A DNA stretch of 64,000 bases. Source: Actinomycetospora succinea. GTDB lineage: Bacteria; Actinomycetota; Actinomycetes; Mycobacteriales; Pseudonocardiaceae. The stretch covers positions 248,001 to 312,000 of the forward strand of contig NZ_SNYO01000003.1 of the NCBI RefSeq assembly GCF_004363095.1. The letters run 5' to 3'. The notes beneath the pieces are model-generated. The model was not told where the DNA came from, ran no database searches, and saw only the letters and a program-made list of their open reading frames with translations. The translations under genes and the position numbers were made by a program. Each line of letters starts with the position of its first letter. The first letter of the stretch is position 1. This document shows positions 1 to 64,000 of this stretch, piece by piece.

Positions 1-2370
1 GACGACGACGGCTACTACAGCGCGATGGCGGCCAACGTGCCGTTCTCGGGCTACGTCGCGAACTACTACCAGCTCTACAACCAGGGCTTCACGCCGTTCA
101 CGTGGATGTACTACGCCCTCTCGGCGTGGCAGCAGCTCGTCGGCTTCGCCCCGGTGGTGCTGCGGCTGCCGTCGCTCGTGCTCGGGATCGTCTGCTGGGT
201 CCTGGTCCGCGCGTTCGTGGCCCGCGCGCTGCCGGCCGGGACCGGGCGCGGGCGGGCGGTGGCCCTGCACGCGGCGCTGGCGATCGGGTTCCTGGCCTGG
301 TGGCTGCCGTTCGACGCCGGCGTGCGGGCCGAGCCGGTGATCGCCACGGCCGTGGCCGCGAGCCTCCTGTCGATCGTGGTCGGGCTGGAGCGCGACCGGT
401 GGGCGCTGTTCGGGCTCGGGGTCGCCGTGGCCTCGTTCGGCGCCACCGCGGCCCCGACCGGCTTCGTGGCGCTCGCGCCCCTGCTGGCGTGCCTGCCGGC
501 CGTCTGGCGGCGCATGCGGGTCGGCGCGTCCGTGCCGCGCGCGCTCGGACGGCTGGTCGCGGTGGCCGGGCCCGGGGCCTTCGTCGGGCTCCTCGGGTTC
601 GCCGACGGCTCGTTCCGCGACTTCGTCCGCGGCCAGCAGATCTTCCTGGGGATGCAGGCCCAGGAGAGCTGGTACTCCGAGATCGCCCGCTGGATCTTCC
701 TGCTCGACGACAGCGGCGGCCCGATGGGCTCCTACGCCAAGCGCGTGCCGGTGCTCCTGGGCCTGCTCGCCCTGGCCTGCCTCGGGCTCCTGGCCGCCCA
801 CCTGCGCGGACGCGGGCGCCCGATGCCGTCGCGGGCCGCGCTGGCCGCCACGACGCTGCTGCTCGGGTTCGCCCTGCTCTGGCTCACGCCGAGCAAGTGG
901 ACCCACCACTTCGGCACCCTGGCCGGCGTCGGCGCCGTGGTCCTGGCGCTGGCGATGGTCGGCACGCCCGTCCTGCTGCGGGACCTCGATCGCGACCCCG
1001 GTCGGCCCGCGGTCCGGACCCCCGTCCTCGTCGGCGCCGGGCTGCTGCTGGCGGTGCTCGCGGGCCTCGGGTGGCACGGGCGCAACGCGTGGCCGTACTC
1101 GTGGCTGCTCGGGCTGCCCGACCCCGGCGAGCGCCCCGCGGTCTCGGTCGTGTCCTTCGACCAGCCGGCCTGGTGGATCCTCGGCGGGCTCGTGCTGGCC
1201 GCCGTCGCCGTGTGGGTCACGCGCCGCCGCGCCCCCGACTGGCGCCCGGTCGCCGGGGTCGCCGCGGTCGCCCTCACCGCGGCCGCCGTCCTGCTCGTCA
1301 CCACCACCTACCTCGTCGGCGGGTTCGCGCTGGCCACGGCGCGCACGATGGACACCTGGTCGCCGTGGGCCGACGCGGTCCGCGACCCCCTCGGCCGCGA
1401 CTGCGGGGCGACCGCGGCGATGCAGGTCCTCGACCCGGCGAGCGCGCGGCCGATGACCCCGGTGCCCGGACTGCCCTCCCCCGTTCCCGGCGGGTCCTCC
1501 GGCTTCGTCGACGGCGGCTGGTTCCCGACCAGCCCGCCGCCCGCCACCGCCTCCGACGTCGTCCGCGGCAGCTTCACCCCGCCGCCGGCCGGGCCCGCGT
1601 CGGCCGCCGGCAACGACGGGACGGTCGGCGCGTACGCGACGCCCTGGTACGCGATCCCGGACCGGCCCGACGCCGCGATGACGACCTCGATCTCGGGGCG
1701 GACCGGCGACGGCAACACGGTGCGCGTCGAGTACGCGCGGGCCGAGGGGGACCGGGTCGTGCCCGTCGCCACCCGCGACCTGGGGCTGGACCCCGGCGAC
1801 GAGGCCGTGGACTCACCGGTCTGGCGCGGCATCCTGCTCGAGGAGGGCAACGGCCCACCGCCCGGCGCCGACGTCATGCGGCTGGTCGCCGTCGACGCCT
1901 CCACCGCGCCCGGCGGCTGGGTCGCGTTCACCGACCCGACCGTGCAGCGGTGGAGCCCGCTGGCCGACCACCTCGTCCCCGGAGAGGCGTCGGCGGTGAG
2001 CTGGCAGTACGCCTTCCTCTTCCCGTGCCAGCGCAAGCCGGTGCAGGCCGACGGGCTCAACGAGCCCTCGACCGTCGGCGTGGTGTGGGGCGACCAGGAG
2101 CTCGCCTACCGCGGCGACGGGATCTGGCAGATCCGGCGCGGGGGCCTGTTCGCCCAGAGCCTGCGGGACTCCGAGGTGGTCGGACTGGTGACACGCCTGC
2201 GCGATGCACCGGACGCCGACCCCGGGATGGTGTATCGCTTGACCCCGTACGTCCCGTCGCGGCCGGACGCCTACCGGCTCGCGCAGGAGCGCGTCGTGGT
2301 CGCGGGGTGGTCGCCGGCGCCGAACACGACGATGTCGGTGCCGATCGACGACGGGGACACGACCGGCTGA
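1..2370 (+). CDS. Emb-type arabinosyltransferase, C-terminal part (5' end outside window)
   Basis: This is the C-terminal portion of an EmbA/B/C-family membrane arabinosyltransferase, a GT-C enzyme that uses decaprenyl-phospho-arabinose to build cell-wall arabinan. The frame is open from base 1 and begins exactly at the DDDGYYS motif, which lies at residues 312-318 of the complete paralog at 8042. About 310 N-terminal residues should therefore lie upstream, and the ATG at 25 is internal. Many hydrophobic segments fill roughly the first 440 residues shown. A long extracytoplasmic C-terminal region follows, with the PCQRKPVQ stretch shared by the paralog. The next gene starts 21 nt downstream and is probably co-transcribed. 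Acceptor specificity cannot be read from the sequence. Confidence 0.93.
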   Translation, partial: DDDGYYSAMAANVPFSGYVANYYQLYNQGFTPFTWMYYALSAWQQLVGFAPVVLRLPSLVLGIVCWVLVRAFVARALPAGTGRGRAVALHAALAIGFLAWWLPFDAGVRAEPVIATAVAASLLSIVVGLERDRWALFGLGVAVASFGATAAPTGFVALAPLLACLPAVWRRMRVGASVPRALGRLVAVAGPGAFVGLLGFADGSFRDFVRGQQIFLGMQAQESWYSEIARWIFLLDDSGGPMGSYAKRVPVLLGLLALACLGLLAAHLRGRGRPMPSRAALAATTLLLGFALLWLTPSKWTHHFGTLAGVGAVVLALAMVGTPVLLRDLDRDPGRPAVRTPVLVGAGLLLAVLAGLGWHGRNAWPYSWLLGLPDPGERPAVSVVSFDQPAWWILGGLVLAAVAVWVTRRRAPDWRPVAGVAAVALTAAAVLLVTTTYLVGGFALATARTMDTWSPWADAVRDPLGRDCGATAAMQVLDPASARPMTPVPGLPSPVPGGSSGFVDGGWFPTSPPPATASDVVRGSFTPPPAGPASAAGNDGTVGAYATPWYAIPDRPDAAMTTSISGRTGDGNTVRVEYARAEGDRVVPVATRDLGLDPGDEAVDSPVWRGILLEEGNGPPPGADVMRLVAVDASTAPGGWVAFTDPTVQRWSPLADHLVPGEASAVSWQYAFLFPCQRKPVQADGLNEPSTVGVVWGDQELAYRGDGIWQIRRGGLFAQSLRDSEVVGLVTRLRDAPDADPGMVYRLTPYVPSRPDAYRLAQERVVVAGWSPAPNTTMSVPIDDGDTTG

Positions 2371-2391
2371 GCGACCGGAAGGGGGGAGGCG

Positions 2392-3855
2392 ATGGCCGGG
2401 GCGACGGTGCCGGTGCGCCCGGTGCCGGTCGGTGACCTCCCCCGCCCGTCCGCGCCGCGACGACGCCAGTGGGTCGACGCCGCCGTCGCGGGCGGGCTGT
2501 ACCTCGCGGCCGCCGCCTGGTTCATGTGGCTCGCCGCAGCGGCCTCCGCCCAGGGCGTCATCACCGGCGAGGAGGCCTCGGTCGCGCACCGGGACGCGAT
2601 GGCGATCGCCATGGGGTGGCAGCCGTCGGTCTGGTCGACCAATGTCGCCGGTCAGCTCTTCTACTGGGCCGCGGGCCTCCTGACGCCTGAGTACGGGCTG
2701 CTCTCGCCCCGCCCGGCGAAGGCCGTCGCCACGGCGCTCCTCGTGCCGCTGGTGTTCCTCGTGATGCGCCGCCGCCTCGGGGCCACGCGATCCGGGTCGG
2801 CGGTCGCGGCCGTGGCGGTCGGCGTCCTGCCCGGGGTGTCGATGCTCGCCTGGCTGGCCATCGAGACCCCGCTCGACACGGTCGTCGGCGTCGCCGCGGT
2901 CTACGTCCTCACCTCACGGCGCCCCTGGTGGCCGCTCGGCCTGGTCCTCGCCGGGCTGTCGGTGTCGGCCTACACCGCGGGGCTCGCGTGGGCCGCGGCC
3001 GCCGCGGTCATCGCGCTCGCGCGGGTCCGGGGGCCCCGCGACGGGGCGCTCGTGCTCGCGGGGGTCGTCGGCGGCGTGGCCGTCGTCGTCTGGCCGCTCG
3101 TGTGGTGGAACAACGGCGGCGTCGTGGTGACGGGCGGCGGGCGCGCCGGCCCCGACCCGGGCGCCGCCGGCACCCACCTCGCCGAGCTCGTCCGCTACCT
3201 CGCGGTCGACGGGGGCAGCTACTACTACTTCTCCGACCTCCCGATGCTCGGCGCCTCCTGGCTGGCGGCCGTCCTCGTGCTGACGCTGCTCGTGGCCGTC
3301 GTCGCCCGGCTGCGCGAGCTCGCGCCCTGGCTGCTCGTCGGTCTCGCCGCCGTCGCGCTCTACACGGTGTCCTCCGGGGTGCCGGGCTCGCGGCGCGTCG
3401 TCGCGCTCGTCGTCGTCCTCGCGCTCGGCCTGGGCGTGACGACCGACGTGCTCGTCCGTGCGGTGCGCGAGCACGGCGCCGGGCGCCTCGGCGCGGCGGC
3501 AGGCGCGGTCGTCACGGTCCTGGCGACGCTGCTGGTCGCCGTGCCGTCGGTCGACCACACCCTCGACTGGAGGCGCGACACGGTCGCCGGCGTACCGGCG
3601 CTGCCACGGGACTGGCCGTTCCCCACCGATCCCGGCGCCACCCAGCAGCAGACCCTCGACCGGCTCGACCGTGACCTGCGCCAGGGCCTGCTCACGCCCC
3701 GCCAGGTTGGTGACGGCTGGGGCGGGACCCGCGTGCTCGCCCTGCTCTTTCTGCTCGCCGAGCGCAACGGCCGCCGGCCGGCGCTCGGGCCGGACGACGT
3801 CGTCGGGTACTACTGGCGTGGCGAGGGTGAGTGCGGCGAGCTCGGGGACTGCTGA
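2392..3855 (+). CDS. Polytopic membrane protein, GT-C glycosyltransferase-like
   Basis: A 487-residue protein with about 10-11 hydrophobic segments. Its N-terminal loop carries the acidic motif TGEEAS just after the first membrane segment (about residues 60-65), which is where GT-C transferases using polyprenyl-phosphate sugars place catalytic acidic residues. The C-terminal ~90 residues are soluble. A strong GGGGGGAGG stretch ends 2 nt before the ATG and supports the start. It follows the Emb gene by 21 nt, so a role in sugar transfer to cell-wall or lipid acceptors is likely. The family assignment rests on topology and motif position only; the donor and acceptor are unknown. Confidence 0.6.
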   Translation: MAGATVPVRPVPVGDLPRPSAPRRRQWVDAAVAGGLYLAAAAWFMWLAAAASAQGVITGEEASVAHRDAMAIAMGWQPSVWSTNVAGQLFYWAAGLLTPEYGLLSPRPAKAVATALLVPLVFLVMRRRLGATRSGSAVAAVAVGVLPGVSMLAWLAIETPLDTVVGVAAVYVLTSRRPWWPLGLVLAGLSVSAYTAGLAWAAAAAVIALARVRGPRDGALVLAGVVGGVAVVVWPLVWWNNGGVVVTGGGRAGPDPGAAGTHLAELVRYLAVDGGSYYYFSDLPMLGASWLAAVLVLTLLVAVVARLRELAPWLLVGLAAVALYTVSSGVPGSRRVVALVVVLALGLGVTTDVLVRAVREHGAGRLGAAAGAVVTVLATLLVAVPSVDHTLDWRRDTVAGVPALPRDWPFPTDPGATQQQTLDRLDRDLRQGLLTPRQVGDGWGGTRVLALLFLLAERNGRRPALGPDDVVGYYWRGEGECGELGDC

Positions 3856-3861
3856 ACCTGC

Positions 3862-4557
3862 TCAGGGTCTGCGCAGCACGAACACCGAGGACTCGCCGCT
3901 GCCCGGGCGCAGGAAGAGCCGGCCGCTGAGGAACTGCGCCAGGCACGGCCCCGCGCGCAGGCCGGCGTCGACGAGCTTCGGCAGCTTCGAGTACGGCACG
4001 TCCCACAGGCCGTCGGTGCCCTCGCGCTCCACGACGAAGCCGTGGTCGACGAGGAACGCGCGCCACTCGGCGTGGGTCTTGAGGTTGATGTGGGTCGGGT
4101 CCTCGAAGCCCATCCACGCATCGCCGGCCAGGCGACGGCCCTTGCCCGCGGGGTCGGGCATGACGACGAGCGCGTGCCCGCCGGGCCGCAGGATGCGCAG
4201 CCACGTCGCCAGGACCTGCTCCGCCGTCGCGTCGTCGAGGTGCTCGAGGACGTGGATGGCGGTCAGGGCCCCGAACGCGGCGTCGCCGAGCTCGGCGGTG
4301 TCGGTGGTGATCTGCGCGCCGGGGGCGTTGGCCCGGGCCGTGCGCGCCGAGTACTCGGAGATCTCGAAGCCGGCGGCGGGGCCGAGCGCGGAGAGCCTGC
4401 GCACCAGATGCCCCGTGCCGCAGCCGAAGTCGAGGTACGGGCCGCCCGCGGCGTAGCGGCCGACGAGCCGGGTGAACCAGCGCAGGGCCGGACGGTCGTC
4501 CGCCTGCCCGTTCGCCTGGTAGTAGGCCTCGTCGTACTCCGTGCTCTCGCTGCTCAC
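3862..4557 (-). CDS. Class I SAM-dependent methyltransferase
   Basis: A 231-residue cytoplasmic methyltransferase. Motif I is LDFGCGTGHL, and a later AIHVLEHLDD stretch fits motif II/III of the Methyltransf_11/23 type. The conserved post-motif RILRPGGHALVVMPDP completes the Rossmann fold. The start is a GTG whose codon overlaps the stop of the upstream flippase gene (GTGA), which implies translational coupling. Together with that flippase it looks like part of a surface-glycan module, so a sugar or lipid-linked glycan is a reasonable substrate guess. It converges on the GT-C-like gene with only 6 nt between the stops. Confidence 0.85.
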   Translation of the reverse strand: MSSESTEYDEAYYQANGQADDRPALRWFTRLVGRYAAGGPYLDFGCGTGHLVRRLSALGPAAGFEISEYSARTARANAPGAQITTDTAELGDAAFGALTAIHVLEHLDDATAEQVLATWLRILRPGGHALVVMPDPAGKGRRLAGDAWMGFEDPTHINLKTHAEWRAFLVDHGFVVEREGTDGLWDVPYSKLPKLVDAGLRAGPCLAQFLSGRLFLRPGSGESSVFVLRRP

Positions 4558-5846
4558 GTCTCGCTCCCGCTCGCTGGTCGGCGGCGCGACGCCGCCAGGA
4601 TGAGGCCGCTGACCACGGCACCGACGGCGCTGCCCACGGCGAAGCCGATCTCCCCGGAGAGGATCGCGCCGGGCACCACCCAGAACGTCACGCCGGCCGC
4701 GGCGAGCGCCGCGATCCAGCTGATCGCCACGTCGCGGTGGCGGCCGCGGGCCACGTGGACCTGCGTGAGGACGACCAGACCCACGTGCGCGAGGACCCCG
4801 ACCACGATGAGCGCGAGGTCCACCCCGCCGATCGCGTAGTCCGCGCCGAAGATCAGCGAGACGACCCACGGGCCGATCCACCAGGCGAGCGGGGCGCCCA
4901 CCGCGGCGACGGCCACGAGGACCACCGCGAACTTGACCAGGATGACCAGCACCTCGCGGCGCCGGCCGTTGCCGATGAGCCGGGTCAGCGTGGGCACGAC
5001 CGCGGACTGCAGCGGCACCACCATGCTCAGGGGCGCGCGGGCGAGGGTGAACGCGGCGACGAACACGCCGGCGGCGGCGGTCTCGCCGCCGTCCGCGGCC
5101 TGGGCCACGACGAGCACCGGCAGCCCGTTGAGCAGCAGCTGCGCGCACGCCGAGCCGACGAGCAGCGGCATCATGTCGCGCACGAGGCCGCGCGCCGAGG
5201 GCGACGGGCCGCGCCACTCCGAGGGCGGGCGCGCCCAGGCGATCGCCCGCTTCCAGGCGCCGGGCAGCTGCGGGACGTGCGAGAGCGCGATCGCGAGCAC
5301 CAGGGCCCAGCAGAACGCGGCGGCGTTCGCCCCACCGACGAAGAACAGGACGACCGCGAGCCCGAGCCGCACGCCGGAGTCGAGCACCATCACCGCGGCG
5401 TGCCGCACGAGGCGGTCGGTGCCGATCAGGGTGCCGCGGACGAGGAACTGCCCGGCCGACACGACCGTCAGGGCGACCAGCGCCAGGAGCACCGACGTGT
5501 GGTCGTCGAGCGCGCGGTAGAGGATCGGCAGCGCGCCGCCGAGGACGAGCAGCGCGATCACCGTCAGCACGCCGGCCGCGCCGGTGGCGGCCCGCAGGAG
5601 GGCGCGCCGGTCGCCGGGGATCGGCAGGCGCCGGGCCAGCTCCTGCTCGAGCGGCAGGAAGGCGCCGAACCCGAGGACGAGCGCGAGCGCCCAGAACGAG
5701 CCGAAGGTCGCGTACTCGATCGGCTCGAGCGCGCGCGCGACGACGGCCAGGTAGACGTTGACGACGATGCCGGAGATCAGCACGCCGAGGCTGGCCGCGC
5801 CGACCAGCCTCCTGGCTCCGACCCGGCCGGGCGCCTGGTCGCTCAC
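4554..5846 (-). CDS. Wzx/MATE-like polysaccharide flippase (MOP superfamily)
   Basis: A 430-residue integral membrane protein with 12 or more hydrophobic segments arranged as in the oligosaccharidyl-lipid flippases of the MOP superfamily (polysaccharide biosynthesis protein). Such proteins move lipid-linked sugars across the membrane. The chosen start is the GTG at 5846 (VSDQAPGR), which places the first membrane segment about 12 residues in. The reading frame stays open upstream, but that part looks non-coding and overlaps the aconitase gene. Its stop overlaps the methyltransferase start by 4 nt, so the two form an operon. The substrate is unknown; the surrounding arabinan and rhamnose genes suggest an envelope glycan. 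Confidence 0.8.
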   Translation of the reverse strand: MSDQAPGRVGARRLVGAASLGVLISGIVVNVYLAVVARALEPIEYATFGSFWALALVLGFGAFLPLEQELARRLPIPGDRRALLRAATGAAGVLTVIALLVLGGALPILYRALDDHTSVLLALVALTVVSAGQFLVRGTLIGTDRLVRHAAVMVLDSGVRLGLAVVLFFVGGANAAAFCWALVLAIALSHVPQLPGAWKRAIAWARPPSEWRGPSPSARGLVRDMMPLLVGSACAQLLLNGLPVLVVAQAADGGETAAAGVFVAAFTLARAPLSMVVPLQSAVVPTLTRLIGNGRRREVLVILVKFAVVLVAVAAVGAPLAWWIGPWVVSLIFGADYAIGGVDLALIVVGVLAHVGLVVLTQVHVARGRHRDVAISWIAALAAAGVTFWVVPGAILSGEIGFAVGSAVGAVVSGLILAASRRRPASGSET

Positions 5847-5953
5847 GGCGAGCGACTCCTCACTCGGTGCTGAAGCGATTCGTCCACGGTATCCGGCCGT
5901 GGACGACGTGCCCCGCACGGGGACCGGGACACGCGCGGACGTCGCCCCGAGCG

Positions 5954-7900
5954 CTACGTCTGCTCGGCCAGCTGCCGGATCAGCCCGCCGTCGAGGACCA
6001 TGCGTACCTGACGCTCCGAGAGCCGGTGGCGGAAGGTGAACTCGGTCCCGTCGACGGTGCCGACGACCTCGTCGCCGCCGGTGAGCTGGTCGTGCAGGCC
6101 GGAGAACGACAGCGTCGAGCCCTGCGGCACCGCGTCGCGGTCCTTCTCGCCGGTGAACTCGAGGGCGAGGATCCCGAAGTTCGCCAGGTTCTGCCAGTGG
6201 ATGCGGGCGAACGACTCCGCCACGACGACGCGCAGGCCCAGGTAGCGCGGACAGATCGCCGCGTGCTCCCGGGACGAGCCCTGGCCGTAGTTGGCGCCGC
6301 CGACGATCGCGTGTCCCGTCTCGCGGATCTCCTCGGCGTTCGCCGGGTAGTCGGGGTCGATCCGCGTGAACGCGAAGCGGGCCAGCGCCGGGATGTTCGA
6401 GCGGAAGGGCAGCGCCTCGGCGCCGGCGGGCGAGATGTCGTCGGTGGAGATGTCGTCCCCGACCGCGAGCAGGACCGGGACCTCGAACGCGTCCGGGAAC
6501 GGGTCGAGCTCCGGCAGCCCGGAGATGTTCGGGCCCTTGACCAGCTCCTCCTGCTGCGCGTCCTCGACCGGGGGCGGCTCCTCGATCATGTCCGGGATCA
6601 CCGTGGGTTCGGGCAGGTCGAGGTCGCCCCACGTGAGGCCGAGCTCGTCGGCGAGCGTCCGCGGGTCGGTGATCTCACCGCGCAGCGCGCTCGCAGCCGC
6701 CGTCTCGGGGGAGCACAGCCAGACGCGGTCGTCCTTGCCGCCGCCGGAGCGCCCCGGGAAGTTGCGGGGCATGGTCCGCAGCGAGTTGGTGCCCGGGGCG
6801 GGCGCCTGCCCCATCCCGATGCAGCCGAGGCACCCCGACTGGTGCAGGCGGGCGCCGGCGGCGATGAGCGAGGTCGTGCCGCCCCAGCGGGTGAGGTCGG
6901 CGAGGATCGGCCGCGAGGTCGGGTTGATGTCGAAGCTCACGCCCGGGTGGGTCTGCCGGCCGTCGACCATGCGGGCGGCGATCGCGAAGTCGCGCAGGCC
7001 CGGGTTGGCCGACGACCCGATGACCACCTGGCCGACCGGGGTGCCGGCGACCTCGCGGACCGGGACCACGTCGGCGGGCGAGCCCGGCTGGGCGATGAGG
7101 GGCTCGAGCTCCGAGAGCTCGATGTGCTCGGTGACGTCGTACTCGGCGCCGTCCTCGGCGAGCAGCTCCGTGTAGTCGTCCTCGCGGCCCTCGCCGGTGA
7201 GGAACCGGCGGACCTCGTCGTCGGCGGGGAACACCGTCGTCGTCGCGCCGAGCTCCGCGCCCATGTTCGCGATGACGTGCCGGTCCATCGCGGTCAGGCC
7301 CGCGAGACCCGGCCCGTGGTACTCGATGATCCGGTTGGTGCCGCCCTTCGTGCCGTGGCGGCGCAGCATCTCGAGGATCACGTCCTTGGCCGAGCACCAC
7401 GGCGGCAGCTCGCCGGTCAGCTCGACGCCCCAGACCTCGGGCATCCGGATGCTCAGCGGCTGCCCCGCGATGGCCATGGCCACCTCGAGCCCGCCGACGC
7501 CGATCGCGAGCATGCCCAGCGACCCGCAGGCCGGGGTGTGCGAGTCCGACCCGATCATCGTCTTCCCGGGCGCCCCGAAGCGCTGCATGTGCGTGGGGTG
7601 CGAGACGCCGTTGCCGGGCTGCGAGTACCAGAGCCCGAACCGGCGCGACGCCGACCGCAGGTAGGCATGGTCCTCGGCGTTCTTCTCGTCGGCCTGCAGG
7701 AGGTTGTGGTCGACGTACTGCACCGACACCTCGGTCTGCACGCGCTCGAGCCCGAGCGCCTCGAGCTCCTGCATGACGAGCGTGCCCGTGGCGTCCTGGG
7801 TCAGCGTCTGGTCGATGCGCAGGGCGATCTCCTCGCCCGGCGTCATCTCCCCGTCGACCAGGTGCGACGCGATGAGCTGGTGCGCGACGCCGTGCGGCAT
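5954..7900 (-). CDS. Aconitate hydratase, short (~650-residue) type
   Basis: A 648-residue aconitase-family hydro-lyase that would interconvert citrate and isocitrate in the TCA cycle. The N-terminal three-quarters has SDSHTPACG (about residues 118-126) and GCLGCIG with Cys357 and Cys360. The C-terminal swivel domain has YGQGSSREHAA. The length matches the compact LeuC-LeuD-like aconitases rather than the ~900-residue AcnA. The first cluster ligand, normally Cys in an SCTN motif, appears to be Ser297 (SSAN, residues 296-299). The ATG is preceded by GGAGGACC. The gene is divergent from the Emb gene at 8042 across 141 nt. Homoaconitase or a related activity is possible. Confidence 0.85.
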   Translation of the reverse strand: MPHGVAHQLIASHLVDGEMTPGEEIALRIDQTLTQDATGTLVMQELEALGLERVQTEVSVQYVDHNLLQADEKNAEDHAYLRSASRRFGLWYSQPGNGVSHPTHMQRFGAPGKTMIGSDSHTPACGSLGMLAIGVGGLEVAMAIAGQPLSIRMPEVWGVELTGELPPWCSAKDVILEMLRRHGTKGGTNRIIEYHGPGLAGLTAMDRHVIANMGAELGATTTVFPADDEVRRFLTGEGREDDYTELLAEDGAEYDVTEHIELSELEPLIAQPGSPADVVPVREVAGTPVGQVVIGSSANPGLRDFAIAARMVDGRQTHPGVSFDINPTSRPILADLTRWGGTTSLIAAGARLHQSGCLGCIGMGQAPAPGTNSLRTMPRNFPGRSGGGKDDRVWLCSPETAAASALRGEITDPRTLADELGLTWGDLDLPEPTVIPDMIEEPPPVEDAQQEELVKGPNISGLPELDPFPDAFEVPVLLAVGDDISTDDISPAGAEALPFRSNIPALARFAFTRIDPDYPANAEEIRETGHAIVGGANYGQGSSREHAAICPRYLGLRVVVAESFARIHWQNLANFGILALEFTGEKDRDAVPQGSTLSFSGLHDQLTGGDEVVGTVDGTEFTFRHRLSERQVRMVLDGGLIRQLAEQT

Positions 7901-7996
7901 TGGGTCCTCCCCGAGTTGCGTGACTCACGGTTACCCGATTCGGAGCACAACGCAGTCCCCCGGCGATGCGTCCACGAGGACGGAAGGACCGGCAAC

Positions 7997-8002
7997 TAGG
8001 GT
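7997..8002 (+). promoter_or_regulatory. Putative -10 element for the 8042 Emb gene
   Basis: TAGGGT fits the actinobacterial TANNNT -10 pattern and lies about 40 nt before the TTG start, giving a leader of roughly 33 nt. No convincing -35 element was found. It sits in the 141-nt divergent region shared with the aconitase gene. Confidence 0.4.
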
Positions 8003-8041
8003 TCCGGTCGCGCGGCACCGATCGAGGGGACGAACGGACGG

Positions 8042-11000
8042 TTGAGCACCGACGCCCCGACCCGGGACCGACAGGACGCGGACGACCTGCCTCCGCACCG
8101 TCGGACCCCTGTCCGCTCGATCGCCTCGCTGACGGCGGTCGTCGCCGGCCTGGTCGCGATCGTCGGCGCGCTGCTGCTGCCGTTCGCGCCGGTGTCCGTG
8201 AGCACGCCGCAGGTCAGCTGGCCGCCCGACCCGCGCGTCCCGGCCCCGGCGATGCTGCCGCTGACGGCCTACGAGCCGGCGTCCCTCGAGGCGCGGTTCA
8301 GCTGCCGCACCGCCCGGGCGGCCGGCGAGAGCCCGGACGGCGTCGTGCTGTCGACCATGGGCCCGGAGTCGCCCGATGCGAGGCAGGAGGCGCTCACCGT
8401 CGTCTCGCGCGGTGGCGCGGTGGCGATCCGCAGCGGCGGCGCCGACCTCTTCACCGGCCCGCTCCCGCCGGGCGACTGCGGTTTCCTCGTCACCGGTGAC
8501 GGCACGACGATGCGCGTCGCGGTGAACGGCGCCGTGCTGTCCACGACGGGACCGCGCCCGCCCGAGGACGTCGACCCGGACGAGCTGCCCGACTCCGAGC
8601 CCCTCCACGAGCCGATCAGCCCGATGCCCGAGGTCGACGCGCTCCGGACCTCGGCGCCCGTCTCCCCGGCGGCCACGCCCGCCGACCTCTCGGTGCGGCT
8701 CGTCCTCGACGACGCCTTCGACCACACCCCGACGCCGCTCAAGTCCGCGCTCATCGGCGTGACCCTCGCCGCGCTGGCGGTCGGGGCGGCCGCGATGGTC
8801 GTCCTCGCCGTCCTCGCGGCGCGGGCCGACCCCACCCGGACGCGCGTGGCGATCCGGCTCCGCCGGCGCCTGTCCCGCCGCCCGGGCGCCGCGCCGTGGG
8901 GGCTGCGCCCGCGGGTCCTGGACGTCGTGGTGCCCGGCGTGCTCGTCGCGTGGCTGTTCCTGGCCCCGATCACCGACGACGACGGCTACTACAGCGCGAT
9001 GGCGGCCAACGTGCCCTTCTCCGGGTACGTGCCGAACTACTTCCAGCTCTTCAACCAGGGCTACACGCCCTTCTCGTGGCCGTACTACGCCCTGTCCTGG
9101 TGGGAGGACACGGTCGGGTTCGGCCCGGTCATGCTGCGGATCCCCGCGCTCGTCCTCGGGATCGGGACCTGGTTCCTGGCCCGCTGGTACGTCTCGTCGA
9201 CGCCCCTGCTCGGGCCGCGGGGCCAGTCGGCCTGGTGGGCGCCCGCGCTGGCGCGCCTGACCCTGGCCGCGGCCTTCCTCGCCTGGTTCCTTGCCTACGA
9301 CATGGGCGTCCGCCCGGAACCGGTCGTCGCCTTCTTCACGGTCGCGACGCTCGTCGCGGTCGCCGAGGGCCTCGAGCGCCGCCGGCTCGCGCTGCTCGGG
9401 CTCGCGGTCGGGCTCTCGATGGCCGGGCTGATGGCCGCGCCCACCGGCTTCATCACGCTCGCGCCGCTCGTCGCCGCGGCCCCTGCCATGTGGCGCCACA
9501 TCAGGGAACGCTCGGCGACCCCCTGGGCCGCCGCCGGGCGCTGGGTCGTCGTGCTGGGCCCGGTCGCGGTCGGGAGCCTGCTGGGCTTCGCCGACGGCGC
9601 CTACCGGGACTTCGTGCGCTCGCAAAACATCTTCGCGCCGATCCAGCGGGCGCAGACCTGGTACGAGGAGGTGCTGCGCTACGACGCGCTCCTCGACACC
9701 ATGACCCACCACGGGTCCTACGCCCGCCGCGTCGCGCTGCTCGTCTGCTTCCTGGCGCTCGTCTGGTTCCTCGTCCTGCTCGTCGCGGCCCGCGCGCGCG
9801 ACCTCGTCGTGCCGGCTCGGCTGCCGCTCGCGGGGTGGTCGACGCTGCTGGCGTTCGCCCTGCTGCTCCCGACCCCGAGCAAGCCGACCCACCACTTCGG
9901 GGCGTTCGCCGGCCTGGGCGCGATCCTCATCGCGCTCGTGCTGGTGGAGGCGCCCCGCCTGCTCGCCGGGCTCGACCGCCACCGCCGCGTCCCGCAGGTC
10001 GCCCTGGTCGCGGCCGCGGTGTCCTCGGTCCTCGTCTTCGCCCTCGCCGGACACGGGCGCGCCATGTGGCCCCACGGGTGGGGCCTCGGCCGGCCCTCCG
10101 AGGGCGACTTCCCGTCGGTGCAGGGGATCGAGTACGACCAGCCGCTGTGGTGGGCGCTCGGCCTCCTCGTCGTCACCGCCGTCGTGTGGGCGCTCGCCCG
10201 GTGGCGCGCGCCGCACCTGCAGCGCCTGGCGCTCGGCGTGGCGGTGCCGGTGATGGCCTGCGTCCTGCTCCTCACGTTCACGCTCTGGACGGTCGGCGAC
10301 TTCGTCCGGGCGACCGGACGGACCGCCGACGGGTGGTCGCCCCAGGTCGACGCCCTGCGCGACCCCACCGGCGTGCAGTGCGGGCTGGCGAACCAGATCG
10401 ACGTCCTCGACCCCCGGAACTCGCGGGTCCTGCCGCCCGCGGTCCTGCCCGGCCTGCCGCCGTCCCCGCCGATCCCGGCCGTGGACGACCTGGATGCCCC
10501 GGCCCCGGAGGCGCGCACCGAGCCGTTCGTCCCCGGCGCGTTCTTCCCGCAGAGCCCCCTGCCCCCGGACGTGCCGGTCGGGACGCCGGCGTGGGGCAGC
10601 TTCCTCGTGCCGTCGTCCGGCGCGAACGCCGACGCCCGCCAGGGCGTCTTCGCCACCGACTGGTTCCGGCTCCCGCCCGCGGACCGCGGTGGCGTCGTCG
10701 TGTCCGTCTCCGGCCGGACCGGTACCGACGTGTCGCTGCGCGCCGAGTACGGGCGGCTCGGCCCCACGGGCTTCGTCCCGATGGGCAGCACCCCGGTCGC
10801 GACGGAGGACGAGTCCACCGCGTGGCGCCCCGTCGCGCTCACCGAGGACGCGGACCCGACCCCCGCCGGTGGGGCGCAGACCGGCACCGAGGTCGACCCC
10901 GGCACCGGCATCCGGACCGGCAGCGCCACCGAGACCGGCAGCGGAGCCGGCGGGGAGTCGACCGAGGACGAGCCAGCACTCCCGAACGTGGCCCCGCCTC

Positions 11001-11461
11001 CGGGCGCCGAGATCGTCCGCCTCGTCGCCGACGACCGGAGCGCGTCGACCGGCGGCTGGCTGGCGTTCACGGCGCCGATGGAGCGGTCATGGGTGCCCCT
11101 GCAGCAGTACCTGCCCGCGGGCGCCGCGGTCGGGCTGCCGTGGCAGATCGGTTTCCTCTTCCCCTGCCAGCGTCAGCCGCGCCAGCAGGCCGGCATCACC
11201 GAGCCGGTGGTGGCCGCGGTGGGCTACGGCAAGGACGTCGACGCGGCCCTCGCCGACTGGGCCTACAACCCCGCGCGCGGTGGCCTGCTCGGCCACGCCG
11301 GCCGCGAGGCGCCCGGGGGCGAGCCCACCCAGCTCACCACCCGCATCCGCGGCGTCGGCGACGAGATCGACGACGTCTACGTGTTCGACCTCCGCCCGCC
11401 CTACCCGGCGAACGGCTACGACCTGACCCGCGAGCGGCGGACCGAGTCGGGCCTGCCCTGA
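8042..11461 (+). CDS. Emb-type arabinosyltransferase (complete)
   Basis: An 1139-residue EmbA/B/C-family enzyme, the usual size of the family. One N-terminal membrane segment (about residues 22-45) is followed by an extracytoplasmic domain (about 50-225) with the QVSWPPDP motif seen in all paralogs here. Another membrane segment follows, then the catalytic loop DDDGYYS starting at Asp312. About ten further membrane segments come next, then a ~450-residue extracytoplasmic C-terminal part with carbohydrate-binding character. A Gly/Thr-rich low-complexity insertion lies near residues 935-985. The start is TTG, chosen because it precedes the first membrane segment and no better start exists. It is closely similar to the partial gene at base 1, so a local duplication is likely. 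Confidence 0.93.
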   Translation: MSTDAPTRDRQDADDLPPHRRTPVRSIASLTAVVAGLVAIVGALLLPFAPVSVSTPQVSWPPDPRVPAPAMLPLTAYEPASLEARFSCRTARAAGESPDGVVLSTMGPESPDARQEALTVVSRGGAVAIRSGGADLFTGPLPPGDCGFLVTGDGTTMRVAVNGAVLSTTGPRPPEDVDPDELPDSEPLHEPISPMPEVDALRTSAPVSPAATPADLSVRLVLDDAFDHTPTPLKSALIGVTLAALAVGAAAMVVLAVLAARADPTRTRVAIRLRRRLSRRPGAAPWGLRPRVLDVVVPGVLVAWLFLAPITDDDGYYSAMAANVPFSGYVPNYFQLFNQGYTPFSWPYYALSWWEDTVGFGPVMLRIPALVLGIGTWFLARWYVSSTPLLGPRGQSAWWAPALARLTLAAAFLAWFLAYDMGVRPEPVVAFFTVATLVAVAEGLERRRLALLGLAVGLSMAGLMAAPTGFITLAPLVAAAPAMWRHIRERSATPWAAAGRWVVVLGPVAVGSLLGFADGAYRDFVRSQNIFAPIQRAQTWYEEVLRYDALLDTMTHHGSYARRVALLVCFLALVWFLVLLVAARARDLVVPARLPLAGWSTLLAFALLLPTPSKPTHHFGAFAGLGAILIALVLVEAPRLLAGLDRHRRVPQVALVAAAVSSVLVFALAGHGRAMWPHGWGLGRPSEGDFPSVQGIEYDQPLWWALGLLVVTAVVWALARWRAPHLQRLALGVAVPVMACVLLLTFTLWTVGDFVRATGRTADGWSPQVDALRDPTGVQCGLANQIDVLDPRNSRVLPPAVLPGLPPSPPIPAVDDLDAPAPEARTEPFVPGAFFPQSPLPPDVPVGTPAWGSFLVPSSGANADARQGVFATDWFRLPPADRGGVVVSVSGRTGTDVSLRAEYGRLGPTGFVPMGSTPVATEDESTAWRPVALTEDADPTPAGGAQTGTEVDPGTGIRTGSATETGSGAGGESTEDEPALPNVAPPPGAEIVRLVADDRSASTGGWLAFTAPMERSWVPLQQYLPAGAAVGLPWQIGFLFPCQRQPRQQAGITEPVVAAVGYGKDVDAALADWAYNPARGGLLGHAGREAPGGEPTQLTTRIRGVGDEIDDVYVFDLRPPYPANGYDLTRERRTESGLP

Positions 11462-11474
11462 TCGTGGGCGGGGC

Positions 11475-11762
11475 TCAGCCGGGCTTGGCCGCCGCCTGCG
11501 TCACGTAGTTCTCGACGACCTGGCGGGCCTCGTAGATCGTCCGCGCGCTGCCCCAGGCGTTCGGGTCGAGACGGTTGTGGATCCAACCGCCCGGCAGCTG
11601 CCGGGTGCCGAGGCTGAGATGCCCGACCTCGCGCTGCCAGAGGATCTCCGACTGGAACCCGCGCGGGTCGTCCCAGCTCCAGGAGTAGCCGTAGTCCTCG
11701 GACTGCTCGACGACCTCGACCCCGTCGATCTCCATGGACCTAGGATCGGTAATCGTCGCCAT
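11475..11762 (-). CDS. Small conserved-looking protein of unknown function
   Basis: A 95-residue soluble protein starting MATITDPRSMEIDGVEVV. I do not recognise the family. It is Trp/Tyr/Asp-rich in the middle (YGYSWSWDDPRGF) and ends with an Ala/Lys tail. The start could also be the ATG at 11735 (MEIDGVEV). It converges on the Emb gene with 13 nt between stops, and is divergent from the small gene at 11810. Codon use matches its neighbours, which supports a real gene. Confidence 0.6.
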   Translation of the reverse strand: MATITDPRSMEIDGVEVVEQSEDYGYSWSWDDPRGFQSEILWQREVGHLSLGTRQLPGGWIHNRLDPNAWGSARTIYEARQVVENYVTQAAAKPG

Positions 11763-11800
11763 TCCCACGCGCGGCACTCGGAGCAATTGTTGTGGCGCCC

Positions 11801-11805
11801 GGAGG
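11801..11805 (+). promoter_or_regulatory. Shine-Dalgarno site that fixes the 11810 start
   Basis: GGAGG lies 4 nt before the GTG at 11810. The upstream in-frame GTG at 11792 has no such site, so the shorter protein is preferred. Confidence 0.7.
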
Positions 11806-11809
11806 AACT

Positions 11810-12055
11810 GTGACCGTCTACGTGTCGCTCCCGCAGATCCCGCTCACCCTCAAGTTCGAGGAGGAGCTCGGGGCGGTGATGGACCGCTTCCACCAGCTCG
11901 TCACCGACGGCGAGGTCCACCGCTACGTGCTCGCCGACAACCAGGCGGTGCTCGTCAACTACGGGGTCATCGCCTCCGTGACGTTCTCGGAGGGACCGCG
12001 CACCCTCGAGGTCTCCGAGCTGAACCGAGGGCTCTCGGCGCGCCTCGACGACTGA
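11810..12055 (+). CDS. Small protein of unknown function
   Basis: An 81-residue soluble protein (VTVYVSLPQIPLTLKFEEEL at its N-terminus) with no motif I recognise. It alternates predicted beta strands and one helix and ends with a basic then acidic tail. The GTG start is supported by the GGAGG at 11801. It begins 47 nt from the divergent gene ending its 5' side at 11762, so the two may share a promoter region. Nothing in the sequence suggests a function. Confidence 0.6.
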   Translation: MTVYVSLPQIPLTLKFEEELGAVMDRFHQLVTDGEVHRYVLADNQAVLVNYGVIASVTFSEGPRTLEVSELNRGLSARLDD

Positions 12056-12150
12056 CGCCCCTGGGGCGTCCGGAGCATCGCGCTCGTCCGTGACACGGGT
12101 GTAAGTCACCCGCTCGGCGACCAGAGCGTGACGGACACGACCGTGGCGAT

Positions 12151-12156
12151 TACCGT
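12151..12156 (+). promoter_or_regulatory. Putative -10 element, leaderless start at 12164
   Basis: TACCGT is followed by 7 nt and then ATG, the spacing expected when transcription starts at the start codon. A GTGACG at 12128-12133 sits 17 nt upstream as a possible -35. This favours the ATG at 12164 over the GTG at 12128. Confidence 0.5.
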
Positions 12157-12163
12157 GCGGAGC

Positions 12164-12316
12164 ATGCAACGAGTGGTAGGGCTCCTCGCCTTGGCCCTCG
12201 TGCTGTTCTGGATCATCGACTCGCCCGCCACCGCGGCGGCCACGGTCACCAACATCCTGGCGATCCTGGTCAGCTTCGCCGAGTCGATCGTCCTGTTCTT
12301 CCAGAGCCTCTTCTGA
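12164..12316 (+). CDS. Small two-segment membrane protein
   Basis: A 50-residue hydrophobic protein starting MQRVVGLLALALVLF. Two membrane-spanning segments (about residues 4-18 and 27-47) are separated by a short polar Ser/Pro/Ala stretch, and it ends in aromatic residues (LFFQSLF). No known function. A -10-like TACCGT 7 nt before the ATG indicates a leaderless transcript and decides the start. It is followed by the DUF2267 gene 91 nt downstream on the same strand. Confidence 0.6.
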   Translation: MQRVVGLLALALVLFWIIDSPATAAATVTNILAILVSFAESIVLFFQSLF

Positions 12317-12407
12317 TCGCTGCGGCCCCGACGTGTGGCGCCCGCCCCGCGTCGGGCACCCCCGCGTTCGTCCGGCCCTCCGGGGCCACGAGCGCGAGAG
12401 GAGAACG

Positions 12408-12803
12408 ATGCAGCAGCAGGAATTCGTCAGCGCGGTCAAGGAGAGCCTCGACCTCCCCGACAACCAGAGCGCCGAGCGCGCGGTGCGCGCCACGCTGACC
12501 GTTCTCGGTCAGCGGCTCGAGGGCGGCGAGGCCAAGGACCTGGCCTCCCAGCTCCCCGGCGGCCTCGCGGACGCGCTGCCCGACCAGGGTGCCGGCGAGC
12601 GTTTCGACGTCGACACCTTCTACCAGCGGATCGCCGACCAGGAGGGCGACGGCGTCACCGTCGCCCAGGCCCGTCAGCACGCCCGGGCGATCGCGAAGGG
12701 GCTCGAGACCGCGCTGACCGACGGCGAGTGGAACAACTTCACGAGCCAGCTCCCGAAGGACTTCCAGGACTTCCTCGGCACCGAGCCCGTCGAGAAGCAC
12801 TAG
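12408..12803 (+). CDS. DUF2267 domain protein
   Basis: A 131-residue soluble protein that reads as a single DUF2267 domain: an N-terminal helix (MQQQEFVSAVKESLDLPD), the ATLTVLGQRLEGGEAKDLASQLP segment, and a C-terminal repeat-like FTSQLPKDFQDFLG. The two LASQLP/FTSQLP segments suggest an internal duplication, typical of this family. The biochemical role is unknown; members are often found near stress genes. AGGAGA lies 4 nt before the ATG. It converges on rmlA with 9 nt between stops. Confidence 0.8.
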   Translation: MQQQEFVSAVKESLDLPDNQSAERAVRATLTVLGQRLEGGEAKDLASQLPGGLADALPDQGAGERFDVDTFYQRIADQEGDGVTVAQARQHARAIAKGLETALTDGEWNNFTSQLPKDFQDFLGTEPVEKH

Positions 12804-12812
12804 GAGCCGCGG

Positions 12813-13715
12813 TCAGGATGGACGCGGCGGGGCAGCCCCGGCGCGGCGGGCGACGTCCATGACGTAGTCGCCGTAGCCGGAGCTGGCCTGGCGTTCCCCG
12901 AGCGCGTAGGCCTGCTCCGGGGTGATCCAGCCCTTCACCAGGGCGATCTCCTCGAGGCAGGCGAACCGCACGCCCTGGCGGTGCTCGAGCACCTGCACGT
13001 ACTGGCTGGCCTCGATCAGCGATTCGTGGGTGCCGGTGTCGAGCCAGGCGAACCCGCGGCCGAGGTCGATGAGCCGGGCGTCGCCGCGGTCGACGTAGGC
13101 GCGGTTGACGTCGGTGATCTCGAGCTCGCCGCGCGCGGACGGGCTCAGGGTGGCCGCGACGTCGAGGACGTCGTTGTCGTAGAAGTACAGCCCGGTGATC
13201 GCGCGGTTCGACCGCGGTCGCGCGGGCTTCTCCTCGATGGAGAGCAGCCGCCCGGTCTCGTCGGCCTCCCCCACCCCGTAGCGGCCCGGGTCGCGCACCG
13301 GGTAGCCGAACAGCACGCAGCCCTTCTCCGCCTCGAGCCGGGTGAGCTGCTGCTGCAGGATCGACGCGAAGCCCTGCCCGTGGAAGATGTTGTCGCCGAG
13401 CACGAGGGCGGCGGTGTCGTCGCCGACGTGGTCGGCGCCGATGAGGAACGCCTCGGCCAGCCCGTTCGGGGCGGCCTGCTCGGCGTACGAGAACGAGACC
13501 CCGAGCTCGCCGCCGTCGCCGAACAGCCGGCGGAAGGCGGGCAGGTCCACCGGCGTCGAGATCACGAGGATCTCGCGGATGCCGGCCAGCATCAGCACCG
13601 AGATCGGGTAGTAGATCATCGGCTTGTCGTAGACCGGCAGCAGCTGCTTGGACACCGCGCGGGTCACCGGGTGCAGCCGGGAGCCGGAGCCGCCGGCCAG
13701 GACGATGCCCTTCAC
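12813..13715 (-). CDS. rmlA: Glucose-1-phosphate thymidylyltransferase
   Basis: A 300-residue nucleotidyltransferase that makes dTDP-glucose, the first step of dTDP-L-rhamnose synthesis. The N-terminal signature GIVLAGGSGSRLHP is the nucleotide-binding loop, and KQLLPVYDKPMIYYP and EKPARPRSN are typical RmlA motifs. The length is normal. The GTG start overlaps the rmlB stop (GTGA), so the two genes are translationally coupled with rmlB first. Rhamnose forms part of the linker joining arabinogalactan to peptidoglycan, which fits the arabinosyltransferases in this window. No rmlD is present here. Confidence 0.95.
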   Translation of the reverse strand: MKGIVLAGGSGSRLHPVTRAVSKQLLPVYDKPMIYYPISVLMLAGIREILVISTPVDLPAFRRLFGDGGELGVSFSYAEQAAPNGLAEAFLIGADHVGDDTAALVLGDNIFHGQGFASILQQQLTRLEAEKGCVLFGYPVRDPGRYGVGEADETGRLLSIEEKPARPRSNRAITGLYFYDNDVLDVAATLSPSARGELEITDVNRAYVDRGDARLIDLGRGFAWLDTGTHESLIEASQYVQVLEHRQGVRFACLEEIALVKGWITPEQAYALGERQASSGYGDYVMDVARRAGAAPPRPS

Positions 13716-14719
13716 GGCGACATGCCCCAGGCCCCCTCGACGACCGGGCTGCGACCGATCAGCGGCCGCCACCACGCCTCGTTCGCCCGGTACCAGTCGA
13801 CGGTCGCGGCGATGCCCTCGTCCCAGCCGACCCGCGGCGCCCACCCCAGCTCGGAGCGCAGCTTCGTGCTGTCGAGCAGGTAGCGCCGGTCGTGGGACGG
13901 CCGGTCCGGGACGATCGTCTTCAGGTCGGGGCCCAGGCCCAGCGCGCCCAGCACGCTGTCGGCGATGCCCTCGATGTCGACCTCGTGCCCCGAGCCGACG
14001 TTGTAGGTCTCGCCGACCCGCCCGTGGTGGATCACGGTGTCGATGGCGCGGGCGTGGTCGTCGACGTGCAGCCACTCGCGGCGGTTCTTCGTCGACGCGT
14101 AGAGCGGCAGCGCCTCGCCGGCCAGCGCACGGGTGGTGAACAGCGGGATGACCTTCTCGGGGAACTGGAAGGGCCCGTAGTTGTTCGCGCAGTTGGTGAT
14201 CGTCACCGGCAGGTCGTAGGTCAGCCCGTAGGCCCTGACCACGTGGTCGCCGCCGGCCTTGGCCGCGTTGTACGGGGTCCGCGGCCGGTACGGGGACTCC
14301 TCGGTGAACGCGTCGTCGACGTCGAGGGGGAGGTCGCCGTAGACCTCGCAGGTGGAGATGTGGTGGAAGCGGCTGACGCCGACGCGGCGGACCGCCTCGA
14401 GCAGTTGCTGTGTGCCCATGACGTTGGTGGCGAAGAAGTCGCCGGGCCGCAGGATGGCCAGGCTGTTGTGCGACTCGGCGGCGAAGTTCACCACCACGTC
14501 CACGGAGTGGGCACGCAGCAGGTGCTCGACCAGCTCGGTGTTCGCGATCGACCCGTGCACGAACTCGACCCCGGGCAGGCCCTCGACGTTCGCCCGCACC
14601 CCGGCGTAGGTCAGCGCGTCCAGCGCCACCACCCGGTCTCCCGGGTGCTCGCGCCGCCAGTGGCGCACGACGTTCGACCCGATGAACCCCGCGGCACCGG
14701 TCACCAGAACCGTACTCAT
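13712..14719 (-). CDS. rmlB: dTDP-glucose 4,6-dehydratase (RmlB-like, altered active site)
   Basis: A 335-residue extended SDR enzyme. The NAD-binding motif is TGAAGFIG (residues 7-14), the YxxxK pair is Tyr150/Lys154 (YNAAK), and the NNYGPFQFPEKVIPL segment is characteristic of RmlB. The usual TDE triad that drives dehydration reads Thr123-Cys124-Glu125 (STCEVYGD), so the Asp is replaced by Cys. The ESHVDRS segment is also altered to ESHNSLA. It may be a divergent RmlB or a related nucleotide-sugar dehydratase or epimerase. A GGGAG Shine-Dalgarno site precedes the ATG. It is the first gene of the rmlB-rmlA operon. Confidence 0.85.
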   Translation of the reverse strand: MSTVLVTGAAGFIGSNVVRHWRREHPGDRVVALDALTYAGVRANVEGLPGVEFVHGSIANTELVEHLLRAHSVDVVVNFAAESHNSLAILRPGDFFATNVMGTQQLLEAVRRVGVSRFHHISTCEVYGDLPLDVDDAFTEESPYRPRTPYNAAKAGGDHVVRAYGLTYDLPVTITNCANNYGPFQFPEKVIPLFTTRALAGEALPLYASTKNRREWLHVDDHARAIDTVIHHGRVGETYNVGSGHEVDIEGIADSVLGALGLGPDLKTIVPDRPSHDRRYLLDSTKLRSELGWAPRVGWDEGIAATVDWYRANEAWWRPLIGRSPVVEGAWGMSP

Positions 14720-14765
14720 CGTCTCCCTCGGCCGGGCGTGACGACGATCCTCCCACGCACGTCCC

Positions 14766-14771
14766 TAGGCT
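14766..14771 (+). promoter_or_regulatory. Putative -10 element, leaderless start of rmlC
   Basis: TAGGCT is followed by 8 nt and the ATG at 14780, consistent with a leaderless mRNA. The adjoining GTG at 14777 would leave only 5 nt. Confidence 0.45.
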
Positions 14772-14779
14772 CCGCGGTG

Positions 14780-15385
14780 ATGGAGACCGAGGAGATGGCC
14801 GTGCCCGGCGCCTGGCGGTTCACGCCGCCGGTGTTCCCGGACGCCCGCGGGGTGTTCGCCGCGCCGTTCCAGGGCCGGCACCTCCGGGCCGCCGTCGGCC
14901 ACGACCTCGTGGTGGCGCAGGCGAACACCAGCGTGTCCCGCCGCGGGGTGCTGCGCGGCGTCCACTACGCCGACGTGCCGCCGGGGCAGGCGAAGTACGT
15001 GCACTGCGTCGCCGGTGCGGTCCTCGACGTCGTCGTCGACATCCGCGTCGGGTCCGCGACCTACGGCCGGTGGGACGCCGTGCGCCTCGATCCGTCGACG
15101 ATGGCGGGGGTGTACCTCTCGGAGGGCCTCGGCCACGCCTTCCTGGCGCTCGAGGACGGCACCGTCACGAGCTACCTCTGCTCGACGCCCTACGACCCGA
15201 CCGCCGAGCACGGAGTCGATCCGCTCGACCCCGCGCTCGGCCTGCCGTGGGACCGGTACATCGCGCGCGAGGAGCTCGTCCTGTCGGACAAGGACCGGTC
15301 CGCGCCCACGCTCGCGCAGGCACGCGAGGCCGCGCTGCTGCCGACGGCGGCGGCGTGCCGGGCGTGGGTCGAGGGCCTGCGGTAG
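14780..15385 (+). CDS. rmlC: dTDP-4-dehydrorhamnose 3,5-epimerase family
   Basis: A 201-residue cupin of the RmlC family, which epimerises dTDP-4-keto-6-deoxyglucose at C3 and C5. Visible signatures are FPDARGVF, the LRGVHY motif with the likely catalytic His62, the KYVHCVAGAVLDVVVDIR strand pair, and LGHAFLALEDG. The length is normal for the family. It is divergent from rmlB across about 60 nt, so rmlA, rmlB and rmlC form one local rhamnose module. It converges on the Asp23 gene with 1 nt between stops. Confidence 0.92.
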   Translation: METEEMAVPGAWRFTPPVFPDARGVFAAPFQGRHLRAAVGHDLVVAQANTSVSRRGVLRGVHYADVPPGQAKYVHCVAGAVLDVVVDIRVGSATYGRWDAVRLDPSTMAGVYLSEGLGHAFLALEDGTVTSYLCSTPYDPTAEHGVDPLDPALGLPWDRYIAREELVLSDKDRSAPTLAQAREAALLPTAAACRAWVEGLR

Positions 15386-15386
15386 C

Positions 15387-15872
15387 TCAGAGCGTGGCGG
15401 CCGGCGGCGCGACGGGGTCGGCGTCGGAGTCGACGTCCGCGCCGGGCAGGTGGACGTCGGTGATGACGATGTTGAGCTCGACGACGGTCACGCCGGCGAT
15501 CTCCTCGACGGCCTTCGGCACGTGGCGGCGCAGCGCGCGGACCAGCTCCCGGGCCCCCACGCCGTACTCGATCTCGACGTCCAGGCCGATGTGGGCCTTC
15601 TGGTCGGCGAGCTCGACGCGCACGCCCGCCGTGTTCTCGGTGTTGCCGGTCAGCGTCTGGCGCACGGCGCCGACGGCCCGGGAGGTGCTCCCACCGAGCG
15701 CCACGACGCCGGGGATCTCGCGCGCGGAGAAGGCGGTCACCTTCTGGATCACCGAGGGCAGCACCTCGGTGGTGCCCTCGACGGTCGTCGGGTCGCCCGC
15801 GGCACCGGGGACGGAGGTGGCGGTCGGGGTCGGGCTGGACGGGGTGCTGCTCGGACGCTGAGCGCTGGTCAT
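15387..15872 (-). CDS. Asp23/Gls24 family protein
   Basis: A 161-residue protein with a Pro/Ser/Thr-rich disordered N-terminus (about 1-38) and an Asp23/Gls24 (DUF322) domain (about 40-145). Typical strands are GVRVELADQKAHIGLDVEIEYG and the amphipathic helix ARELVRALRRHVPKAVEEIAGV. Family members localise at the membrane and are linked to envelope stress. It lies 54 nt downstream of gvpK on the same strand, so it may be the last gene of the gas-vesicle transcript, though it is not a known gas-vesicle component. Confidence 0.85.
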   Translation of the reverse strand: MTSAQRPSSTPSSPTPTATSVPGAAGDPTTVEGTTEVLPSVIQKVTAFSAREIPGVVALGGSTSRAVGAVRQTLTGNTENTAGVRVELADQKAHIGLDVEIEYGVGARELVRALRRHVPKAVEEIAGVTVVELNIVITDVHLPGADVDSDADPVAPPAATL

Positions 15873-15926
15873 GTGCCCCGAGTACCCCGCGGGGACGGTA
15901 CGGAGTCCGCCCGTTCGGCGGCTCCG

Positions 15927-16235
15927 TCAGCGGTTCCGCGGCAGCAGCGGACCGAGCGGTCCGAGATCGATGTTGAGGTCCTCGGGGGACAGGCCGAACT
16001 CCTCGGTGAGCTCGTCCATCGCGTCGGCGAGGTGCATCAGCGACGTGCCGAGGTCCTCCTCTTCCTGCTCGGTGAGGTCGCCCTGCTCCACCCGCCGGAT
16101 CGCCTGCCGTTCCATCAGCTGCCGGAGCAGCTCGACGATCGTCAGCACCAGCTTCATCAGGTCGCGGCGGACCGCGTCCTTGTCGATCTCGATGCGGTTG
16201 GCCCGGGTGCGGCCACCGTCGTCGTCCTCAGCCAC
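15927..16235 (-). CDS. gvpK: Gas vesicle protein GvpK
   Basis: A 102-residue protein matching GvpK, a minor gas-vesicle assembly factor. The recognisable core is RIEIDKDAVRRDLMKLVLTIVELLRQLMERQAIRRVEQGDLTEQ (quoted here only as a region, residues about 14-60), followed by an acidic C-terminal helix. The GTG start overlaps the end of gvpS by 8 nt. It is the last recognisable gvp gene of the cluster, the same terminal position as in the Streptomyces gvp order. Confidence 0.93.
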   Translation of the reverse strand: MAEDDDGGRTRANRIEIDKDAVRRDLMKLVLTIVELLRQLMERQAIRRVEQGDLTEQEEEDLGTSLMHLADAMDELTEEFGLSPEDLNIDLGPLGPLLPRNR

Positions 16236-16488
16236 GCCCCGACTCCAGCTCGGCTCTCTCCGCCCGTGCCGCGAGGGTGCCCGGACGTTCGACCGGCGCG
16301 ATCGACACGATGAGGGCGCGCAGCGAGATGCGCACGAGGTCGACGCCCGCCAGCGAGATCGTCACGTCGCCCGCGAGCACGACGCCGCCGGCCAGGAGGC
16401 GGTCGAGCAGGTCGACGAGCGCGACCTCCTCGTCCCCGAACAGCGACGTCGCCCGGGGTTCGAGCTCTCCCGAGCCCGGCCCCGTCAC
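16228..16488 (-). CDS. gvpS: Gas vesicle protein GvpS (GvpA/J superfamily)
   Basis: An 86-residue protein built around one GvpA-type domain: VALVDLLDRLLAGGVVLAGD, then ISLAGVDLVRISLRALIVSI. These correspond to the helix-strand-strand-helix core of gas-vesicle shell proteins. The short length and position between gvpL and gvpK match GvpS of actinobacteria; GvpM is the alternative name for similar proteins. The GTG start overlaps the gvpL stop (GTGA) and the stop overlaps gvpK by 8 nt. Confidence 0.85.
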   Translation of the reverse strand: MTGPGSGELEPRATSLFGDEEVALVDLLDRLLAGGVVLAGDVTISLAGVDLVRISLRALIVSIAPVERPGTLAARAERAELESGRG

Positions 16489-17252
16489 GACGCGCCCTGC
16501 GCCGCCTGCGCGAAGGAGTACGGCACCCACGGGCCGGTGACCTCGACACGCACCTTCGGGTGGTCGGCGAACGACGCCACGAGCGCGCGCAGCTCGTCGA
16601 CCCGCTCGACCGGCAGCAGGTAGGCGTGGTTGAGCACCATCGGGTCCGACTGCCCGGAGAGCTGCGCGTCCTGCAGACGGTGGCTGCGCGTAGCGGCGGC
16701 GAGCTCGGTGACGGCCGCGTCCACCTCCATGGCGGCCTCGCGGGCGTCGTCGAGCGAGGTCTCGCTCTCGCGCAGCGCCTTGCGCCGCGCGCGCAGGTAC
16801 TCTGCGCCGGAGCGCGGCTTCGCCGCCTCGCCGGCGTCGCCCCCACCGCCGCCCTTCCGCGCGTAGATCTTGAGGCCCCACTCGGCGCGGCCGGCGAGCT
16901 GGTCGAGCACCGCGGAGAACGCGTCGCGGTTCTCGGCCAGCACGGCCCGCACCCGCTCGTCGTCGAAGTAGACGGTGGCGAGCGCGAGCGGGGCGACGAG
17001 GTGGTCGTGGCCCAGGGTGTCGACGACGTGGTGGTGCGCCCGCGCGGTCGCCGTGAGCCACTCGAGGTCCTCGAGGCGCTCCTCGAGCGCCCGCTCCTGG
17101 AACTCGGCGCGGTCGACGTCGCTCACGATCGCCGCCACGCCGTCCGTGCTCAGCAGGCGGACGGCCCCGCCGCCGACGCCGGTGAGGCCCTCGACCTCGC
17201 CGGGGTCGACGCCGTGGGCGAGCGCGTAGACGTAGGTCAGCGTGTCACTCAC
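16485..17252 (-). CDS. gvpL: Gas vesicle protein GvpL (GvpF/L family)
   Basis: A 255-residue GvpF/GvpL-family protein, a chaperone-like factor that contacts GvpA during nucleation. It starts VSDTLTYVYAL, like other GvpL proteins, and has two alpha/beta halves joined by a helical linker containing a Lys/Gly-rich insertion (RKGGGGGDAGEAAK). The GTG start at 17252 overlaps gvpJ by 8 nt, and the stop overlaps gvpS by 4 nt. A longer open frame upstream runs inside gvpJ and is not used. The distant paralog is gvpF at 19265. Confidence 0.92.
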   Translation of the reverse strand: MSDTLTYVYALAHGVDPGEVEGLTGVGGGAVRLLSTDGVAAIVSDVDRAEFQERALEERLEDLEWLTATARAHHHVVDTLGHDHLVAPLALATVYFDDERVRAVLAENRDAFSAVLDQLAGRAEWGLKIYARKGGGGGDAGEAAKPRSGAEYLRARRKALRESETSLDDAREAAMEVDAAVTELAAATRSHRLQDAQLSGQSDPMVLNHAYLLPVERVDELRALVASFADHPKVRVEVTGPWVPYSFAQAAQGAS

Positions 17253-17781
17253 GGTCGGCCCTCCGGCGCCGCTGGCCGGAGCCCTGGCCCTGCCCGCTCG
17301 AGCGCTTGCGGCGCACCGGCTGGGGCTCGGGCTCCTCCTCGGCGGGCTCGTCCTCGTCGACGATCTCGGCGTCCTCGAGGTCGTCGTCGTCGGCGTCCTC
17401 CTCGTCGCCACCCTCCAGGGCCGGGGCGTGGCCGTTGCCGGCCTCCAGCGCCTCGACGCGCTCGCGCAGGCGGCGGTTCTCCTCCTCGAGCTCCTGGTGC
17501 CCCGAGGAGAGGGTGGGATCGCGCTCCCACCAGTCGATGCCCATCTCCTTGGCGCGGTCGACCGACGCGACGACCAGCCGCAGCTTGATCGTCAGCAGCT
17601 CGATGTCGAGCAGGTTGATCTGGACGTCGCCGGCGATGACGATACCCTTGTCGAGGACCCGTTCGAGGATGTCGGCGAGGTTGGTGCCGTCGCCCCCGCC
17701 GCCCTGCCGGGCGGGGGACCCGCCTGCCGCCTGGTTCGGGGCCGACGGCATCTGCCCGGTCCAACGCACCGGGTCGTTCAT
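17245..17781 (-). CDS. gvpJ: Gas vesicle protein GvpJ with charged C-terminal tail
   Basis: A 178-residue GvpJ of the GvpA superfamily. The shell-type domain covers about residues 33-92 (LADILERVLDKGIVIAGDVQ, then LLDIELLTIKLRLVVASVDRA and the GvpJ-typical GIDWWERDP). A coiled-coil segment (HQELEEENRRLRERVEALE) follows. The last ~65 residues are strongly acidic, then basic (RRKR, RRRR). GvpJ is thought to cap or nucleate the vesicle. The tail resembles the low-complexity regions of GvpO and the SRPBCC protein of this cluster. Confidence 0.92.
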   Translation of the reverse strand: MNDPVRWTGQMPSAPNQAAGGSPARQGGGGDGTNLADILERVLDKGIVIAGDVQINLLDIELLTIKLRLVVASVDRAKEMGIDWWERDPTLSSGHQELEEENRRLRERVEALEAGNGHAPALEGGDEEDADDDDLEDAEIVDEDEPAEEEPEPQPVRRKRSSGQGQGSGQRRRRADRE

Positions 17782-17818
17782 GGAGTGCTCCCTCTCGTCT
17801 CCCCCGCGTCCCCCACCG

Positions 17819-19018
17819 TCACTCGTCGTCGCCGCGACCCCGGGTGTAGCGCTTGACGCGGCTGTAGCTGATGAGCTCGCCGTCCGCGTCCATCTCGGCC
17901 TCGTACGTCGCGAGGATGTCCGCAGTCTCGGGGATCTTGCGGCTCTCGACCACTTCGAGGCCCACGACGAAGCCGTCGCCGGTGCGCTTGACCGACGTGA
18001 TCGTCTCGGTCTCCTTGCCGCTCATCTCCTGCACCTGCTCGGCCGCCCACCGCGCGATCTTGCGAGCGGGGATCTTCTTCGGCTCGGGCTCGGGCTCGGG
18101 TTCCGGTTCGGGCTCGGGTTCCGGCTCCTCGGCGACGTCCTCGTCGTCGTCCTGGTCCTCGTCGACGTCGTCCTCGTCCAGGTCCTCGGGCTCCGGTGCG
18201 GGCTCGGGCTCCGGCTCCTCGCGCCGGCGGCGCCGAGGACGCTCCTGGTCCGACGGTTCCGGGGCGTCCTCCGCCGGGCGGCGACGACGGCGCGGGCGCT
18301 CCTCGTCCGCGGTGTCGTCGCCGGCGGGGCGACGGCGTCGCCGCGGCCGTTCCTGGTCCGCCGACTCGCCGCTGCCCGTGCTGTCCGCACCGGCCGCCGA
18401 CCTGCGGCGACGTGGACGTTCCTCACCGTCGCCCGCGTCGTCGGACGGCCGACGCCGACGCCGCGGCTTCTCGTCCGCGCCGTCCGAGCCCTCGTCCGAC
18501 GGCCGACGGCGACGCCGGGGCCGTTCCTGGTCCGCCGACTCGCCGCTGTCCGTGCTGCCCGCACCGGCCGCCGACCTGCGGCGACGCGGACGTTCCTCAC
18601 CGTCGCCCGCGTCCTCCGGCGGCCGACGGCGACGCCGCGGCTTCTCCTCGCCGTCGGTGTCCGCCGACGAACGCCGGCGGCGCGGCTTCTCCTCGCCGTC
18701 GGTGTCCGCCGAAGAACGCCGGCGGCGCGGCTTCTCCTCCGCGGCATCCTCCGAACCCTGGCCGGTCGACCGACGACGCCGCGGCTTCTCCTCGGCCTCG
18801 CCGTCCGCCGGCCGGCGTCGCCGGCGTGGCTTCTCCTCGGCGTCGGGGTCGGCCGGCTTCCGCCGGCGGCGCGGCCGTTCCTCGCCCCCGGACTCGGGCG
18901 CGGCGCCGTTGCCGTTGCCGTTCGACCGGCGACGGCGGGGACGTTCCTGGTCGGTGAGCGGGGGGTCGTCCTCGGTCGTGTCGTCGGCCGCCGTCTCACC
19001 GTCGGCGGAGCGCGTCAC
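17819..19018 (-). CDS. gvpO: GvpO with a long E(R/K)PRRRR repeat region
   Basis: A 399-residue protein. Only the last ~85 residues (about 315-399) form the GvpO domain (IARWAAEQVQEMSGKETETI onwards, ending in RVKRYTRGRG). GvpO is needed for gas-vesicle formation and is usually small. Here residues 25-266 hold 14 copies of E(R/K)PRRRR(R), spaced by acidic Ala/Ser/Asp/Gly linkers. A Glu-Pro and Asp/Glu stretch (about 267-313) comes next. The protein is thus mostly a disordered polyampholyte. The GTG start overlaps the gvpG stop (GTGA). In Streptomyces gvpO is first in the operon; here it lies between gvpG and gvpJ. Confidence 0.9.
   Translation of the reverse strand: MTRSADGETAADDTTEDDPPLTDQERPRRRRSNGNGNGAAPESGGEERPRRRRKPADPDAEEKPRRRRRPADGEAEEKPRRRRSTGQGSEDAAEEKPRRRRSSADTDGEEKPRRRRSSADTDGEEKPRRRRRPPEDAGDGEERPRRRRSAAGAGSTDSGESADQERPRRRRRPSDEGSDGADEKPRRRRRPSDDAGDGEERPRRRRSAAGADSTGSGESADQERPRRRRRPAGDDTADEERPRRRRRPAEDAPEPSDQERPRRRRREEPEPEPAPEPEDLDEDDVDEDQDDDEDVAEEPEPEPEPEPEPEPEPKKIPARKIARWAAEQVQEMSGKETETITSVKRTGDGFVVGLEVVESRKIPETADILATYEAEMDADGELISYSRVKRYTRGRGDDE
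18221..18946 (-). repeat. Coding tandem repeat, 14 copies of E(R/K)PRRRR
   Basis: Imperfect tandem repeats inside gvpO. Each copy encodes ERPRRRR or EKPRRRR, often with a fifth Arg, separated by 7-16 acidic residues. Two blocks (SADQERPRRRRRP preceded by SAAGA...SGESADQ) are near-identical longer units, and SSADTDGEEKPRRRR occurs twice in a row, so the array probably grew by local duplication. Confidence 0.9.
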
Positions 19019-19251
19019 GCGCCACCCCCGCCGCCCACGAGGCGCTGCAGCAGGACCTCCTGCTGCTCGTCACGGTCGCTCTCGGTGATCTCGCCGCGCT
19101 CGAACGCCGCGTCGAGCTCGTCGATCTGGGCGCGGATGACCGCGGGGTCGTTCATCTGGTGGTCGACCTGGTCGGCGATCTTCTCGCCCACCCAGGCCAC
19201 CCCGCGGACGGGCGCCAGGGGCAGGAGCAGCAGCTCGGTGAAGAAACCCAC
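19015..19251 (-). CDS. gvpG: Gas vesicle protein GvpG
   Basis: A 78-residue protein matching GvpG, a small assembly factor. The N-terminus MGFFTELLLLPLAPVRGVAW is the family signature, followed by a helical part (QIDELDAAFERGEITESDRD) and a Gly/Ala tail. The GTG start lies 13 nt after the gvpF stop, and its own stop overlaps gvpO by 4 nt. Position directly after gvpF is the usual order. Confidence 0.93.
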   Translation of the reverse strand: MGFFTELLLLPLAPVRGVAWVGEKIADQVDHQMNDPAVIRAQIDELDAAFERGEITESDRDEQQEVLLQRLVGGGGGA

Positions 19252-19264
19252 GTCGTGCCGGCCC

Positions 19265-20074
19265 TCAGGCCTGGGCTTCTTCGGGGGCGTCGAACTCCGG
19301 CAGGAAGTCGAACGCCGCCGTCGGGCCGACGAGACGCAGCTCGATGCGCCCGGACCACGCGTCGCCGAGCTCGTCGACGGCCCGCTCGAAGTCGCTGCGG
19401 TGGTCGGTGCGGATGAGGAACGCGAGGTGCACGGCCCCGTTCTCGCCGCCCGCCTCCTTGACCTCGGTCGCCACCGCGAACTTGGAGAGCGCGTCGACGG
19501 ACGCCTGGGCGTCGTCGGCGCGCAGCTGGTCCATGGCGTTCGAGATCGCCTCGCCGAGCTTGATGCGGTCGTAGTAGCTGGCGTCCTCGTCGACCCCGGC
19601 GATCTTCTCGCGCAGGGTCTGGATGCGCGGGTCGGCCTCGACGATGCGCGTCAGCACCGCGTTCTGGTCGTAGTCGCCGCGCAGCCGGAACTCGAGGTGG
19701 CCCTCGAGCTGCTCGAGCGCCCGGACGAAGTAGTCCTGGTGCGGCTTGAGCAGCTCCTCGGCGACCGCGTCGTCGTCGGTGACGACGGCCCCGAACCGCA
19801 TCGGGAGCACCGGGGTGTCCTGGGCGATGGCGTTGAGCACCGCCTCGTGGGCCATGAGGTCCTTGCGGGTGCCCAGCGCCCGGTCGGAGGCGACGTCACT
19901 GACGACCGCGGCCAGCCGCCCCTCCGTGACGAGGCCCAGCTGGTTGCCGTCCTCGCCGTAGGGGATCGGGTCGAGCCCGTCGGGGATGCGCACCCCGGCC
20001 GGCACGATGCCGTAGATGTAGGACGCCCGGGCACTGCCCTGCGAGCTCTTCGCGGAGCTCTCGCTGGTGGTCAC
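19265..20074 (-). CDS. gvpF: Gas vesicle protein GvpF
   Basis: A 269-residue GvpF/L-family protein. After a Ser-rich leader it has the characteristic SYIYGIVPAG strand, AAVVSDV, LMAHEAVLNAI and PVLPMRFGAVV segments. A C-terminal domain follows with VHLAFLIRTDHRSDFERAV and RIELRLVGPTAAFDFLP. GvpF binds GvpA and acts early in shell assembly. The start is the GTG at 20074, because GGAGG lies 5 nt upstream; the GTG at 20089 overlaps the gvpA stop and lacks a site. It starts 11 nt after gvpA ends. Confidence 0.93.
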   Translation of the reverse strand: MTTSESSAKSSQGSARASYIYGIVPAGVRIPDGLDPIPYGEDGNQLGLVTEGRLAAVVSDVASDRALGTRKDLMAHEAVLNAIAQDTPVLPMRFGAVVTDDDAVAEELLKPHQDYFVRALEQLEGHLEFRLRGDYDQNAVLTRIVEADPRIQTLREKIAGVDEDASYYDRIKLGEAISNAMDQLRADDAQASVDALSKFAVATEVKEAGGENGAVHLAFLIRTDHRSDFERAVDELGDAWSGRIELRLVGPTAAFDFLPEFDAPEEAQA

Positions 20075-20079
20075 GCCGG

Positions 20080-20084
20080 CCTCC
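20080..20084 (-). promoter_or_regulatory. Shine-Dalgarno site that fixes the gvpF start
   Basis: GGAGG on the minus strand, 5 nt before the GTG at 20074, decides between two in-frame GTG codons. Confidence 0.75.
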
Positions 20085-20085
20085 T

Positions 20086-20466
20086 TCACGCCTGCTCACG
20101 GCGGCTCTGGCGCTCACCGCGCACTTCGTCCCACTTCTCCTTGCCGGCGTCGAGCACGCCCTTGGTCTTGCCCTTCGCCCCGCCCTGCGTGGCGCCCTCG
20201 GTCATCCCGCCGACGACCTCGCCCAGGTCCTTGCCGCCCTTGGCGTGCAGGTCCAGGCGGTTGGTCGCCTCGGCGAACCGCAGGTAGGTGTCGACACTGG
20301 CCACCACGATGCGGGCGTCGATGGTGAGGATCTCGATCCCGACCAGTGACACCTTCACGAACGCGTCGATGACCAGACCCTTGTCCAGGATCAGGTCGAG
20401 GACCTCGGCGAGCCCGCCCTGCGGGTCCTTCTGCACGCCTCCGCCTTGCCGTTGGCTGACGGTCAC
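20086..20466 (-). CDS. gvpA: Gas vesicle shell protein GvpA
   Basis: A 126-residue protein whose residues about 18-68 are the GvpA shell domain ([49 protein letters not shown]). GvpA forms the ribs of the gas-filled protein cylinder. Typical GvpA is ~70 residues; this one carries a ~55-residue Gly/Lys-rich C-terminal extension that ends basic. The GTG start is preceded by a GAGAGGGGG run. A 112-nt gap with a perfect GC-rich hairpin separates it from the upstream SRPBCC gene, which may allow separate control of this abundant protein. Confidence 0.93.
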
Positions 20467-20492
20467 CGTGCCCCCTCTCTTTGACGACGGGG

Positions 20493-20518
20493 CCGGCGCC
20501 GGCTCGTGCCGGCGCCGG
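20493..20518 (-). terminator. GC hairpin upstream of gvpA (attenuator, processing site or terminator)
   Basis: Two identical 10-bp blocks, CCGGCGCCGG, each itself palindromic, flank a 6-nt loop. The structure lies 27 nt before the gvpA GTG and about 60 nt after the stop of the SRPBCC gene. There is no T-run, so simple Rho-independent termination is uncertain. A 5' mRNA stabiliser for gvpA is equally possible. Confidence 0.5.
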
Positions 20519-20578
20519 GGTCGGGTCGTGTGACGGTCGGCCCGGCTGTGCGCTCAACCGGGATGCGATCAGGCCTGG

Positions 20579-21838
20579 TCAGGCCGGGGTGCTCTGACGG
20601 CGCGAGCGACGGCGGGGACGCTCCTCCTCGGCGGGCTCGTCGTCGGCGGGCTCGTCCTCGAGCTCGTCGTCGACCTCCTCGAGGTCCTCGTCGGCGACGT
20701 CCTCGTCGAGCTCGCCCTCGGCGTCCTCGTCGGACAGCTCGTCGTCGTACTCGTCCTCGAGCTCGTCGTCGTCGAGCTCCTCGTCCTCGGCGACCAGGTC
20801 GTCGTCCTCGTCCTCGTCCTGGTCCTCGAGGTCCTCGTCGGCGACGTCGTCGTACTCGTCCTCGTACTCGTCGCCCTCGTCCTCGGCGGCCCGCTGCTCC
20901 TCCTCGAGGGCCTCCTCGTGGGTCTTGACGACCTCACTGTCGCGGATCTCACCGCGCCAGCCCTCGAGCTCCTCGCGGTTGATCAGGGTGTCCATCATGA
21001 CGTGGCGGCAGAAGTGCTTGAACTCCAGCCGCGCGCGGCGCCCGACCGCCCGCCAGATGTTGCCGGTCTTCTCGAAGAAGCCCTTCGGGTAGTACTCCAT
21101 GATCAGGACGATGCGCGTGAGGTTCGGCGCGAGCTCGCTGAACGTCACGATGCCGTCCGCGGAGCCCTTGGCGCCCGACGAGACCCAGAGGATGTGGCTG
21201 TCGGGCACCTGCTCGCGGATCGTGGTCTGCCAGGAGCGCCGCGACCAGAACACCTTGGCGGTCCAGGTGACCTTCTCGTCGGACTCCTGGTTGACCGTCT
21301 CGACCTTCTTCATGAAGCTCGGGAAGTCGGCCATCTGGGTCCACTGGTCGTAGGCGACGCGCAGCGGCACCCCGACGTCCTGGACCTCGTAGATGTTCAT
21401 GAACTTGAACTTGCCGCGACCGGTGTCGGAGCCACCGCCACCGCTACCGCCGCCGCTCTCGTCGCTGTCGTCGTCGCTGTCGTCGCCGCCCATGCCGAGC
21501 GCTCCCATGGCCTTGTCCTTGACGGCCGAGAGCCCGCCCTTGAGCGCGCCGCCCACGCCGCTGCCGCCCTGCAGCATCGACCCGCCGGCGCCCAGCGCGG
21601 ACTGCAGGCCCACGCTCGGGTTCTCGGCGACGTCGGTGAGCTTGCTGGTCAGGCCCTCGACCTGGTCGAGGGCAGCACTGACGGCCCGGTCGCCGGCCGC
21701 CTTGAGCAGCGACGTCGCGGCCTGCTTGAGCCGGTCGGTCGGCAGCATGTCCGTGAGGGATCCCGACGACGAGTCGTCGGAGGCGTCCGCGTCCGGCCGG
21801 TGGCCGTTGGACGTGACGTCGGTGGCGGCCTCAGTCAT
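20579..21838 (-). CDS. SRPBCC-fold protein of the gas-vesicle cluster, acidic tail
   Basis: A 419-residue protein. Residues about 1-125 form a low-complexity, partly helical region with Gly/Ser/Asp runs. Residues about 143-285 form an SRPBCC/polyketide-cyclase-like domain (VPLRVAYDQWTQMADFPSFM, VTWTAKVFWSRRSWQTTI, ILWVSSGAKGSADGIVTF, RIVLIMEYYPKG). Residues about 300-405 are almost wholly Asp/Glu. The end ERPRRRSRRQ (from about residue 406) repeats the GvpO motif. An SRPBCC gene and a gvpY-type gene occur in Streptomyces gvp clusters (named gvpZ/gvpY there); equating this with gvpZ is inference. It overlaps the upstream gene by 8 nt. Confidence 0.8.
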   Translation of the reverse strand: MTEAATDVTSNGHRPDADASDDSSSGSLTDMLPTDRLKQAATSLLKAAGDRAVSAALDQVEGLTSKLTDVAENPSVGLQSALGAGGSMLQGGSGVGGALKGGLSAVKDKAMGALGMGGDDSDDDSDESGGGSGGGGSDTGRGKFKFMNIYEVQDVGVPLRVAYDQWTQMADFPSFMKKVETVNQESDEKVTWTAKVFWSRRSWQTTIREQVPDSHILWVSSGAKGSADGIVTFSELAPNLTRIVLIMEYYPKGFFEKTGNIWRAVGRRARLEFKHFCRHVMMDTLINREELEGWRGEIRDSEVVKTHEEALEEEQRAAEDEGDEYEDEYDDVADEDLEDQDEDEDDDLVAEDEELDDDELEDEYDDELSDEDAEGELDEDVADEDLEEVDDELEDEPADDEPAEEERPRRRSRRQSTPA

Positions 21839-22727
21839 CGCGCTTCGCCGCCGTCCGTCGCGAGCCGGAGCCGGCCGTCGCGCGGCTGCGGGTGCCGCCG
21901 CCCTCGGAGGAGGACGAGGTGGAGCGCGACCGCCCGCCCGAGGTGCTCTTGCGCGTCGAGCCGTTGCTCGCCCGCCCGGAGCCCGAGGAGGACGACCCCG
22001 ACGACGAGGAGCCGCTGTCCTCCGACGACGCGCTGCGTCGACGGCGCTCACCGCCCGAGGAGCTGCCCGACGAGCCGCCCGAGGAGGACGACTTGGTGGA
22101 GCGCCGGCGCGAGGAGCCCGACGAGCCCGAGGAGCTCGCCGCGGGCGCGGTGGCCTCGGCGTCCTCGGTGTCGTCCTCGTCCGCGGTCTCCTCCGCGACG
22201 TCGACGCCCTCGTCGCCCGAGGCCTCGTCGGCGCCCTTCTTGCGACGTCCGCGGCCGGAGAGCCCGCGCGCCGTGTCGCCCACGGCGCCGCCGACGGCCC
22301 CGCCCGCGGTCGACGCCGCGTCACCGACGGCCCCGCCGGCCTGGCCGACGGCGTCGCCGGCCGCACCGGCGGTCTCGCCCACGGCCTGCCCGGCGGCGCC
22401 GGCGGCCTCCGTGGCGGGCTTGCCGAGGTTCTCGACGCGGTTGACGAGGTTGTCGGTCAGCGCCTCCATGCGGGAGCTCGCGACCGCGAGCGCCGCGTCT
22501 TTGCCCGCCTCCATCAGACGGCCACGCACCGCGCTGTCGAGCTTCTGGAGCTCCGGCGACGCCTGGACGAGCTTGGAGACCTGGCCGAGGATCGCCGCCG
22601 GGTCCGTGGAGATCTTCTTACCCGCGAGTGCACCACCCAGCATGATGGCCAACTTCATTTTCTTCGTACGGCCCAACAGATAGCCGCCGATGACCGCGAG
22701 GGCCAATTTCAGGCCGGTACCGGGCAC
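21831..22727 (-). CDS. GvpY-like membrane-associated protein, first gene of gvp operon
   Basis: A 298-residue protein. The N-terminus (LKLALAVIGGYLLGRTKKMK, then LAIMLGGALAG) is hydrophobic with Lys pairs and could anchor in a membrane or on the vesicle. A helical segment (about 40-110) follows, then Gly/Ala repeats (GAAGQAVGETAGAAG). A long Ser/Gly/Arg-rich tail (about 170-298) with RRRS, RKK and acidic patches closes it. The start is the GTG at 22727, fixed by GGAGGT 5 nt upstream. It overlaps the SRPBCC gene by 8 nt. The name follows its place in the cluster rather than a firm homology; no catalytic motif is seen. Confidence 0.7.
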   Translation of the reverse strand: MPGTGLKLALAVIGGYLLGRTKKMKLAIMLGGALAGKKISTDPAAILGQVSKLVQASPELQKLDSAVRGRLMEAGKDAALAVASSRMEALTDNLVNRVENLGKPATEAAGAAGQAVGETAGAAGDAVGQAGGAVGDAASTAGGAVGGAVGDTARGLSGRGRRKKGADEASGDEGVDVAEETADEDDTEDAEATAPAASSSGSSGSSRRRSTKSSSSGGSSGSSSGGERRRRSASSEDSGSSSSGSSSSGSGRASNGSTRKSTSGGRSRSTSSSSEGGGTRSRATAGSGSRRTAAKRDD

Positions 22728-22732
22728 CGTGC

Positions 22733-22738
22733 ACCTCC
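22733..22738 (-). promoter_or_regulatory. Shine-Dalgarno site that fixes the gvpY-like start
   Basis: GGAGGT on the minus strand lies 5 nt before the GTG at 22727; the longer in-frame start at 22772 has no comparable site. Confidence 0.7.
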
Positions 22739-23171
22739 GAACGGATTTGGTCTCACCTCCGCGGTGGACCACAGCCCGCCGCCATCGTGCGGGACATTAC
22801 CGCTCGCCGTTCTCGAATGCGCTAGACCGGGAAGATCAAATTATTCGTGGTCCGTTCGACCCAGTTGTCGATCACGGAAGCACGAAGCGAGGTCACGCAT
22901 TCAGCCGTCACACCGACGGCCAAAACCTCGCACCCGTTCTTCGCGACGAAGTTCGACGTTTTGCCACATTCCTCTGCGCTGAATGCGTCATGTCCGTACA
23001 CCCTGCGGTCGTGTGACGACACAGCGACATCACGACCGGGCACGGACGGCCCGTGCCCTGCTCCCTCGCTCGGCGTTGTTGATCCCGCCGTCCGAGGGCA
23101 CGAGACATGCCCGGGACGGCGCAACCGCCCGACCGACTGATGCCGGACAGCGATCAGGGCCCGGCGGCGCG
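22739..23171. other. Intergenic region upstream of the gas-vesicle operon
   Basis: About 430 nt without a supportable gene, clearly richer in A/T than its surroundings (for example around 22830-22850 and 22955-22975). It should hold the main promoter of the gvp operon. A minus-strand TAATGT at 22794-22799 could be a -10 element, but no matching -35 was found. Short open frames here look random. Confidence 0.6.
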
Positions 23172-23870
23172 TCAGTCGGTGTCGGCGGCGCGCACGACGG
23201 CGTCCACGGCGCGCCGCATCGCCTGCCAGGCCCGCACCCGTGCGCGGGCGATCCGGGTCCCCAGAATGGTGAGCCGGTAGCGCCGTCGATCGGTGTCGAC
23301 GCGTTCGACGAGTCCGTGTCGCGCGAGGTGGTGCAACGTGCGCTGGATCGTGGTCGGCGGCGCCGCCAGGCCGCCCGCACTGTCGTCCCGCAATCTCGTC
23401 GCGAGTTCGCGTCCGTCCGCGGGACCGCGGCGCAGCGCGACGAGGACGAGCAGTTCCACGTGCTCCTGGGACGTGACGCGCACCGAGCCCCAGCGCCGGT
23501 TCGCGACGCCCGCGGTGCGCGTCCCCGACGCCGCCGGGGCGGTCCCGCGCCGGCGGGCGCGCGGGGCGGGCACGAGGTCCGCCGGGGTCTCCTCCGGCGC
23601 GGCCTCCTCGACCGGGGTCCCGGCCTCGGCCGCGGCGTCTTCGGCCGGCCCGGGGGCCGCCCCGCCGGTCTCGTCGGCGGCGTCGTCCGGGCCGTCCTCG
23701 GCCGGCTCGGCTGGCTCGGCCGCTTCCGCGTCGTCGGAGGTCTGCTCGGTGCTGCGCCGCGGGCGCGGCGGCAGGAGGCCGCGCAGGCTCGACGTCGCGG
23801 GACGCCCGAACGCGCTGCTGAGGTCGGAGCCCTCGGAGGGCTCGGCGGCGAAACTGGGCTCGGCGGTCAC
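23172..23870 (-). CDS. Winged-helix (PadR-like) protein with disordered N-terminus
   Basis: A 232-residue protein. Residues about 1-125 are acidic, Ala/Glu/Pro-rich and likely disordered. Residues about 128-232 form a winged helix-turn-helix: EHVELLVLVALRRGPADGRE, then TTIQRTLHHLARHGLVERVD as recognition helix and wing, and a basic C-terminal helix. The GTG start overlaps the ParA stop (GTGA), so it is co-translated with ParA. In such a position it could be the DNA- or cargo-binding partner of the ParA ATPase, or a regulator of the gvp operon 445 nt downstream. Neither role is shown by the sequence alone. Confidence 0.75.
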   Translation of the reverse strand: MTAEPSFAAEPSEGSDLSSAFGRPATSSLRGLLPPRPRRSTEQTSDDAEAAEPAEPAEDGPDDAADETGGAAPGPAEDAAAEAGTPVEEAAPEETPADLVPAPRARRRGTAPAASGTRTAGVANRRWGSVRVTSQEHVELLVLVALRRGPADGRELATRLRDDSAGGLAAPPTTIQRTLHHLARHGLVERVDTDRRRYRLTILGTRIARARVRAWQAMRRAVDAVVRAADTD

Positions 23871-24934
23871 GGGGTGGCCTCCTGGTCGGGGCGGGCGCCC
23901 GGGATCGTGGACCCCGTCGCGGACTCCTCGGTGGCGCGCAGCAGCGTGAGCAGCTCCACGCCGAGGTCGCGGTAGTCACCGGCGACGCTCGCGGCGGTCG
24001 GCGACAGGCGGCGGGCGCTGCCGCCGCCGCCCTCGCGCAGGGCCGCCCACCAGGCCGGCTGCGCCGCGACCTCCTGCTCGAGCTCGTGTGCGAGCCGCCC
24101 GAGCCTGCGGGCGTCCTGCGCGGTGCGCTCGGCGTGGCGGATCGAGGTCGTGAACAGCGGCGAGTGCCCGCCGAAGGCCTCCTCGACGGCCTCGCGGACC
24201 TCGGCGTGCACCACGCGGGACCGCGAGCCGGTCGCGAACAGCACGGCGCCGAGCAGCCCGAGGTCGGGGTTCAGCTCGCGGGCCAGCGCGAAGCGCTCGC
24301 CGACCAGCCGCATCCCGACGAGGCCCCCGCCGTCCGACTTCGTCGGCATGAGCACCCAGCGGGCCGCCGCGAGCGCGAGGTCGGTGAGGATCGTCGTCTC
24401 GGGCGGGCAGTCGATGAACACCAGGTCGTAGTCGCCGGCGACGGGGGCGAGGACCTCGGCGAGGGCCAGGAACGCCTCGCGCCCCTGCTCCTGGACCCGC
24501 GAGACCATCAGCGGCACGAGGTCGACCAGCCGCGCCCCGCCCGCGACCACGTCCAGCCCGGGCCGCACGCCCTCGACCGGCCGCAGCGGCGTGCCCGCGA
24601 CCACCGACACGAGCAGGCCGGCGCCCCGGTCGTCGGCGGGCCCGTCGCGGAAGCCGAGGTCGTCGGCGAGGTTGGCCTGCCGGTTGAGGTCGACGAGCAG
24701 ACAGCGGTACCCGGCGGCGGCGAACTGGCCCGCGAGGTTCGCGACGAGCGACGTCTTCCCGACCCCGCCCTTGTCGTTGACCATCGCGACGGTCCGTGTG
24801 AGCGCCTCGCGGTCGATGCCCGGCGGCGGGTCCTCGGGCGGGAGCGGGGGCACCGGCTCGACCGGTCGGACGGCGCGCGTGCCACGACGTCGGCCGCTGG
24901 AGCTGCGGGCGGCGCGACCCGCCGGTCCGGTCAT
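23867..24934 (-). CDS. ParA/MinD-family ATPase (orphan, no ParB nearby)
   Basis: A 355-residue ATPase with a basic, Pro-rich N-terminal extension (about 1-45). The deviant Walker A motif is KGGVGKT, with signature Lys55 and Lys60. Walker A' reads VDLNRQANLADD, where Asn replaces the common second Asp. Walker B is DLVFIDCPPE. Such ATPases bind DNA non-specifically and position plasmids, chromosomes or protein organelles. The ATG at 24934 is preferred; a GTG at 25039 is also in frame. It is coupled to a winged-helix gene and lies upstream of the gas-vesicle operon. Chromosomal ParA normally has a ParB gene next to it; none is here. Confidence 0.88.
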   Translation of the reverse strand: MTGPAGRAARSSSGRRRGTRAVRPVEPVPPLPPEDPPPGIDREALTRTVAMVNDKGGVGKTSLVANLAGQFAAAGYRCLLVDLNRQANLADDLGFRDGPADDRGAGLLVSVVAGTPLRPVEGVRPGLDVVAGGARLVDLVPLMVSRVQEQGREAFLALAEVLAPVAGDYDLVFIDCPPETTILTDLALAAARWVLMPTKSDGGGLVGMRLVGERFALARELNPDLGLLGAVLFATGSRSRVVHAEVREAVEEAFGGHSPLFTTSIRHAERTAQDARRLGRLAHELEQEVAAQPAWWAALREGGGGSARRLSPTAASVAGDYRDLGVELLTLLRATEESATGSTIPGARPDQEATP

Positions 24935-25063
24935 GCGGCGAGGGTGCGTCCCGGCTCCCGCCCCGGCAAGGCCGACACCCGCGACGCCACCCGCTTGGCT
25001 CTGCACGGCCGCAGGGACGGGACGCCATCGGCCCAGCACGTTGCGGCGGACGGCGCGACGGCG

Positions 25064-26359
25064 TCACCGCCCGTGCCCGTCGTCCTCCTGCTCGTAGACG
25101 TCGGGGACGTCGTCGCGGTCGAGGTCGACGCGCTCGCGCTCGTGGATGCGCCGGTGCACCCGGTTGCGGTACCGGAGGACCACGGTGGCGAGCAGCGCGG
25201 CGAGCAGGGACGCCGTCAGCACGCCGATCTTCACGTGGTCGTCGGCGGCCGAGCCGGTGCCGAACGCGAGCTCGCCGATGAGCAGGGACACCGTGAACCC
25301 GATGCCCGCCAGGAGCGAGAGGCCGAGGACGTCGGACCAGGCGAGGTCCTCGGAGAGCTCGGCGCGGGTGACCCGCTGGACGAGCCAGGTCGCGCCCATG
25401 ATGCCGACGACCTTGCCGCCGACGAGACCGGCGACGATCCCGAGGGTGATCGGGTCGCCGAACGCGGCGGCCAGGCCACCGCCGACGACCGTCACGCCGG
25501 AGGCGAAGAAGGCGAAGACCGGCACCGCCACCCCGGCCGACAGGGGCCGCCAGCGGTGCTCGAAGTGCTCGGCGAGCCCGGGCCCGGGGCCCTCCTTGCG
25601 CCGGATCACGGGGACGGCGAAGCCGAGCAGGACGCCGGCCACCGTCGCGTGCACCCCGGACTCGTGCACGAGGACCCACGTCAGCACGGCCAGCGGCAGC
25701 AGCAGCCACCACGAGCGGACCCGCCGCTGCACGAGGACGGTGAACGCCGCGAGCGGGAGCAGCGCGAGGAGCAGCGGGACGATCTCGAGGGTGTCGGTGT
25801 AGAAGACGGCGATGATCGTGATGGCGAGCAGGTCGTCGACGACGGCCAGCGTGAGCAGGAACGTGCGCAGCGCGTCGGGCAGGCTCGAGCCGATGAGGGC
25901 GAGCACCGAGACCGCGAAGGCGATGTCGGTGGCGGTCGGGATCGCCCACCCCGGCGCGCCCGGTCCGCCGAGGTTGATCGCGGTGTAGATCAGCGCGGGG
26001 GCGATCATGCCGCCGACCGCGGCGGCCACCGGCAGCAGCGCGCGCGAGGGCGAGCGAAGGTCGCCGGCCACGAACTCGCGCTTGAGCTCCAGGCCCGCGA
26101 CGAAGAAGAAGATCGCCAGCAGGCCATCGGCGGCCCACGTCGCGAGGGTGAGGTCGAGGTGCAGCGCGGCCGGGCCGACCCGCAGCTCCGAGAGCGCGGT
26201 GTAGGCCTCCCGCCACGGGGTGTTGGCCCAGACCAGCGCCGCCGCGGCGCCGACGAGCAGCAGGATCCCGCCGACCGTCTCGCGCCGCAGGATGTCGCCG
26301 ATCCGGCTGGTCTCGGACCACGAGCGGCGGGCGAACAGGCGGGGTGTCGAGCGGGTCAC
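25064..26359 (-). CDS. nhaA: Na+/H+ antiporter NhaA
   Basis: A 431-residue antiporter that exports Na+ in exchange for protons. Hallmarks are [16 protein letters not shown] (Asp145) and [10 protein letters not shown] (Asp175/Asp176, the ion-binding pair), [13 protein letters not shown]-like [13 protein letters not shown], and [15 protein letters not shown]. There are about 12 membrane segments, and the C-terminal ~35 residues are charged. The GTG start has GGAGGA 6 nt upstream. A minus-strand TAGGGT about 65 nt before the start is a plausible -10. Confidence 0.96.
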
Positions 26360-26438
26360 GAACGGTCCTCCGGCGGGCAGGCGGCAGCGACTGCCGACCA
26401 GACTTCCCGGCGCACCGGGACCGACCCTACGACACCAC

Positions 26439-27935
26439 CTACGAGCAGACGGTGTTCGGCGGCGGGAGGGTCGTGTCCACGAGGTAGCGGTTGACCGCGT
26501 CGTCGACGCACGGGACGCCGTTCGTGTAGACGGTGTGGCCGTCGCCCCGGTAGGTCAGCAGCGCCGAGCCCGGCAGGCGCCCGGCCAGCGCGACGCTGTT
26601 CTGGTACGGCGTCGCCGGGTCGTTCGTCGTGCCCAGGACGAGCATCGGCGGACCCGTGTAGCCCTCGAGCGGGGTGAGCGGCTGCTGCGGTGCCGGCCAG
26701 TCCGCGCAGGTCAGGCCGCTGACGAGCACGTTGCCGGAGAAGTGCGGGGCACGGATCTCGGTCGCGCGGGCGGCGTCGAACACCTGCGCGTCCTCGGTGG
26801 GCCACGCGTTGTCCAGGCAGGTCACCGCGTTGTAGGTGTCGGAGTTGCTGCCCCGGAAGTACGCCGTCGCCAGCGCGCGCATCGGCGTGCCGTCGCCGCG
26901 GTCGGCGGCCGCGAGGGCCTGGGCGAGCTGCGGCCAGCTCTCCTTGCTGTAGAGCGGGTAGACGACGCCGATCTCCAGCAGGCCCGCCGACAGGGGCGTC
27001 GTGCCGGCCACGGGCAGCGGCGCGGCGGTGACGCGGGCGCGCACGCGGTCGAGGGTGCCGATCGGGTCGGCGCGCACCGGGCAGGTCGGTGTGAGGCGGC
27101 AGTCGGCGTCGAACTGGCGCAGCGAGTTCTCGAAGCTCTCGGCCTGCGCGGAGTCCAGACCCGGCTTGGACACGTCGACGACGCCGTCGAGCACGATCGC
27201 GCGCAGGCGGTCCGCGAAGAGCTGGGCGTAGGTCTGGCCGATCGAGGTGCCGTACGAGAAGCCCAGGTAGTTGATGCGCTCCTCGCCGAGCGCCTCGCGG
27301 ATCCGGTCCATGTCGCGGGCGACGTTGCGGGTGCCGAGGTGCGGCAGCAGGTCGCGGTAGCGCTCACCGCACGCCGCGTCGTACCGGTCGACGGCCTCGT
27401 TGGTGGCCGCCTCGTCGGCGGGGTCGCCCGGGTCGGGGTCGCCGGCGTACGGGGTGTCGGGCCCGAGCGGGCAGCGCAGGTCGGTGCTGCCCCCGACGCC
27501 GCGCGGGTCGAACCCGATGACATCGAAGCGGTCGGTGACCTCCGGGGGCAGCACGCCGGCCTGGACGATCTCGATGCCCGAGCCCCCGGGCCCGCCGGGG
27601 TTGACGAGCAGCACGCCGAGCTTGGCGGCCTGGTTCGTGGCCGGCCGCTTCGCGATGGCGATCGACATCGTCGGCCCGGTGGGGTTCGCGTAGTCGACCG
27701 GCACCGCCACCGACGCGCACTGCAGCCCGGCCTGGCACGGGGCGAAGCGGGCCGCGCCGCTCGGGTCCGGTGGCGGCGCCGGGGTGGCGGACGGCGTCGA
27801 GGACGACATCGGGATCGGCGGCACCCCGGGCTCCGGGCCGCGTGCACAGCCCGCGAGCGCCAGCGCCGCGGCGGCCACGACCACCAGCCCCCGTGCCCGT
27901 CGCCGGACACCGGGCCGGGCGTGCGGTCGCGCCAT
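26439..27935 (-). CDS. Secreted alpha/beta-hydrolase lipoprotein (tripeptidyl-aminopeptidase-like)
   Basis: A 498-residue exported serine hydrolase. The signal peptide ends in the lipobox LAGC, so Cys30 is probably lipidated. The triad is visible: Ser227 in GFSYGTS, Asp in TTNDPATPY and His in GDGHTVY. The oxyanion region NPGGPGGSG and the C-terminal TAP-like domain (CADWP onwards) match the SlpD/SlpE/TAP family that cleaves N-terminal tripeptides or acts on esters. AGGAG lies 7 nt before the ATG. The gene stands alone between nhaA and a divergent gene at 28116. Confidence 0.92.
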
Positions 27936-28115
27936 GTGCCACTCCTGCCGTCCCCCGAACGCCCGATTGCGCCGGGCGGCCCATCATGCCGGGCCGCTCG
28001 ACGGAGCTGCGCGCGGCTCCGTCGTCACCGCGTTCACAGCGTCTTCACGCTGCGTGGGCGGCTTGTCCCCCGCCCGGCGTGGTTTGACCGGGTCCCGAGC
28101 GTCGACCCTCCGGAC

Positions 28116-28565
28116 ATGCAGGGCCCCGCGGACGCCGGAACGCGCAGCGTGGTGCACGAGGTCGCCCACGAGGTCGTCCGCGCCGCCGACCTGCGGGCGC
28201 TGCGGACCGAGGTCGTCAACTGGGTGCGCGGCACCGCCGAGGCCTCCGGGCAGCCGGCAGAACCCGCGCTGACCGAACGCCTGGAGGACGTGGCGACCGC
28301 CTTCTACGAGGCGCTGACCAACGTCGTCGACCACGCCTACCCCGAGGGCGCGGGCCCCGTCCACGTCACCGCCCGGCTCTCCGTCACGGGGACGCCGTGG
28401 CTCGAGATCGCCGTGTCCGACCGCGGCGGCTGGCGCCCGCCGCCCGCCGACCCCGGCCACCGCGGCCGGGGCCTGCTGCTGCTCTCCGGGCTCACCGACG
28501 GCCATGACCTGCAGCACGAACGGGAAGGGACCCGGGTGCGGCTGTGGTGGCACCGGTCACCGTGA
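28116..28565 (+). CDS. Anti-sigma-factor-like ATPase (HATPase_c, RsbW type)
   Basis: A 149-residue single-domain GHKL ATPase. The N box is EALTNVVDHAY, the G1 motif is DRGGWRPP and the G2 motif is GRGLLLLSGLTDG; a short beta strand RVRLWWH ends the fold. Such proteins act as serine kinases and anti-sigma factors in general-stress switches. No sigma factor or anti-anti-sigma gene is adjacent. The ATG at 28116 is the first good start; a longer open frame upstream is an antisense shadow of the hydrolase gene. Confidence 0.85.
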   Translation: MQGPADAGTRSVVHEVAHEVVRAADLRALRTEVVNWVRGTAEASGQPAEPALTERLEDVATAFYEALTNVVDHAYPEGAGPVHVTARLSVTGTPWLEIAVSDRGGWRPPPADPGHRGRGLLLLSGLTDGHDLQHEREGTRVRLWWHRSP

Positions 28566-28571
28566 GCTGGC

Positions 28572-28577
28572 TACCGT
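28572..28577 (+). promoter_or_regulatory. Putative -10 element, leaderless start at 28586
   Basis: TACCGT followed by 8 nt and ATG. It favours the 96-residue form of the PASTA protein over the GTG at 28544. Confidence 0.45.
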
Positions 28578-28585
28578 CCCTGCCC

Positions 28586-28876
28586 ATGAGGACACCCGAG
28601 CTGGTGCTCGTGCCCGCGCTCGTGGGGCTCCCGGCGGCGCAGGCCCACGAGGTCGCGATGGCCGCCCGGGTGGTGGCCGTCGACCCGGACCCGGACACGC
28701 CGCCCACCGTCGAGGGCACCGTGACGGCCCAGCAGCCCGAGCCCGGCACGCGCGTGCCCGCCGGCGAGGCCGTGACCATCTGGGTGGAGCCCGACTCGGG
28801 CGGCGGCGGAGGGGGCGGCGGCAACATGCCGCGCATCGAGCCCGACAAGCCGCTCGACGGCGCGGGCGCCAACTGA
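28586..28876 (+). CDS. Single PASTA-domain protein
   Basis: A 96-residue protein with one PASTA-like domain: LVGLPAAQAHEVAMAARVVA, GTVTAQQPEPGTRVPAGEAV, and a final strand ITIWVEP-like VTIWVEP. A Gly-rich linker and short charged tail follow. PASTA domains usually form the outer part of PknB kinases or penicillin-binding proteins and bind cell-wall fragments. Here the domain stands alone with no signal peptide or membrane segment, so it may be cytoplasmic. The start is supported by the leaderless promoter at 28572. Confidence 0.75.
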   Translation: MRTPELVLVPALVGLPAAQAHEVAMAARVVAVDPDPDTPPTVEGTVTAQQPEPGTRVPAGEAVTIWVEPDSGGGGGGGGNMPRIEPDKPLDGAGAN

Positions 28877-29041
28877 CCCCCGGACGGTGAAGGCCCGCGG
28901 GACGGTGGGTCGGGGGTCCACCGCCCCGCGGGGCCACCCGGGATGTCGTCCGCCGGGAGAGCCGCGTTACGGGTCGCGTGGGATCCGGTGCCGATCGGGC
29001 ACACCCGCGGGGTCGTTTCCCGCACCCGGAGGTGTCCGACC

Positions 29042-30010
29042 GTGAAGATCGGTTACAAGCTGATCGCCGAGGCGTACTCGCCCGCCGAGATGGTGCGCCA
29101 GTGCGTGCGCGCCGAGGAGGCCGGCTTCGACTTCGTCGAGATCTCCGACCACTACCACCCGTGGGTCTCCGAGCAGCAGCACTCGGGCTTCGCCTGGTCG
29201 ATGCTCGCCGCGATGGCCGCGAAGACGGAGCGGATCGAGCTGGCCACGGGCGTGACCTGCCCGTTCATCCGCTACCACCCGGCGATCATCGCCCAGGCCG
29301 CCGCGACCACCCAGCTGCTCGCCGACGGCCGGTTCACCCTCGGCGTCGGGTCCGGCGAGCGCCTCAACGAGCACGTGGTCGGGCAGGGCTGGCCCGCGGT
29401 GCACGTGCGGCACCAGATGTTCCGTGAGTCCCTGGAGATCATCCGGCTGCTGTGGCAGGGCGGTTACCAGAGCTACGAGGGCAGGCACCTCACGCTCGAG
29501 GACGCACGCGTCTTCGACCTCCCCGAGCAGCTGCCGAAGATCGTCGTGGCGACGGGCGGGGAGCGGGCCTCGGCGCTGGCCGCCGAGCTCGGGGACGGCA
29601 TCTTCACCACCGAGCCGCGCACCGACCTCATCGAGGCGTTCACCGCCGCCGGCGGGCAGGGACCGCGCTACACCGAGGTCCCGATGGCCTACGCGCCGAC
29701 CGAGGACGAGGGCGCCGAGTCCGCCCGCCGCCTGTTCCGCTTCGGGGTCACCGGCTGGAAGGTGCAGTCCGAGCTGCCGAACCCGATCAACTTCGACGCC
29801 GCGACGGCCTACGTCACCACCGAGGACATGCGGCAGGCGTTCGGGTGCGGCCCCGAGGTGAAGACGCAGCTCGCGGCCGCGCAGCCGTTCGTCGACGCGG
29901 GCTACGACCACCTCGCGCTGATCAACGCGGGCACCGACGTCGACGGGTTCTTCGACCACTTCACCGCCGAGCTGGCCGAGCCCCTGCGGGCGCTGACGCC
30001 GTCGAGCTGA
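29042..30010 (+). CDS. F420-dependent LLM-class oxidoreductase (G6PDH-like family)
   Basis: A 322-residue luciferase-fold flavin/F420 oxidoreductase. It opens with the first strand VKIGYKLIAEAY, followed by EEAGFDFVEISDHYHPW, typical of the F420-dependent glucose-6-phosphate-dehydrogenase subgroup. GRFTLGVGSGERLNEHVVG and LPKIVVATGGERASALAAELGDG complete the recognisable motifs. F420 enzymes are characteristic of actinobacteria. GGAGGTG lies 7 nt before the GTG start. The substrate cannot be told from sequence. Confidence 0.9.
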   Translation: MKIGYKLIAEAYSPAEMVRQCVRAEEAGFDFVEISDHYHPWVSEQQHSGFAWSMLAAMAAKTERIELATGVTCPFIRYHPAIIAQAAATTQLLADGRFTLGVGSGERLNEHVVGQGWPAVHVRHQMFRESLEIIRLLWQGGYQSYEGRHLTLEDARVFDLPEQLPKIVVATGGERASALAAELGDGIFTTEPRTDLIEAFTAAGGQGPRYTEVPMAYAPTEDEGAESARRLFRFGVTGWKVQSELPNPINFDAATAYVTTEDMRQAFGCGPEVKTQLAAAQPFVDAGYDHLALINAGTDVDGFFDHFTAELAEPLRALTPSS

Positions 30011-30072
30011 GCACCGCCGTACCCTCGATCGCGGGCATTCGACGTGAACGGCCCGTGTGAGGGAGGAACAGC

Positions 30073-31692
30073 ATGACCGCGGTGTCGGCCCCGTCCACCG
30101 GCGAGGGGACGGCCGAGGATCCCGGCACCCAGGCGCGGCGCCGGCGCACGTTCGCGGTGATCAGCCACCCGGACGCCGGCAAGTCCACGCTCACCGAGGC
30201 GCTGGCGCTGCACGCCGAGGTCATCTCGGCCGCGGGCGCCGTGCACGGCAAGGGCGGGCGCAAGGGCGTCACGTCCGACTGGATGGACATGGAGCGCGAG
30301 CGGGGCATCTCGGTGACCTCCGCGGTGCTCCAGTTCGCCTATCGCGACCAGGTCATCAACCTGCTCGACACCCCCGGCCACGGCGACTTCTCCGAGGACA
30401 CCTACCGGGTGCTCGCCGCCGTCGACGCCGCGGTGATGCTGCTCGACGCCGCGAAGGGCCTCGAGCCGCAGACCCTCAAGCTCTTCGACGTCTGCCGCGA
30501 CCGCGGGGTGCCGGTGCTGACGTTCGTCAACAAGTGGGACCGCCCGGGCCGCGAGGCGCTCGAGCTGGTCGACGAGGTCGAGCAGACGATCGGCCTGCGC
30601 CCGATGCCGATCACCTGGCCGGTCGGCATCGCCGGCGACCTGCGCGGCCTCGTCGAGCGCGCCGACGGCACCATGCACCGCTTCACCCGCACCGCGCACG
30701 GCGCGTCGCGGGCGACCTCGGAGGTGCTCGACGCCGACCGCGCGGCCGCCGAGGAGGGCCCGGACTGGGAGCGCGCGACCGAGGAGCTGGCGCTGCTCGA
30801 CGAGATCGGCGCCGGGTTCGACGACCAGGCGTTCCAGGCGGGCACCGCGACGCCGGTCATGTTCGGGTCGGCGCTGTCGAACATCGGCGTGGCCCGGCTG
30901 CTCGACGCGCTCGTCGAGCTGGCCCCGCCGCCCGGACCGCGCCCCGACCAGAAGGGCGAGCCCCGCCCGGTCGACGCCCCGTTCTCGGGGCTGGTGTTCA
31001 AGGTGCAGGCCTCGATGGACAAGTCGCACCGCGACCGCGTCGCGTTCGTGCGCATCTGCTCCGGGCGCTTCGAGCGCGGCATGGTGCTCACCCACGACGC
31101 GACCGGGCGCCCGTTCGCCACCAAGTACGCGCAGGCGATGTTCGGCCGCGACCGCTCCACGATCGACGAGGCGTTCCCGGGCGACATCGTCGGGCTGGTC
31201 AACGCCACGGCACTGCGGCCCGGCGACACCCTGTGGGCCGACGAGCAGGTCACGTTCCCGACCATCCCGAGCTTCGCCCCCGAGCACTTCGCGGTGTGCC
31301 GGGTGGCGGACATGTCGAAGACCAAGCAGTTCCGCAAGGGCATCGAGCAGCTCGACTCCGAGGGCGTCATCCAGGTGCTGTCCTCGGACCTGCGCGGCGA
31401 CCAGGCGCCGGTGCTGGCCGCGGTCGGGCCGCTGCAGTTCGAGGTGGTGTCGGCGCGCCTCGCCGACGAGTTCGGCGCCCCGGTGAAGCTCGACCGCCTC
31501 GACTACACGCTCGCGCGCCGGACCGACGAGGCCGGCGCCACGGCGCTGCGGGGCGCGGTGGGGATCGAGGTGCTCACCCGCCGCATCGACGGGGAGATGC
31601 TCGCGCTCTTCCCGCACAAGTGGCGCCTGCAGGCCGTCGCGCAGAACAACCCGGACATGCTGCTGGCGCCGCTGGTCGCCGAGGGGGTCTGA
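30073..31692 (+). CDS. prfC: Peptide chain release factor 3
   Basis: A 539-residue translational GTPase that recycles RF1/RF2 after peptide release. GTPase motifs are SHPDAGKST (G1), RGISVTSAV (G2), DTPGHGDF (G3), NKWDR (G4) and a G5 region near residue 200. Domains II and III follow, with RKGIEQLDSEGVIQV typical of RF3. The length is close to the usual 530. GGGAGGAA precedes the ATG at 5-6 nt spacing. It begins 62 nt after the F420 gene. Confidence 0.96.
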   Translation: MTAVSAPSTGEGTAEDPGTQARRRRTFAVISHPDAGKSTLTEALALHAEVISAAGAVHGKGGRKGVTSDWMDMERERGISVTSAVLQFAYRDQVINLLDTPGHGDFSEDTYRVLAAVDAAVMLLDAAKGLEPQTLKLFDVCRDRGVPVLTFVNKWDRPGREALELVDEVEQTIGLRPMPITWPVGIAGDLRGLVERADGTMHRFTRTAHGASRATSEVLDADRAAAEEGPDWERATEELALLDEIGAGFDDQAFQAGTATPVMFGSALSNIGVARLLDALVELAPPPGPRPDQKGEPRPVDAPFSGLVFKVQASMDKSHRDRVAFVRICSGRFERGMVLTHDATGRPFATKYAQAMFGRDRSTIDEAFPGDIVGLVNATALRPGDTLWADEQVTFPTIPSFAPEHFAVCRVADMSKTKQFRKGIEQLDSEGVIQVLSSDLRGDQAPVLAAVGPLQFEVVSARLADEFGAPVKLDRLDYTLARRTDEAGATALRGAVGIEVLTRRIDGEMLALFPHKWRLQAVAQNNPDMLLAPLVAEGV

Positions 31693-31782
31693 CCCGCCTC
31701 ACGCCACCACTGGACGCGGCGCCGCACGTCGGCAGATCACGCGACGGAGGAGCGTGAACTGTCGAACCGGCTTGCCGCGAGG

Positions 31783-32160
31783 CTAGGCGGGCAGGCGGCG
31801 CGGAGGCAGCGCCTCGTTGATCGTCTTGCTGGTCGCCTCGGGGTCCGCGACCTCGATGACGACGCGGTGGTACGGGTCGCCGCGCAGGTAGATCGCGAGC
31901 AGGCTCTCCGCGCGCCGCACCATCCAGAGCTGGCGGCGCTCACCCACGCCGTACGAGCCGGCGCGCAGCACGCGCGGCACGCTGACGCCGGGCAGGTGGA
32001 CGCGCGGGCTCGCCGTCACCGCGTCGCGCCGCGCCATCGGCCGGGCCAGCAGCACCCGGCTCAGCGGCAGGTACACCCCGCGGCAGCACGCCCAGACGCG
32101 GTCGGTGCCGGTGAAGCGCACGACGACGCCGTCCGCGGTGACGCGGATCTGGACCGCCAT
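31783..32160 (-). CDS. Hypothetical protein, possible PH-like fold
   Basis: A 125-residue protein rich in beta-strand patterns: VQIRVTADGVVVRFTGTDRV, YLPLSRVLLARPM, and GERRQLWMVRRAESLLAIYL, then YHRVVIEVADPEATSKTIN. The pattern of a domain ending in a helix beginning after VADPE recalls small actinobacterial proteins of the bacterial PH-like type, but I cannot confirm this. It is preceded by a modest Shine-Dalgarno site (AGGTGAG). It converges on prfC. Confidence 0.65.
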   Translation of the reverse strand: MAVQIRVTADGVVVRFTGTDRVWACCRGVYLPLSRVLLARPMARRDAVTASPRVHLPGVSVPRVLRAGSYGVGERRQLWMVRRAESLLAIYLRGDPYHRVVIEVADPEATSKTINEALPPRRLPA

Positions 32161-32273
32161 GTCTCACCTGCCTCGTGCGGACGGGCCGGGCACCGCGAAC
32201 GGCGCAGGACGGGGACCGGACCCCACACGTGCCTCCGGACGGCGGCACGACCTGGTCCGGGGCACAGCCGGGC

Positions 32274-32741
32274 TCAGGAGAGGCGGTCGTTCTTCGCCGC
32301 GGCCTCTTCGTAGGCGCGCTCGGTGGCGCGCTGGGCGTCCGCGAAGCCCTTCTGCACGGCCTGGGTGCCGTCCGTGTGCGCCTCGCGCACGGCCTGCTCG
32401 GCGTCGCGCGCGGCCTGCGCCAGGGCACGCTCGGCCTCGGCGGCCGCGTCGGCGACGGAGGAGGCGTCGGTGGACCCGGACGGGGCGCCGGACGGGGAGC
32501 TCGACGTGGTGGCGCCGGAGGGGGAGCCCGACGGCGTGCTCGACGGGACGGGCGCCGTCGTGTCGGATCCCGCCCCGCTCGGCGTGGCGCCGGGCGTCCC
32601 GGTGCCCGCGGCGGGCATGCTGTCCCGGTCGGTGAGCTCGTCGGACTCGGGCCGGCGGTGCTGGGCCGACCGGTCCCCGGTCAGCTCGTCGGATCCCACG
32701 GGGGACCCGAGGGGACGCTCGGCGTCGTCGGTTGCGCTCAC
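32274..32741 (-). CDS. Disordered and coiled-coil protein of unknown function
   Basis: A 155-residue soluble protein. Residues 1-95 are low-complexity (Ser/Gly/Pro/Thr/Asp). Residues about 97-150 form a charged Ala-rich helix with heptad-like spacing (AEAERALAQAARDAEQAVRE and ADAQRATERAYEEAAA). No signal peptide, membrane segment or catalytic motif. GGAGGT lies 6 nt before the GTG start. Possibly a structural or adaptor protein; no function is assigned. It is divergent from the kinase-like gene at 33054. Confidence 0.65.
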   Translation of the reverse strand: MSATDDAERPLGSPVGSDELTGDRSAQHRRPESDELTDRDSMPAAGTGTPGATPSGAGSDTTAPVPSSTPSGSPSGATTSSSPSGAPSGSTDASSVADAAAEAERALAQAARDAEQAVREAHTDGTQAVQKGFADAQRATERAYEEAAAKNDRLS

Positions 32742-33053
32742 GGCACGACCTCCGGACTCTCGCGCGGACGGCCGCGCGCCGGGCCTGCTGGAGGCGCGGC
32801 ACCCAACCCCCCGATCGGCTTCGGTGCCGCGACAGCATGGCAGGCCACGACCCGATCGGCCCGGGCACCCTCCCCGGGAGCGCTCCCGGAAACCCCGATC
32901 GACGTGCGTGTGAGCCGAGCGGGTGTTCGTCGCCACCCGGACGGAGGAGCGCTCTCCGGGCACTGATGATCGACGCCCGACGGCGGAGCGCGGTGGCCGA
33001 CGCGGCGATGACACGATGGCGTGGACGGACGTCGTGACGAGCGGAGAGTCGAC
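32742..33053. other. 312-nt divergent intergenic region
   Basis: No supportable gene. It contains a perfect 16-bp palindrome (CCGGGAGC and its complement, 32874-32889), which could be an operator for either divergent gene. GGAGAG at 33043-33048 is the Shine-Dalgarno site of the 33054 gene. No clear -10/-35 pair was found. Confidence 0.5.
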
Positions 33054-34169
33054 GTGAACAGCACCGACCCGGGGACCAGCGGTCCCCCGGTGCCCGAGCA
33101 GGCGCGGTTCTGCGCGCGCTGCGACGGGCCCGTGGGTCGGGGCCGCTCGGGTCGCCCCGGGCCGGAGCGCGGCACGTGCCCGTGGTGCGGGGCCGCGTAC
33201 GACGTCCGCCCCGACCTCGCGGCGGGCGCCGAGCTCGTCGGCCGCGCGGACCGCTACCGCGTGGAGGCGCCGCTCGTGCGCGGCGCGCGCGGCTGGTCCT
33301 ACACCGCGCGGTGCGGGTCCGACGGCGCCCTGGTCGTGCTCGGCAGGCTCGAGGGTCCCGACGGTCCGGCCGCGGGCGCGCTGGCCGTCGAGGAGACCGA
33401 GGTGCTGCTCGCCCTCGACGTCCCCGGGCTCGTGCACGCCCGCGACGTCGTCCACGCCGACGGGCGGGACGGCGCGGTCCGCCTGCTCGTGCTCGACCAC
33501 GTGCCCGGCGAGGTGCTCTCCGCGTCGCGCCCCTGCCCGCCCGCCGAGGCCCTCGACGCCGTGCTCGGCGCCGTGCCCCCGCTCGCGGCGCTGCACCGCC
33601 ACGGCCTGCTGCACGCCGACCTCAACCCCAGCAACCTGCTGCGCGGTCCGGGCGGGATCACGGTCCTCGACCTCGGCAGCGTGCGGCGCCTCGGCGACCG
33701 CGAGAGCGACGTCTGGGCCACCACCGGCTTCGTCGCCCCCGAGATCCACCCCGGCGGCCCCGGCCCGTCGGTGGCCTCCGAGGTCTTCGCGCTCGGGCGC
33801 ACGCTCGCGGTGCTGCTCGCCGACTTCGACCACGTGCGCAACCACGCCCTGCGCCTGCCCGACCCCGCCGGCGTGCCCGTGCTGCGCGACGACCCGGACC
33901 TGGTGGCGCTGCTCGCCCGGGCCACCGACCCGGACCCCGCCCGCCGGCACCCCGGCGTCGAGGCGTTCGCCGGGGAGGCGCGGCGCGTGCGGACCCGCTA
34001 TCCCGCGAGCGACACCGGGATCTACACCGCCCGTCCGGGCGACTCCGGCGTGGGGGTCGGCGTCCTGGTCGGGGCACACCCGGACAATGGCCCCACCCGA
34101 CGCGGCGGGGGCCGTTCGGCCGGCGCCGCCGGCGACCCCCGCGACGCCCGAGGAGCACCGATCCCGTGA
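33054..34169 (+). CDS. PknG-like kinase-fold protein with N-terminal zinc ribbon, probable pseudokinase
   Basis: A 371-residue protein. An N-terminal rubredoxin-like zinc ribbon (CARC and CPWC, about residues 18-45) precedes a PknG-type kinase fold. The catalytic-loop equivalent is HADLNPSN (His187, Asp189, Asn194), the DFG equivalent is DLGS (Asp206), and VAPE marks the activation-segment end. The usual VxLK lysine seems absent (VVLGRLEG, Gly97/Arg98), the HxDxK lysine is Asn191, and the Gly-rich loop is weak. It may be inactive or use an altered mechanism. GGAGAG supports the GTG start. The PP2C gene overlaps its stop and FHA follows, so the three form one signalling unit. Confidence 0.82.
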   Translation: MNSTDPGTSGPPVPEQARFCARCDGPVGRGRSGRPGPERGTCPWCGAAYDVRPDLAAGAELVGRADRYRVEAPLVRGARGWSYTARCGSDGALVVLGRLEGPDGPAAGALAVEETEVLLALDVPGLVHARDVVHADGRDGAVRLLVLDHVPGEVLSASRPCPPAEALDAVLGAVPPLAALHRHGLLHADLNPSNLLRGPGGITVLDLGSVRRLGDRESDVWATTGFVAPEIHPGGPGPSVASEVFALGRTLAVLLADFDHVRNHALRLPDPAGVPVLRDDPDLVALLARATDPDPARRHPGVEAFAGEARRVRTRYPASDTGIYTARPGDSGVGVGVLVGAHPDNGPTRRGGGRSAGAAGDPRDARGAPIP

Positions 34170-35398
34170 TGGAGATGGCCGGGACCGGCGGCGGGCCGCT
34201 GGTCGAGCGCACCGACCTGCGCGCCGAGCTCGCCGAGGGCACCCCGCCGCCGTGCCCGCAGTGCGGCGAGGAGGCGCCCCCCGCCCCGGACGGCACGTGC
34301 CCGACCTGCGGCATCCAGCGTCCGGTGCTGCGCGACCACGTCGAGCTGGTCCTGGGCGACGCCGCCGCGATCACCGACCGGGGCCTGCGCCGGCGCCGCA
34401 ACGAGGACGCCGTCGAGCTCGGCCGGCGCGTCGAGGGCGACGGCGAGGACCGGATCGAGACCTGGGTGGCCGTGGTCTGCGACGGCGTGGCGTCCGCGCG
34501 CCGGGGTGACGAGGCCTCCCTCGTCGCCGTCGGCGCGGCCGTGGGTGCCGCGCTGGAGACGGCGGCCGCGCCGGCCACCCCGCCCACCGGCTTCCCGGCG
34601 ATCTCCACGCACGGCACGGGCCCGGTCGCCACCGGGTCCGGCGAGGTCACGGACTCCGCGACCACGGCGGAGACGCCGACCGGCAGCGGCCGTGCCGGCA
34701 CCGGCGTCTCCGGCGAGCTGGACGCACTGGCCACCGCCGCGTCGGCCGCCGCCGCGACGGCCGCCGCCGACCTCGGGCTCGGCGGCGGCGACAGCCCCGC
34801 CTGCACCTACGTCGCGGCCGTGGTGCGCGGCGGCGAGGCCGTCGTGTCCTGGATCGGGGACAGCCGCGCCTACTGGCTGGCGGACGACGGCTCGTCGCGC
34901 CTGCTCTCCACCGACGACTCCTGGGCCGAGGAGATCGCCAACGCCGGGATCATGTCGCGGGAGGAGGCCGCCCGCGATCGCCGGGCGCACGTCCTGACCC
35001 GCTGGCTCGGCCGTGACGCCCCGAGCGGCCCGGCGCACGCCCGCCGGGTGCGGATCGGCGTGCCCGGCGTGCTGCTGCTGTGCAGCGACGGGCTGTGGAA
35101 CCACCTGCCCGACCCCGAGATCCTCGCCCGGCTCGCGCGGCCCGCCCTGGGCGGGACCTCGGCGGCGGAGAACGTCGACCCCGACGGCGTCCCGGACCAC
35201 CCGGCGCTCGCCGCCGCGGCCGCACTGCTCGCCGCCGCGCTCGACGACGGCGGCAGCGACAACGCCACGATCGCCCTCGTCCCGATCGCGCCGCCGGCGG
35301 GTGCGCCCGACCGCCCCTCGGTGACGGTGGACGGGCGCGGCCCGGACGAGCGCACCGGGCCCATCCCGCTCGACGGGGAGGGTGTGGTCGACCGGTGA
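34169..35398 (+). CDS. PP2C-type Ser/Thr phosphatase with N-terminal zinc ribbon
   Basis: A 409-residue phosphatase. A zinc ribbon (CPQC ... CPTCG, about residues 29-48) is followed by a PPM/PP2C domain. Metal-binding motifs are RRNEDAV, VVCDGVASARRGDEA, WIGDSRAYWL, LCSDGLWNHL and GGSDNATIALV. A ~70-residue Thr/Gly/Ala-rich insertion lies between the second and third motifs. The ATG overlaps the kinase stop (TGATG); the GTG at 34166 is an alternative. It would remove phosphates placed by the partner kinase or others, in the cytoplasm. It is coupled by GTGA to the FHA gene. Confidence 0.93.
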   Translation: MEMAGTGGGPLVERTDLRAELAEGTPPPCPQCGEEAPPAPDGTCPTCGIQRPVLRDHVELVLGDAAAITDRGLRRRRNEDAVELGRRVEGDGEDRIETWVAVVCDGVASARRGDEASLVAVGAAVGAALETAAAPATPPTGFPAISTHGTGPVATGSGEVTDSATTAETPTGSGRAGTGVSGELDALATAASAAAATAAADLGLGGGDSPACTYVAAVVRGGEAVVSWIGDSRAYWLADDGSSRLLSTDDSWAEEIANAGIMSREEAARDRRAHVLTRWLGRDAPSGPAHARRVRIGVPGVLLLCSDGLWNHLPDPEILARLARPALGGTSAAENVDPDGVPDHPALAAAAALLAAALDDGGSDNATIALVPIAPPAGAPDRPSVTVDGRGPDERTGPIPLDGEGVVDR

Positions 35399-35865
35399 GC
35401 GACGATCCCCCTGCCGATGCCCCTGCCGATGTCCCTGCCGACGCCCCCGCCGAGGTCCCGGGCGGTGCGTGGGTCGTCACCGTGTGGGCCGACCGCGACT
35501 ACCACGACCTCGTCCTCGCCCGGCGCGGTCCCGACGACACGACCTCGCCCGGCGAGTTCCCCGCCGACGTCGAGCCCCGGGAGGTCCGCCTCGTCGCCGA
35601 GGAGACCCGGGTCGGGCGCGGCGGCGATCCCGCGGCCCGCCCCGAGATCGACCTCGGCGAGCGCGACCCGGGCGTCTCGAAGCTGCACGCCGTGCTCCTG
35701 GCCCTGCCCCGCGACCGGTGGGTCGTCATCGACGCGGGGTCGACCAACGGCACGACCCTCAACTACGCCGAGGACCCGCTGACGCCGGACACCCCGGTCG
35801 CGCTGCGCTCCGGCGACCGGATCCACGTCGGCGCGTGGACCACGCTGACCGTCGAGCGGCGCTGA
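35395..35865 (+). CDS. FHA-domain protein
   Basis: A 156-residue protein with a short Pro/Ala/Asp repeat leader (PADVPADAPAE), a strand-rich N-terminal part, and an FHA domain (about residues 65-155). The phosphothreonine-binding motifs are visible: RVGRGG, VSKLHAVL and DAGSTNGTTLN. It should read phosphothreonine marks made or removed by the upstream kinase/phosphatase pair. The GTG start overlaps the PP2C stop by 4 nt. Its stop is 3 nt from the convergent GtrA stop. Confidence 0.92.
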   Translation: MSDDPPADAPADVPADAPAEVPGGAWVVTVWADRDYHDLVLARRGPDDTTSPGEFPADVEPREVRLVAEETRVGRGGDPAARPEIDLGERDPGVSKLHAVLLALPRDRWVVIDAGSTNGTTLNYAEDPLTPDTPVALRSGDRIHVGAWTTLTVERR

Positions 35866-35868
35866 GTG

Positions 35869-36321
35869 TCAGCGGCCGCCGAGCGGGATCGGACCCGTCG
35901 GCGCGTCCCAGGAGACGACGGGCGCGGCCGGCCCGACGAGCGCGCGGGTGATCACCAGCCGCGCCGCCAGGAAGCTCACCGGCAGCGCGAGCGCGGCCGC
36001 CACGAGGGGCGCCAGGCGCTCGTCGACCCCGAGGTGCACGAGACCGACGACCCCGACCGTCGTGGCCAGGATGTTGACGACCTGCGAGGCCGGGTAGAGC
36101 AGGAACCGCGTCCACGTCGGGCGCACCCGGAACGTGAACCGGCAGTTCAGCAGGAACGACACGACCATCGCCGTGCCCAGCCCGACGACGTGCGCGACCA
36201 GGTAGCCGGCGTGGGGGTGCGCCAGCAGGTAGGTGCCGTAGTAGGTGGCCGCGTTGGCCAGCCCGACCAGGCCGTAGCGCACGAGGCCTCCGAGGAGCTC
36301 GCGCACCGGCCGGGAGGTCAC
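35869..36321 (-). CDS. GtrA-family membrane protein
   Basis: A 150-residue protein with four membrane segments: LVRYGLVGLANAATYYGTYL, LVAHVVGLGTAMVVSFLLNC with RFTFR after it, LYPASQVVNILATTVGVVGL, and APLVAAALALPVSFLAARLV. This is the GtrA/DPMS 3TM-like family. The mycobacterial relative (Rv3789) sits near arabinan genes and has been proposed to move or help use decaprenyl-phospho-arabinose. The position next to UbiA and PAP2 genes supports the same role here. The GTG start overlaps the UbiA stop by 1 nt. Confidence 0.88.
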   Translation of the reverse strand: MTSRPVRELLGGLVRYGLVGLANAATYYGTYLLAHPHAGYLVAHVVGLGTAMVVSFLLNCRFTFRVRPTWTRFLLYPASQVVNILATTVGVVGLVHLGVDERLAPLVAAALALPVSFLAARLVITRALVGPAAPVVSWDAPTGPIPLGGR

Positions 36322-37358
36322 TAGTGCGCCATCGCCGTGTAGACCGCGAGGCCCATGAGCACGACCCAGACCAGGCCGAGCACCTGCAGCACACGGTCGC
36401 CGAGCACGATCTCCTCGGGCTCGCCGCCGTTGCCGCCGTCGACGTCGACCGCGTAGCGCAGCACGGCGATGACGAACGGCACGACCGAGACGATCGCCCA
36501 GGTCGACGGCGCCGAGGGCAGCCGGCCGGGCACGGCGGTGACGCCGATGCCGAACGCCCACAGCCCGTAGGCCATGATCACGATCGTGGCCGAGAGCGAC
36601 CACACGAAGCGCAGGTAGGACGCCGAGTAGCGCTCGAGCGACTTGCGGATCTTCGCGCCGGTGCGCTCGGAGAGCCGCATCTCGGCGTAGCGCTTGCCCG
36701 ACGCCATGAACAGCGAGCCGAACGCCATCGTCAGCAGGAACCACGGCGAGAGGTACAGCCCGGCCGCGGCACCACCGGCGATCGCCCGCATGAGGAAACC
36801 GGACGAGACGATGCAGATGTCGATGACGGGCTCGTGCTTGAGCCACAGGCAGTACGCCAGCTGCACCACGATGTAGATGCCGGTGACCAGCGCGAGGTCC
36901 GGGTCGGCGACCAGGCTGACCGCGATCGCCCCGGCGAACAGCACGATGCCGGTGACGACCGCGAGGGTCGGCGGCACGACGCCGGCGGCGATGGGGCGGT
37001 AGCGCTTCTTCGGGTGCGCGCGGTCCGCCTCGACGTCCTTGGTGTCGTTGATCAGGTAGACGCCGGACGCGGCGAGCGAGAACGCGACGAACGCGAGCGC
37101 GACGTCGGGCAGCACCGAGAGGTCGAGCAGCCGACCGGCCGCGAACGGCGCGGCCAGGACCAGGACGTTCTTGACCCACTGGCGCGGGCGCATCGCCTTG
37201 AGCAGGCCGAGCGGCACCGCGACCGGGCGCGGCCGGTTCGTGGTGACCGGAGCGGGCTCCGGGGTGGCGTCGGTGGTGCTCCCGACGTCCGTGGTGGTGT
37301 CGGTGCCCTCCGTGCCCTCCTGCTCGCGGGCGGGGCTGGGCGGCGTGACGGGTGTCAT
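36321..37358 (-). CDS. UbiA prenyltransferase, decaprenyl-phosphate phosphoribosyltransferase-like
   Basis: A 345-residue membrane enzyme. After a disordered Thr/Pro/Glu-rich N-terminus (1-45), RPRQWVKNVLVLAAP and the first Asp-rich motif NDTKDVEAD (Asn104 to Asp112) identify the UbiA family subgroup of mycobacterial Rv3806c. That enzyme makes decaprenyl-phosphoryl-5-phosphoribose, the precursor of the arabinose donor for Emb proteins. About nine membrane segments are seen. The start codon overlaps the PAP2 stop (ATGA). Order PAP2-UbiA-GtrA gives a coherent arabinose-donor operon. Confidence 0.92.
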   Translation of the reverse strand: MTPVTPPSPAREQEGTEGTDTTTDVGSTTDATPEPAPVTTNRPRPVAVPLGLLKAMRPRQWVKNVLVLAAPFAAGRLLDLSVLPDVALAFVAFSLAASGVYLINDTKDVEADRAHPKKRYRPIAAGVVPPTLAVVTGIVLFAGAIAVSLVADPDLALVTGIYIVVQLAYCLWLKHEPVIDICIVSSGFLMRAIAGGAAAGLYLSPWFLLTMAFGSLFMASGKRYAEMRLSERTGAKIRKSLERYSASYLRFVWSLSATIVIMAYGLWAFGIGVTAVPGRLPSAPSTWAIVSVVPFVIAVLRYAVDVDGGNGGEPEEIVLGDRVLQVLGLVWVVLMGLAVYTAMAH

Positions 37359-37927
37359 GCGGTCCTCCAGCGGCCGATCGAGCCCCGGCGCACGAGACGG
37401 CGCACGCCCAGGGCGCACGCCGTACCGAGCACCGTGCCCGCCAGCACGTCGGTCGGGTAGTGGACGCCCAGCACCAGGCGCGAGAGCGCCATGCCGGGCA
37501 CGAGTGCGCTCGCGGCCCCCACCCCGGGACCGCCGACGAGCCCGGCGTAGAGCAGGGCGGCGGCGGTGGTGGACGAGGCGTGCGAGGACGGGAAGCTCAG
37601 GCGGCTGGGCGTGCCCACGTGGACGGCCACCCGGGGGTCGTGGGGCCGGCGGCGGCGCACCACGCGCTTGACGACGATCGAGGCGCCGTGGGCGGCGACG
37701 ACGCCCCCGACGGCCGTGGCCCACTGCCGCCGGCGCGGGACGTCGAGCGCCGCGCCGAGGGCGCCGAGGGCGATCCACCCGGCGGCGTGCTCCCCGAAGA
37801 ACGACATCGCCCGGGCCGCGTCGACCACCGGCGGGGTGCCGATGCGGCGCTGGACGGTCCGCAGGACCGCGACCTCGCCCCGGGCCGGGCCGACGGTGAC
37901 GTCGGGTCCCTCGGCACGATCGAGCAC
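37355..37927 (-). CDS. PAP2-family phosphatase (decaprenyl-phosphoribose phosphatase candidate)
   Basis: A 190-residue membrane phosphatase. The three PAP2 motifs are KRVVRRRRPHDPR, FPSSHASS and SRLVLGVHYPTD. In mycobacteria a PAP2 protein (Rv3807c) next to UbiA is the proposed phosphatase that removes the 5-phosphate from decaprenyl-phosphoryl-5-phosphoribose. The same adjacency here supports that role. A GGAGGG Shine-Dalgarno site lies upstream of the GTG start. First gene of the PAP2-UbiA-GtrA operon. Confidence 0.9.
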   Translation of the reverse strand: MLDRAEGPDVTVGPARGEVAVLRTVQRRIGTPPVVDAARAMSFFGEHAAGWIALGALGAALDVPRRRQWATAVGGVVAAHGASIVVKRVVRRRRPHDPRVAVHVGTPSRLSFPSSHASSTTAAALLYAGLVGGPGVGAASALVPGMALSRLVLGVHYPTDVLAGTVLGTACALGVRRLVRRGSIGRWRTA

Positions 37928-38049
37928 GTGGTCGTCCCTCCTGCCGGCGAGGATGTCCTGATCGGGCTCCGGCGCGGAATCTTACGCGGGCCTTGACAAC
38001 GACCCCTGCAGTGGTCCATCGCGCCACGCGGGGCAGTGGTTCGACGGAT

Positions 38050-38064
38050 CTCCCCGGCGGGGAG
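38050..38064 (-). terminator. Hairpin directly after the HAD gene
   Basis: CTCCCCG and CGGGGAG form 7-bp arms around one base, ending 1 nt before the stop codon complement at 38066. There is no T-tract, so it is a candidate terminator or mRNA end-protection hairpin only. Confidence 0.4.
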
Positions 38065-38065
38065 C

Positions 38066-38878
38066 TCAGAACCACCTCTCCAGGACGGACGCGACACCGT
38101 CGTCGAGGTTGCTCCCGGTGACCTCGTCCGCGACGTGGAGCACATCCGGGTGGGCGTTGGCGACCGCGACGCCGTGGCCGGCCCACCGCAGCATCGCCAG
38201 GTCGTTGGGCATGTCACCGAACGCGACGACCTCGGACGCGTCCACCCCGTGGTGTGCCGCGGCGCGCTCCAGACCGTGGGCCTTGTCGACCCCGCGGACC
38301 GAGCACTCGAGCAGCCCGCCGCCCGCCGAGTACGTGACGTCGACGAGGTGCCCGACCGCCTCGATCGCCGCGCGGGCCATGTCCGCGCTGGTCAGCGTGG
38401 GGTGCCGGGCCAGCACCTTGATCACGGGCTCGCCCAGCAGGTCGCCCGGCGCGACGCGGCGGTGGTCGGGGTGCGGCCAGGCGTGCACGTACGCCGACTC
38501 GGAGACGAACTGGTGCTCGCGGCGGTCGAAGGCGCCCTCGCCGACCCGCTCCACCGCGATCCCGCAGCCCGGGACGGCCTCGCGCAGCCCGTCGGTCACC
38601 TCGGCGAGGGCGTCGGTGTCGAGGGTCTCGGCGGCGAGGACCCGGTCGGTGGCGGCGTCGTAGAGCACCGCGCCGTTGGCGGCGACGGTCAGCGCGTGCA
38701 CGCTGAGCGCCTCGCAGACCCGGGGCACCCAGCGCGGCGGGCGGCCGGTGGCGAGCACGAGGGGCACGCCGGCGTCGACCATCCGCCGGATGACGGCCCG
38801 CGTGCGCGGCGAGGGGTCCTCCCCGTCGCCGAGCAGCGTCCCGTCGACGTCGGTGGCGACCAGGCGGGGGCTCTGCAC
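38066..38878 (-). CDS. HAD-superfamily hydrolase, Cof/sugar-phosphatase type
   Basis: A 270-residue HAD phosphatase with motif I DVDGTLLG near the N-terminus, motif II ATGRP (LVLATGRPP), and motif III/IV FGDMPNDLAMLRWAG. The cap region between is of the Cof type, whose members act on sugar phosphates or cofactors such as FMN or PLP. The start is the GTG at 38878 (VQSPRLVATDVDGT). The ATG at 38923 lies in the centre of the palindrome and would add an artificial MATHIAHL leader. A CATAGT 6 nt before the GTG suggests a leaderless transcript. Confidence 0.88.
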   Translation of the reverse strand: MQSPRLVATDVDGTLLGDGEDPSPRTRAVIRRMVDAGVPLVLATGRPPRWVPRVCEALSVHALTVAANGAVLYDAATDRVLAAETLDTDALAEVTDGLREAVPGCGIAVERVGEGAFDRREHQFVSESAYVHAWPHPDHRRVAPGDLLGEPVIKVLARHPTLTSADMARAAIEAVGHLVDVTYSAGGGLLECSVRGVDKAHGLERAAAHHGVDASEVVAFGDMPNDLAMLRWAGHGVAVANAHPDVLHVADEVTGSNLDDGVASVLERWF

Positions 38879-38884
38879 ACCTCC

Positions 38885-38890
38885 ACTATG
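38885..38890 (-). promoter_or_regulatory. Putative -10 element for the HAD gene
   Basis: CATAGT on the minus strand, 6 nt before the GTG at 38878. The matching -35 region would fall inside the 46-bp palindrome at 38900-38945. Confidence 0.35.
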
Positions 38891-38899
38891 GCCTCCGGC

Positions 38900-38945
38900 C
38901 AGGTGAGCGATATGGGTCGCCATGGCGACCCATATCGCTCACCTG
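38900..38945. repeat. Perfect 46-bp palindrome between divergent genes
   Basis: The two 23-base arms (left arm starts CAGGTGAGCGATATGGG) are exact reverse complements with no loop, centred at 38922/38923. It fills most of the 82-nt gap between the HAD and HhH genes. A large operator is the simplest reading; a cruciform-forming or REP-like element is possible. Confidence 0.9.
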
Positions 38946-38960
38946 CGGGTACCCGCCTCG

Positions 38961-39566
38961 ATGACCACGATCGACACGCTGCTCGAGGAGTCCGGCCGCA
39001 CGTTCGCCGACGAGGCCGGCATCACGCTCAAGGACGAGCCGGCACCGCTCTACCGCCTGCTCGTGCTCAGCGTCCTGCTCTCCAGCCGCGTGCAGGCCCA
39101 GCTCGGCACGCGGGCCTGCCGCGAGCTCGTCGACTCCGGGTTCGGCAGCCCCGGGAAGATGCGGGACGCGGAGCGCTCGGCGGTGCACGACGCCCTGGAG
39201 CGGGCGAAGTTCCTCAGCAAGGACCAGACCACCGACGCGCTGCAGCAGGGCGCCGAGCTCGTCGCGGACCGCTGGAACGGCGACCTGCGCGGGATGCGCG
39301 AGGCCGCCGACGGCGACGTCGACGCCCTGCGCGGGTACCTCACCGAGGTCCCGCGCCTCGGGCCGGTCGGCGCGTCCATCTTCGTCCGCGAGGTGCAGGC
39401 CGTCTGGCCCGAGTTCCGGCCCCACCTCGACGAGAAGGCCCTCGACGCGGCCGCGGCGCTCGGCCTGCCGCGCGACGCGGGGAAGCTCGCCGAGCAGGTC
39501 GCGGGCGACGACGTCGCCCGCCTCGCCGCCGCGCTCGTGCGGACCGACGTGCGCGCCGAGAGCTAA
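38961..39566 (+). CDS. HhH-GPD-like (endonuclease III-related) protein
   Basis: A 201-residue protein resembling the HhH-GPD base-excision repair fold. The helix-hairpin-helix equivalent is VPRLGPVGASIFVREVQ, followed by HLDEKALDAAAALGLP, where Asp falls near the position of the catalytic Asp. There is no Lys in the hairpin and no C-terminal Fe-S cysteine cluster, so glycosylase activity is doubtful. The early segment LLVLSVLLSSRVQAQLGTRA matches the start of the EndoIII fold. Start at ATG 38961, 15 nt after the palindrome. It overlaps the convergent Emb gene by 4 nt. Confidence 0.7.
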   Translation: MTTIDTLLEESGRTFADEAGITLKDEPAPLYRLLVLSVLLSSRVQAQLGTRACRELVDSGFGSPGKMRDAERSAVHDALERAKFLSKDQTTDALQQGAELVADRWNGDLRGMREAADGDVDALRGYLTEVPRLGPVGASIFVREVQAVWPEFRPHLDEKALDAAAALGLPRDAGKLAEQVAGDDVARLAAALVRTDVRAES

Positions 39567-42500
39567 CCGACCGCGCCCTGGTACTGCACGCCCACGTACT
39601 CCTCGCGCGCCAGCGTCGGCCCGCGCTCCCACCCGGACTTCGTGCGCTCGGTGGTCGTGAGCCCGTAGCGGCCGGTCGGGAGGTCGCGGACGACCATGTC
39701 CACGCGACCCCAGGGCTTCGCCGGCTCGCGGCCCGGGGCGACGGAGGTCGCGAGGCGGACGTAGGTGGCGCCGACGGTGTCGAAGCGCCACACGCCGCCG
39801 CGGAACTTGTTGTCCTGCAGCCCGTAGTACGCCGAGGTCAGGTCCTCGTCGGCGTGGATGCGGACCGTCGAGGGCGGCGCGATGCCGTCGTGCGAGGCGA
39901 CCTGGTCGACGCAGGGCCACATGACGGCCGACATCTGGTCGACGAGCACGGGCTGCCCCTCGAGCAGCGGCCCGATGGGCTCCGGGCGGGCCAGGAAGGG
40001 CTGGGCCACGGCGAGGCGGTCGGTGCCGCGCGTCCCGGTGGAGTCGACGACCACGCGGACGAACGTCGGGTCGCCCGGCGAGTCGATCAGCGACACGGGG
40101 CGCTGCTGCCAGGTCCGGTCGTCCGCCTGCGGGAGGTAGTCGATCGAGGTCCGGCCGAGCACCCGCGGGTTCGCCGCGGGCCCGTCGCCGAACTCGACCG
40201 ACACCTGCTCGTCGGGCGGGCCGGACTCGAGCATCGGCACGACGACGTCGGTGGCGCCGGTCCCGGCGGGCACCGGGTACCAGCCGGTGACCACCGTGCC
40301 GCGCCCGCTGGAGTCGTCGGTGGTGTCGTGCCAGACCCGTCCCAGGCCGGGGACCGGTTGCGGGGTCGGCGCCGCGGTGTCGTCGACGAAGTCCTCGGTG
40401 GTGACCGCCGGGGTGACGGGCGCGCCCAGCGGTGTCGGTGTCGGCATGAGGACGCTGACGTTGTCGCCGAGCCCGCAGCCCTGGCGCACCACGTCCTTGG
40501 CGTTGCCGAGCGCCACCGTCCAGCCCGGGTACTGGCGCACCGGGGCCAGCACCATGACCGCGATCAGGCCGACCACGACGCTCCCGCACGCGACGGCGAG
40601 CAGCGCGCGGTCGGGCTTGGGCCGGGGCAGGTCGCGGTCCGGCCAGCGCCGCAGCGACCACGCCGCCCACGCCGCCGCGAGCAGCGCCACCCCGATCCAG
40701 ACGAGCGGGTTGCGCAGGAAGACCGGACCCAGGTGCGGCGCGAGCAGGTTCTGGCTCAGCGGCGTCGGGTAGGGGTCGGCGTGGTCGCCGAAGAACTGGC
40801 CGCGGTCGGTGTAGGGCCGCCACAAGTTCCAGCCGGCGTAGCTCACCGACGTCGCGATGACGAGCACCGCGACCCCGCCGACGGTGGCGAGCGAGCGGTC
40901 GTAGCGCGGCATCGGACCGCGCAGCAGCGCGAGCGCGATGAGCACGGTGCCCGAGGCCGCGATCACCGGGAAGTGCAGCACCCACTTGGTCGGGCTCGCC
41001 GCGACGAGCACGAACGCGAGCGCGGTGGTGGCCGCGGCGTGCAGCAGCACGCGGCGCAGGGCGTCGTCCTCCGGCCCGCTGCGCCCGCTGCCCGCCGCCA
41101 CCAGCAGCGTCACCGCCAGCGTGATGAGGATCGGGGCCCGCTGTGCCCACGGCGTGCGGCCCGGCCCGAGCAGGGTCTGGTAGTGGACCAGCTCGTCGTA
41201 CCAGGGGACGGTGTCGTAGTAGTACGCGTGCACCGCCGATGCCTCGATGACGTCGCCGAGCGACGCGTCGGCGAACGCCAGCGGGATCGCGATCGACGAC
41301 GCCGCGGCGAGCACCACCACCAGGGCGAGCTGCGCGCGCCGCGGCGCGGCCATCATGTGTGGCCAGGCGCGCGGGATCTCCACCAGCAGCGGGGCGACCG
41401 CGACGAGCCCCGTCGGCGAGCAGGCCAGGGCGAGCGCCGCCGCCATGACCGCGCCGACGTGGAGGATCGGCGTACCGCGGTCCCGGGCGACCTCGACCAG
41501 CAGGATCACGACGACCGAGAGCAGCACGATCAGCGGCTCGGGGCGCAGCGTCAGCCCGAACGGCAGCCACCACAGCAGGTGGGCGATCAGCAGCGCCCAC
41601 GGCACCCAGGCCCGGCGCACGGCGGTGCGGCGGGAGATCAGGACGAAGAACGCCCGCAGGAGCGTCCACGTCAGCAGGCCGAACAGCAGCGGCAGGCAGC
41701 GCTGCCAGACCAGCCCGAAGCCGCCGATCGCGCCCCACGCCTGCATCGCGTACTGCGAGGCGACGAAGGGGTTCTCGGTGACGTTGAACATGTAGACGGC
41801 GTTGCCGATGTAGCCCGCCTCGCCGGCGTCCCGCGCCATCAGCGGGTACCAGCTGTCGTCGAAGTTCATCGGGGCGACGAGCACCCAGCCCGCCGACACC
41901 GCGACGACGAGCCCGTCCGCCCAGGACAGGTGGCGACGCAGCCGCGCGGGCCACGTCCGCGGGGAGACCACGCCCCGGACCCCGCGCCAGCGCCCCTGCC
42001 GGTAGACGAGCACGAGCAGCACCGCGAGCGCGATCAGGTGGGCGACGAGCAGGGTCGTCTTCAGCGGGCCCGGGGTGGAGGCGTAGCGGTCGTCGGTGCG
42101 CACCGTGACCCCGAGGCCCGCCGACGCCGGCGTGCCGTCGGTGCTCGTCGAGAGCTGGGCCATGATCGGCGGGAGGACGTCGGCGCAGTCGCCGCACGCG
42201 AGCGGCAGCGGCGCGCCGTCCTGGGTGACCCGCAGGCCGGCCTCGTCGGCGGTGATCGCGAGGCGGCAGTCGCCGGCCGGGACCGGGCCGGTGGCCACCG
42301 TGCGTCCGGAGACCGTGAGGGTCGCGGCCGCGCCGGTCGAGGACAGCACCAGCCCGCCGCCGCGCGGGTCGCCGGGCAGGGTGCGCAGGACGTCGCCGCC
42401 GGCGCGCAGCGCGGAGCACGGCACGGTCGCCGCGAACCCGAGCGGGCGGGGCGGGTTGAGCGCGAGCTGCGTGGACAGCGGCGTGCCCGCGGCGGCCGCC

Positions 42501-42676
42501 GGGTCCGGCCAGGTCACGGTCGTGTCCTGCGCGGTGACCGGGGCGAGCGGGACGGCGATCCCGAGCAGGATCGTCAGCATCGCCCACACCAGGACGGCCT
42601 TCGCGCCCAGCCGCGGGGCCTCCGCGGGATCGTCGCCCCGGGGCGAGGTCTCGTCGGCGCGCACGAGGGTCGTCAC
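39563..42676 (-). CDS. Emb-type arabinosyltransferase, second subtype (copy A)
   Basis: A 1037-residue EmbA/B/C-family enzyme. It has an N-terminal membrane segment (about 27-48), an extracytoplasmic domain with TTVTWPDP, and the catalytic loop NFDDSWYPL (Asp273/Asp274). About ten membrane segments follow, then a ~400-residue extracytoplasmic C-terminal region with PTKWVLHFP and WPCVDQVA landmarks. It is closely similar over its whole length to the gene at 43273, including the residue number of the DD motif, and less similar to the DDDGYY subtype at 1 and 8042. A GTG start is used. The roles of the two subtypes in arabinan branching are not deducible here. Confidence 0.94.
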   Translation of the reverse strand: MTTLVRADETSPRGDDPAEAPRLGAKAVLVWAMLTILLGIAVPLAPVTAQDTTVTWPDPAAAAGTPLSTQLALNPPRPLGFAATVPCSALRAGGDVLRTLPGDPRGGGLVLSSTGAAATLTVSGRTVATGPVPAGDCRLAITADEAGLRVTQDGAPLPLACGDCADVLPPIMAQLSTSTDGTPASAGLGVTVRTDDRYASTPGPLKTTLLVAHLIALAVLLVLVYRQGRWRGVRGVVSPRTWPARLRRHLSWADGLVVAVSAGWVLVAPMNFDDSWYPLMARDAGEAGYIGNAVYMFNVTENPFVASQYAMQAWGAIGGFGLVWQRCLPLLFGLLTWTLLRAFFVLISRRTAVRRAWVPWALLIAHLLWWLPFGLTLRPEPLIVLLSVVVILLVEVARDRGTPILHVGAVMAAALALACSPTGLVAVAPLLVEIPRAWPHMMAAPRRAQLALVVVLAAASSIAIPLAFADASLGDVIEASAVHAYYYDTVPWYDELVHYQTLLGPGRTPWAQRAPILITLAVTLLVAAGSGRSGPEDDALRRVLLHAAATTALAFVLVAASPTKWVLHFPVIAASGTVLIALALLRGPMPRYDRSLATVGGVAVLVIATSVSYAGWNLWRPYTDRGQFFGDHADPYPTPLSQNLLAPHLGPVFLRNPLVWIGVALLAAAWAAWSLRRWPDRDLPRPKPDRALLAVACGSVVVGLIAVMVLAPVRQYPGWTVALGNAKDVVRQGCGLGDNVSVLMPTPTPLGAPVTPAVTTEDFVDDTAAPTPQPVPGLGRVWHDTTDDSSGRGTVVTGWYPVPAGTGATDVVVPMLESGPPDEQVSVEFGDGPAANPRVLGRTSIDYLPQADDRTWQQRPVSLIDSPGDPTFVRVVVDSTGTRGTDRLAVAQPFLARPEPIGPLLEGQPVLVDQMSAVMWPCVDQVASHDGIAPPSTVRIHADEDLTSAYYGLQDNKFRGGVWRFDTVGATYVRLATSVAPGREPAKPWGRVDMVVRDLPTGRYGLTTTERTKSGWERGPTLAREEYVGVQYQGAVG

Positions 42677-42784
42677 CGGTCGCCTCGGCGGAGGCAGGTG
42701 ACGGAGAGGTCGAACCGGGGAGTACGCACCGGGGTGGAGAATAAGTCGTGAAGGCCCCGTCAGAGGCCCGGGGTCACTGCGTGT

Positions 42785-43222
42785 CTAGATGACCGCGACG
42801 GCGACCACGAGACCCAGGGCGACGTGCATGGCCGCGATGACCGCCGAGTCCCAGGTGAACCGGTCGTCGTGCAGGCAGCCGTCGACGTCGAGGCGGGCGA
42901 CCGCCTCGAGCCCGCGCACCGCGAGGACCTGGGCGACGATCCCGACCAGGCCGTAGATCGAGGTGTTGAGGATGCCGGCCAGGAAGCCGCCGCCGGACAC
43001 GTAGATGGCGGTGACGATGATCAGCGCCATCGACACCAGCCCGGCCGCCGAGACCACCACGGCGTTGGGCCGGCCCTCGCGCACCAGCCCGCGCAGGTCG
43101 CCCGGGGTCGTGAGGTCGATCGCGAAGTAGCCGATGTACATCAGCACGGCACCGATCACCGCGTACACCGCGATGAGGCCGATGTTCACGCCCATGGTGG
43201 GCCAGAAATCGGGAGCGAGCAC
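42785..43222 (-). CDS. DUF350 membrane protein
   Basis: A 145-residue protein with four membrane segments arranged as two DUF350 units: VNIGLIAVYAVIGAVLMYIG, then VSMALIIVTAIYVSGGG, LNTSIYGLVGIVAQVLAV and AAMHVALGLVVAVAVI. DUF350 proteins have no established enzymatic role and often occur with YjfC/YgiC-type glutathionylspermidine-synthase-like genes, one of which is at 46449. GGAGGG lies 8 nt before the GTG start. It lies between the two Emb copies and is probably in the same operon. Confidence 0.85.
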   Translation of the reverse strand: MLAPDFWPTMGVNIGLIAVYAVIGAVLMYIGYFAIDLTTPGDLRGLVREGRPNAVVVSAAGLVSMALIIVTAIYVSGGGFLAGILNTSIYGLVGIVAQVLAVRGLEAVARLDVDGCLHDDRFTWDSAVIAAMHVALGLVVAVAVI

Positions 43223-43272
43223 CTGTGGAGCCCTCCATCCGGACGAACGGGGCGCCAGACTAGGGCACTGAT

Positions 43273-46200
43273 CTAGCCGACGGCGCCCTGGTACTCCACG
43301 TCCGAGTAATCCTCCCGGGCGAGCGTCGGGCCCCGCTCCCAGCCGGGCCGCGAGCGCTCGGCCGTGGACACCCCGTAGCGGCCGTCGGGGAGGTCGCGGA
43401 CCACGGCCTCGACCCGCCCCCAGGGCTTCGCGGGCACGCCGCCGGGGCGCACGGCGGTGGCGAGCGTGACGTAGGTCGACTCGAGGTCGTCGAGGCGCCA
43501 GACGCCGCCGCGCGCGTTCCAGTCCTGGGAGTTGATCGTCGCGCCGGTGAGGTCCTCGTCCACCGACAGGCGGAACGCCGGCGCGGGCGCGATGCCGTCG
43601 TGCACGGCGACCTGGTCGACGCAGGGCCACAGGCTCGACGAGCTCTGGTCCGCCAGCGCCGGTGCCCCGTCGATCACGCCCTGGAGCGGCTCCGGGCGCG
43701 CGAGGCGCGGCTCGGCCACCGCGAGCCGGTCCTCGCCGACGCCCGGCCCGCCCTCGACGACGACCCGCACGGCGTCGACACCGGGCGGCGCGTCCACCAG
43801 CGAGACGGGGCGCTCCTGCCAGGCGCGGCCGCCGGTGTTGGGCAGGTCGTCGACCGGCGTCCGGCCGGCGACGGTGGTCGCGGGCCCGCCCGCCCCGCGG
43901 CCGAACTCCACCGAGACCGACTCGTCGGGGTCGCCCGCGGCCAGCAGGGGGACCAGGACGTCGGAGGCGCCGGTGCCCGGCGGGACGGGGTACCAGCCGG
44001 TCACGAGCCCGCCGCGCCCGATCGAGCCGGGCGCGTCGTCGTGCCAGACGCGGCCCAGGCCCGGGACCGGCCGGGGTGGCGCGACCCGGGTGTCGTCGAC
44101 GGTGTCGCCGGACGTCGCGGCGGGCCCGGTCGGCGCGCCGAGCGGCACCGGCGTCGGGCGCAGGACGGTCACGTTGCTCTCCAGGCCGCACTCGCCGCGC
44201 GCGAGGTCCTTGGCGTTGCCGAGCGCGACCGTCCACCCCGGGTACTGGCGCAGCGGCGCCAGCAGCATCACGCCGACCATCCCGACGACGACCGCGACGC
44301 ACGCGGCCGCGAGGACGGCGCGCTCGGGCTCCGGGCGCAGCAGGTCGCGCGCGGGCCACCGGCGCCGTGCCCACGACGCCCACGCGGCCGCGAGCAGCGC
44401 GATCGCGACCCAGACGAGCGGGTTGCGCAGGAACACCGGCCCGAGGTGCGGGGCGAGCAGGTTCTCGCTCAGCGGCGTCGGGTCGGGGTCGGCGTGGTCG
44501 CCGAAGGGCTGGCCGCGGTCGCTGTAGGGGCGCCACACGTTCCACCCGGCGAAGCTGACCGACGCGGCGACGACCAGCACGGCCACGCCCCCGGTGGTCG
44601 CCAGGGCGCGCTCGTGGCGCGGCATCGGCCCGCGCAGCAGGGCGACGGCGAGCAGCACGGTCCCCGACGCGGCGACCGCCGGGAAGTGCAGCACCCACTT
44701 GGTCGGGCTGACGGCGACGAGCGCGAAGGCGACCGCGGTGGTCGCGGCGGAGTGCAGCAGGACCCGGCGCAGCGCGTCGTCGTCCGGTCCGCGCCGGGCG
44801 CTGCCGGCGGCGACCAGCGCGGCCGTCGCGAGCGTGATGAGCACCGGCGCCCGCTGGCCCCAGGGCGTCTCGCCGGGCCCGAGCAGGGTCTCGTAGTGGT
44901 CGAGCTCGTCGTACCAGGGGACGGTGTCGTAGTACCAGGCGTGCACGGCCGAGGCCTCGAGGACGTCGCCCAGCGAGGCGTCCGCGAACGCCACCGGGAT
45001 CGCGACGCTCGCCGTCGCGACGGCGACGAGGACCGCGCCGACCTGCTGGGCGCGCGGCGCGGCGAGGATCCGTGGACCCGCCCGCGGGATCTCCACGAGC
45101 AGCGGCGCCGCCGCGACCAGCCCGGTAGGCGAGCACGTGACGGCCAGGGCCGCGGCCGTCACCGCGCCGACCCAGAGGAGCGGGACCTCCCGGTCGCGGG
45201 CCAGCTCGACGAGCAGCAGCACGACGACCGAGAGCAGCACGATCAGCGGTTCCGGGCGCAGCGTGAGGCCGAACGGCAGCCACCACACGAGGTGCGCGAG
45301 CAGCAGCGCCCACGGGACCCGCGCGGGCCGGACGTCGGTGCGGCGCGCGAGCAGGACGAAGAACGCCCGCAGCAGGGCCCAGGTCGCGAGGCCGTAGAGC
45401 AGCGGCAGGACCCGCTGCCAGACCAGACCGAAGCCGCCGATTGCCCCCCACAGCTGCTGGGCGTACTGCGACGCCACGAAGGGGTTCTCGGTGACGTTGA
45501 ACATGTAGACCGCGTTGCCGAGGTATCCCGCGTCCCCGGCGTCGCGGGCCATCAGCGGGTACCAGCTGTCGTCGAAGTCCAGCGGTCCGACGACGAGCCA
45601 GCCGACCGAGACCGCGACGACCAGGGCGTCCGCCCACGAGGCGTGGCGTCGCAGCCGGTCGCTCCAGCCGCGGGCGCCGAGGCGGCCGTGCGCGCGGTGC
45701 CGGCGGCGTCCGCGCCGGTGCAGCAGCACGAGCAGCGCGGCGAGGGCGACGAGGTGGCCCGCCAGCAGCACCGTCTTCAGCGCGCCCGGGGTGGACGCGT
45801 AGCGGTCGTCGGTGCGCAGCGACACGGCGAGGCCCGCCGACGCGGGCGTGCCGTCGGTGCTCGTGCTCAGGCGGCTGACCTGCGGGGGCAGGACGTCGGC
45901 GCACGGCCCGCAGGTCAGCGGGAGCGGGCGGCCGTCCAGCGTGGCGCGCAGGCCGCCCTCGTCGACCGCCAGGTCGAGCCGGCAGTCACCGGGTGGGACG
46001 GCGCCGGTGAGCACCGTGCGCCCGGAGACGTCGACCCGCAGCGACGTCCCGGACGACCGCACCGACAGGCCCGCGTCGCCGGCGTCGGCGGGCAGGGTGC
46101 GCAGGACGTCGCCCCCGGCCCGCAGCGCGGCGCACGGCACGGTCGCGGCGAACGACCGCGGGCGCGGCGGGCTCAGCGTGAGGGTCGTCGAGCGCGCCGC

Positions 46201-46389
46201 GGTGTCGCCCGCGGCCGGGTCGGGCCAGGTCACGGTGGTGTCCTGCGCGGTGACCGGGGCGAGCGGGACGGCGATCCCCAGCAGGATCGTCAGCAGGGCC
46301 AGGACGAGGACGGCGCGCCCGCTCGGGACGGTCGTGTCCCCCGGCGGCGGGGCCCCGGCGGGCGCCGGGGTCTCGGTCGGGGCGGACAA
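43273..46389 (-). CDS. Emb-type arabinosyltransferase, second subtype (copy B)
   Basis: A 1038-residue enzyme very similar to the copy at 39563: the same TTVTWPDP motif, FDDSWYPL loop (Asp273/Asp274), NVTENPFVASQYA stretch and C-terminal landmarks. The TTG start at 46389 is supported by TACGCT 8 nt upstream, which indicates a leaderless transcript. It is followed by DUF350 and the second copy on the same strand. A tandem duplication followed by divergence is the simplest origin. Acceptor specificity cannot be assigned. Confidence 0.94.
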   Translation of the reverse strand: MSAPTETPAPAGAPPPGDTTVPSGRAVLVLALLTILLGIAVPLAPVTAQDTTVTWPDPAAGDTAARSTTLTLSPPRPRSFAATVPCAALRAGGDVLRTLPADAGDAGLSVRSSGTSLRVDVSGRTVLTGAVPPGDCRLDLAVDEGGLRATLDGRPLPLTCGPCADVLPPQVSRLSTSTDGTPASAGLAVSLRTDDRYASTPGALKTVLLAGHLVALAALLVLLHRRGRRRHRAHGRLGARGWSDRLRRHASWADALVVAVSVGWLVVGPLDFDDSWYPLMARDAGDAGYLGNAVYMFNVTENPFVASQYAQQLWGAIGGFGLVWQRVLPLLYGLATWALLRAFFVLLARRTDVRPARVPWALLLAHLVWWLPFGLTLRPEPLIVLLSVVVLLLVELARDREVPLLWVGAVTAAALAVTCSPTGLVAAAPLLVEIPRAGPRILAAPRAQQVGAVLVAVATASVAIPVAFADASLGDVLEASAVHAWYYDTVPWYDELDHYETLLGPGETPWGQRAPVLITLATAALVAAGSARRGPDDDALRRVLLHSAATTAVAFALVAVSPTKWVLHFPAVAASGTVLLAVALLRGPMPRHERALATTGGVAVLVVAASVSFAGWNVWRPYSDRGQPFGDHADPDPTPLSENLLAPHLGPVFLRNPLVWVAIALLAAAWASWARRRWPARDLLRPEPERAVLAAACVAVVVGMVGVMLLAPLRQYPGWTVALGNAKDLARGECGLESNVTVLRPTPVPLGAPTGPAATSGDTVDDTRVAPPRPVPGLGRVWHDDAPGSIGRGGLVTGWYPVPPGTGASDVLVPLLAAGDPDESVSVEFGRGAGGPATTVAGRTPVDDLPNTGGRAWQERPVSLVDAPPGVDAVRVVVEGGPGVGEDRLAVAEPRLARPEPLQGVIDGAPALADQSSSSLWPCVDQVAVHDGIAPAPAFRLSVDEDLTGATINSQDWNARGGVWRLDDLESTYVTLATAVRPGGVPAKPWGRVEAVVRDLPDGRYGVSTAERSRPGWERGPTLAREDYSDVEYQGAVG

Positions 46390-46397
46390 CGGCGGGG

Positions 46398-46403
46398 AGC
46401 GTA
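46398..46403 (-). promoter_or_regulatory. Putative -10 element, leaderless TTG start at 46389
   Basis: TACGCT on the minus strand, then 8 nt, then TTG. This spacing supports the otherwise weak TTG start of the Emb gene. Confidence 0.45.
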
Positions 46404-46448
46404 GGTCGTCCGGGCTGCCCTCTCACCGGCCCCCCGCGGGGCGCCTGC

Positions 46449-47609
46449 TCAGTCGGGGATGCGGTGCGGCACGAACGCGGCGCCGTTGTCGGTGATCAGC
46501 CCGGCGGTCTCGCGGATGCCGAGGCCCGCGGAGGTGTCCCCGACGATCCACGCGCCGAGGGCGGGGCGGTAGCCGTCGAACTCGGGCAGCGGGTCGAAGA
46601 GCTGGTAGACGTAGCCCTCCTCGCCGTAGACGCCGCCGGTCTCGGTCTCGTAGCCCGGCGCGACGATCTGGATGTTCGCGCCCTCGCGGCCGAGCAGCGG
46701 CTTGCGGACGTACTCGGTGAGGAACCCCGGGTCGCGCAGCGAGGCCGGGAGCAGGTTCGGGTGCCCCGGGTACATCTCCCAGAGCACGGCGAGCAGCGCC
46801 TTGTTCGACAGCAGCGTCTTCCACAGCGGCTCGACCCAGGTGGTCTCGGGCAGGCTGCGGGTGACGTGCTTGCCGAAGTCGTCGCCGAGGATCCACTCCC
46901 AGGGGTAGAGCTTGTCGACGACGGCGACCGGCGACTCCTCGAGGTCGACGAAGCGGTCGAGCGCCGAGTCCCAGCCGAGCTGCTCGATCGCGAGCCCGAC
47001 GGTGTCGAGCCCGGCCTCCGCGGCGCACTCCTGCAGGTAGGCCGTGGTGACGTGGTCCTCGCCGGTCGGGTCGGCCTGCGACCAGCAGAAGTGCACCTCG
47101 TTGCGCGGGAGCTTCGCGGCGATCTCGCCCCAGCGCTCGACCAGCTTCTCGTGCAGCGAGTTCCACTGGTCGTCGTCCGGGTGGACGTCCTTGAGCCAGT
47201 ACCACTGGCAGATCGACGCCTCGAGCAGCGAGGTCGGGGTGTCGGCGTTGTACTCCATGAGCTTCGCCGGGCCGGTGCCGTCGTAGCGCAGGTCGAAGCG
47301 GCCGTAGAGGTGCGGGTCGCCGCGGCGCCACGACGCGGCCACCGCCTCCCAGCTCCACTCCGGCAGCGCGAAGTCGCGGAACCGCTCGGTGGTCACGACG
47401 TGGTCGACGGCCTCGAGGCACATCGAGTGCAGGAGCTCGACGTCGGCCTCGAGCGAGAGCACCTCGGCCATGTCGAGGACGTAGTGCACCGACTCGTCCC
47501 AGTACGGCCGGGCGCCGTTCAGCCCCGCCGCGGGCGTGCCGAACACCAGCCCCTGCTCCTCGATCTTGCTCTGCCAGCCGGGGCGGGGACTTCCGGTCGC
47601 GCGCTGCAC
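46449..47609 (-). CDS. Glutathionylspermidine synthase-like ATP-grasp protein (YgiC/YjfC family)
   Basis: A 386-residue protein of the glutathionylspermidine synthetase C-terminal (ATP-grasp) family, without the amidase half. Signatures include RFDLRYDGTGPAKLMEYNAD with TPTSLLE, VHFCWSQADPTGEDHVTT, and the terminal RKPLLGREGANIQI. Actinobacteria do not make glutathionylspermidine, so the substrate is probably another amine or peptide. It lies 96 nt downstream of a membrane protein with a Cys-containing luminal part, an arrangement like E. coli ygiB-ygiC. A CAGGAT 7 nt before the GTG may be a -10. Confidence 0.88.
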   Translation of the reverse strand: MQRATGSPRPGWQSKIEEQGLVFGTPAAGLNGARPYWDESVHYVLDMAEVLSLEADVELLHSMCLEAVDHVVTTERFRDFALPEWSWEAVAASWRRGDPHLYGRFDLRYDGTGPAKLMEYNADTPTSLLEASICQWYWLKDVHPDDDQWNSLHEKLVERWGEIAAKLPRNEVHFCWSQADPTGEDHVTTAYLQECAAEAGLDTVGLAIEQLGWDSALDRFVDLEESPVAVVDKLYPWEWILGDDFGKHVTRSLPETTWVEPLWKTLLSNKALLAVLWEMYPGHPNLLPASLRDPGFLTEYVRKPLLGREGANIQIVAPGYETETGGVYGEEGYVYQLFDPLPEFDGYRPALGAWIVGDTSAGLGIRETAGLITDNGAAFVPHRIPD

Positions 47610-47705
47610 GCCGGTGATCCTGCCGTACGGACGCTGAGTCTTCTCCGGCGACGAGGAGACGGCCCGACAGCGCTCCTCCGTCGCGCTGCCTTGCCGTTCC
47701 CGCGC

Positions 47706-48605
47706 CTACGAGCCGGAGGAGCTGCCCGAGGAGCCGCTGCTCGACCCGCTCGACCCGCTGCTCGACCCGCTGGAGCCGCTCGAGCTGCCGCCGACGCCGA
47801 GGCCGCCGCGGCTGACGGTGCCGCTGCTCGAGGTCGACCCCAGCGAGCTGCCCGAGGTGCCGCTGCGCACGCTGGTCCCGCTGGCCGGCGGCGAGGTGGT
47901 CCCGCCCGAGGCGACCGTCCCCACGGGGGACCGGGTCCCGTAGTTGTAGTGGTACTGGTTGCCGAAGCCGCCGATGAAGATCGGGACGAAGACGCCGCTG
48001 CTGTTGTAGTAGCCGCCCTGCTGGGTGCCGCCGCAGTTCTCGTCGGGCACGACGACGCCCTGCGGGTCGACGCACTGCGCCTCGACCTCGTCCGGCGAGC
48101 TCGCCGCGTAGACGATCGCCACGAGGGCCACGACGCCGACCGCGACACCGCCGCCGACCAGCACCCGCTTGCGGATCTTCTTCTTGCGCTCCTCGGCGGC
48201 CGCGGCGGCGTCGCGCTGGGCGCGCTCGCGGCGCTGGGCCTCGCGGCGGGCCCGCTGCTCGGCGACCGTGGGCTCGCGGGGCTTGGTGGTGGCCGGGTCC
48301 TGGTAGCGGACGCGGCCGCGGCGCTGCTCGCCCTCGTCGGCGGCACCGGAGCCGGATCCCGCATCCGCGCCCACCGCGGCGAGCGCGCCGCTGCCCGAGC
48401 CGGCGCCGGCGGCCGGGACGCCCGACGGCGGGGTCGCGAGGTCGTTCCCGTCGTCCTCCGCGTCGGCGCCGCGGTGCCGCCCGCCGGACACGGCCGACGT
48501 GTCGACCTTCTCGGTGGGGCGCGCCTCCTCGGAGAACGCGTTGACGTCGACCTTGTCGGTCCGTCGCTCCGACGGCTGGTCCCGCTCGTCGTCTCGGCCT
48601 GTCAT
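47706..48605 (-). CDS. Membrane protein with disordered arms, partner of YgiC-like enzyme
   Basis: A 299-residue protein. Residues 1-120 are charged and disordered, and a Lys/Arg-rich helix (about 105-145) leads into one membrane segment (VLVGGGVAVGVVALVAIVYA). The outer part has CVDPQGVVVPDENCGG with two Cys, then a Gly/Tyr/Phe-rich stretch (GYYNSSGVFVPIFIGGFG). The end is Ser/Gly-only repeats (GSSSGSS). Similar Cys-Gly-Tyr proteins sit beside YgiC homologs. Function unknown. GGAGGGGACC precedes the ATG. Confidence 0.75.
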   Translation of the reverse strand: MTGRDDERDQPSERRTDKVDVNAFSEEARPTEKVDTSAVSGGRHRGADAEDDGNDLATPPSGVPAAGAGSGSGALAAVGADAGSGSGAADEGEQRRGRVRYQDPATTKPREPTVAEQRARREAQRRERAQRDAAAAAEERKKKIRKRVLVGGGVAVGVVALVAIVYAASSPDEVEAQCVDPQGVVVPDENCGGTQQGGYYNSSGVFVPIFIGGFGNQYHYNYGTRSPVGTVASGGTTSPPASGTSVRSGTSGSSLGSTSSSGTVSRGGLGVGGSSSGSSGSSSGSSGSSSGSSGSSSGS

Positions 48606-48722
48606 GGTCCCCTCCGCCAACCCGTCCACCGGCACCGTCCGGCGCGTACCGGTCACCACCGATCCTGCCCGACCCGGGGTCACCCGGCTCGGGGAATCCC
48701 GGAGCGGCATGATGACAGGGCG

Positions 48723-49967
48723 ATGCAGCTCCGGGAACGCCAGTCCGGGCCGTCCGGTGACGGTGGCCCCGACGGCGAGTACAACGCTGATGGTGACGCC
48801 CGCGGCATGGACCGCTGGCTCGACCGCGTCCTCGGTGCCGACGACGCCGCCGACCCCCGACGCCGGGCCGCCCGCCGCGGCGTCATCGGCGTGCTGGCCG
48901 GGGCGCTGATCATGCTGATCGCCGCCACCGCGCTCGCGGCCACCGGGTCGGGCCCCGACGTCCTCGGCCTCGCCGGCTCGTCGTCCGGGCCCGCGGGCGC
49001 CCCGTCCTCCTCCGACGACGACGAGGGCCCGCCGCCGCTGACCACCCAGCCGGGCAGCTGCCTGACGTGGAGCCGCGACGACGCCGGCGACGTCCGCGAG
49101 GTCGACTGCGGCCAGTCCCACCTGTTCGAGAGCGTCGGTGCGGTGAACGCCGCGCAGCCGCCCGGCGCGCCGTTCCCGGCGGATCCGGCCTGGCAGCAGC
49201 TCGTCACCGACCAGTGCACCCCGCAGGCGCGGAACTACCTGCAGGGCAAGCTCGACCCGGCCGGCCGCTACAAGGCGGGCGCGCTCAAGCCCACCCAGGC
49301 CGCGTGGGACGCCGGCGACCGCACCGTGCGCTGCGGGCTGCAGGCGCCGGGGCGCACCGGCGCGCTGTTCTCGTCGACCGGGCGCGTCCTCGACGCCGAC
49401 CAGGCCGTCGTCTACGACGCCGGCACCTGCCTCGGCCTCGCGGGCAAGGAGGTCTCCGACCCGACGGCGTGCGGCGAGACCCACGCCGCCGAGGTCGCGG
49501 GCACCGTCGACCTGGGCACCCAGTTCCGCGACGGCTTCCCGTCGGTCGACGAGCAGGACAACTACCTGCAGCCGACCTGCCAGCGGATCGCCGAGCAGTA
49601 CGTCGGCTCGGCGCAGAAGCTCACCGACTCCAAGCTCACCGTGTACTGGACCAACCTCGCCGAGGAGTCCTGGAACGCGAGCACGCGGCGCGTGAGCTGC
49701 AACCTCGGCTCGCTGCTCGCCGACAGCTCCGGCTTCGCGCCGCTGACCGGCAAGGCCGCCGACGGCGTCACCATCGGCGGCGAGGCGCCCGCATCGGTGC
49801 CGAACCTGCGCCCCGGCGCGCCGGCCCAGAGCACGTCGACCACCACCGCGGCCCCGGCGGCCCCCGAGGGCGGCGCGGCCGGCGGGAGCGCGTCCCAGCC
49901 CGGCGCCGGTCAGCAGCCCGGCATCCAGGTCCCGTCGCTGCCGGTGCCCGGTCTGGGCGGCGGCTAG
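48723..49967 (+). CDS. Septum-formation family membrane protein
   Basis: A 414-residue protein with a cytoplasmic N-terminus (~50 residues), one membrane segment (GVIGVLAGALIMLIAATALAA), and a Cys-paired extracytoplasmic region of the Septum_form family (PF13845 type). Signature pieces are PGSCLTWSRD ... VDCGQSHLFESVG, TCLGLAGKEV and DPTACGETHAAEVAG, which look like a duplicated unit. The end is Pro/Thr/Ser/Gly-rich. Members are linked to septation in actinobacteria, although evidence is limited. It is divergent from the 47706 gene across 117 nt and followed 18 nt later by the zincin gene. Confidence 0.82.
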   Translation: MQLRERQSGPSGDGGPDGEYNADGDARGMDRWLDRVLGADDAADPRRRAARRGVIGVLAGALIMLIAATALAATGSGPDVLGLAGSSSGPAGAPSSSDDDEGPPPLTTQPGSCLTWSRDDAGDVREVDCGQSHLFESVGAVNAAQPPGAPFPADPAWQQLVTDQCTPQARNYLQGKLDPAGRYKAGALKPTQAAWDAGDRTVRCGLQAPGRTGALFSSTGRVLDADQAVVYDAGTCLGLAGKEVSDPTACGETHAAEVAGTVDLGTQFRDGFPSVDEQDNYLQPTCQRIAEQYVGSAQKLTDSKLTVYWTNLAEESWNASTRRVSCNLGSLLADSSGFAPLTGKAADGVTIGGEAPASVPNLRPGAPAQSTSTTTAAPAAPEGGAAGGSASQPGAGQQPGIQVPSLPVPGLGGG

Positions 49968-49985
49968 CTGGTTGGCGGCACTCGC

Positions 49986-50330
49986 GTGGAGGTCGGCCCC
50001 GAGCGCTTCGAGGAGCTCGTCTCCGACGCGCTCGACGAGCTCCCGGAGGCCCTGACGCGGGCGATGGACAACGTGGTCGTGCTCGTCGAGGACCGCCACG
50101 GCGAGGAGCCCGACCTGCTCGGGATCTACGAGGGCGTGGCGCTGACCGAGCGCTACAGCGACTACGGCGGCGTCCTGCCCGACCGGATCACGCTCTACCG
50201 CCTCGCGCTCGCGGACGTCTGCGCCGACGAGGACGAGCTGCGCGAGGAGGTCGCGGTCACCGTCGTGCACGAGATCGCGCACCACTTCGGCATCGACGAG
50301 GCGACCCTGCACCGGCTCGGCTGGGGCTAG
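49986..50330 (+). CDS. Zincin-like metallopeptidase (MPN-like family, HEIAHHFGID)
   Basis: A 114-residue single-domain protein of the 'metallopeptidase family' (PF06262 type). The zinc-binding motif HEIAHHFGID is near residues 96-105, preceded by TVVHEIAHH and followed by a short tail. Substrates are unknown. It begins with GTG 18 nt after the septum-formation gene and is probably in the same operon. A perfect 46-bp palindrome starts 2 nt after its stop and likely ends the transcript. Confidence 0.9.
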   Translation: MEVGPERFEELVSDALDELPEALTRAMDNVVVLVEDRHGEEPDLLGIYEGVALTERYSDYGGVLPDRITLYRLALADVCADEDELREEVAVTVVHEIAHHFGIDEATLHRLGWG

Positions 50331-50332
50331 AT

Positions 50333-50378
50333 ACGTGCGTGATCTTCTGAGCTATAGCTCAGAAGATCACGCACGTAG
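50333..50378. terminator. Perfect 46-bp palindrome between convergent genes
   Basis: Two exact 23-base reverse-complement arms (left arm begins TACGTGCGTGATCTTCTG) meet at 50355/50356 without a loop. It occupies nearly all of the 51 nt between the convergent stops. A bidirectional terminator is the best reading. There are no T-runs, and its AT-rich centre (GAGCTATAGCTC) is unusual for this genome. Confidence 0.75.
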
Positions 50379-50381
50379 GGG

Positions 50382-51038
50382 TCAGCCCGTGGGGTCGTCG
50401 GTGGCGGGCAGGCCGCCGGGGACGGCGCTGCGCCAGGCGACGAGCTCCCACCCGCTGCCGCGCGGGCGCAGGACGACGCGCCCGCAGTTGCCGACGTGCT
50501 CCTCGTCGCGCGGCGGGGTGCCGACGCCCTCGACCAGCTCCTGGGCCGCGAGCCGCAGGGCCGCGCCGTGCGAGACCAGCACGATCGTGCCGCCCTCGGG
50601 GTGGCGCTCCCGCAGGTCGGCGACGACCGGCACGTACCGGTTGAGCAGGTCCCGCCCGCTCTCGCCGCCGCGGTGGCGGGCGTCGAGGTCACCGTCGAGC
50701 CACCGGTCGACGACGCCCCGGAACTCGGTGACCGCGGGCTCGTCGTTGCGGCCCTCGAGCTCGCCGACCTGCACCTCGTGCACCCCGGTGACCTCGATCG
50801 GCTCCAGGTCGAGGTGCTCGGCGACCAGCGCGGCCGTCTCCACCGCGCGCCGCGCCGGCGAGTGGTAGATCGCGGCCACGCGGCCCTCCGCGCCCTCGGC
50901 GAGCTCGCGTCCCAGCGCGTGGGCCTGGGCGCGGCCGAGGTCGGTGAGCGGGGGCCCGGGCAGCACGGTGTCCAGGACGTGCGCGACGTTCGAGGGGGTC
51001 TGCCCGTGACGGGCGAGGACGAGCCGCAGGTCGCTCAC
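50382..51038 (-). CDS. Histidine phosphatase (phosphoglycerate-mutase family)
   Basis: A 218-residue enzyme of the histidine-phosphatase superfamily. The phospho-accepting motif is LARHGQTPSN; later SPARRAVETA, the acidic VGELEGRN and VSHGAALRL with the second catalytic His are present. Substrate unknown; the branch includes phosphoglycerate mutases, cobalamin-type phosphatases and others. The GTG start overlaps the pheA stop by 4 nt, so the two are co-translated. In several actinobacteria a gene of this type follows pheA. Confidence 0.92.
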   Translation of the reverse strand: MSDLRLVLARHGQTPSNVAHVLDTVLPGPPLTDLGRAQAHALGRELAEGAEGRVAAIYHSPARRAVETAALVAEHLDLEPIEVTGVHEVQVGELEGRNDEPAVTEFRGVVDRWLDGDLDARHRGGESGRDLLNRYVPVVADLRERHPEGGTIVLVSHGAALRLAAQELVEGVGTPPRDEEHVGNCGRVVLRPRGSGWELVAWRSAVPGGLPATDDPTG

Positions 51039-52042
51039 GCGCCGCTCCCGTCGCGCAGGGCGGCGAGCCAGGACGTCGACTCGGTGTAGTCCTTGACGGT
51101 CTGCCCGGGGCCGGGTCCGGCGCCGGTCCCCTCCTCCCCCGCGACGCTCGCGCGCGGGTAGGAGCCGAGGAAGCGCACGTCGGTGCAGCGCCGGCGCAAC
51201 GCGGCCAGCGCCTCGCCCATGGCGGGCTCGGCGACGTGGCCGGTGCCGTCGAGGAAGAACCAGTACTCGCCGCGCCGGTCCTTGAGCGGGCGCGACTCGA
51301 TGCGCGTGAGGTCGACGCCCCGCACGGCGATCTCGGTGAGCACCGCGAGCAGCGCACCGGGGACGTTGACCGTGGTCGCGGCGATCGAGGTGCGGTCGAC
51401 GCCGGTCGGGGCGGGCAGCCCGGGCGCGCCGGGCGGGCGGACCAGCACGAACCGCGTCACCGCGTCCCCGGTGTCGTGCACCCCGGACGCGAGCTCGACC
51501 AGGCCGTGGTGCGCCGCGGCGACCGGCGCGCAGACCGCGGCGTCGACCTCGCCCGCGGCCACCTGCGCGGCGGCGGCCGCCGTCGACGTGGTCAGGCGCA
51601 CCTCCGCGGCCGGCAGGTGCTCGGCGATCCAGCGGCGGGTCTGGGCCTCGCCGTGCGGGTGGGACGCGACGCTGCGGACGTCCCCGAACTCGGTGCCCGG
51701 CCGCACCAGCACCGAGAAGCGCACGGCCAGCAGGATCTCGCGCACGATGACCAGCGGCGGCGTCTCCACCAGGCCGTCCATCGTGGCCGGCACGCCGCCC
51801 TCGACGGAGTTCTCGACCGGCACGCAGGCCGCCTCGGCGTCCCCCGCACGGACGGCGTCGAGGGCCGCGGTGGTGCTCGCGAACGGGAGCAGCGCCGGCT
51901 CCGGGTCGCCGAGGGCGTCGCCGAGCACGGCGGGCGACAGGGTGCGCAGGGCCTGTTCGCAGAAGGTGCCGTGCGGCCCGAGGAACGCGATCCGACGGGT
52001 CGAGCTCCGCTGCGCTCCGTCTCCCGCGCGCTGTCCTGTCAC
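51035..52042 (-). CDS. pheA: Prephenate dehydratase
   Basis: A 335-residue enzyme that converts prephenate to phenylpyruvate in phenylalanine synthesis. The catalytic domain starts RIAFLGPHGTFCEQAL and includes VPVENSVEGGVP and the Thr-containing TRFVLVRPP. The ACT domain (about 215-290) has PGALLAVLTEIAVRGVDLTR and ESRPLKDRRGEYWFFLD, the Phe-binding allosteric motif. A TACGCT 8 nt before the GTG suggests leaderless expression. The N-terminus is slightly extended (16 residues). Confidence 0.95.
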   Translation of the reverse strand: MTGQRAGDGAQRSSTRRIAFLGPHGTFCEQALRTLSPAVLGDALGDPEPALLPFASTTAALDAVRAGDAEAACVPVENSVEGGVPATMDGLVETPPLVIVREILLAVRFSVLVRPGTEFGDVRSVASHPHGEAQTRRWIAEHLPAAEVRLTTSTAAAAAQVAAGEVDAAVCAPVAAAHHGLVELASGVHDTGDAVTRFVLVRPPGAPGLPAPTGVDRTSIAATTVNVPGALLAVLTEIAVRGVDLTRIESRPLKDRRGEYWFFLDGTGHVAEPAMGEALAALRRRCTDVRFLGSYPRASVAGEEGTGAGPGPGQTVKDYTESTSWLAALRDGSGA

Positions 52043-52050
52043 GTCACCCG

Positions 52051-52056
52051 AGCGTA
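52051..52056 (-). promoter_or_regulatory. Putative -10 element, leaderless start of pheA
   Basis: TACGCT on the minus strand, 8 nt before the GTG at 52042. Confidence 0.45.
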
Positions 52057-52075
52057 CGGAAGGCCCGTGACGGGT

Positions 52076-52978
52076 TCAGAGCAGCCCGAGGCGCGCGAGC
52101 TCCGGGCCCGGCGCGGCGACCGCCGTCGAGCCGAACGAGGAGAACAGCGACCGCACCCGCACCGCGGCCTCGGGACCGACGGCGCCGAGCTCGCCGGCGA
52201 GCGCGTCGCCGTCGGTGACCAGCAGCGCCTCGCCGATGCGCTCCTCGACCGGGCTGTCGGTGCCCGGCGCGAGGGCCCGGACGGTGGCCACGAGCAGGTT
52301 CAGCCAGCCGTGGTGGGTGAAGCCGGTGTCGGGGTCGGTGTGCCGGACCGCCGACTGCAGGCCGATGCTCGCGGTGAACGAGCGCCCGGCGCCGACGGCC
52401 AGCGCGAGGAAGCCCGCGACGTCCTGCACGCCGGGGAACGCGCCCGCCCGCCCGCCGCCGCAGCGCAGCTTGGGCCGGCAGCCGTGGTCGACGACACGGC
52501 GCACGCCGTCGAGCCAGTCCTCGGAGCCGTCCGCGTCGGGGCGGCGCGGCTCGACGACCGCGACGAGGTCCTCCGGCACGAACTCGGTCACGCGCTCGAG
52601 CCAGACCGTGTCGACGTCGTGCGGGGCCGGCATCTCGACCGTGCGCGGGTCGAGCAGGGCGGCCCGCGACGAGGTCAGCGACAGCGCCTTGGGTACGCCG
52701 CCGAGGCCGGTGTCGACGGCCAGCGCGATCGGCACGGGCGCCGAGGGACGGCGCTTGACCAGCACCGACACCAGCTCGGAGAGCCGCGAGACGGGGACGA
52801 CCAGCGAGCCCAGCAGGCCGCCGGCGTCGGCGGCGCGGGCGGCGAGGTGCTCGTCGACGACGGTCGCCATGTCCGGCCGCGCGCCCTCGGCCACGAGCGC
52901 GGCGTCGTCGACGATCGCTCGGAGCAGGGCAGGCACACCGTCGACCGGTGCCCCGCCGGCCTCGGGGACGGTGGACAC
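52076..52978 (-). CDS. Conserved-looking alpha/beta protein of unknown function
   Basis: A 300-residue soluble protein with alternating strands and helices (VPIALAVDTGLGGVPKAL, LVAVVEPRR, KLRCGGGRAGAFPGVQDVAG, GFTHHGWLNLLVAT), consistent with a beta/alpha barrel-like fold found in uncharacterised actinobacterial proteins. KLRCGGG and GFTHHGW may be functional sites. No catalytic assignment is possible. The GTG start at 52978 has TACCGT 6 nt upstream, indicating a leaderless mRNA. Confidence 0.75.
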   Translation of the reverse strand: MSTVPEAGGAPVDGVPALLRAIVDDAALVAEGARPDMATVVDEHLAARAADAGGLLGSLVVPVSRLSELVSVLVKRRPSAPVPIALAVDTGLGGVPKALSLTSSRAALLDPRTVEMPAPHDVDTVWLERVTEFVPEDLVAVVEPRRPDADGSEDWLDGVRRVVDHGCRPKLRCGGGRAGAFPGVQDVAGFLALAVGAGRSFTASIGLQSAVRHTDPDTGFTHHGWLNLLVATVRALAPGTDSPVEERIGEALLVTDGDALAGELGAVGPEAAVRVRSLFSSFGSTAVAAPGPELARLGLL

Positions 52979-52984
52979 GTCCGC

Positions 52985-52990
52985 ACGGTA
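52985..52990 (-). promoter_or_regulatory. Putative -10 element, leaderless start at 52978
   Basis: TACCGT on the minus strand, 6 nt before the GTG. It supports the shorter start. Confidence 0.4.
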
Positions 52991-53069
52991 GCGGGCCGCC
53001 CGCCCGGCGCCGCCCACCGGTCCGGGGATCCACTCCCGCCCACGCAGGGTCTCGCGCCGGACGCAGAAG

Positions 53070-53088
53070 TTTGATTAGGCTCCCCTTA
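53070..53088 (+). promoter_or_regulatory. Putative IdeR/DtxR iron box before the DUF2470 gene
   Basis: The 19-mer TTTGATTAGGCTCCCCTTA matches 14 of 19 positions of the IdeR/DtxR consensus, including the whole TTAGGCT core and CCT of the second half. It lies 24 nt before the ATG at 53113 and would overlap the promoter, so iron-loaded IdeR would repress the gene. Confidence 0.6.
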
Positions 53089-53112
53089 GTTCGTCCGCAC
53101 CGAGGGAGTCCG

Positions 53113-53946
53113 ATGGCCAGGAGCCGACCGCCCGCCCCGCCCGTCCCGCCGCCCGCCGAGCGCGCGCGGACCCTCGCGGGCCGGGCCCGCCACGCGGCGG
53201 TGATCGGTGAGGCCCTCGGCGAGGAGGGGGACGAGGGGCTGCGCAACACCCCGACGCTGCACCACGTGCCGTCGACGGGCGCCGCGACGCTCCAGTTCCC
53301 CGAGGACCACCCGTTGGTGCTGCGGGCGCGCGAGCGCGGCGAGGCGCTGCTGCCCGTGATGCTCGAGCTCGCCGACGTCGCGCCGGTCACCGTGCGGCGC
53401 CCGGTGCGCGGGCTGCTCTGGGTCAGCGGGCGGCTGCGCGTGCTGCCGATGCGGGTGGCCCGGCGCGCCGCGCTGCGGATCGCCGCCGAGCTCCCCGACG
53501 AGCGGCTCCTCGACGTCGGCCACGGCGAGACGCTGCTGCGCCTCGAGCCGGCGATGGTCGTGCTCTCCGACGCGGAGGGCACCGAGGCGCTCGCGCCGAC
53601 CGCGATGGCCGCCGCGCCCCCCGACCCCGTCGCGGCCACGGGCGACCCGTGGCTCGCCCACCTCGCGGCCGCCCACGCCGGCACGCTCTCCGCGCTCGTC
53701 CCGCGGCTCCCGCGGCACCTGCGCCGCCCCGGTCACCGGATCTCACCGCTCGGCGTCGACCGGTTCGGTCTGCGACTGCGGGTCGAGACCGAGGGTGACG
53801 ACCACGACGTGCGCCTGCCGTTCGCGGCGCCGCTGTCGTGCCCCGGTCAGCTCGGCGAGGCCGTCCGCACCCTCATCGGCTGCGGCGACGGCGACGGCCA
53901 GGTGCCCGGCCTGCGGCCTACGTCGCGTCCCGCAGCGGGCGCGTGA
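53113..53946 (+). CDS. DUF2470 domain protein, probably iron-regulated
   Basis: A 277-residue protein. The N-terminal ~150 residues resemble the flavin/PNPOx-like part of haem-associated proteins (TLHHVPSTGAATLQFPEDHP). The C-terminal DUF2470 domain (about 175-265) contains DRFGLRLRVETEGDDHDVRLP and a helix with LGEAVRTLIG. DUF2470 is the C-terminal domain of HugZ-type haem-utilisation proteins. GGGAG lies about 5 nt upstream of the ATG. The IdeR-like box upstream supports a role in haem or iron handling. Its 3' end overlaps the convergent DUF3817 gene by 29 nt. Confidence 0.82.
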   Translation: MARSRPPAPPVPPPAERARTLAGRARHAAVIGEALGEEGDEGLRNTPTLHHVPSTGAATLQFPEDHPLVLRARERGEALLPVMLELADVAPVTVRRPVRGLLWVSGRLRVLPMRVARRAALRIAAELPDERLLDVGHGETLLRLEPAMVVLSDAEGTEALAPTAMAAAPPDPVAATGDPWLAHLAAAHAGTLSALVPRLPRHLRRPGHRISPLGVDRFGLRLRVETEGDDHDVRLPFAAPLSCPGQLGEAVRTLIGCGDGDGQVPGLRPTSRPAAGA

Positions 53947-54268
53947 TCTTCCGCTCGGCCACGAACGACACGAACGGGATCGTCCCCGCCAGCGCCACCA
54001 GGACCGCCTTCCCGACCGCCCAGCGGTCGCGGTAGGCGAGGTCCGCGGTGAGCAGCAGGTAGCCCATGTAGAGGAAGCCGTGGATCGGCCCGACGATCGC
54101 GACCACGGTGCCGTCGCCGCCCAGGTACTTCAGCGGCATCCCGACCAGCACCAGCACGAGCAGGCCGACACCGACGACCCACGCGCCGACGCGGTAGCGC
54201 TTGAGCGCGGCGACGACCTCGGGGGTGGGCGGTGCCTCCTGGGTTCGTCCGGTCTCGCTCGTGGTCAC
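53918..54268 (-). CDS. DUF3817 membrane protein
   Basis: A 116-residue protein with three membrane segments ([60 protein letters not shown]). The LKY motif and the GPIHGFLYM signature are typical of DUF3817. The cytoplasmic N-terminus is short and charged. No function is known. The GTG start overlaps the stop of the 54265 gene (GTGA), so the two are co-translated. Its last 29 nt overlap the convergent DUF2470 gene. Confidence 0.88.
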
Positions 54269-54696
54269 CGGGGATCGGTCTCCTCGTTCGGGGGTGTCGT
54301 GTCGGCCGCCGCCAGCTCGGCGTACATCGCGTTCCAGCGGGCGCGCTCCGGCGACGGCACACCGTCCATCGCCCCCGCGCCGACACCGACCGGGCGCGGG
54401 CCGAACGGCGAGTCGGCGGGGGCGGCGCGCACGGGCGTGGGCTCGGCGCGGCGGAGGCTCTCGGCCTGCACCTCGGTGAGCGCGTTCGCCTCGGCGCGCA
54501 GCATGCGCCACCACAGCGCGGCGAAGAACAGCCCGAACAGCGGCCACTGGAACGCGTAGCCCGCGTTCAGCAGCGACCCGCCGGGCGACTCGGCGCGCAC
54601 GACCTGCCACCAGGCCATCCCGGCGCACACGGCGACCGCCAGCAGCGCGAGCAGCGTCCACCCGATCCAGCGGGGGGTGACGAGCAGGCGCAGCAC
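54265..54696 (-). CDS. Two-segment membrane protein of unknown function
   Basis: A 143-residue protein. The N-terminus has two membrane segments, [22 protein letters not shown] and [19 protein letters not shown], the first recalling SURF1-type leaders but without a SURF1 domain. A Pro/Ala/Glu-rich cytoplasmic tail (about 70-143) follows with [15 protein letters not shown] near the end. It is coupled to the DUF3817 gene. A TAACCT 7 nt before the GTG indicates a leaderless transcript, which also fixes this start. Confidence 0.72.
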
Positions 54697-54703
54697 GTCT
54701 CCG

Positions 54704-54709
54704 AGGTTA
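54704..54709 (-). promoter_or_regulatory. Putative -10 element, leaderless start at 54696
   Basis: TAACCT on the minus strand, 7 nt before the GTG. Confidence 0.45.
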
Positions 54710-54720
54710 CCGACGCGCCG

Positions 54721-55911
54721 TCAAGCGGCGGAGTGGTAGTCGGGCAGCTCGATCCCCTCCGCCGGCGGGCTCGCGAACTTCTCGACCAGCCCACCGAACA
54801 CCGACGACAGCGACCCGGCGAGGCCCAGCACCTTCCGCTGCACCGCCAGACCCGCCCCCGAGCGCGGGTTCATCGCGCGCAGGGCGGCCGGCTTGACGTC
54901 CTGGGCCTGCGCGACGAAGGGCCGCATGCGCTCCTCGTAGCGGGCGAGCGCGGCGTGCACGTCCCCGTCACCACCCAGCTCCCCGGCCAGGATGTACGCC
55001 CCGACGAGCGCCAGCGTCGTGCCGGTCCCGAACGGGCCGGTGGCCCAGGCCGCGTCGCCGAGCACCACGGCGCGCCCGGTGCTCCAGCGCGGGAGGCGGA
55101 TCTGGGCGACGTCGTCGAAGTACAGCGAGGCGTGGTCGAGCGCCGCGAGGACGCGCGGAGCCTGCCAGCCGACGTCGGCGTAGGTGCGGCGGAGCACGGT
55201 CAGCTGGGCGTCGCGGTCGAGCTCGCCGAGCCCGCGGACGTCGGACAGGAAGGCGAGCATCGCCCGCGTGGTGCCGCGGTTGTCGGGGCGCAGGCTGGTG
55301 CTCCGCGAGCCCGGGGCGCTGTGCCAGCGCCACCAGCGGTCGTCGTCCTCGGTGCGCGGGATCGTCAGGTAGGCGACCTGGAGGCCGAGCTCGGTGACCT
55401 CGGCGCCGGGAAGCACCAGCTCGCGGGTGCGCGAGCGCGTGCCCTCGGCGACCACGAGGAGGTCGGCGTCGATCTCCTCGCCCCCGGTGAGACGGGCCGT
55501 GACGCCGTCGCCGTGGTCGGTGACGTCGGCGATCTGCTCGCCGAAGCGGTAGTCGGTCCGCTCGCGGGTGCGCTCGTAGACGAGGCGCGACAGCTCGCCG
55601 CGCAGGATCTCCATCTCGGCGGTCCCGCCGGCGGTGTCGCCCTCCCCGGCCGGGAACTCGGCGACCGCGGCGCCGTCGTCGTCGACGAAGCGCAGGCCCA
55701 CCTCGCCGGTCCCGGCCGCCAGGGCGGCGTCCTCGAGGTCCATGCGGCGCAGCACCTCGCGCCCGGCGCCCCGCACGTCGATGTTCTGGCCCTCGTCGCG
55801 CAGGCGGGACGCGCGCTCGACGACGGTGGTGCGCCAGCCCCGCTCGGCGAGCTGGTGGGCGAGGGCGGGACCGGCGATGCTGGCGCCGGAGATCAGCGCG
55901 TGACGACTCAC
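54721..55911 (-). CDS. FAD-dependent monooxygenase (aromatic hydroxylase/TetX type)
   Basis: A 396-residue flavoprotein of the PHBH fold. The FAD-binding dinucleotide motif is [19 protein letters not shown], with the ribityl motif [21 protein letters not shown] (GD) around residue 290. The middle strand [17 protein letters not shown] is the DG-type motif. These enzymes hydroxylate aromatic rings or inactivate antibiotics; the substrate is unknown. The gene stands alone, 24 nt from the DUF3817 pair on the same strand. Confidence 0.9.
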
Positions 55912-55980
55912 GGACGCTGGCTACCCCCGTCGCGACCCCGCGCCACCTCGTCCCGTCCGGCCCCCGTGATCGCCCGCCTC

Positions 55981-55986
55981 TACGTT
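55981..55986 (+). promoter_or_regulatory. Putative -10 element, leaderless start at 55994
   Basis: TACGTT, 7 nt, then GTG. It is also a reason to reject the TTG at 55985, which overlaps this element. Confidence 0.45.
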
Positions 55987-55993
55987 GGGCGCC

Positions 55994-56809
55994 GTGACGG
56001 CGCAGGCGGGGTGGCGGAGCTGGATCCGTCCGGCCCCGGTGGACGTCGCCCCGCTCGGCGGGCGCGACCGGCGACTGCTGCACACCGAGCTGATCGTGGT
56101 CTTCGCCGTCACGCTCGGGCTGTCCGGCGTGCGCAGCCTGATCTCGCTGCTCGACGCGCTGTCCTCGCCGGTGCGGCTCGACCAGCGCACGACCGCGATC
56201 GACGAGGCCCTCGCGCGCAACCCGTGGGCCGACCTCGCCGCCCAGCTCGCGGGGTCGTTCGCGCTGGTCGCGTGGGGTGCGCTCGGGCTCCACCTGCTGG
56301 TGCGCGCCGGGTCGGGGCCGCGCGACATCGGGCTCGACGGCCGCCGGCCGGGCCGCGACGCGCTGGGCGCGCTCGGGCTCACCGCGCTGATCGGCATCCC
56401 GGGCCTCGGGCTCTACCTCGTCGCCCGCGCCCTGGGCCTGAACACCACCGTGATCCCGTCGCTGCTCGACGACCACTGGTGGACCGTGCCCGTGCTGGTC
56501 GTCTCCGCGGCCGCCAACGCCTGGGCCGAGGAGGTCCTCGTCGTCGGCTACCTGCTGCACGGGCTGCGCCGGCTCGGCGTCTCCGAGAACCGCGCGCTCG
56601 CGATCTCGGCGGTCCTGCGCGGCTCGTACCACCTCTACCAGGGCTTCGGCGGGGGCCTCGGCAACCTGCTGATGGGCCTGGTGTTCGGGCGGGTGTGGCA
56701 GCGCACCGGCAGGCTCTGGCCCCTCGTCGGGGCCCACGCCCTGCTCGACGTCGTCGCGTTCGTCGGCTCGGCGCTCCTGCGCGGTGTGCTGCCCTTCCTG
56801 CCCGCCTAG
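55994..56809 (+). CDS. CPBP-family intramembrane protease (CAAX-like)
   Basis: A 271-residue protein with about seven membrane segments. The CPBP/Abi motifs are [20 protein letters not shown] (Glu-Glu pair), SGSYHLYQG-like RGSYHLYQG, and [10 protein letters not shown]. Family members cleave within membranes or serve bacteriocin immunity. Leaderless start indicated by the TACGTT upstream. It ends in a CTAG shared with the convergent SDR gene stop (4-nt overlap). Confidence 0.88.
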
Positions 56810-57717
56810 CTGATGATCTTGTGGCGCGAGCGCGCCATCATGTTCTCCGGCGCCGGGTCGATCCCGGCGGCGTCGAACAGCTCGGCCATGCGCTCCGGGA
56901 TGGCCTCGGGGTCCCAGCGGTGCCCGTCGCCGCGGATCTCGGCGACCGACGTGAACGGCTGGTAGAGCTCGATCGAGTCGCCCTGGACGCCGAACACCTT
57001 GCCGCTGATGTGCGCGCTGGCGTCCGAGGCCAGGTAGGTGACGAACGGCGCGACGTTCTCGGGGTCGAAGAAGTCGAAGTCGCCGCGGTCGAGCATCGCC
57101 TGCCGCGCCTCGCGCACGTCCGGGGGCAGCAGCGACTCGGTCATGCGGGTCAGCGCCGAGGGCGCGATCGCGTTCGAGGTGATGTTGTAGCGGGCCATCT
57201 CCATCGCGGTGATCGTCGAGAACGCCGCGATGCCCGCCTTCGCCGCGCCGTAGTTCGACTGGCCGAAGTTGCCGAGGATCCCCGAGGTCGAGGCCGTGTG
57301 GACGAGGTGCCCGGGCCGCGAGCTCTCCCGCCAGTAGCGGCACGCCGCCCGCGTCGGGGCGAAGTGGCCGCGCAGGTGGACGCGGATGACGTCGTCCCAC
57401 TCCGCGTCCGACATCTTCACCAGCGTGCGGTCGCGCAGGATGCCGGCGTTGTTGATGACGGCGTCGAGCGCGCCGAAGTTCTCCACGGCCGCCGTGACCA
57501 GCGCGTCGGCGACGTCGGCGTCGGCGACGTCACCGGGCACCGACACCGCGCGTCCACCGCCGGCGACGATCTCCTTGGCGACCTCCTCGCCGGCGTCGCC
57601 GTCGAACTCCGCGACGACCACGGCTCCGCCCTGCCGCGCGCACTCCAGCGCTTCACCACGACCGATGCCGCGCCCGGCACCGGTCACCACGACCACCTTG
57701 TCCTCGAGCAGTCCCAT
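56806..57717 (-). CDS. Short-chain dehydrogenase/reductase
   Basis: A 303-residue classical SDR. The NAD(P)-binding motif [10 protein letters not shown] (residues about 13-22), NNAG, catalytic Ser in TASTSG and the YGAAK pair are all present. The length and the C-terminal extension (about 50 residues) place it near the hydroxysteroid- or MaoC-linked fatty-acyl SDR subgroup used in lipid metabolism, though this is not certain. The ATG at 57717 is preceded by TACTGT at 7 nt, so it is probably leaderless. It is divergent from arcA across 39 nt. Confidence 0.93.
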
Positions 57718-57724
57718 GGCGCGC

Positions 57725-57730
57725 ACAGTA
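57725..57730 (-). promoter_or_regulatory. Putative -10 element, leaderless start of the SDR gene
   Basis: TACTGT on the minus strand, 7 nt before the ATG at 57717. Confidence 0.45.
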
Positions 57731-57742
57731 GAGCCGTCGCCC

Positions 57743-57748
57743 TAGGGT
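57743..57748 (+). promoter_or_regulatory. Putative -10 element, leaderless start of arcA
   Basis: TAGGGT, 8 nt, then GTG at 57757. It faces away from the TACTGT of the SDR gene in the same 39-nt gap. Confidence 0.45.
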
Positions 57749-57756
57749 CGCCGACC

Positions 57757-59031
57757 GTGGACGTGCCGTCATCAGGGTCGAGCTCCGCTGCGCTTCGTCT
57801 CCCGCACGTGGACACCGAGGTCGGCCCGCTGCGCACCGTCGTCCTGCACCGGCCCGGCCCGGAGCTCGACCGCCTGACCCCGCGGAACGCCGACCGGCTG
57901 CTCTTCGACGGCATCCCGTGGGTCGAGCGCGCCCAGCTCGAGCACGACGCCTTCGCCGACCTGCTGCGCGCGCAGGGCGTGCGGGTGCTGCTGCTGGGCG
58001 ACGTGCTGCGCGAGTCGCTCGCCGCCGCCCCGGCCGCGCGGGACACGGGCATCGCCGACGCGGTGGACGAGCGCGTCCTCGGGCGCGAGCTGGCCGAGTC
58101 GGTGCGCGGGGAGCTGGCCTCCCTGGGGGACGACGCGCTGGCGGACGCGCTGGTCGGCGGGCGGACGTTCGCCGAGCTCGCCGTCACCGGCGACTCGCTG
58201 GTCCGCGCGATGGCGGGGCCGCTCGACTTCGCCGTCGACCCGCTGCCCAACCTCATGTTCACGCGCGACTCGTCGGTCCGCGTGGGCCCGCGGATCGTGG
58301 CGTCGTCGATGGGGATGCCGGCGCGGCGGCGGGAGGCGTCGCTGGTCGCGCTGGCCCAGCGCCACCACCCCGAGCTCGGCGCGGTGGCCCCGACCGCGCC
58401 GCGCGACCCGTCGGCGGTCGAGGGCGGCGACGTGCTGCTGCTGGCGCCCGGGGTGCTCGCGATCGGGGTCGGGGAGCGGACGAGCCCGGCGGGCGCCGAG
58501 TCGTTCGCGCGGGCGATGTTCGCCGACGGCCTCGCGCACACCGTCCTCGCCGTCCCGATCGCCCAGCGCCGGGCGACCATGCACCTCGACACCGTGGCGA
58601 CGATGGTCGACGTCGACACGATGGTCATCTACCCGGGCGTGCTCGAGGGGCTCGAGGCGTGGACGGTGCGCCCCGACGGCACGGCACCGACGGGTCCGGC
58701 TCCGGCAGGCTTCGCGTCCCAGCACCTGCGCATCACCGGTCCCGAGCCGTTCCGGCCCGCGGCAGCCCGGGCCATGGGGATCGACACCCTGCGGGCCGTG
58801 GACACCGGGCTCGAGTCGGTGGCCGCCGAGCGCGAGCAGTGGGACGACGGCAACAACACCCTCGCCCTCGCGCCCGGGCGGGTCGTCGCCTACGAGCGGA
58901 ACACGACGACCAACGCGCGCCTGGAGGCCGCCGGGATCGAGGTGCTGACGATCGCGGGGTTCGAGCTCGGGTCGGGGCGTGGTGGCCCGCGGTGTCTGTC
59001 GTGCCCGTGGGAGCGTGCCCCCGTGGGGTGA
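57757..59031 (+). CDS. arcA: Arginine deiminase
   Basis: A 424-residue guanidino-modifying enzyme that converts arginine to citrulline and ammonia. Signatures are [34 protein letters not shown]-like [28 protein letters not shown] and the C-terminal [12 protein letters not shown] with the nucleophilic Cys413. The length is normal. The rest of the deiminase pathway (arcB, arcC, antiporter) is not adjacent, so citrulline may be the end product, or the other genes lie elsewhere. Confidence 0.93.
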
Positions 59032-59111
59032 CGGGGTGCTCGTTCGGCGCAGCACGACGTGCGTCCGGCCACAGCCCGCGTCCCCTCACTGCGTTGTTGC
59101 TGCACCCGGCC

Positions 59112-59117
59112 TAGCGT
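59112..59117 (+). promoter_or_regulatory. Putative -10 element, leaderless start at 59125
   Basis: TAGCGT, 7 nt, then GTG. Confidence 0.45.
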
Positions 59118-59124
59118 CCGGTTC

Positions 59125-60135
59125 GTGCTGAAGAAGGCGGAACGGCGCACGCCGGTTCACCCGCTGCGGCGGCTGTCCGGCCAGGAGTGGGCGGCCATGG
59201 AGCCCACGTGGCGCGAGGCGAAGGTCGGCGTCATCGACGCGGCGCTCTCGCGCGCGACCGCCCGTCCGTCGGGCAACTGGTACGTCGTCGGCGCGAGCCG
59301 CGACATCCGCACCGGCACCCCGTTCGGCACCTCGGTGGCCGGCGTCGAGCTGGTGCTGTGGCGCTCGCCGTCCGGGGAGCTGCACGCGGGGCCGGGCGCG
59401 TGCCCGCACCTCGGCGCGGACATGTCGACGGCTGTCCAGCAGGGCTGCGAGCTGATCTGCCGCTGGCACGGCCTCTCCCTCGGGCCGTCGGGCCGCGCCG
59501 GCTGGCGCACCCTGCCCGCGCACGACGACGGCGCGCTGGCGTGGGTGCGCCTGGACGCCGTGGGGCGCGAGGAGCCGACCGAGGCACCGATCCTGCCCGC
59601 GCGGCCGCCGGTGGACGAGAGCCTGGTGGCGGTCGCCTCGATGGTCGGCACCTGCGAGCCCGCCGACGTCATCGCCAACCGCCTCGACCCCTGGCACGGG
59701 GCGTGGTTCCACCCGCACTCGTTCGCCGACCTGCGGGTGGAGCGGGCACCCGGTCGCGACGCGTCCGAGGAGGACGACCACTTCGACCTGCGCGTGGCCT
59801 TCCGCCTGTCGAAGAACTGGGGCATCCCGGTGCGCGCCCGCTTCACGTGCCCGGAGCCGCGCACGATCGTCATGCACATCACCGAGGGCGAGGGCGAGGG
59901 CAGCGTCGTCGAGACCCACGCGACCCCGCTGGCCCCGCACCCCGACGGCCGCCCCCGCACCGCGGTCGTCGAGGCCACGATCGCCCACTCCCCGCGCCCC
60001 GGCTTCGCCCACGCCCGCCGCGTCCAGGCCCTCGTGCGCCCGGCGATGGAGTGGGCGGCGAAACGCCTGTGGACCGACGACATCGAGTACGCCGAACGCA
60101 CCTACGCCGTCCGCGCCGCCCGCCGTCGGGGGTAG
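59125..60135 (+). CDS. Rieske [2Fe-2S] protein with DUF5914-like C-terminal domain
   Basis: A 336-residue protein. The Rieske cluster ligands are CPHLG ... CRWHG (about residues 93-114). A C-terminal domain (about 175-330) containing DVIANRLDPWHGAWFHPHSF and ERTYAV matches DUF5914-type Rieske proteins. Such proteins occur near carotenoid genes in some actinobacteria; no carotenoid gene is seen in this window. It would accept electrons for a hydroxylation or desaturation. It is convergent with the methyltransferase gene across the hairpin-rich region 60136-60279. Confidence 0.85.
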   Translation: MLKKAERRTPVHPLRRLSGQEWAAMEPTWREAKVGVIDAALSRATARPSGNWYVVGASRDIRTGTPFGTSVAGVELVLWRSPSGELHAGPGACPHLGADMSTAVQQGCELICRWHGLSLGPSGRAGWRTLPAHDDGALAWVRLDAVGREEPTEAPILPARPPVDESLVAVASMVGTCEPADVIANRLDPWHGAWFHPHSFADLRVERAPGRDASEEDDHFDLRVAFRLSKNWGIPVRARFTCPEPRTIVMHITEGEGEGSVVETHATPLAPHPDGRPRTAVVEATIAHSPRPGFAHARRVQALVRPAMEWAAKRLWTDDIEYAERTYAVRAARRRG

Positions 60136-60279
60136 CGCGGGGGGCCGACGCAGTGCGAGCGATGCGGCATCGCCGGCGTCTGGAGCCAGGATCGCCACAT
60201 CCTCGCTCGCGCGACACGCCGAGCGTGTCAGCGTGGCGGCCACGCTCGCACTGAACGTCAGGAAATCCGCCAGCTCGGG
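60136..60279. other. Hairpin-rich convergent intergenic region
   Basis: About 144 nt with several nested inverted repeats: an 11-bp pair (60151-60161 with 60243-60253), GACACGC/GCGTGTC (60213-60229), and a 41-nt element (60228-60268) whose inverted copy lies at 61166-61206. Likely structured RNA for termination, or a repeat-derived element. Confidence 0.7.
60228..60268 (-). repeat. Copy A of an inverted repeat flanking the methyltransferase gene
   Basis: A hairpin block (60228-60246, arms AGCGTGGC around one base) joined to TGAACGTCAGGAAATCC (60252-60268). Its inverted relative at 61166-61206 shares the same 17 bp exactly and the same hairpin, with a different 5-nt spacer on this side and a single central base difference after inversion. 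Confidence 0.85.
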
Positions 60280-61122
60280 TCAGCGTCGCCCGAGCACCGT
60301 GTGCACGATGCCGCGCTGCCAGCCGTCGACGGGGCGCGTGTGCACCTCGCGCAGACCGGCGTCGCGCAGCCGCTGCTCGAGGCGCGCGAGGCCGTCGAAC
60401 GCGAGCACGCTGCGCCAGAGGTAGCGGTACAGCGACGCGTCGCCCGTGACGCGCCGGCCGAGCGGGATGATCACGGCCCAGCACACGGCGGTCCACACGG
60501 CCCTGGCGTAGGCGGAGTCGGCGACCGAGTACTCGTGCACGGCGATCGGCGCGCCCGGCGCGAGGTGGTCGACGAGCACGGCGACGCCGGCGTCGCGGTC
60601 GGGCAGGTTGCGCACGAGGTACGCGGCGAGCAGCCCGTCGAACGGGCCGTCGAGCCCCTCGGCCGTCAGCACCTCGTCCAGGTCCTCGGCCCGCGCGTGC
60701 ACGAACCGCACGGTGTCGGGCCACGGCTTCTCCTGCGCCTTCGCGAGCATCTCGGCGGACGCGTCGACGGCGATGATCCGCGCTCCGGGGTACGTCTCGA
60801 GCAGCGCCGCCGTCGACAGCCCGGTGCCGCAGCCGACGTCGAGCAGCGCCGCGCCCGCGCCGCCGTTCGGCAGCTCGAGGCGACGGGCCGACAGGCGCAG
60901 GTGGTCGTAGTAGCCGGGGTTGGCGCCGACGAGGCGGTCGTAGGACGCGGCGTCCTGGTCGAACTGCGCCGACACCCCCGCCGCGGCGCTCTCCCGGTCG
61001 AACCCGGCGGACCGGCGGGCGCGCAGCGAGCGCCAGGCGGGAGGCACCAGCGCCGCGAGCCCGACCGCGGCCGCGATCGTCGCCGGGGTGCGCAGACGGC
61101 TCGGGCTCGGTCGCGTGATCAC
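60280..61122 (-). CDS. Class I SAM-dependent methyltransferase, membrane-anchored N-terminus
   Basis: A 280-residue methyltransferase with motif I LLDVGCGTGLS and acidic loop IIAVDASAEMLAKAQ. A hydrophobic stretch (AAAVGLAALVPPAWRSL, about residues 17-35) suggests membrane association. The central helix TAYLVRNLPD-like AAYLVRNLPDRDAG and the C-terminal VHTRPVDGWQRGIVHTVLGR recall UbiE- or CrtT-like enzymes. The product is not known. It is bracketed by an inverted-repeat pair and stands between a Rieske gene and a ferric-reductase-like gene. Confidence 0.85.
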   Translation of the reverse strand: MITRPSPSRLRTPATIAAAVGLAALVPPAWRSLRARRSAGFDRESAAAGVSAQFDQDAASYDRLVGANPGYYDHLRLSARRLELPNGGAGAALLDVGCGTGLSTAALLETYPGARIIAVDASAEMLAKAQEKPWPDTVRFVHARAEDLDEVLTAEGLDGPFDGLLAAYLVRNLPDRDAGVAVLVDHLAPGAPIAVHEYSVADSAYARAVWTAVCWAVIIPLGRRVTGDASLYRYLWRSVLAFDGLARLEQRLRDAGLREVHTRPVDGWQRGIVHTVLGRR

Positions 61123-61165
61123 GTCCGCATCCTGCCCGGCAACCCGTGACCCGGCGCGAGATGGG

Positions 61166-61206
61166 GGATTTCCTGACGTTCAACGTCAGCGTGGCGGCCA
61201 CGCTGA
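61166..61206 (+). repeat. Copy B of the inverted repeat flanking the methyltransferase gene
   Basis: GGATTTCCTGACGTTCA (61166-61182) followed by TCAGCGTGGCGGCCACGCT at 61186-61204. TGACGTT/AACGTCA itself forms a 7-bp hairpin here. Together with copy A it brackets 60269-61165, which contains only the methyltransferase gene. Confidence 0.85.
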
Positions 61207-61403
61207 GACACCCCGTGCCTCGTCAAGCCCCTGGTACCACCCGCCGCACACCCCGGATGAACCTGAGAGGGCCGAGCCGCAGACGGAGCACAGGTTCGCC
61301 CGATCGGGGGTACCTCCGGCGCCTGGGCGCGCGGCGAGCGCCCGTCGTCGCGGCGCGGCTCACAGGACTCTCAGACGCGCCGGGGACGCTGATCCACACT
61401 GCC

Positions 61404-61409
61404 TACCGT
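61404..61409 (+). promoter_or_regulatory. Putative -10 element, leaderless start at 61418
   Basis: TACCGT, 8 nt, then GTG. Confidence 0.45.
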
Positions 61410-61417
61410 TCCGCGCC

Positions 61418-62785
61418 GTGCCGGCAAAGCTGACTCGTGTGCTCTGGATCGCGGTGCTCGCCGCTCTCGTGGTGGTCCCGGTGGTCCTCATGGCCTCGCG
61501 GGCGGGCGGGACGTCGGTGGTCGGCATGCTCTCGGTCGGCCTCGGGCTGCTCGCGCTGAGCCTGCTGATCGTGGTCGTCGTCGTGCCGTCGCGGGTTCGC
61601 TCGCTGACCCGGGCGTTCGGCGTCGAGAAGGTCCTGGGCCTGCACCGCTGGCTCGGCACCCTCGCGATCGTGCTGGTCGTCCTGCACCTGACCGTCGCAC
61701 TCGCCAACCACCCGCAGCTGCTGAACCCCTTCCAGACCACCTCGGCGGCGAAGGCCGGGTGGTCGTCGGTCACGGCGCTGCTGCTGGTCGGGCTGGTCGC
61801 GGTCCGGGGACGGCGACCTGGCGCCCGCTACGAGATCTGGGCGCGCCTGCACGTCCTGCTCGCCGCCGCCGCGCTGGTCCTCGCCGGGCTGCACGTGTTC
61901 TGGCTGGGCAACCTCGTCACCGACCCGGTGATGCGGATCGTGCTCTCGGTGCTGGCCCTGGCGCTGCTCGGGGTGCTCGCGCACCGCTGGGTGTGGCGGC
62001 CGCTGTTCTCCCGCCAGGGCGCCTACGTCGTCTACGGGGTGCGGCGCGAGAGCCCGACGGTCAGCACGCTCGTGCTCGCCCCGGTGCACCTGCGCCGCGG
62101 CGGGCTGCGCTTCGCGCCCGGGCAGTTCGTGTGGCTGCGGCTCAAGCGCGCCGTGGTCGGCACCGAGGAGCACCCCTTCACGATCGCCTCGAGCGCGCGG
62201 GTGACCGGCCGGCTGGAGCTGACGGTCCGCGACCAGGGCGACTTCTCCGGCCTGCTCTCGACGCTGCGCACCGGCAGCAAGGTCTGGCTCGACGGCCCGC
62301 ACGGCTCGTTCACCGACGAGGCCGCGCCCGACGCGCGGGGCCTCGTGCTGCTCGCCGGCGGGGTCGGGATCACGCCGATGATGAGCATGCTGCGCACGCT
62401 CGCCGACCGCGGCGACCCCCGCACCCACCGCCTCGTCCTCGCCGAGCGCGGCACCGAGCCCCTGTTCGCCGACGAGCTCACCGCCCTCGCGCGGCGCCTC
62501 GACCTGCGCGTCACCCGCACCGACGGCCGCCGCATCGACGCCGAGCTCCTCGCCGAGGTGCTGCCCGGCGAGCCCGGCGCGCTGCGGGCCCTCGACTACT
62601 TCGTGTGCGGCTCCCCCTCGGTGCTCGCCGGGTCGCTCGCCGCGCTGGAGCAGCTCGGGGTACCCGACACCCGCATCCACACCGAGCAGTTCGGCTGGTC
62701 GGGAGCCATCCCCGTCGCCGAGCCGGAGGCCGTGCCGTCGCAGCGTCATGGCAGCCGTCACGGACGGCGATCGGCCCGCACGTGA
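61418..62785 (+). CDS. Ferric-reductase-like transmembrane oxidoreductase with FAD/NAD(P) domain
   Basis: A 455-residue protein. Six membrane segments carry His pairs suitable for haem ligation (HRWLGTLAI ... LHLTVAL; RLHVLLAA ... LHVFWLG). A cytoplasmic ferredoxin-reductase-like domain (about 215-440) follows, with FAPGQFVWL and HPFTIAS for FAD, and AGGVGITPMMSML and CGSPS for NAD(P). It should move electrons from NAD(P)H across the membrane, possibly to reduce iron. Ferritin follows 18 nt later, which supports an iron role. A LeaderLess-type TACCGT fixes the GTG start. Confidence 0.88.
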   Translation: MPAKLTRVLWIAVLAALVVVPVVLMASRAGGTSVVGMLSVGLGLLALSLLIVVVVVPSRVRSLTRAFGVEKVLGLHRWLGTLAIVLVVLHLTVALANHPQLLNPFQTTSAAKAGWSSVTALLLVGLVAVRGRRPGARYEIWARLHVLLAAAALVLAGLHVFWLGNLVTDPVMRIVLSVLALALLGVLAHRWVWRPLFSRQGAYVVYGVRRESPTVSTLVLAPVHLRRGGLRFAPGQFVWLRLKRAVVGTEEHPFTIASSARVTGRLELTVRDQGDFSGLLSTLRTGSKVWLDGPHGSFTDEAAPDARGLVLLAGGVGITPMMSMLRTLADRGDPRTHRLVLAERGTEPLFADELTALARRLDLRVTRTDGRRIDAELLAEVLPGEPGALRALDYFVCGSPSVLAGSLAALEQLGVPDTRIHTEQFGWSGAIPVAEPEAVPSQRHGSRHGRRSART

Positions 62786-62790
62786 CCGCC

Positions 62791-62796
62791 TAGAAT
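62791..62796 (+). promoter_or_regulatory. Putative -10 element, leaderless start of ferritin
   Basis: TAGAAT is the best -10 match in the window and lies 7 nt before the ATG at 62804. Confidence 0.55.
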
Positions 62797-62803
62797 CGGG
62801 CCC

Positions 62804-63358
62804 ATGTCCGCCCCGCCGTCCAAATTCCACGAGCTGATGCGGGCCCAGATCCGCAACGAGTTCACCGCGTCGCAGCAGTACACGGCCGTCGCCGTCTACT
62901 GCGACGACGAGGACCTGCCCCAGCTCGCGGCGCACTTCTACGCGCAGGCGCTCGAGGAGCGCAACCACGCGATGGGCCTCGTGCAGTTCCTCCTCGACAA
63001 CGACCTGCCCGTGAGCATCCCGGGCATCGACGAGGTGCGCGGCGAGTTCACGTCGGTCGAGCAGGTCGTCGAGCTCGTGCTGAACCAGGAGCGCACGGTC
63101 ACCGAGCAGATCGCGACGCTGGCCCGCACCGCGCGCGACGAGGGCGACTACCTCGGCGAGCAGTTCATGCAGTGGTACCTCAAGGAGCAGGTCGAGGAGG
63201 TCGCCTCCATGACCACGCTCCTGCGCATCGTGCGCCGCGCCGGCGACAACCTCTTCCACGTCGAGGACTTCGTCGCCCGCGAGATGTCACCCGACCTCGG
63301 TACCGACCCCACCGCTCCGCCCGCCGCCGGCGGCAACGCGGTCCTCGGCGGCGGCTGA
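62804..63358 (+). CDS. Ferritin (non-haem, BfrB-like)
   Basis: A 184-residue ferritin that stores iron as a mineral core. Ferroxidase ligands are in RNEFTASQQYTAVAVY, LEERNHAMG and YLKEQVEEVASM. The four-helix bundle ends near residue 165, and a Gly/Ala/Pro tail follows. The ATG start is supported by the TAGAAT promoter (leaderless). Its last 72 nt overlap the convergent DUF4328 gene, which is unusual. Confidence 0.93.
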   Translation: MSAPPSKFHELMRAQIRNEFTASQQYTAVAVYCDDEDLPQLAAHFYAQALEERNHAMGLVQFLLDNDLPVSIPGIDEVRGEFTSVEQVVELVLNQERTVTEQIATLARTARDEGDYLGEQFMQWYLKEQVEEVASMTTLLRIVRRAGDNLFHVEDFVAREMSPDLGTDPTAPPAAGGNAVLGGG

Positions 63359-64000
63359 GTCCCCGCCCGGCTCCTCGGCGGGAGACCCCACCCCCACCAC
63401 CGCCTCGCGTCCCGCCGGACGCAGCTGCGGCGCGAGCAGCTCGGTGAGGTGGGCGACGACGCGCACGGTCGCCCAGGCCGCGACGGCCGCGGCGACGTCC
63501 GCGATCGCGTGCAGGAGCACCGAGTCGGCGAGGGCCTGGGTGCTCTCCCCGAGACCGCGCAGCACGGCCGCGACGCCGAGCACCACGCTCGCGTCCCACG
63601 CGACCCACCAGCGCCGCACCGGCGCCGACGGCCACGGGCGGGCGTCGGCGGGCAGCGCCGAGGCGGTGTGCTCGAGCTCGGTGAGCGCCGCGCCGGGCAC
63701 GGTGAGGTTCGGGCCGGGCAGGACGCTGCCGACGACGACCGCCCACATCCGGCGCGCGGGCCGCGTCCCCGAGTACGCCGCGGCGATCTCGCGGCCGAGG
63801 TGCAGCCAGCGCAGGAACAGCACGCCGGTCGCCAGCGCCGCCACCGGCGCCAGCAGCCCGACGAGGGTGACGAGCGCGTCGGAGAAGGCCAGCGGGCCCG
63901 ACGACAGCGCCGAGCTGCGGCTCGCCACCAGCAGGCCGTAGCGCCACGCCTCGGCCAGCGCGCCGAGCCCGGAGAGCGCCAGGGTGGCCGTCGCGACCCG
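63287..64000 (-). CDS. DUF4328-like membrane protein, 5' end outside window
   Basis: At least 237 residues, open through the window end. Four to five membrane segments (ALVTLVGLLAPVAALATGVL, RRMWAVVVGSVLPGPNLT, WWVAWDASVVLGVAAVLRGL, VLLHAIADVAAAVAAWATVR) and FLRWLHLGREIA are in the pattern of DUF4328. The C-terminal ~45 residues are Gly/Ala/Glu-rich and are encoded over the ferritin 3' end. The function is unknown and the true start is not visible. Confidence 0.75.
   Translation of the reverse strand, partial: RVATATLALSGLGALAEAWRYGLLVASRSSALSSGPLAFSDALVTLVGLLAPVAALATGVLFLRWLHLGREIAAAYSGTRPARRMWAVVVGSVLPGPNLTVPGAALTELEHTASALPADARPWPSAPVRRWWVAWDASVVLGVAAVLRGLGESTQALADSVLLHAIADVAAAVAAWATVRVVAHLTELLAPQLRPAGREAVVGVGSPAEEPGGDSAAAEDRVAAGGGRSGGVGTEVG

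Follow-up and report, generated by a model that had tools for sequence, protein, structure and literature searches.

A ParA ATPase and its PadR-type winged-helix partner upstream of a gas-vesicle gene cluster in Actinomycetospora

Why does a ParA-type ATPase stand upstream of a gas-vesicle gene cluster, and with which partner and which cargo might it work there? The question is raised by a stretch of 64,000 nucleotides from Actinomycetospora succinea (here called the window; G000:C3:248001-312000 of a 6.47 Mb genome). In it, parA (23867-24934, minus strand) is followed by a gene for a winged-helix protein (23172-23870, minus strand), referred to as the adaptor, and after a gap of 444 nt (0.44 kb) by a co-oriented gvp cluster. 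An initial annotation had described an orphan ParA and proposed that the pair distributes gas vesicles, with the winged-helix protein as adaptor.

By sequence, the window ParA is an ordinary ParA. The ParA/Soj-type ATPase of 355 residues starts with ATG at 24934, scores 84.2 bits against the Pfam family AAA_31 and matches a ParA-family protein of the PDB at 6e-23. Its Walker motifs are intact, as first described, with KGGVGKTS as Walker A. Judged from its relatives, it is a member of an actinobacterial family of plasmid-partition-like ATPases, and the named relatives with ParA proteins up to 95% identical belong to Actinomycetospora. Comparison with six relatives gave dN/dS ratios of 0.07-0.27, thus the gene is under constraint (purifying selection). 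On its upstream side, parA is adjoined by nhaA.

The adaptor gene starts with GTG, shares four nucleotides (GTGA) with the end of parA and is preceded by GGAGG, a geometry that agrees with the translational coupling suggested initially. Of 29 loci in the winged-helix class, 27 have the 4-nt overlap (exceptions L085 and L172), which confirms ParA and the winged-helix protein as a conserved pair. Partner and parA also overlap in 8 of 11 plasmid-type loci. Two irregular loci were noted: one fragmented genome carries two ParA-adaptor pairs (G160:C318 and C453), one of them cut by a contig end, and at L084:9083-9702 the adaptor motif is encoded in another frame than the winged helix, through either a frameshift or a sequencing error.

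Within the adaptor, an N-terminal motif resembling ParA-contact peptides (DLSSAFGRPATSSLRGLLPPRPRR, 23754-23825, minus strand) is separated by an Ala/Glu/Asp/Pro-rich arm from a C-terminal winged helix (23172-23480, minus strand). Low complexity covers 42% of the protein, and 34 residues fall within strongly acidic windows; the acidic arm and the winged helix first described are thus confirmed. Profile and model evidence places the C-terminal domain among the PadR-type winged helices. A profile of 18 winged-helix sequences matched PadR/LmrR in the PDB at 3.5e-9, and a fold search with the AlphaFold model of the domain (mean pLDDT 93) returned PadR and LmrR folds at 1.5e-5. The window adaptor itself scores 23.4 bits against the PadR Pfam family, below the gathering cutoff of 27; among five orthologues scanned, three exceeded the cutoff (L081, L088 and L089), L091 stayed under it at 22.6 bits and L094 gave no PadR match. 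The winged-helix domain has dN/dS ratios of 0.16-0.32 (five relatives) and is under purifying selection. The arm evolves nearly freely, with ratios of about 0.44 to 1.0 and 42-47% identity. The motif region is 70-87% identical, its dN/dS of 0.36-1.4 being drawn from 30 codons, too few to judge.

Downstream, Pfam matches for GvpK, S, L, J, O, G, F and A lie on the same strand as the pair. The cluster comprises, all on the minus strand, a gene of low complexity with an acidic stretch and no Pfam match (21831-22727), a polyketide-cyclase-like protein with a long acidic tail (20579-21838), gvpA (20086-20466), gvpF/L (19265-20089), gvpG (19015-19251), gvpO with a long charged N-terminal region (17819-19018), gvpJ-like (17245-17781) and gvpS-like (16228-16488) genes with Gas_vesicle domains, gvpL/F (16485-17252) and gvpK (15927-16235); it ends with an Asp23-family gene (15387-15872). 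No GvpN was found among all 13 genes scanned from 15387 to 24934, so the operon, first called complete, is indeed co-oriented with the pair but complete only in the Streptomyces-like sense. Six of these 13 genes encode a 30-residue stretch with at least 40% D+E, compared with one of 50 other genes called in the window (p 1.6e-4). The adaptor arm thereby resembles the gvp proteins in kind, which is compatible with a shared condensate. A further Gas_vesicle domain is encoded outside the cluster in the same genome (G000:C1:1154183-1154296, L002).

The locus does not have the form of a canonical ParABS system, which we rejected. The only ParB_N match of the genome lies at C3:522526, next to a Soj-like ParA at C3:521474 and about 250 kb from the pair. 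No parS-like site occurs in the window with up to two mismatches allowed, and no repeat array was recognised near the pair. The initial statement that parB and parS-like arrays are missing nearby thus holds for the ParB_N search of the genome and the parS scan of the window. The label "orphan" does not, since the overlapping winged-helix partner is most likely a ParB-like adaptor of ParA.

To place the pair, we compared it with its relatives. Among 72,556 plasmid records, 229 contain a ParA relative at E <= 1e-20, the best being Pseudonocardia plasmids at ~60% identity; the winged-helix protein found no match in the same records at E 1e-3. Scanning genome contigs yielded 71 loci, and the 23 at >= 67% identity come from Actinomycetospora (10) or Pseudonocardia (13) only. 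Neighbourhoods were inspected for these 23 and for ten further homologues (L031-L040), with genes called by a codon-usage script and neighbour names (relaxase, DnaB, gatCAB, glycogen genes) assigned by eye. By this inspection, several of the L031-L040 neighbourhoods hold replication- or transfer-like genes, and in nine of the ten loci the downstream partner combines a ribbon-helix-helix-like C-terminus with a disordered arm (L040 breaks off at parA; L037 and L038 nearly duplicate each other). Relatives with such partners include named plasmids and lie mostly on small contigs. The window pair, in turn, lies on an 814-kb contig that also holds the parB of the genome, and its neighbours are conserved across the genus, which argues that it is not plasmid-borne. 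A tree of 45 ParAs, whose deep joins are unsure and some branches long, unites the winged-helix class in a single clade (91/86) that branches from within the plasmid-type ParAs; the PadR-type partner occurs in this one clade of Actinomycetospora and Pseudonocardia.

For most plasmid-type relatives, the partner gene overlaps parA and its product carries a tandem ribbon-helix-helix-like domain. A fold model of such a partner, built from five sequences, shows two beta-alpha-alpha repeats (mean pLDDT 81). Its best fold matches were F relaxosome chains (E 6.6e-3), which we take to be TraY, and weakly VirC2, with none below 0.001. The window adaptor lacks the ribbon-helix-helix domain of its nearest plasmid relatives and has the PadR winged helix in its place. 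Even though the C-terminal domains differ, the motif DLSSAFG...LRGLLPPRPRR is kept in part of the plasmid-type partners, and its position is that of the ParA-contact peptides of other partners. A profile of 24 winged-helix adaptors matched two of ten ribbon-helix-helix-type partners (E 2.5e-6 and 1.2e-5) and left the other eight unmatched at E <= 10; the best E among 200 shuffles was 6.4. A looser pattern, fitted by eye, occurs in seven of the ten. The strict motif is present in 23 of 26 adaptor sequences and absent from L171 and L172 (G188 and G197). Searched within the first 60 residues of 1462 called proteins, it was found in 20, 19 of them adaptors, some being one gene counted in two loci. 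The pair is best read as a ParA with its adaptor, the product of a domain exchange in a plasmid-type partition system.

Does the neighbourhood of the gvp genes recur? Of 18 Actinomycetospora genomes, 11 carry the pair, in nine cases beside gvp. In TBRC 11914 (G156), parA, adaptor and gvpA overlap one another, with the main gvp cluster elsewhere; in the fragmented, pair-bearing genome G160 no GvpF/L was detected. Among the 15 good Actinomycetospora genomes, five possess gvp genes but no pair. Four of these five (G042, G075, G098 and G118) keep the gvp order; upstream, gatCAB-like genes (named by eye) replace parA-nhaA in three, and in the fourth the contig ends. Mere synteny with nhaA was rejected as an explanation, as in A. 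endophytica parA, adaptor and gvp stay together although other genes lie upstream and nhaA is missing.

In Pseudonocardia, 18 of 62 genomes contain a ParA of the winged-helix class, i.e., 19 at >= 65% identity minus G213 (65%, with a ribbon-helix-helix-type partner) and including G181, which has no adaptor downstream. Gas_vesicle genes are present in 17 of these 18 compared with 22 of the 44 others (Fisher p 0.001, kinship ignored), G203 having the ParA without gas-vesicle genes. In five of the 18, the ParA lies no more than a few kb from gvp, in one it is 3 kb from a solitary gvpA and in 12 it is elsewhere; the gvp-adjacent arrangements are upstream and co-oriented, convergent or downstream. 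For both genera together, with adjacency tallied by hand from contig coordinates and fragmented genomes counted as not adjacent, the ParA class stands beside gvp in 14 of 27 genomes that have both, by a solitary gvpA in two more and elsewhere in 11. None of 11 plasmid-type relatives in gvp-bearing genomes does so (Fisher p 0.0026), each lying on a contig other than that of gvp, with the plasmid type resting on ParA identity for G164, G166, G167, G169 and G170, for three of which a pattern search for the partner found none. In a sample of 150 genomes of the family, with 13 candidates scored per genome, 12 had a ParA at E <= 1e-30 and 55 had GvpF/L; only G000 and G135 have both adjoining, and 53 of the 55 gvp-bearing genomes are without such a ParA beside gvp. 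Thus, the co-occurrence of the pair with gvp clusters holds as a recurrent feature of Actinomycetospora and Pseudonocardia, and does not extend to the 11 genomes in which the ParA class lies elsewhere or to most of the gvp clusters sampled, which are without a parA pair.

In many Pseudonocardia, the ParA class adjoins not gvp but a gene for an acidic protein, X, encoded upstream of parA (L084:7142-7954, L089:6384-7784, L168:12438-13277 and others). Protein X has a conserved N-terminus (DISGYIMLGSKKL), a long acidic region, an LLxPRPRR-like motif and a basic tail, and none of the three scanned gave a Pfam match. In L087, L089, L090 and L093, X-parA-adaptor lies amid glycogen-metabolism-like genes (glgX-, glgP- and glgE-like, by eye). 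Pseudonocardia kunmingensis (L085) has X and parA with no adaptor recognised downstream. The idea that protein X is a vesicle component still missing from the Actinomycetospora set was rejected, with two weak matches in 18 genomes.

The region between adaptor and gvp (22728-23171, minus strand) contains an inverted repeat (ACGCATTCAGC / GCTGAATGCGT) and a promoter-like block. The repeat arms lie at 22895-22905 and 22978-22988, with a spacing of 81-83 nt and an 8-bp core, GCRTTCRG/CYGAAYGC; in two related species the repeat has changed in a paired manner. The two arms occur together in six of nine pair-bearing species compared and in none of four pairless gvp upstream regions, two of which have a single arm. 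The repeat is a candidate binding site of the adaptor, and no more than a candidate. The conserved block (TTTGATCTTCCCGGTCTAG, 22822-22840) lies upstream of the gvp cluster, is degenerate in L082 and was unmatched in the four pairless upstream regions. A structured RNA was rejected: of 14 predicted pairs five had a change on both sides, the covariation term was only 0.12, little was kept beyond the two arms, and a search of Rfam gave no match for the region.

Several known systems offer comparisons. Actinobacterial plasmid ParA systems, e.g., that of the Pseudonocardia plasmid NZ_CP011869, have a ParA about 58-66% identical with an overlapping partner gene and, in part of them, the N-terminal motif; the window pair differs in its 814-kb contig, its chromosomal neighbours, its PadR-type partner and its frequent place beside gvp. 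VirC1/VirC2-like systems pair a ParA with a tandem ribbon-helix-helix protein, and the window adaptor has another domain where the plasmid-type partner weakly resembles VirC2. PadR/LmrR regulators share fold and sequence profile with the C-terminal domain, which in the window is preceded by a ParA-contact-like arm, in a protein that partners a ParA. In excerpts of PMC10241942 and PMC13052382, the carboxysome-positioning McdA/McdB system likewise combines a ParA-type ATPase with a small adaptor beside organelle genes, and the window ParA and those of the 14 genomes are encoded with organelle genes too; here, the adaptor fold differs, the organelle is not a carboxysome and positioning is a proposal. 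In the AspA-ParB-ParA system of the Sulfolobus plasmid pNOB8, a winged-helix DNA-binding protein works with ParA; according to excerpts of PMC5120986, there is no contact between AspA and ParA, and ParB may be the go-between. The window has no such three-component arrangement, with no ParB_N near and motif and winged helix in one protein. The initial annotation also held that ParA homologues are known in some gas-vesicle clusters; no paper on such a link was found by title or abstract start among the matches listed, so this could not be upheld. In term searches of the available text, 'ParA' is absent as a whole word from a gas-vesicle interaction paper (PMC11445434) and 'gas vesicle' from a 2025 review of organelle positioning (PMC13052382). 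In the literature searched, the link looks unreported.

What, then, does the pair do? We consider it about evenly balanced whether it is a ParA/adaptor positioning module that came from plasmids, became domesticated on the chromosome and today works for the gas-vesicle system. In such a module, ParA-ATP dimers would bind the nucleoid, and the DLSSAFG/LRGLLPPRPRR peptide of the adaptor would dock on ParA, triggering ATP hydrolysis, presumably by ATPase stimulation, and release. The PadR-type winged helix would hold the cargo, either DNA of the gvp locus or the sites where gas vesicles assemble. It would thus be the cargo module, standing where plasmid adaptors have their tandem ribbon-helix-helix domain, because in excerpts of a study of five ParA/MinD systems of one bacterium the charged disordered N-termini of the partners are described as the ATPase contact and the remainder as serving the cargo (PMC10241942). 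Some role of the pair in the gas-vesicle system is, on balance, the likelier case, since the gvp linkage is both recurrent and differently arranged. Moving vesicles, positioning gvp DNA and regulating gvp may each be that role, vesicle positioning being only one of the three live readings, and the PadR domain makes DNA the likelier immediate ligand. That ParA spaces gas vesicles or their assembly condensates on the nucleoid and shares them at division, through a domain-swapped adaptor of PadR fold, is a tentative proposal that we think possible but would not expect to hold; of the distribution of vesicles first suggested, pairing, motif and gvp linkage speak in favour, and the DNA-binding PadR fold as likely cargo domain against.

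The same fold would also suit an adaptor that is mainly a PadR-type transcription regulator of gvp, its DNA binding switched by ParA and no cargo moved. The distribution of the repeat arms between pair-bearing and pairless species and the gvp cluster's own conserved upstream block fit this reading, which we nevertheless judge unlikely: three of the nine pair-bearing species are without the full repeat, the ParA class lies far from gvp in many Pseudonocardia, and a ParA together with a contact-like motif exceeds what a repressor needs. Ranked next, and likewise improbable, is a chromosome-resident DNA partition module whose winged helix sits on centromere-like sites, with ParA segregating or positioning the region and the nearness of gvp secondary. 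The named plasmids and small contigs among the ribbon-helix-helix-partnered relatives agree with it, as does the winged-helix centromere protein of pNOB8 (excerpts of PMC5120986); the lack of a recognised repeat array near the pair, the Soj-ParB pair elsewhere in the genome and the recurrence of the gvp linkage in differing arrangements do not. The plasmid relatives of ParA could finally point to a leftover of an integrated plasmid without present role at gvp. This is already disfavoured and very improbable, given that ParA and the winged-helix domain are under purifying selection, that 11 of the 18 species in the genus carry the pair and that the genes on either side are conserved between species, with no plasmid-type gene recognised among those scanned.

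If the positioning module serving the gas-vesicle system is real, gas vesicles would join the cargos of ParA-type positioning, and the pair would illustrate how an adaptor can take on another cargo, with the ParA-contact peptide staying and the cargo domain swapped. The pair is a test case for the role of actinobacterial gas-vesicle genes, and the overlapping parA-adaptor-gvpA of one species makes the link directly testable.
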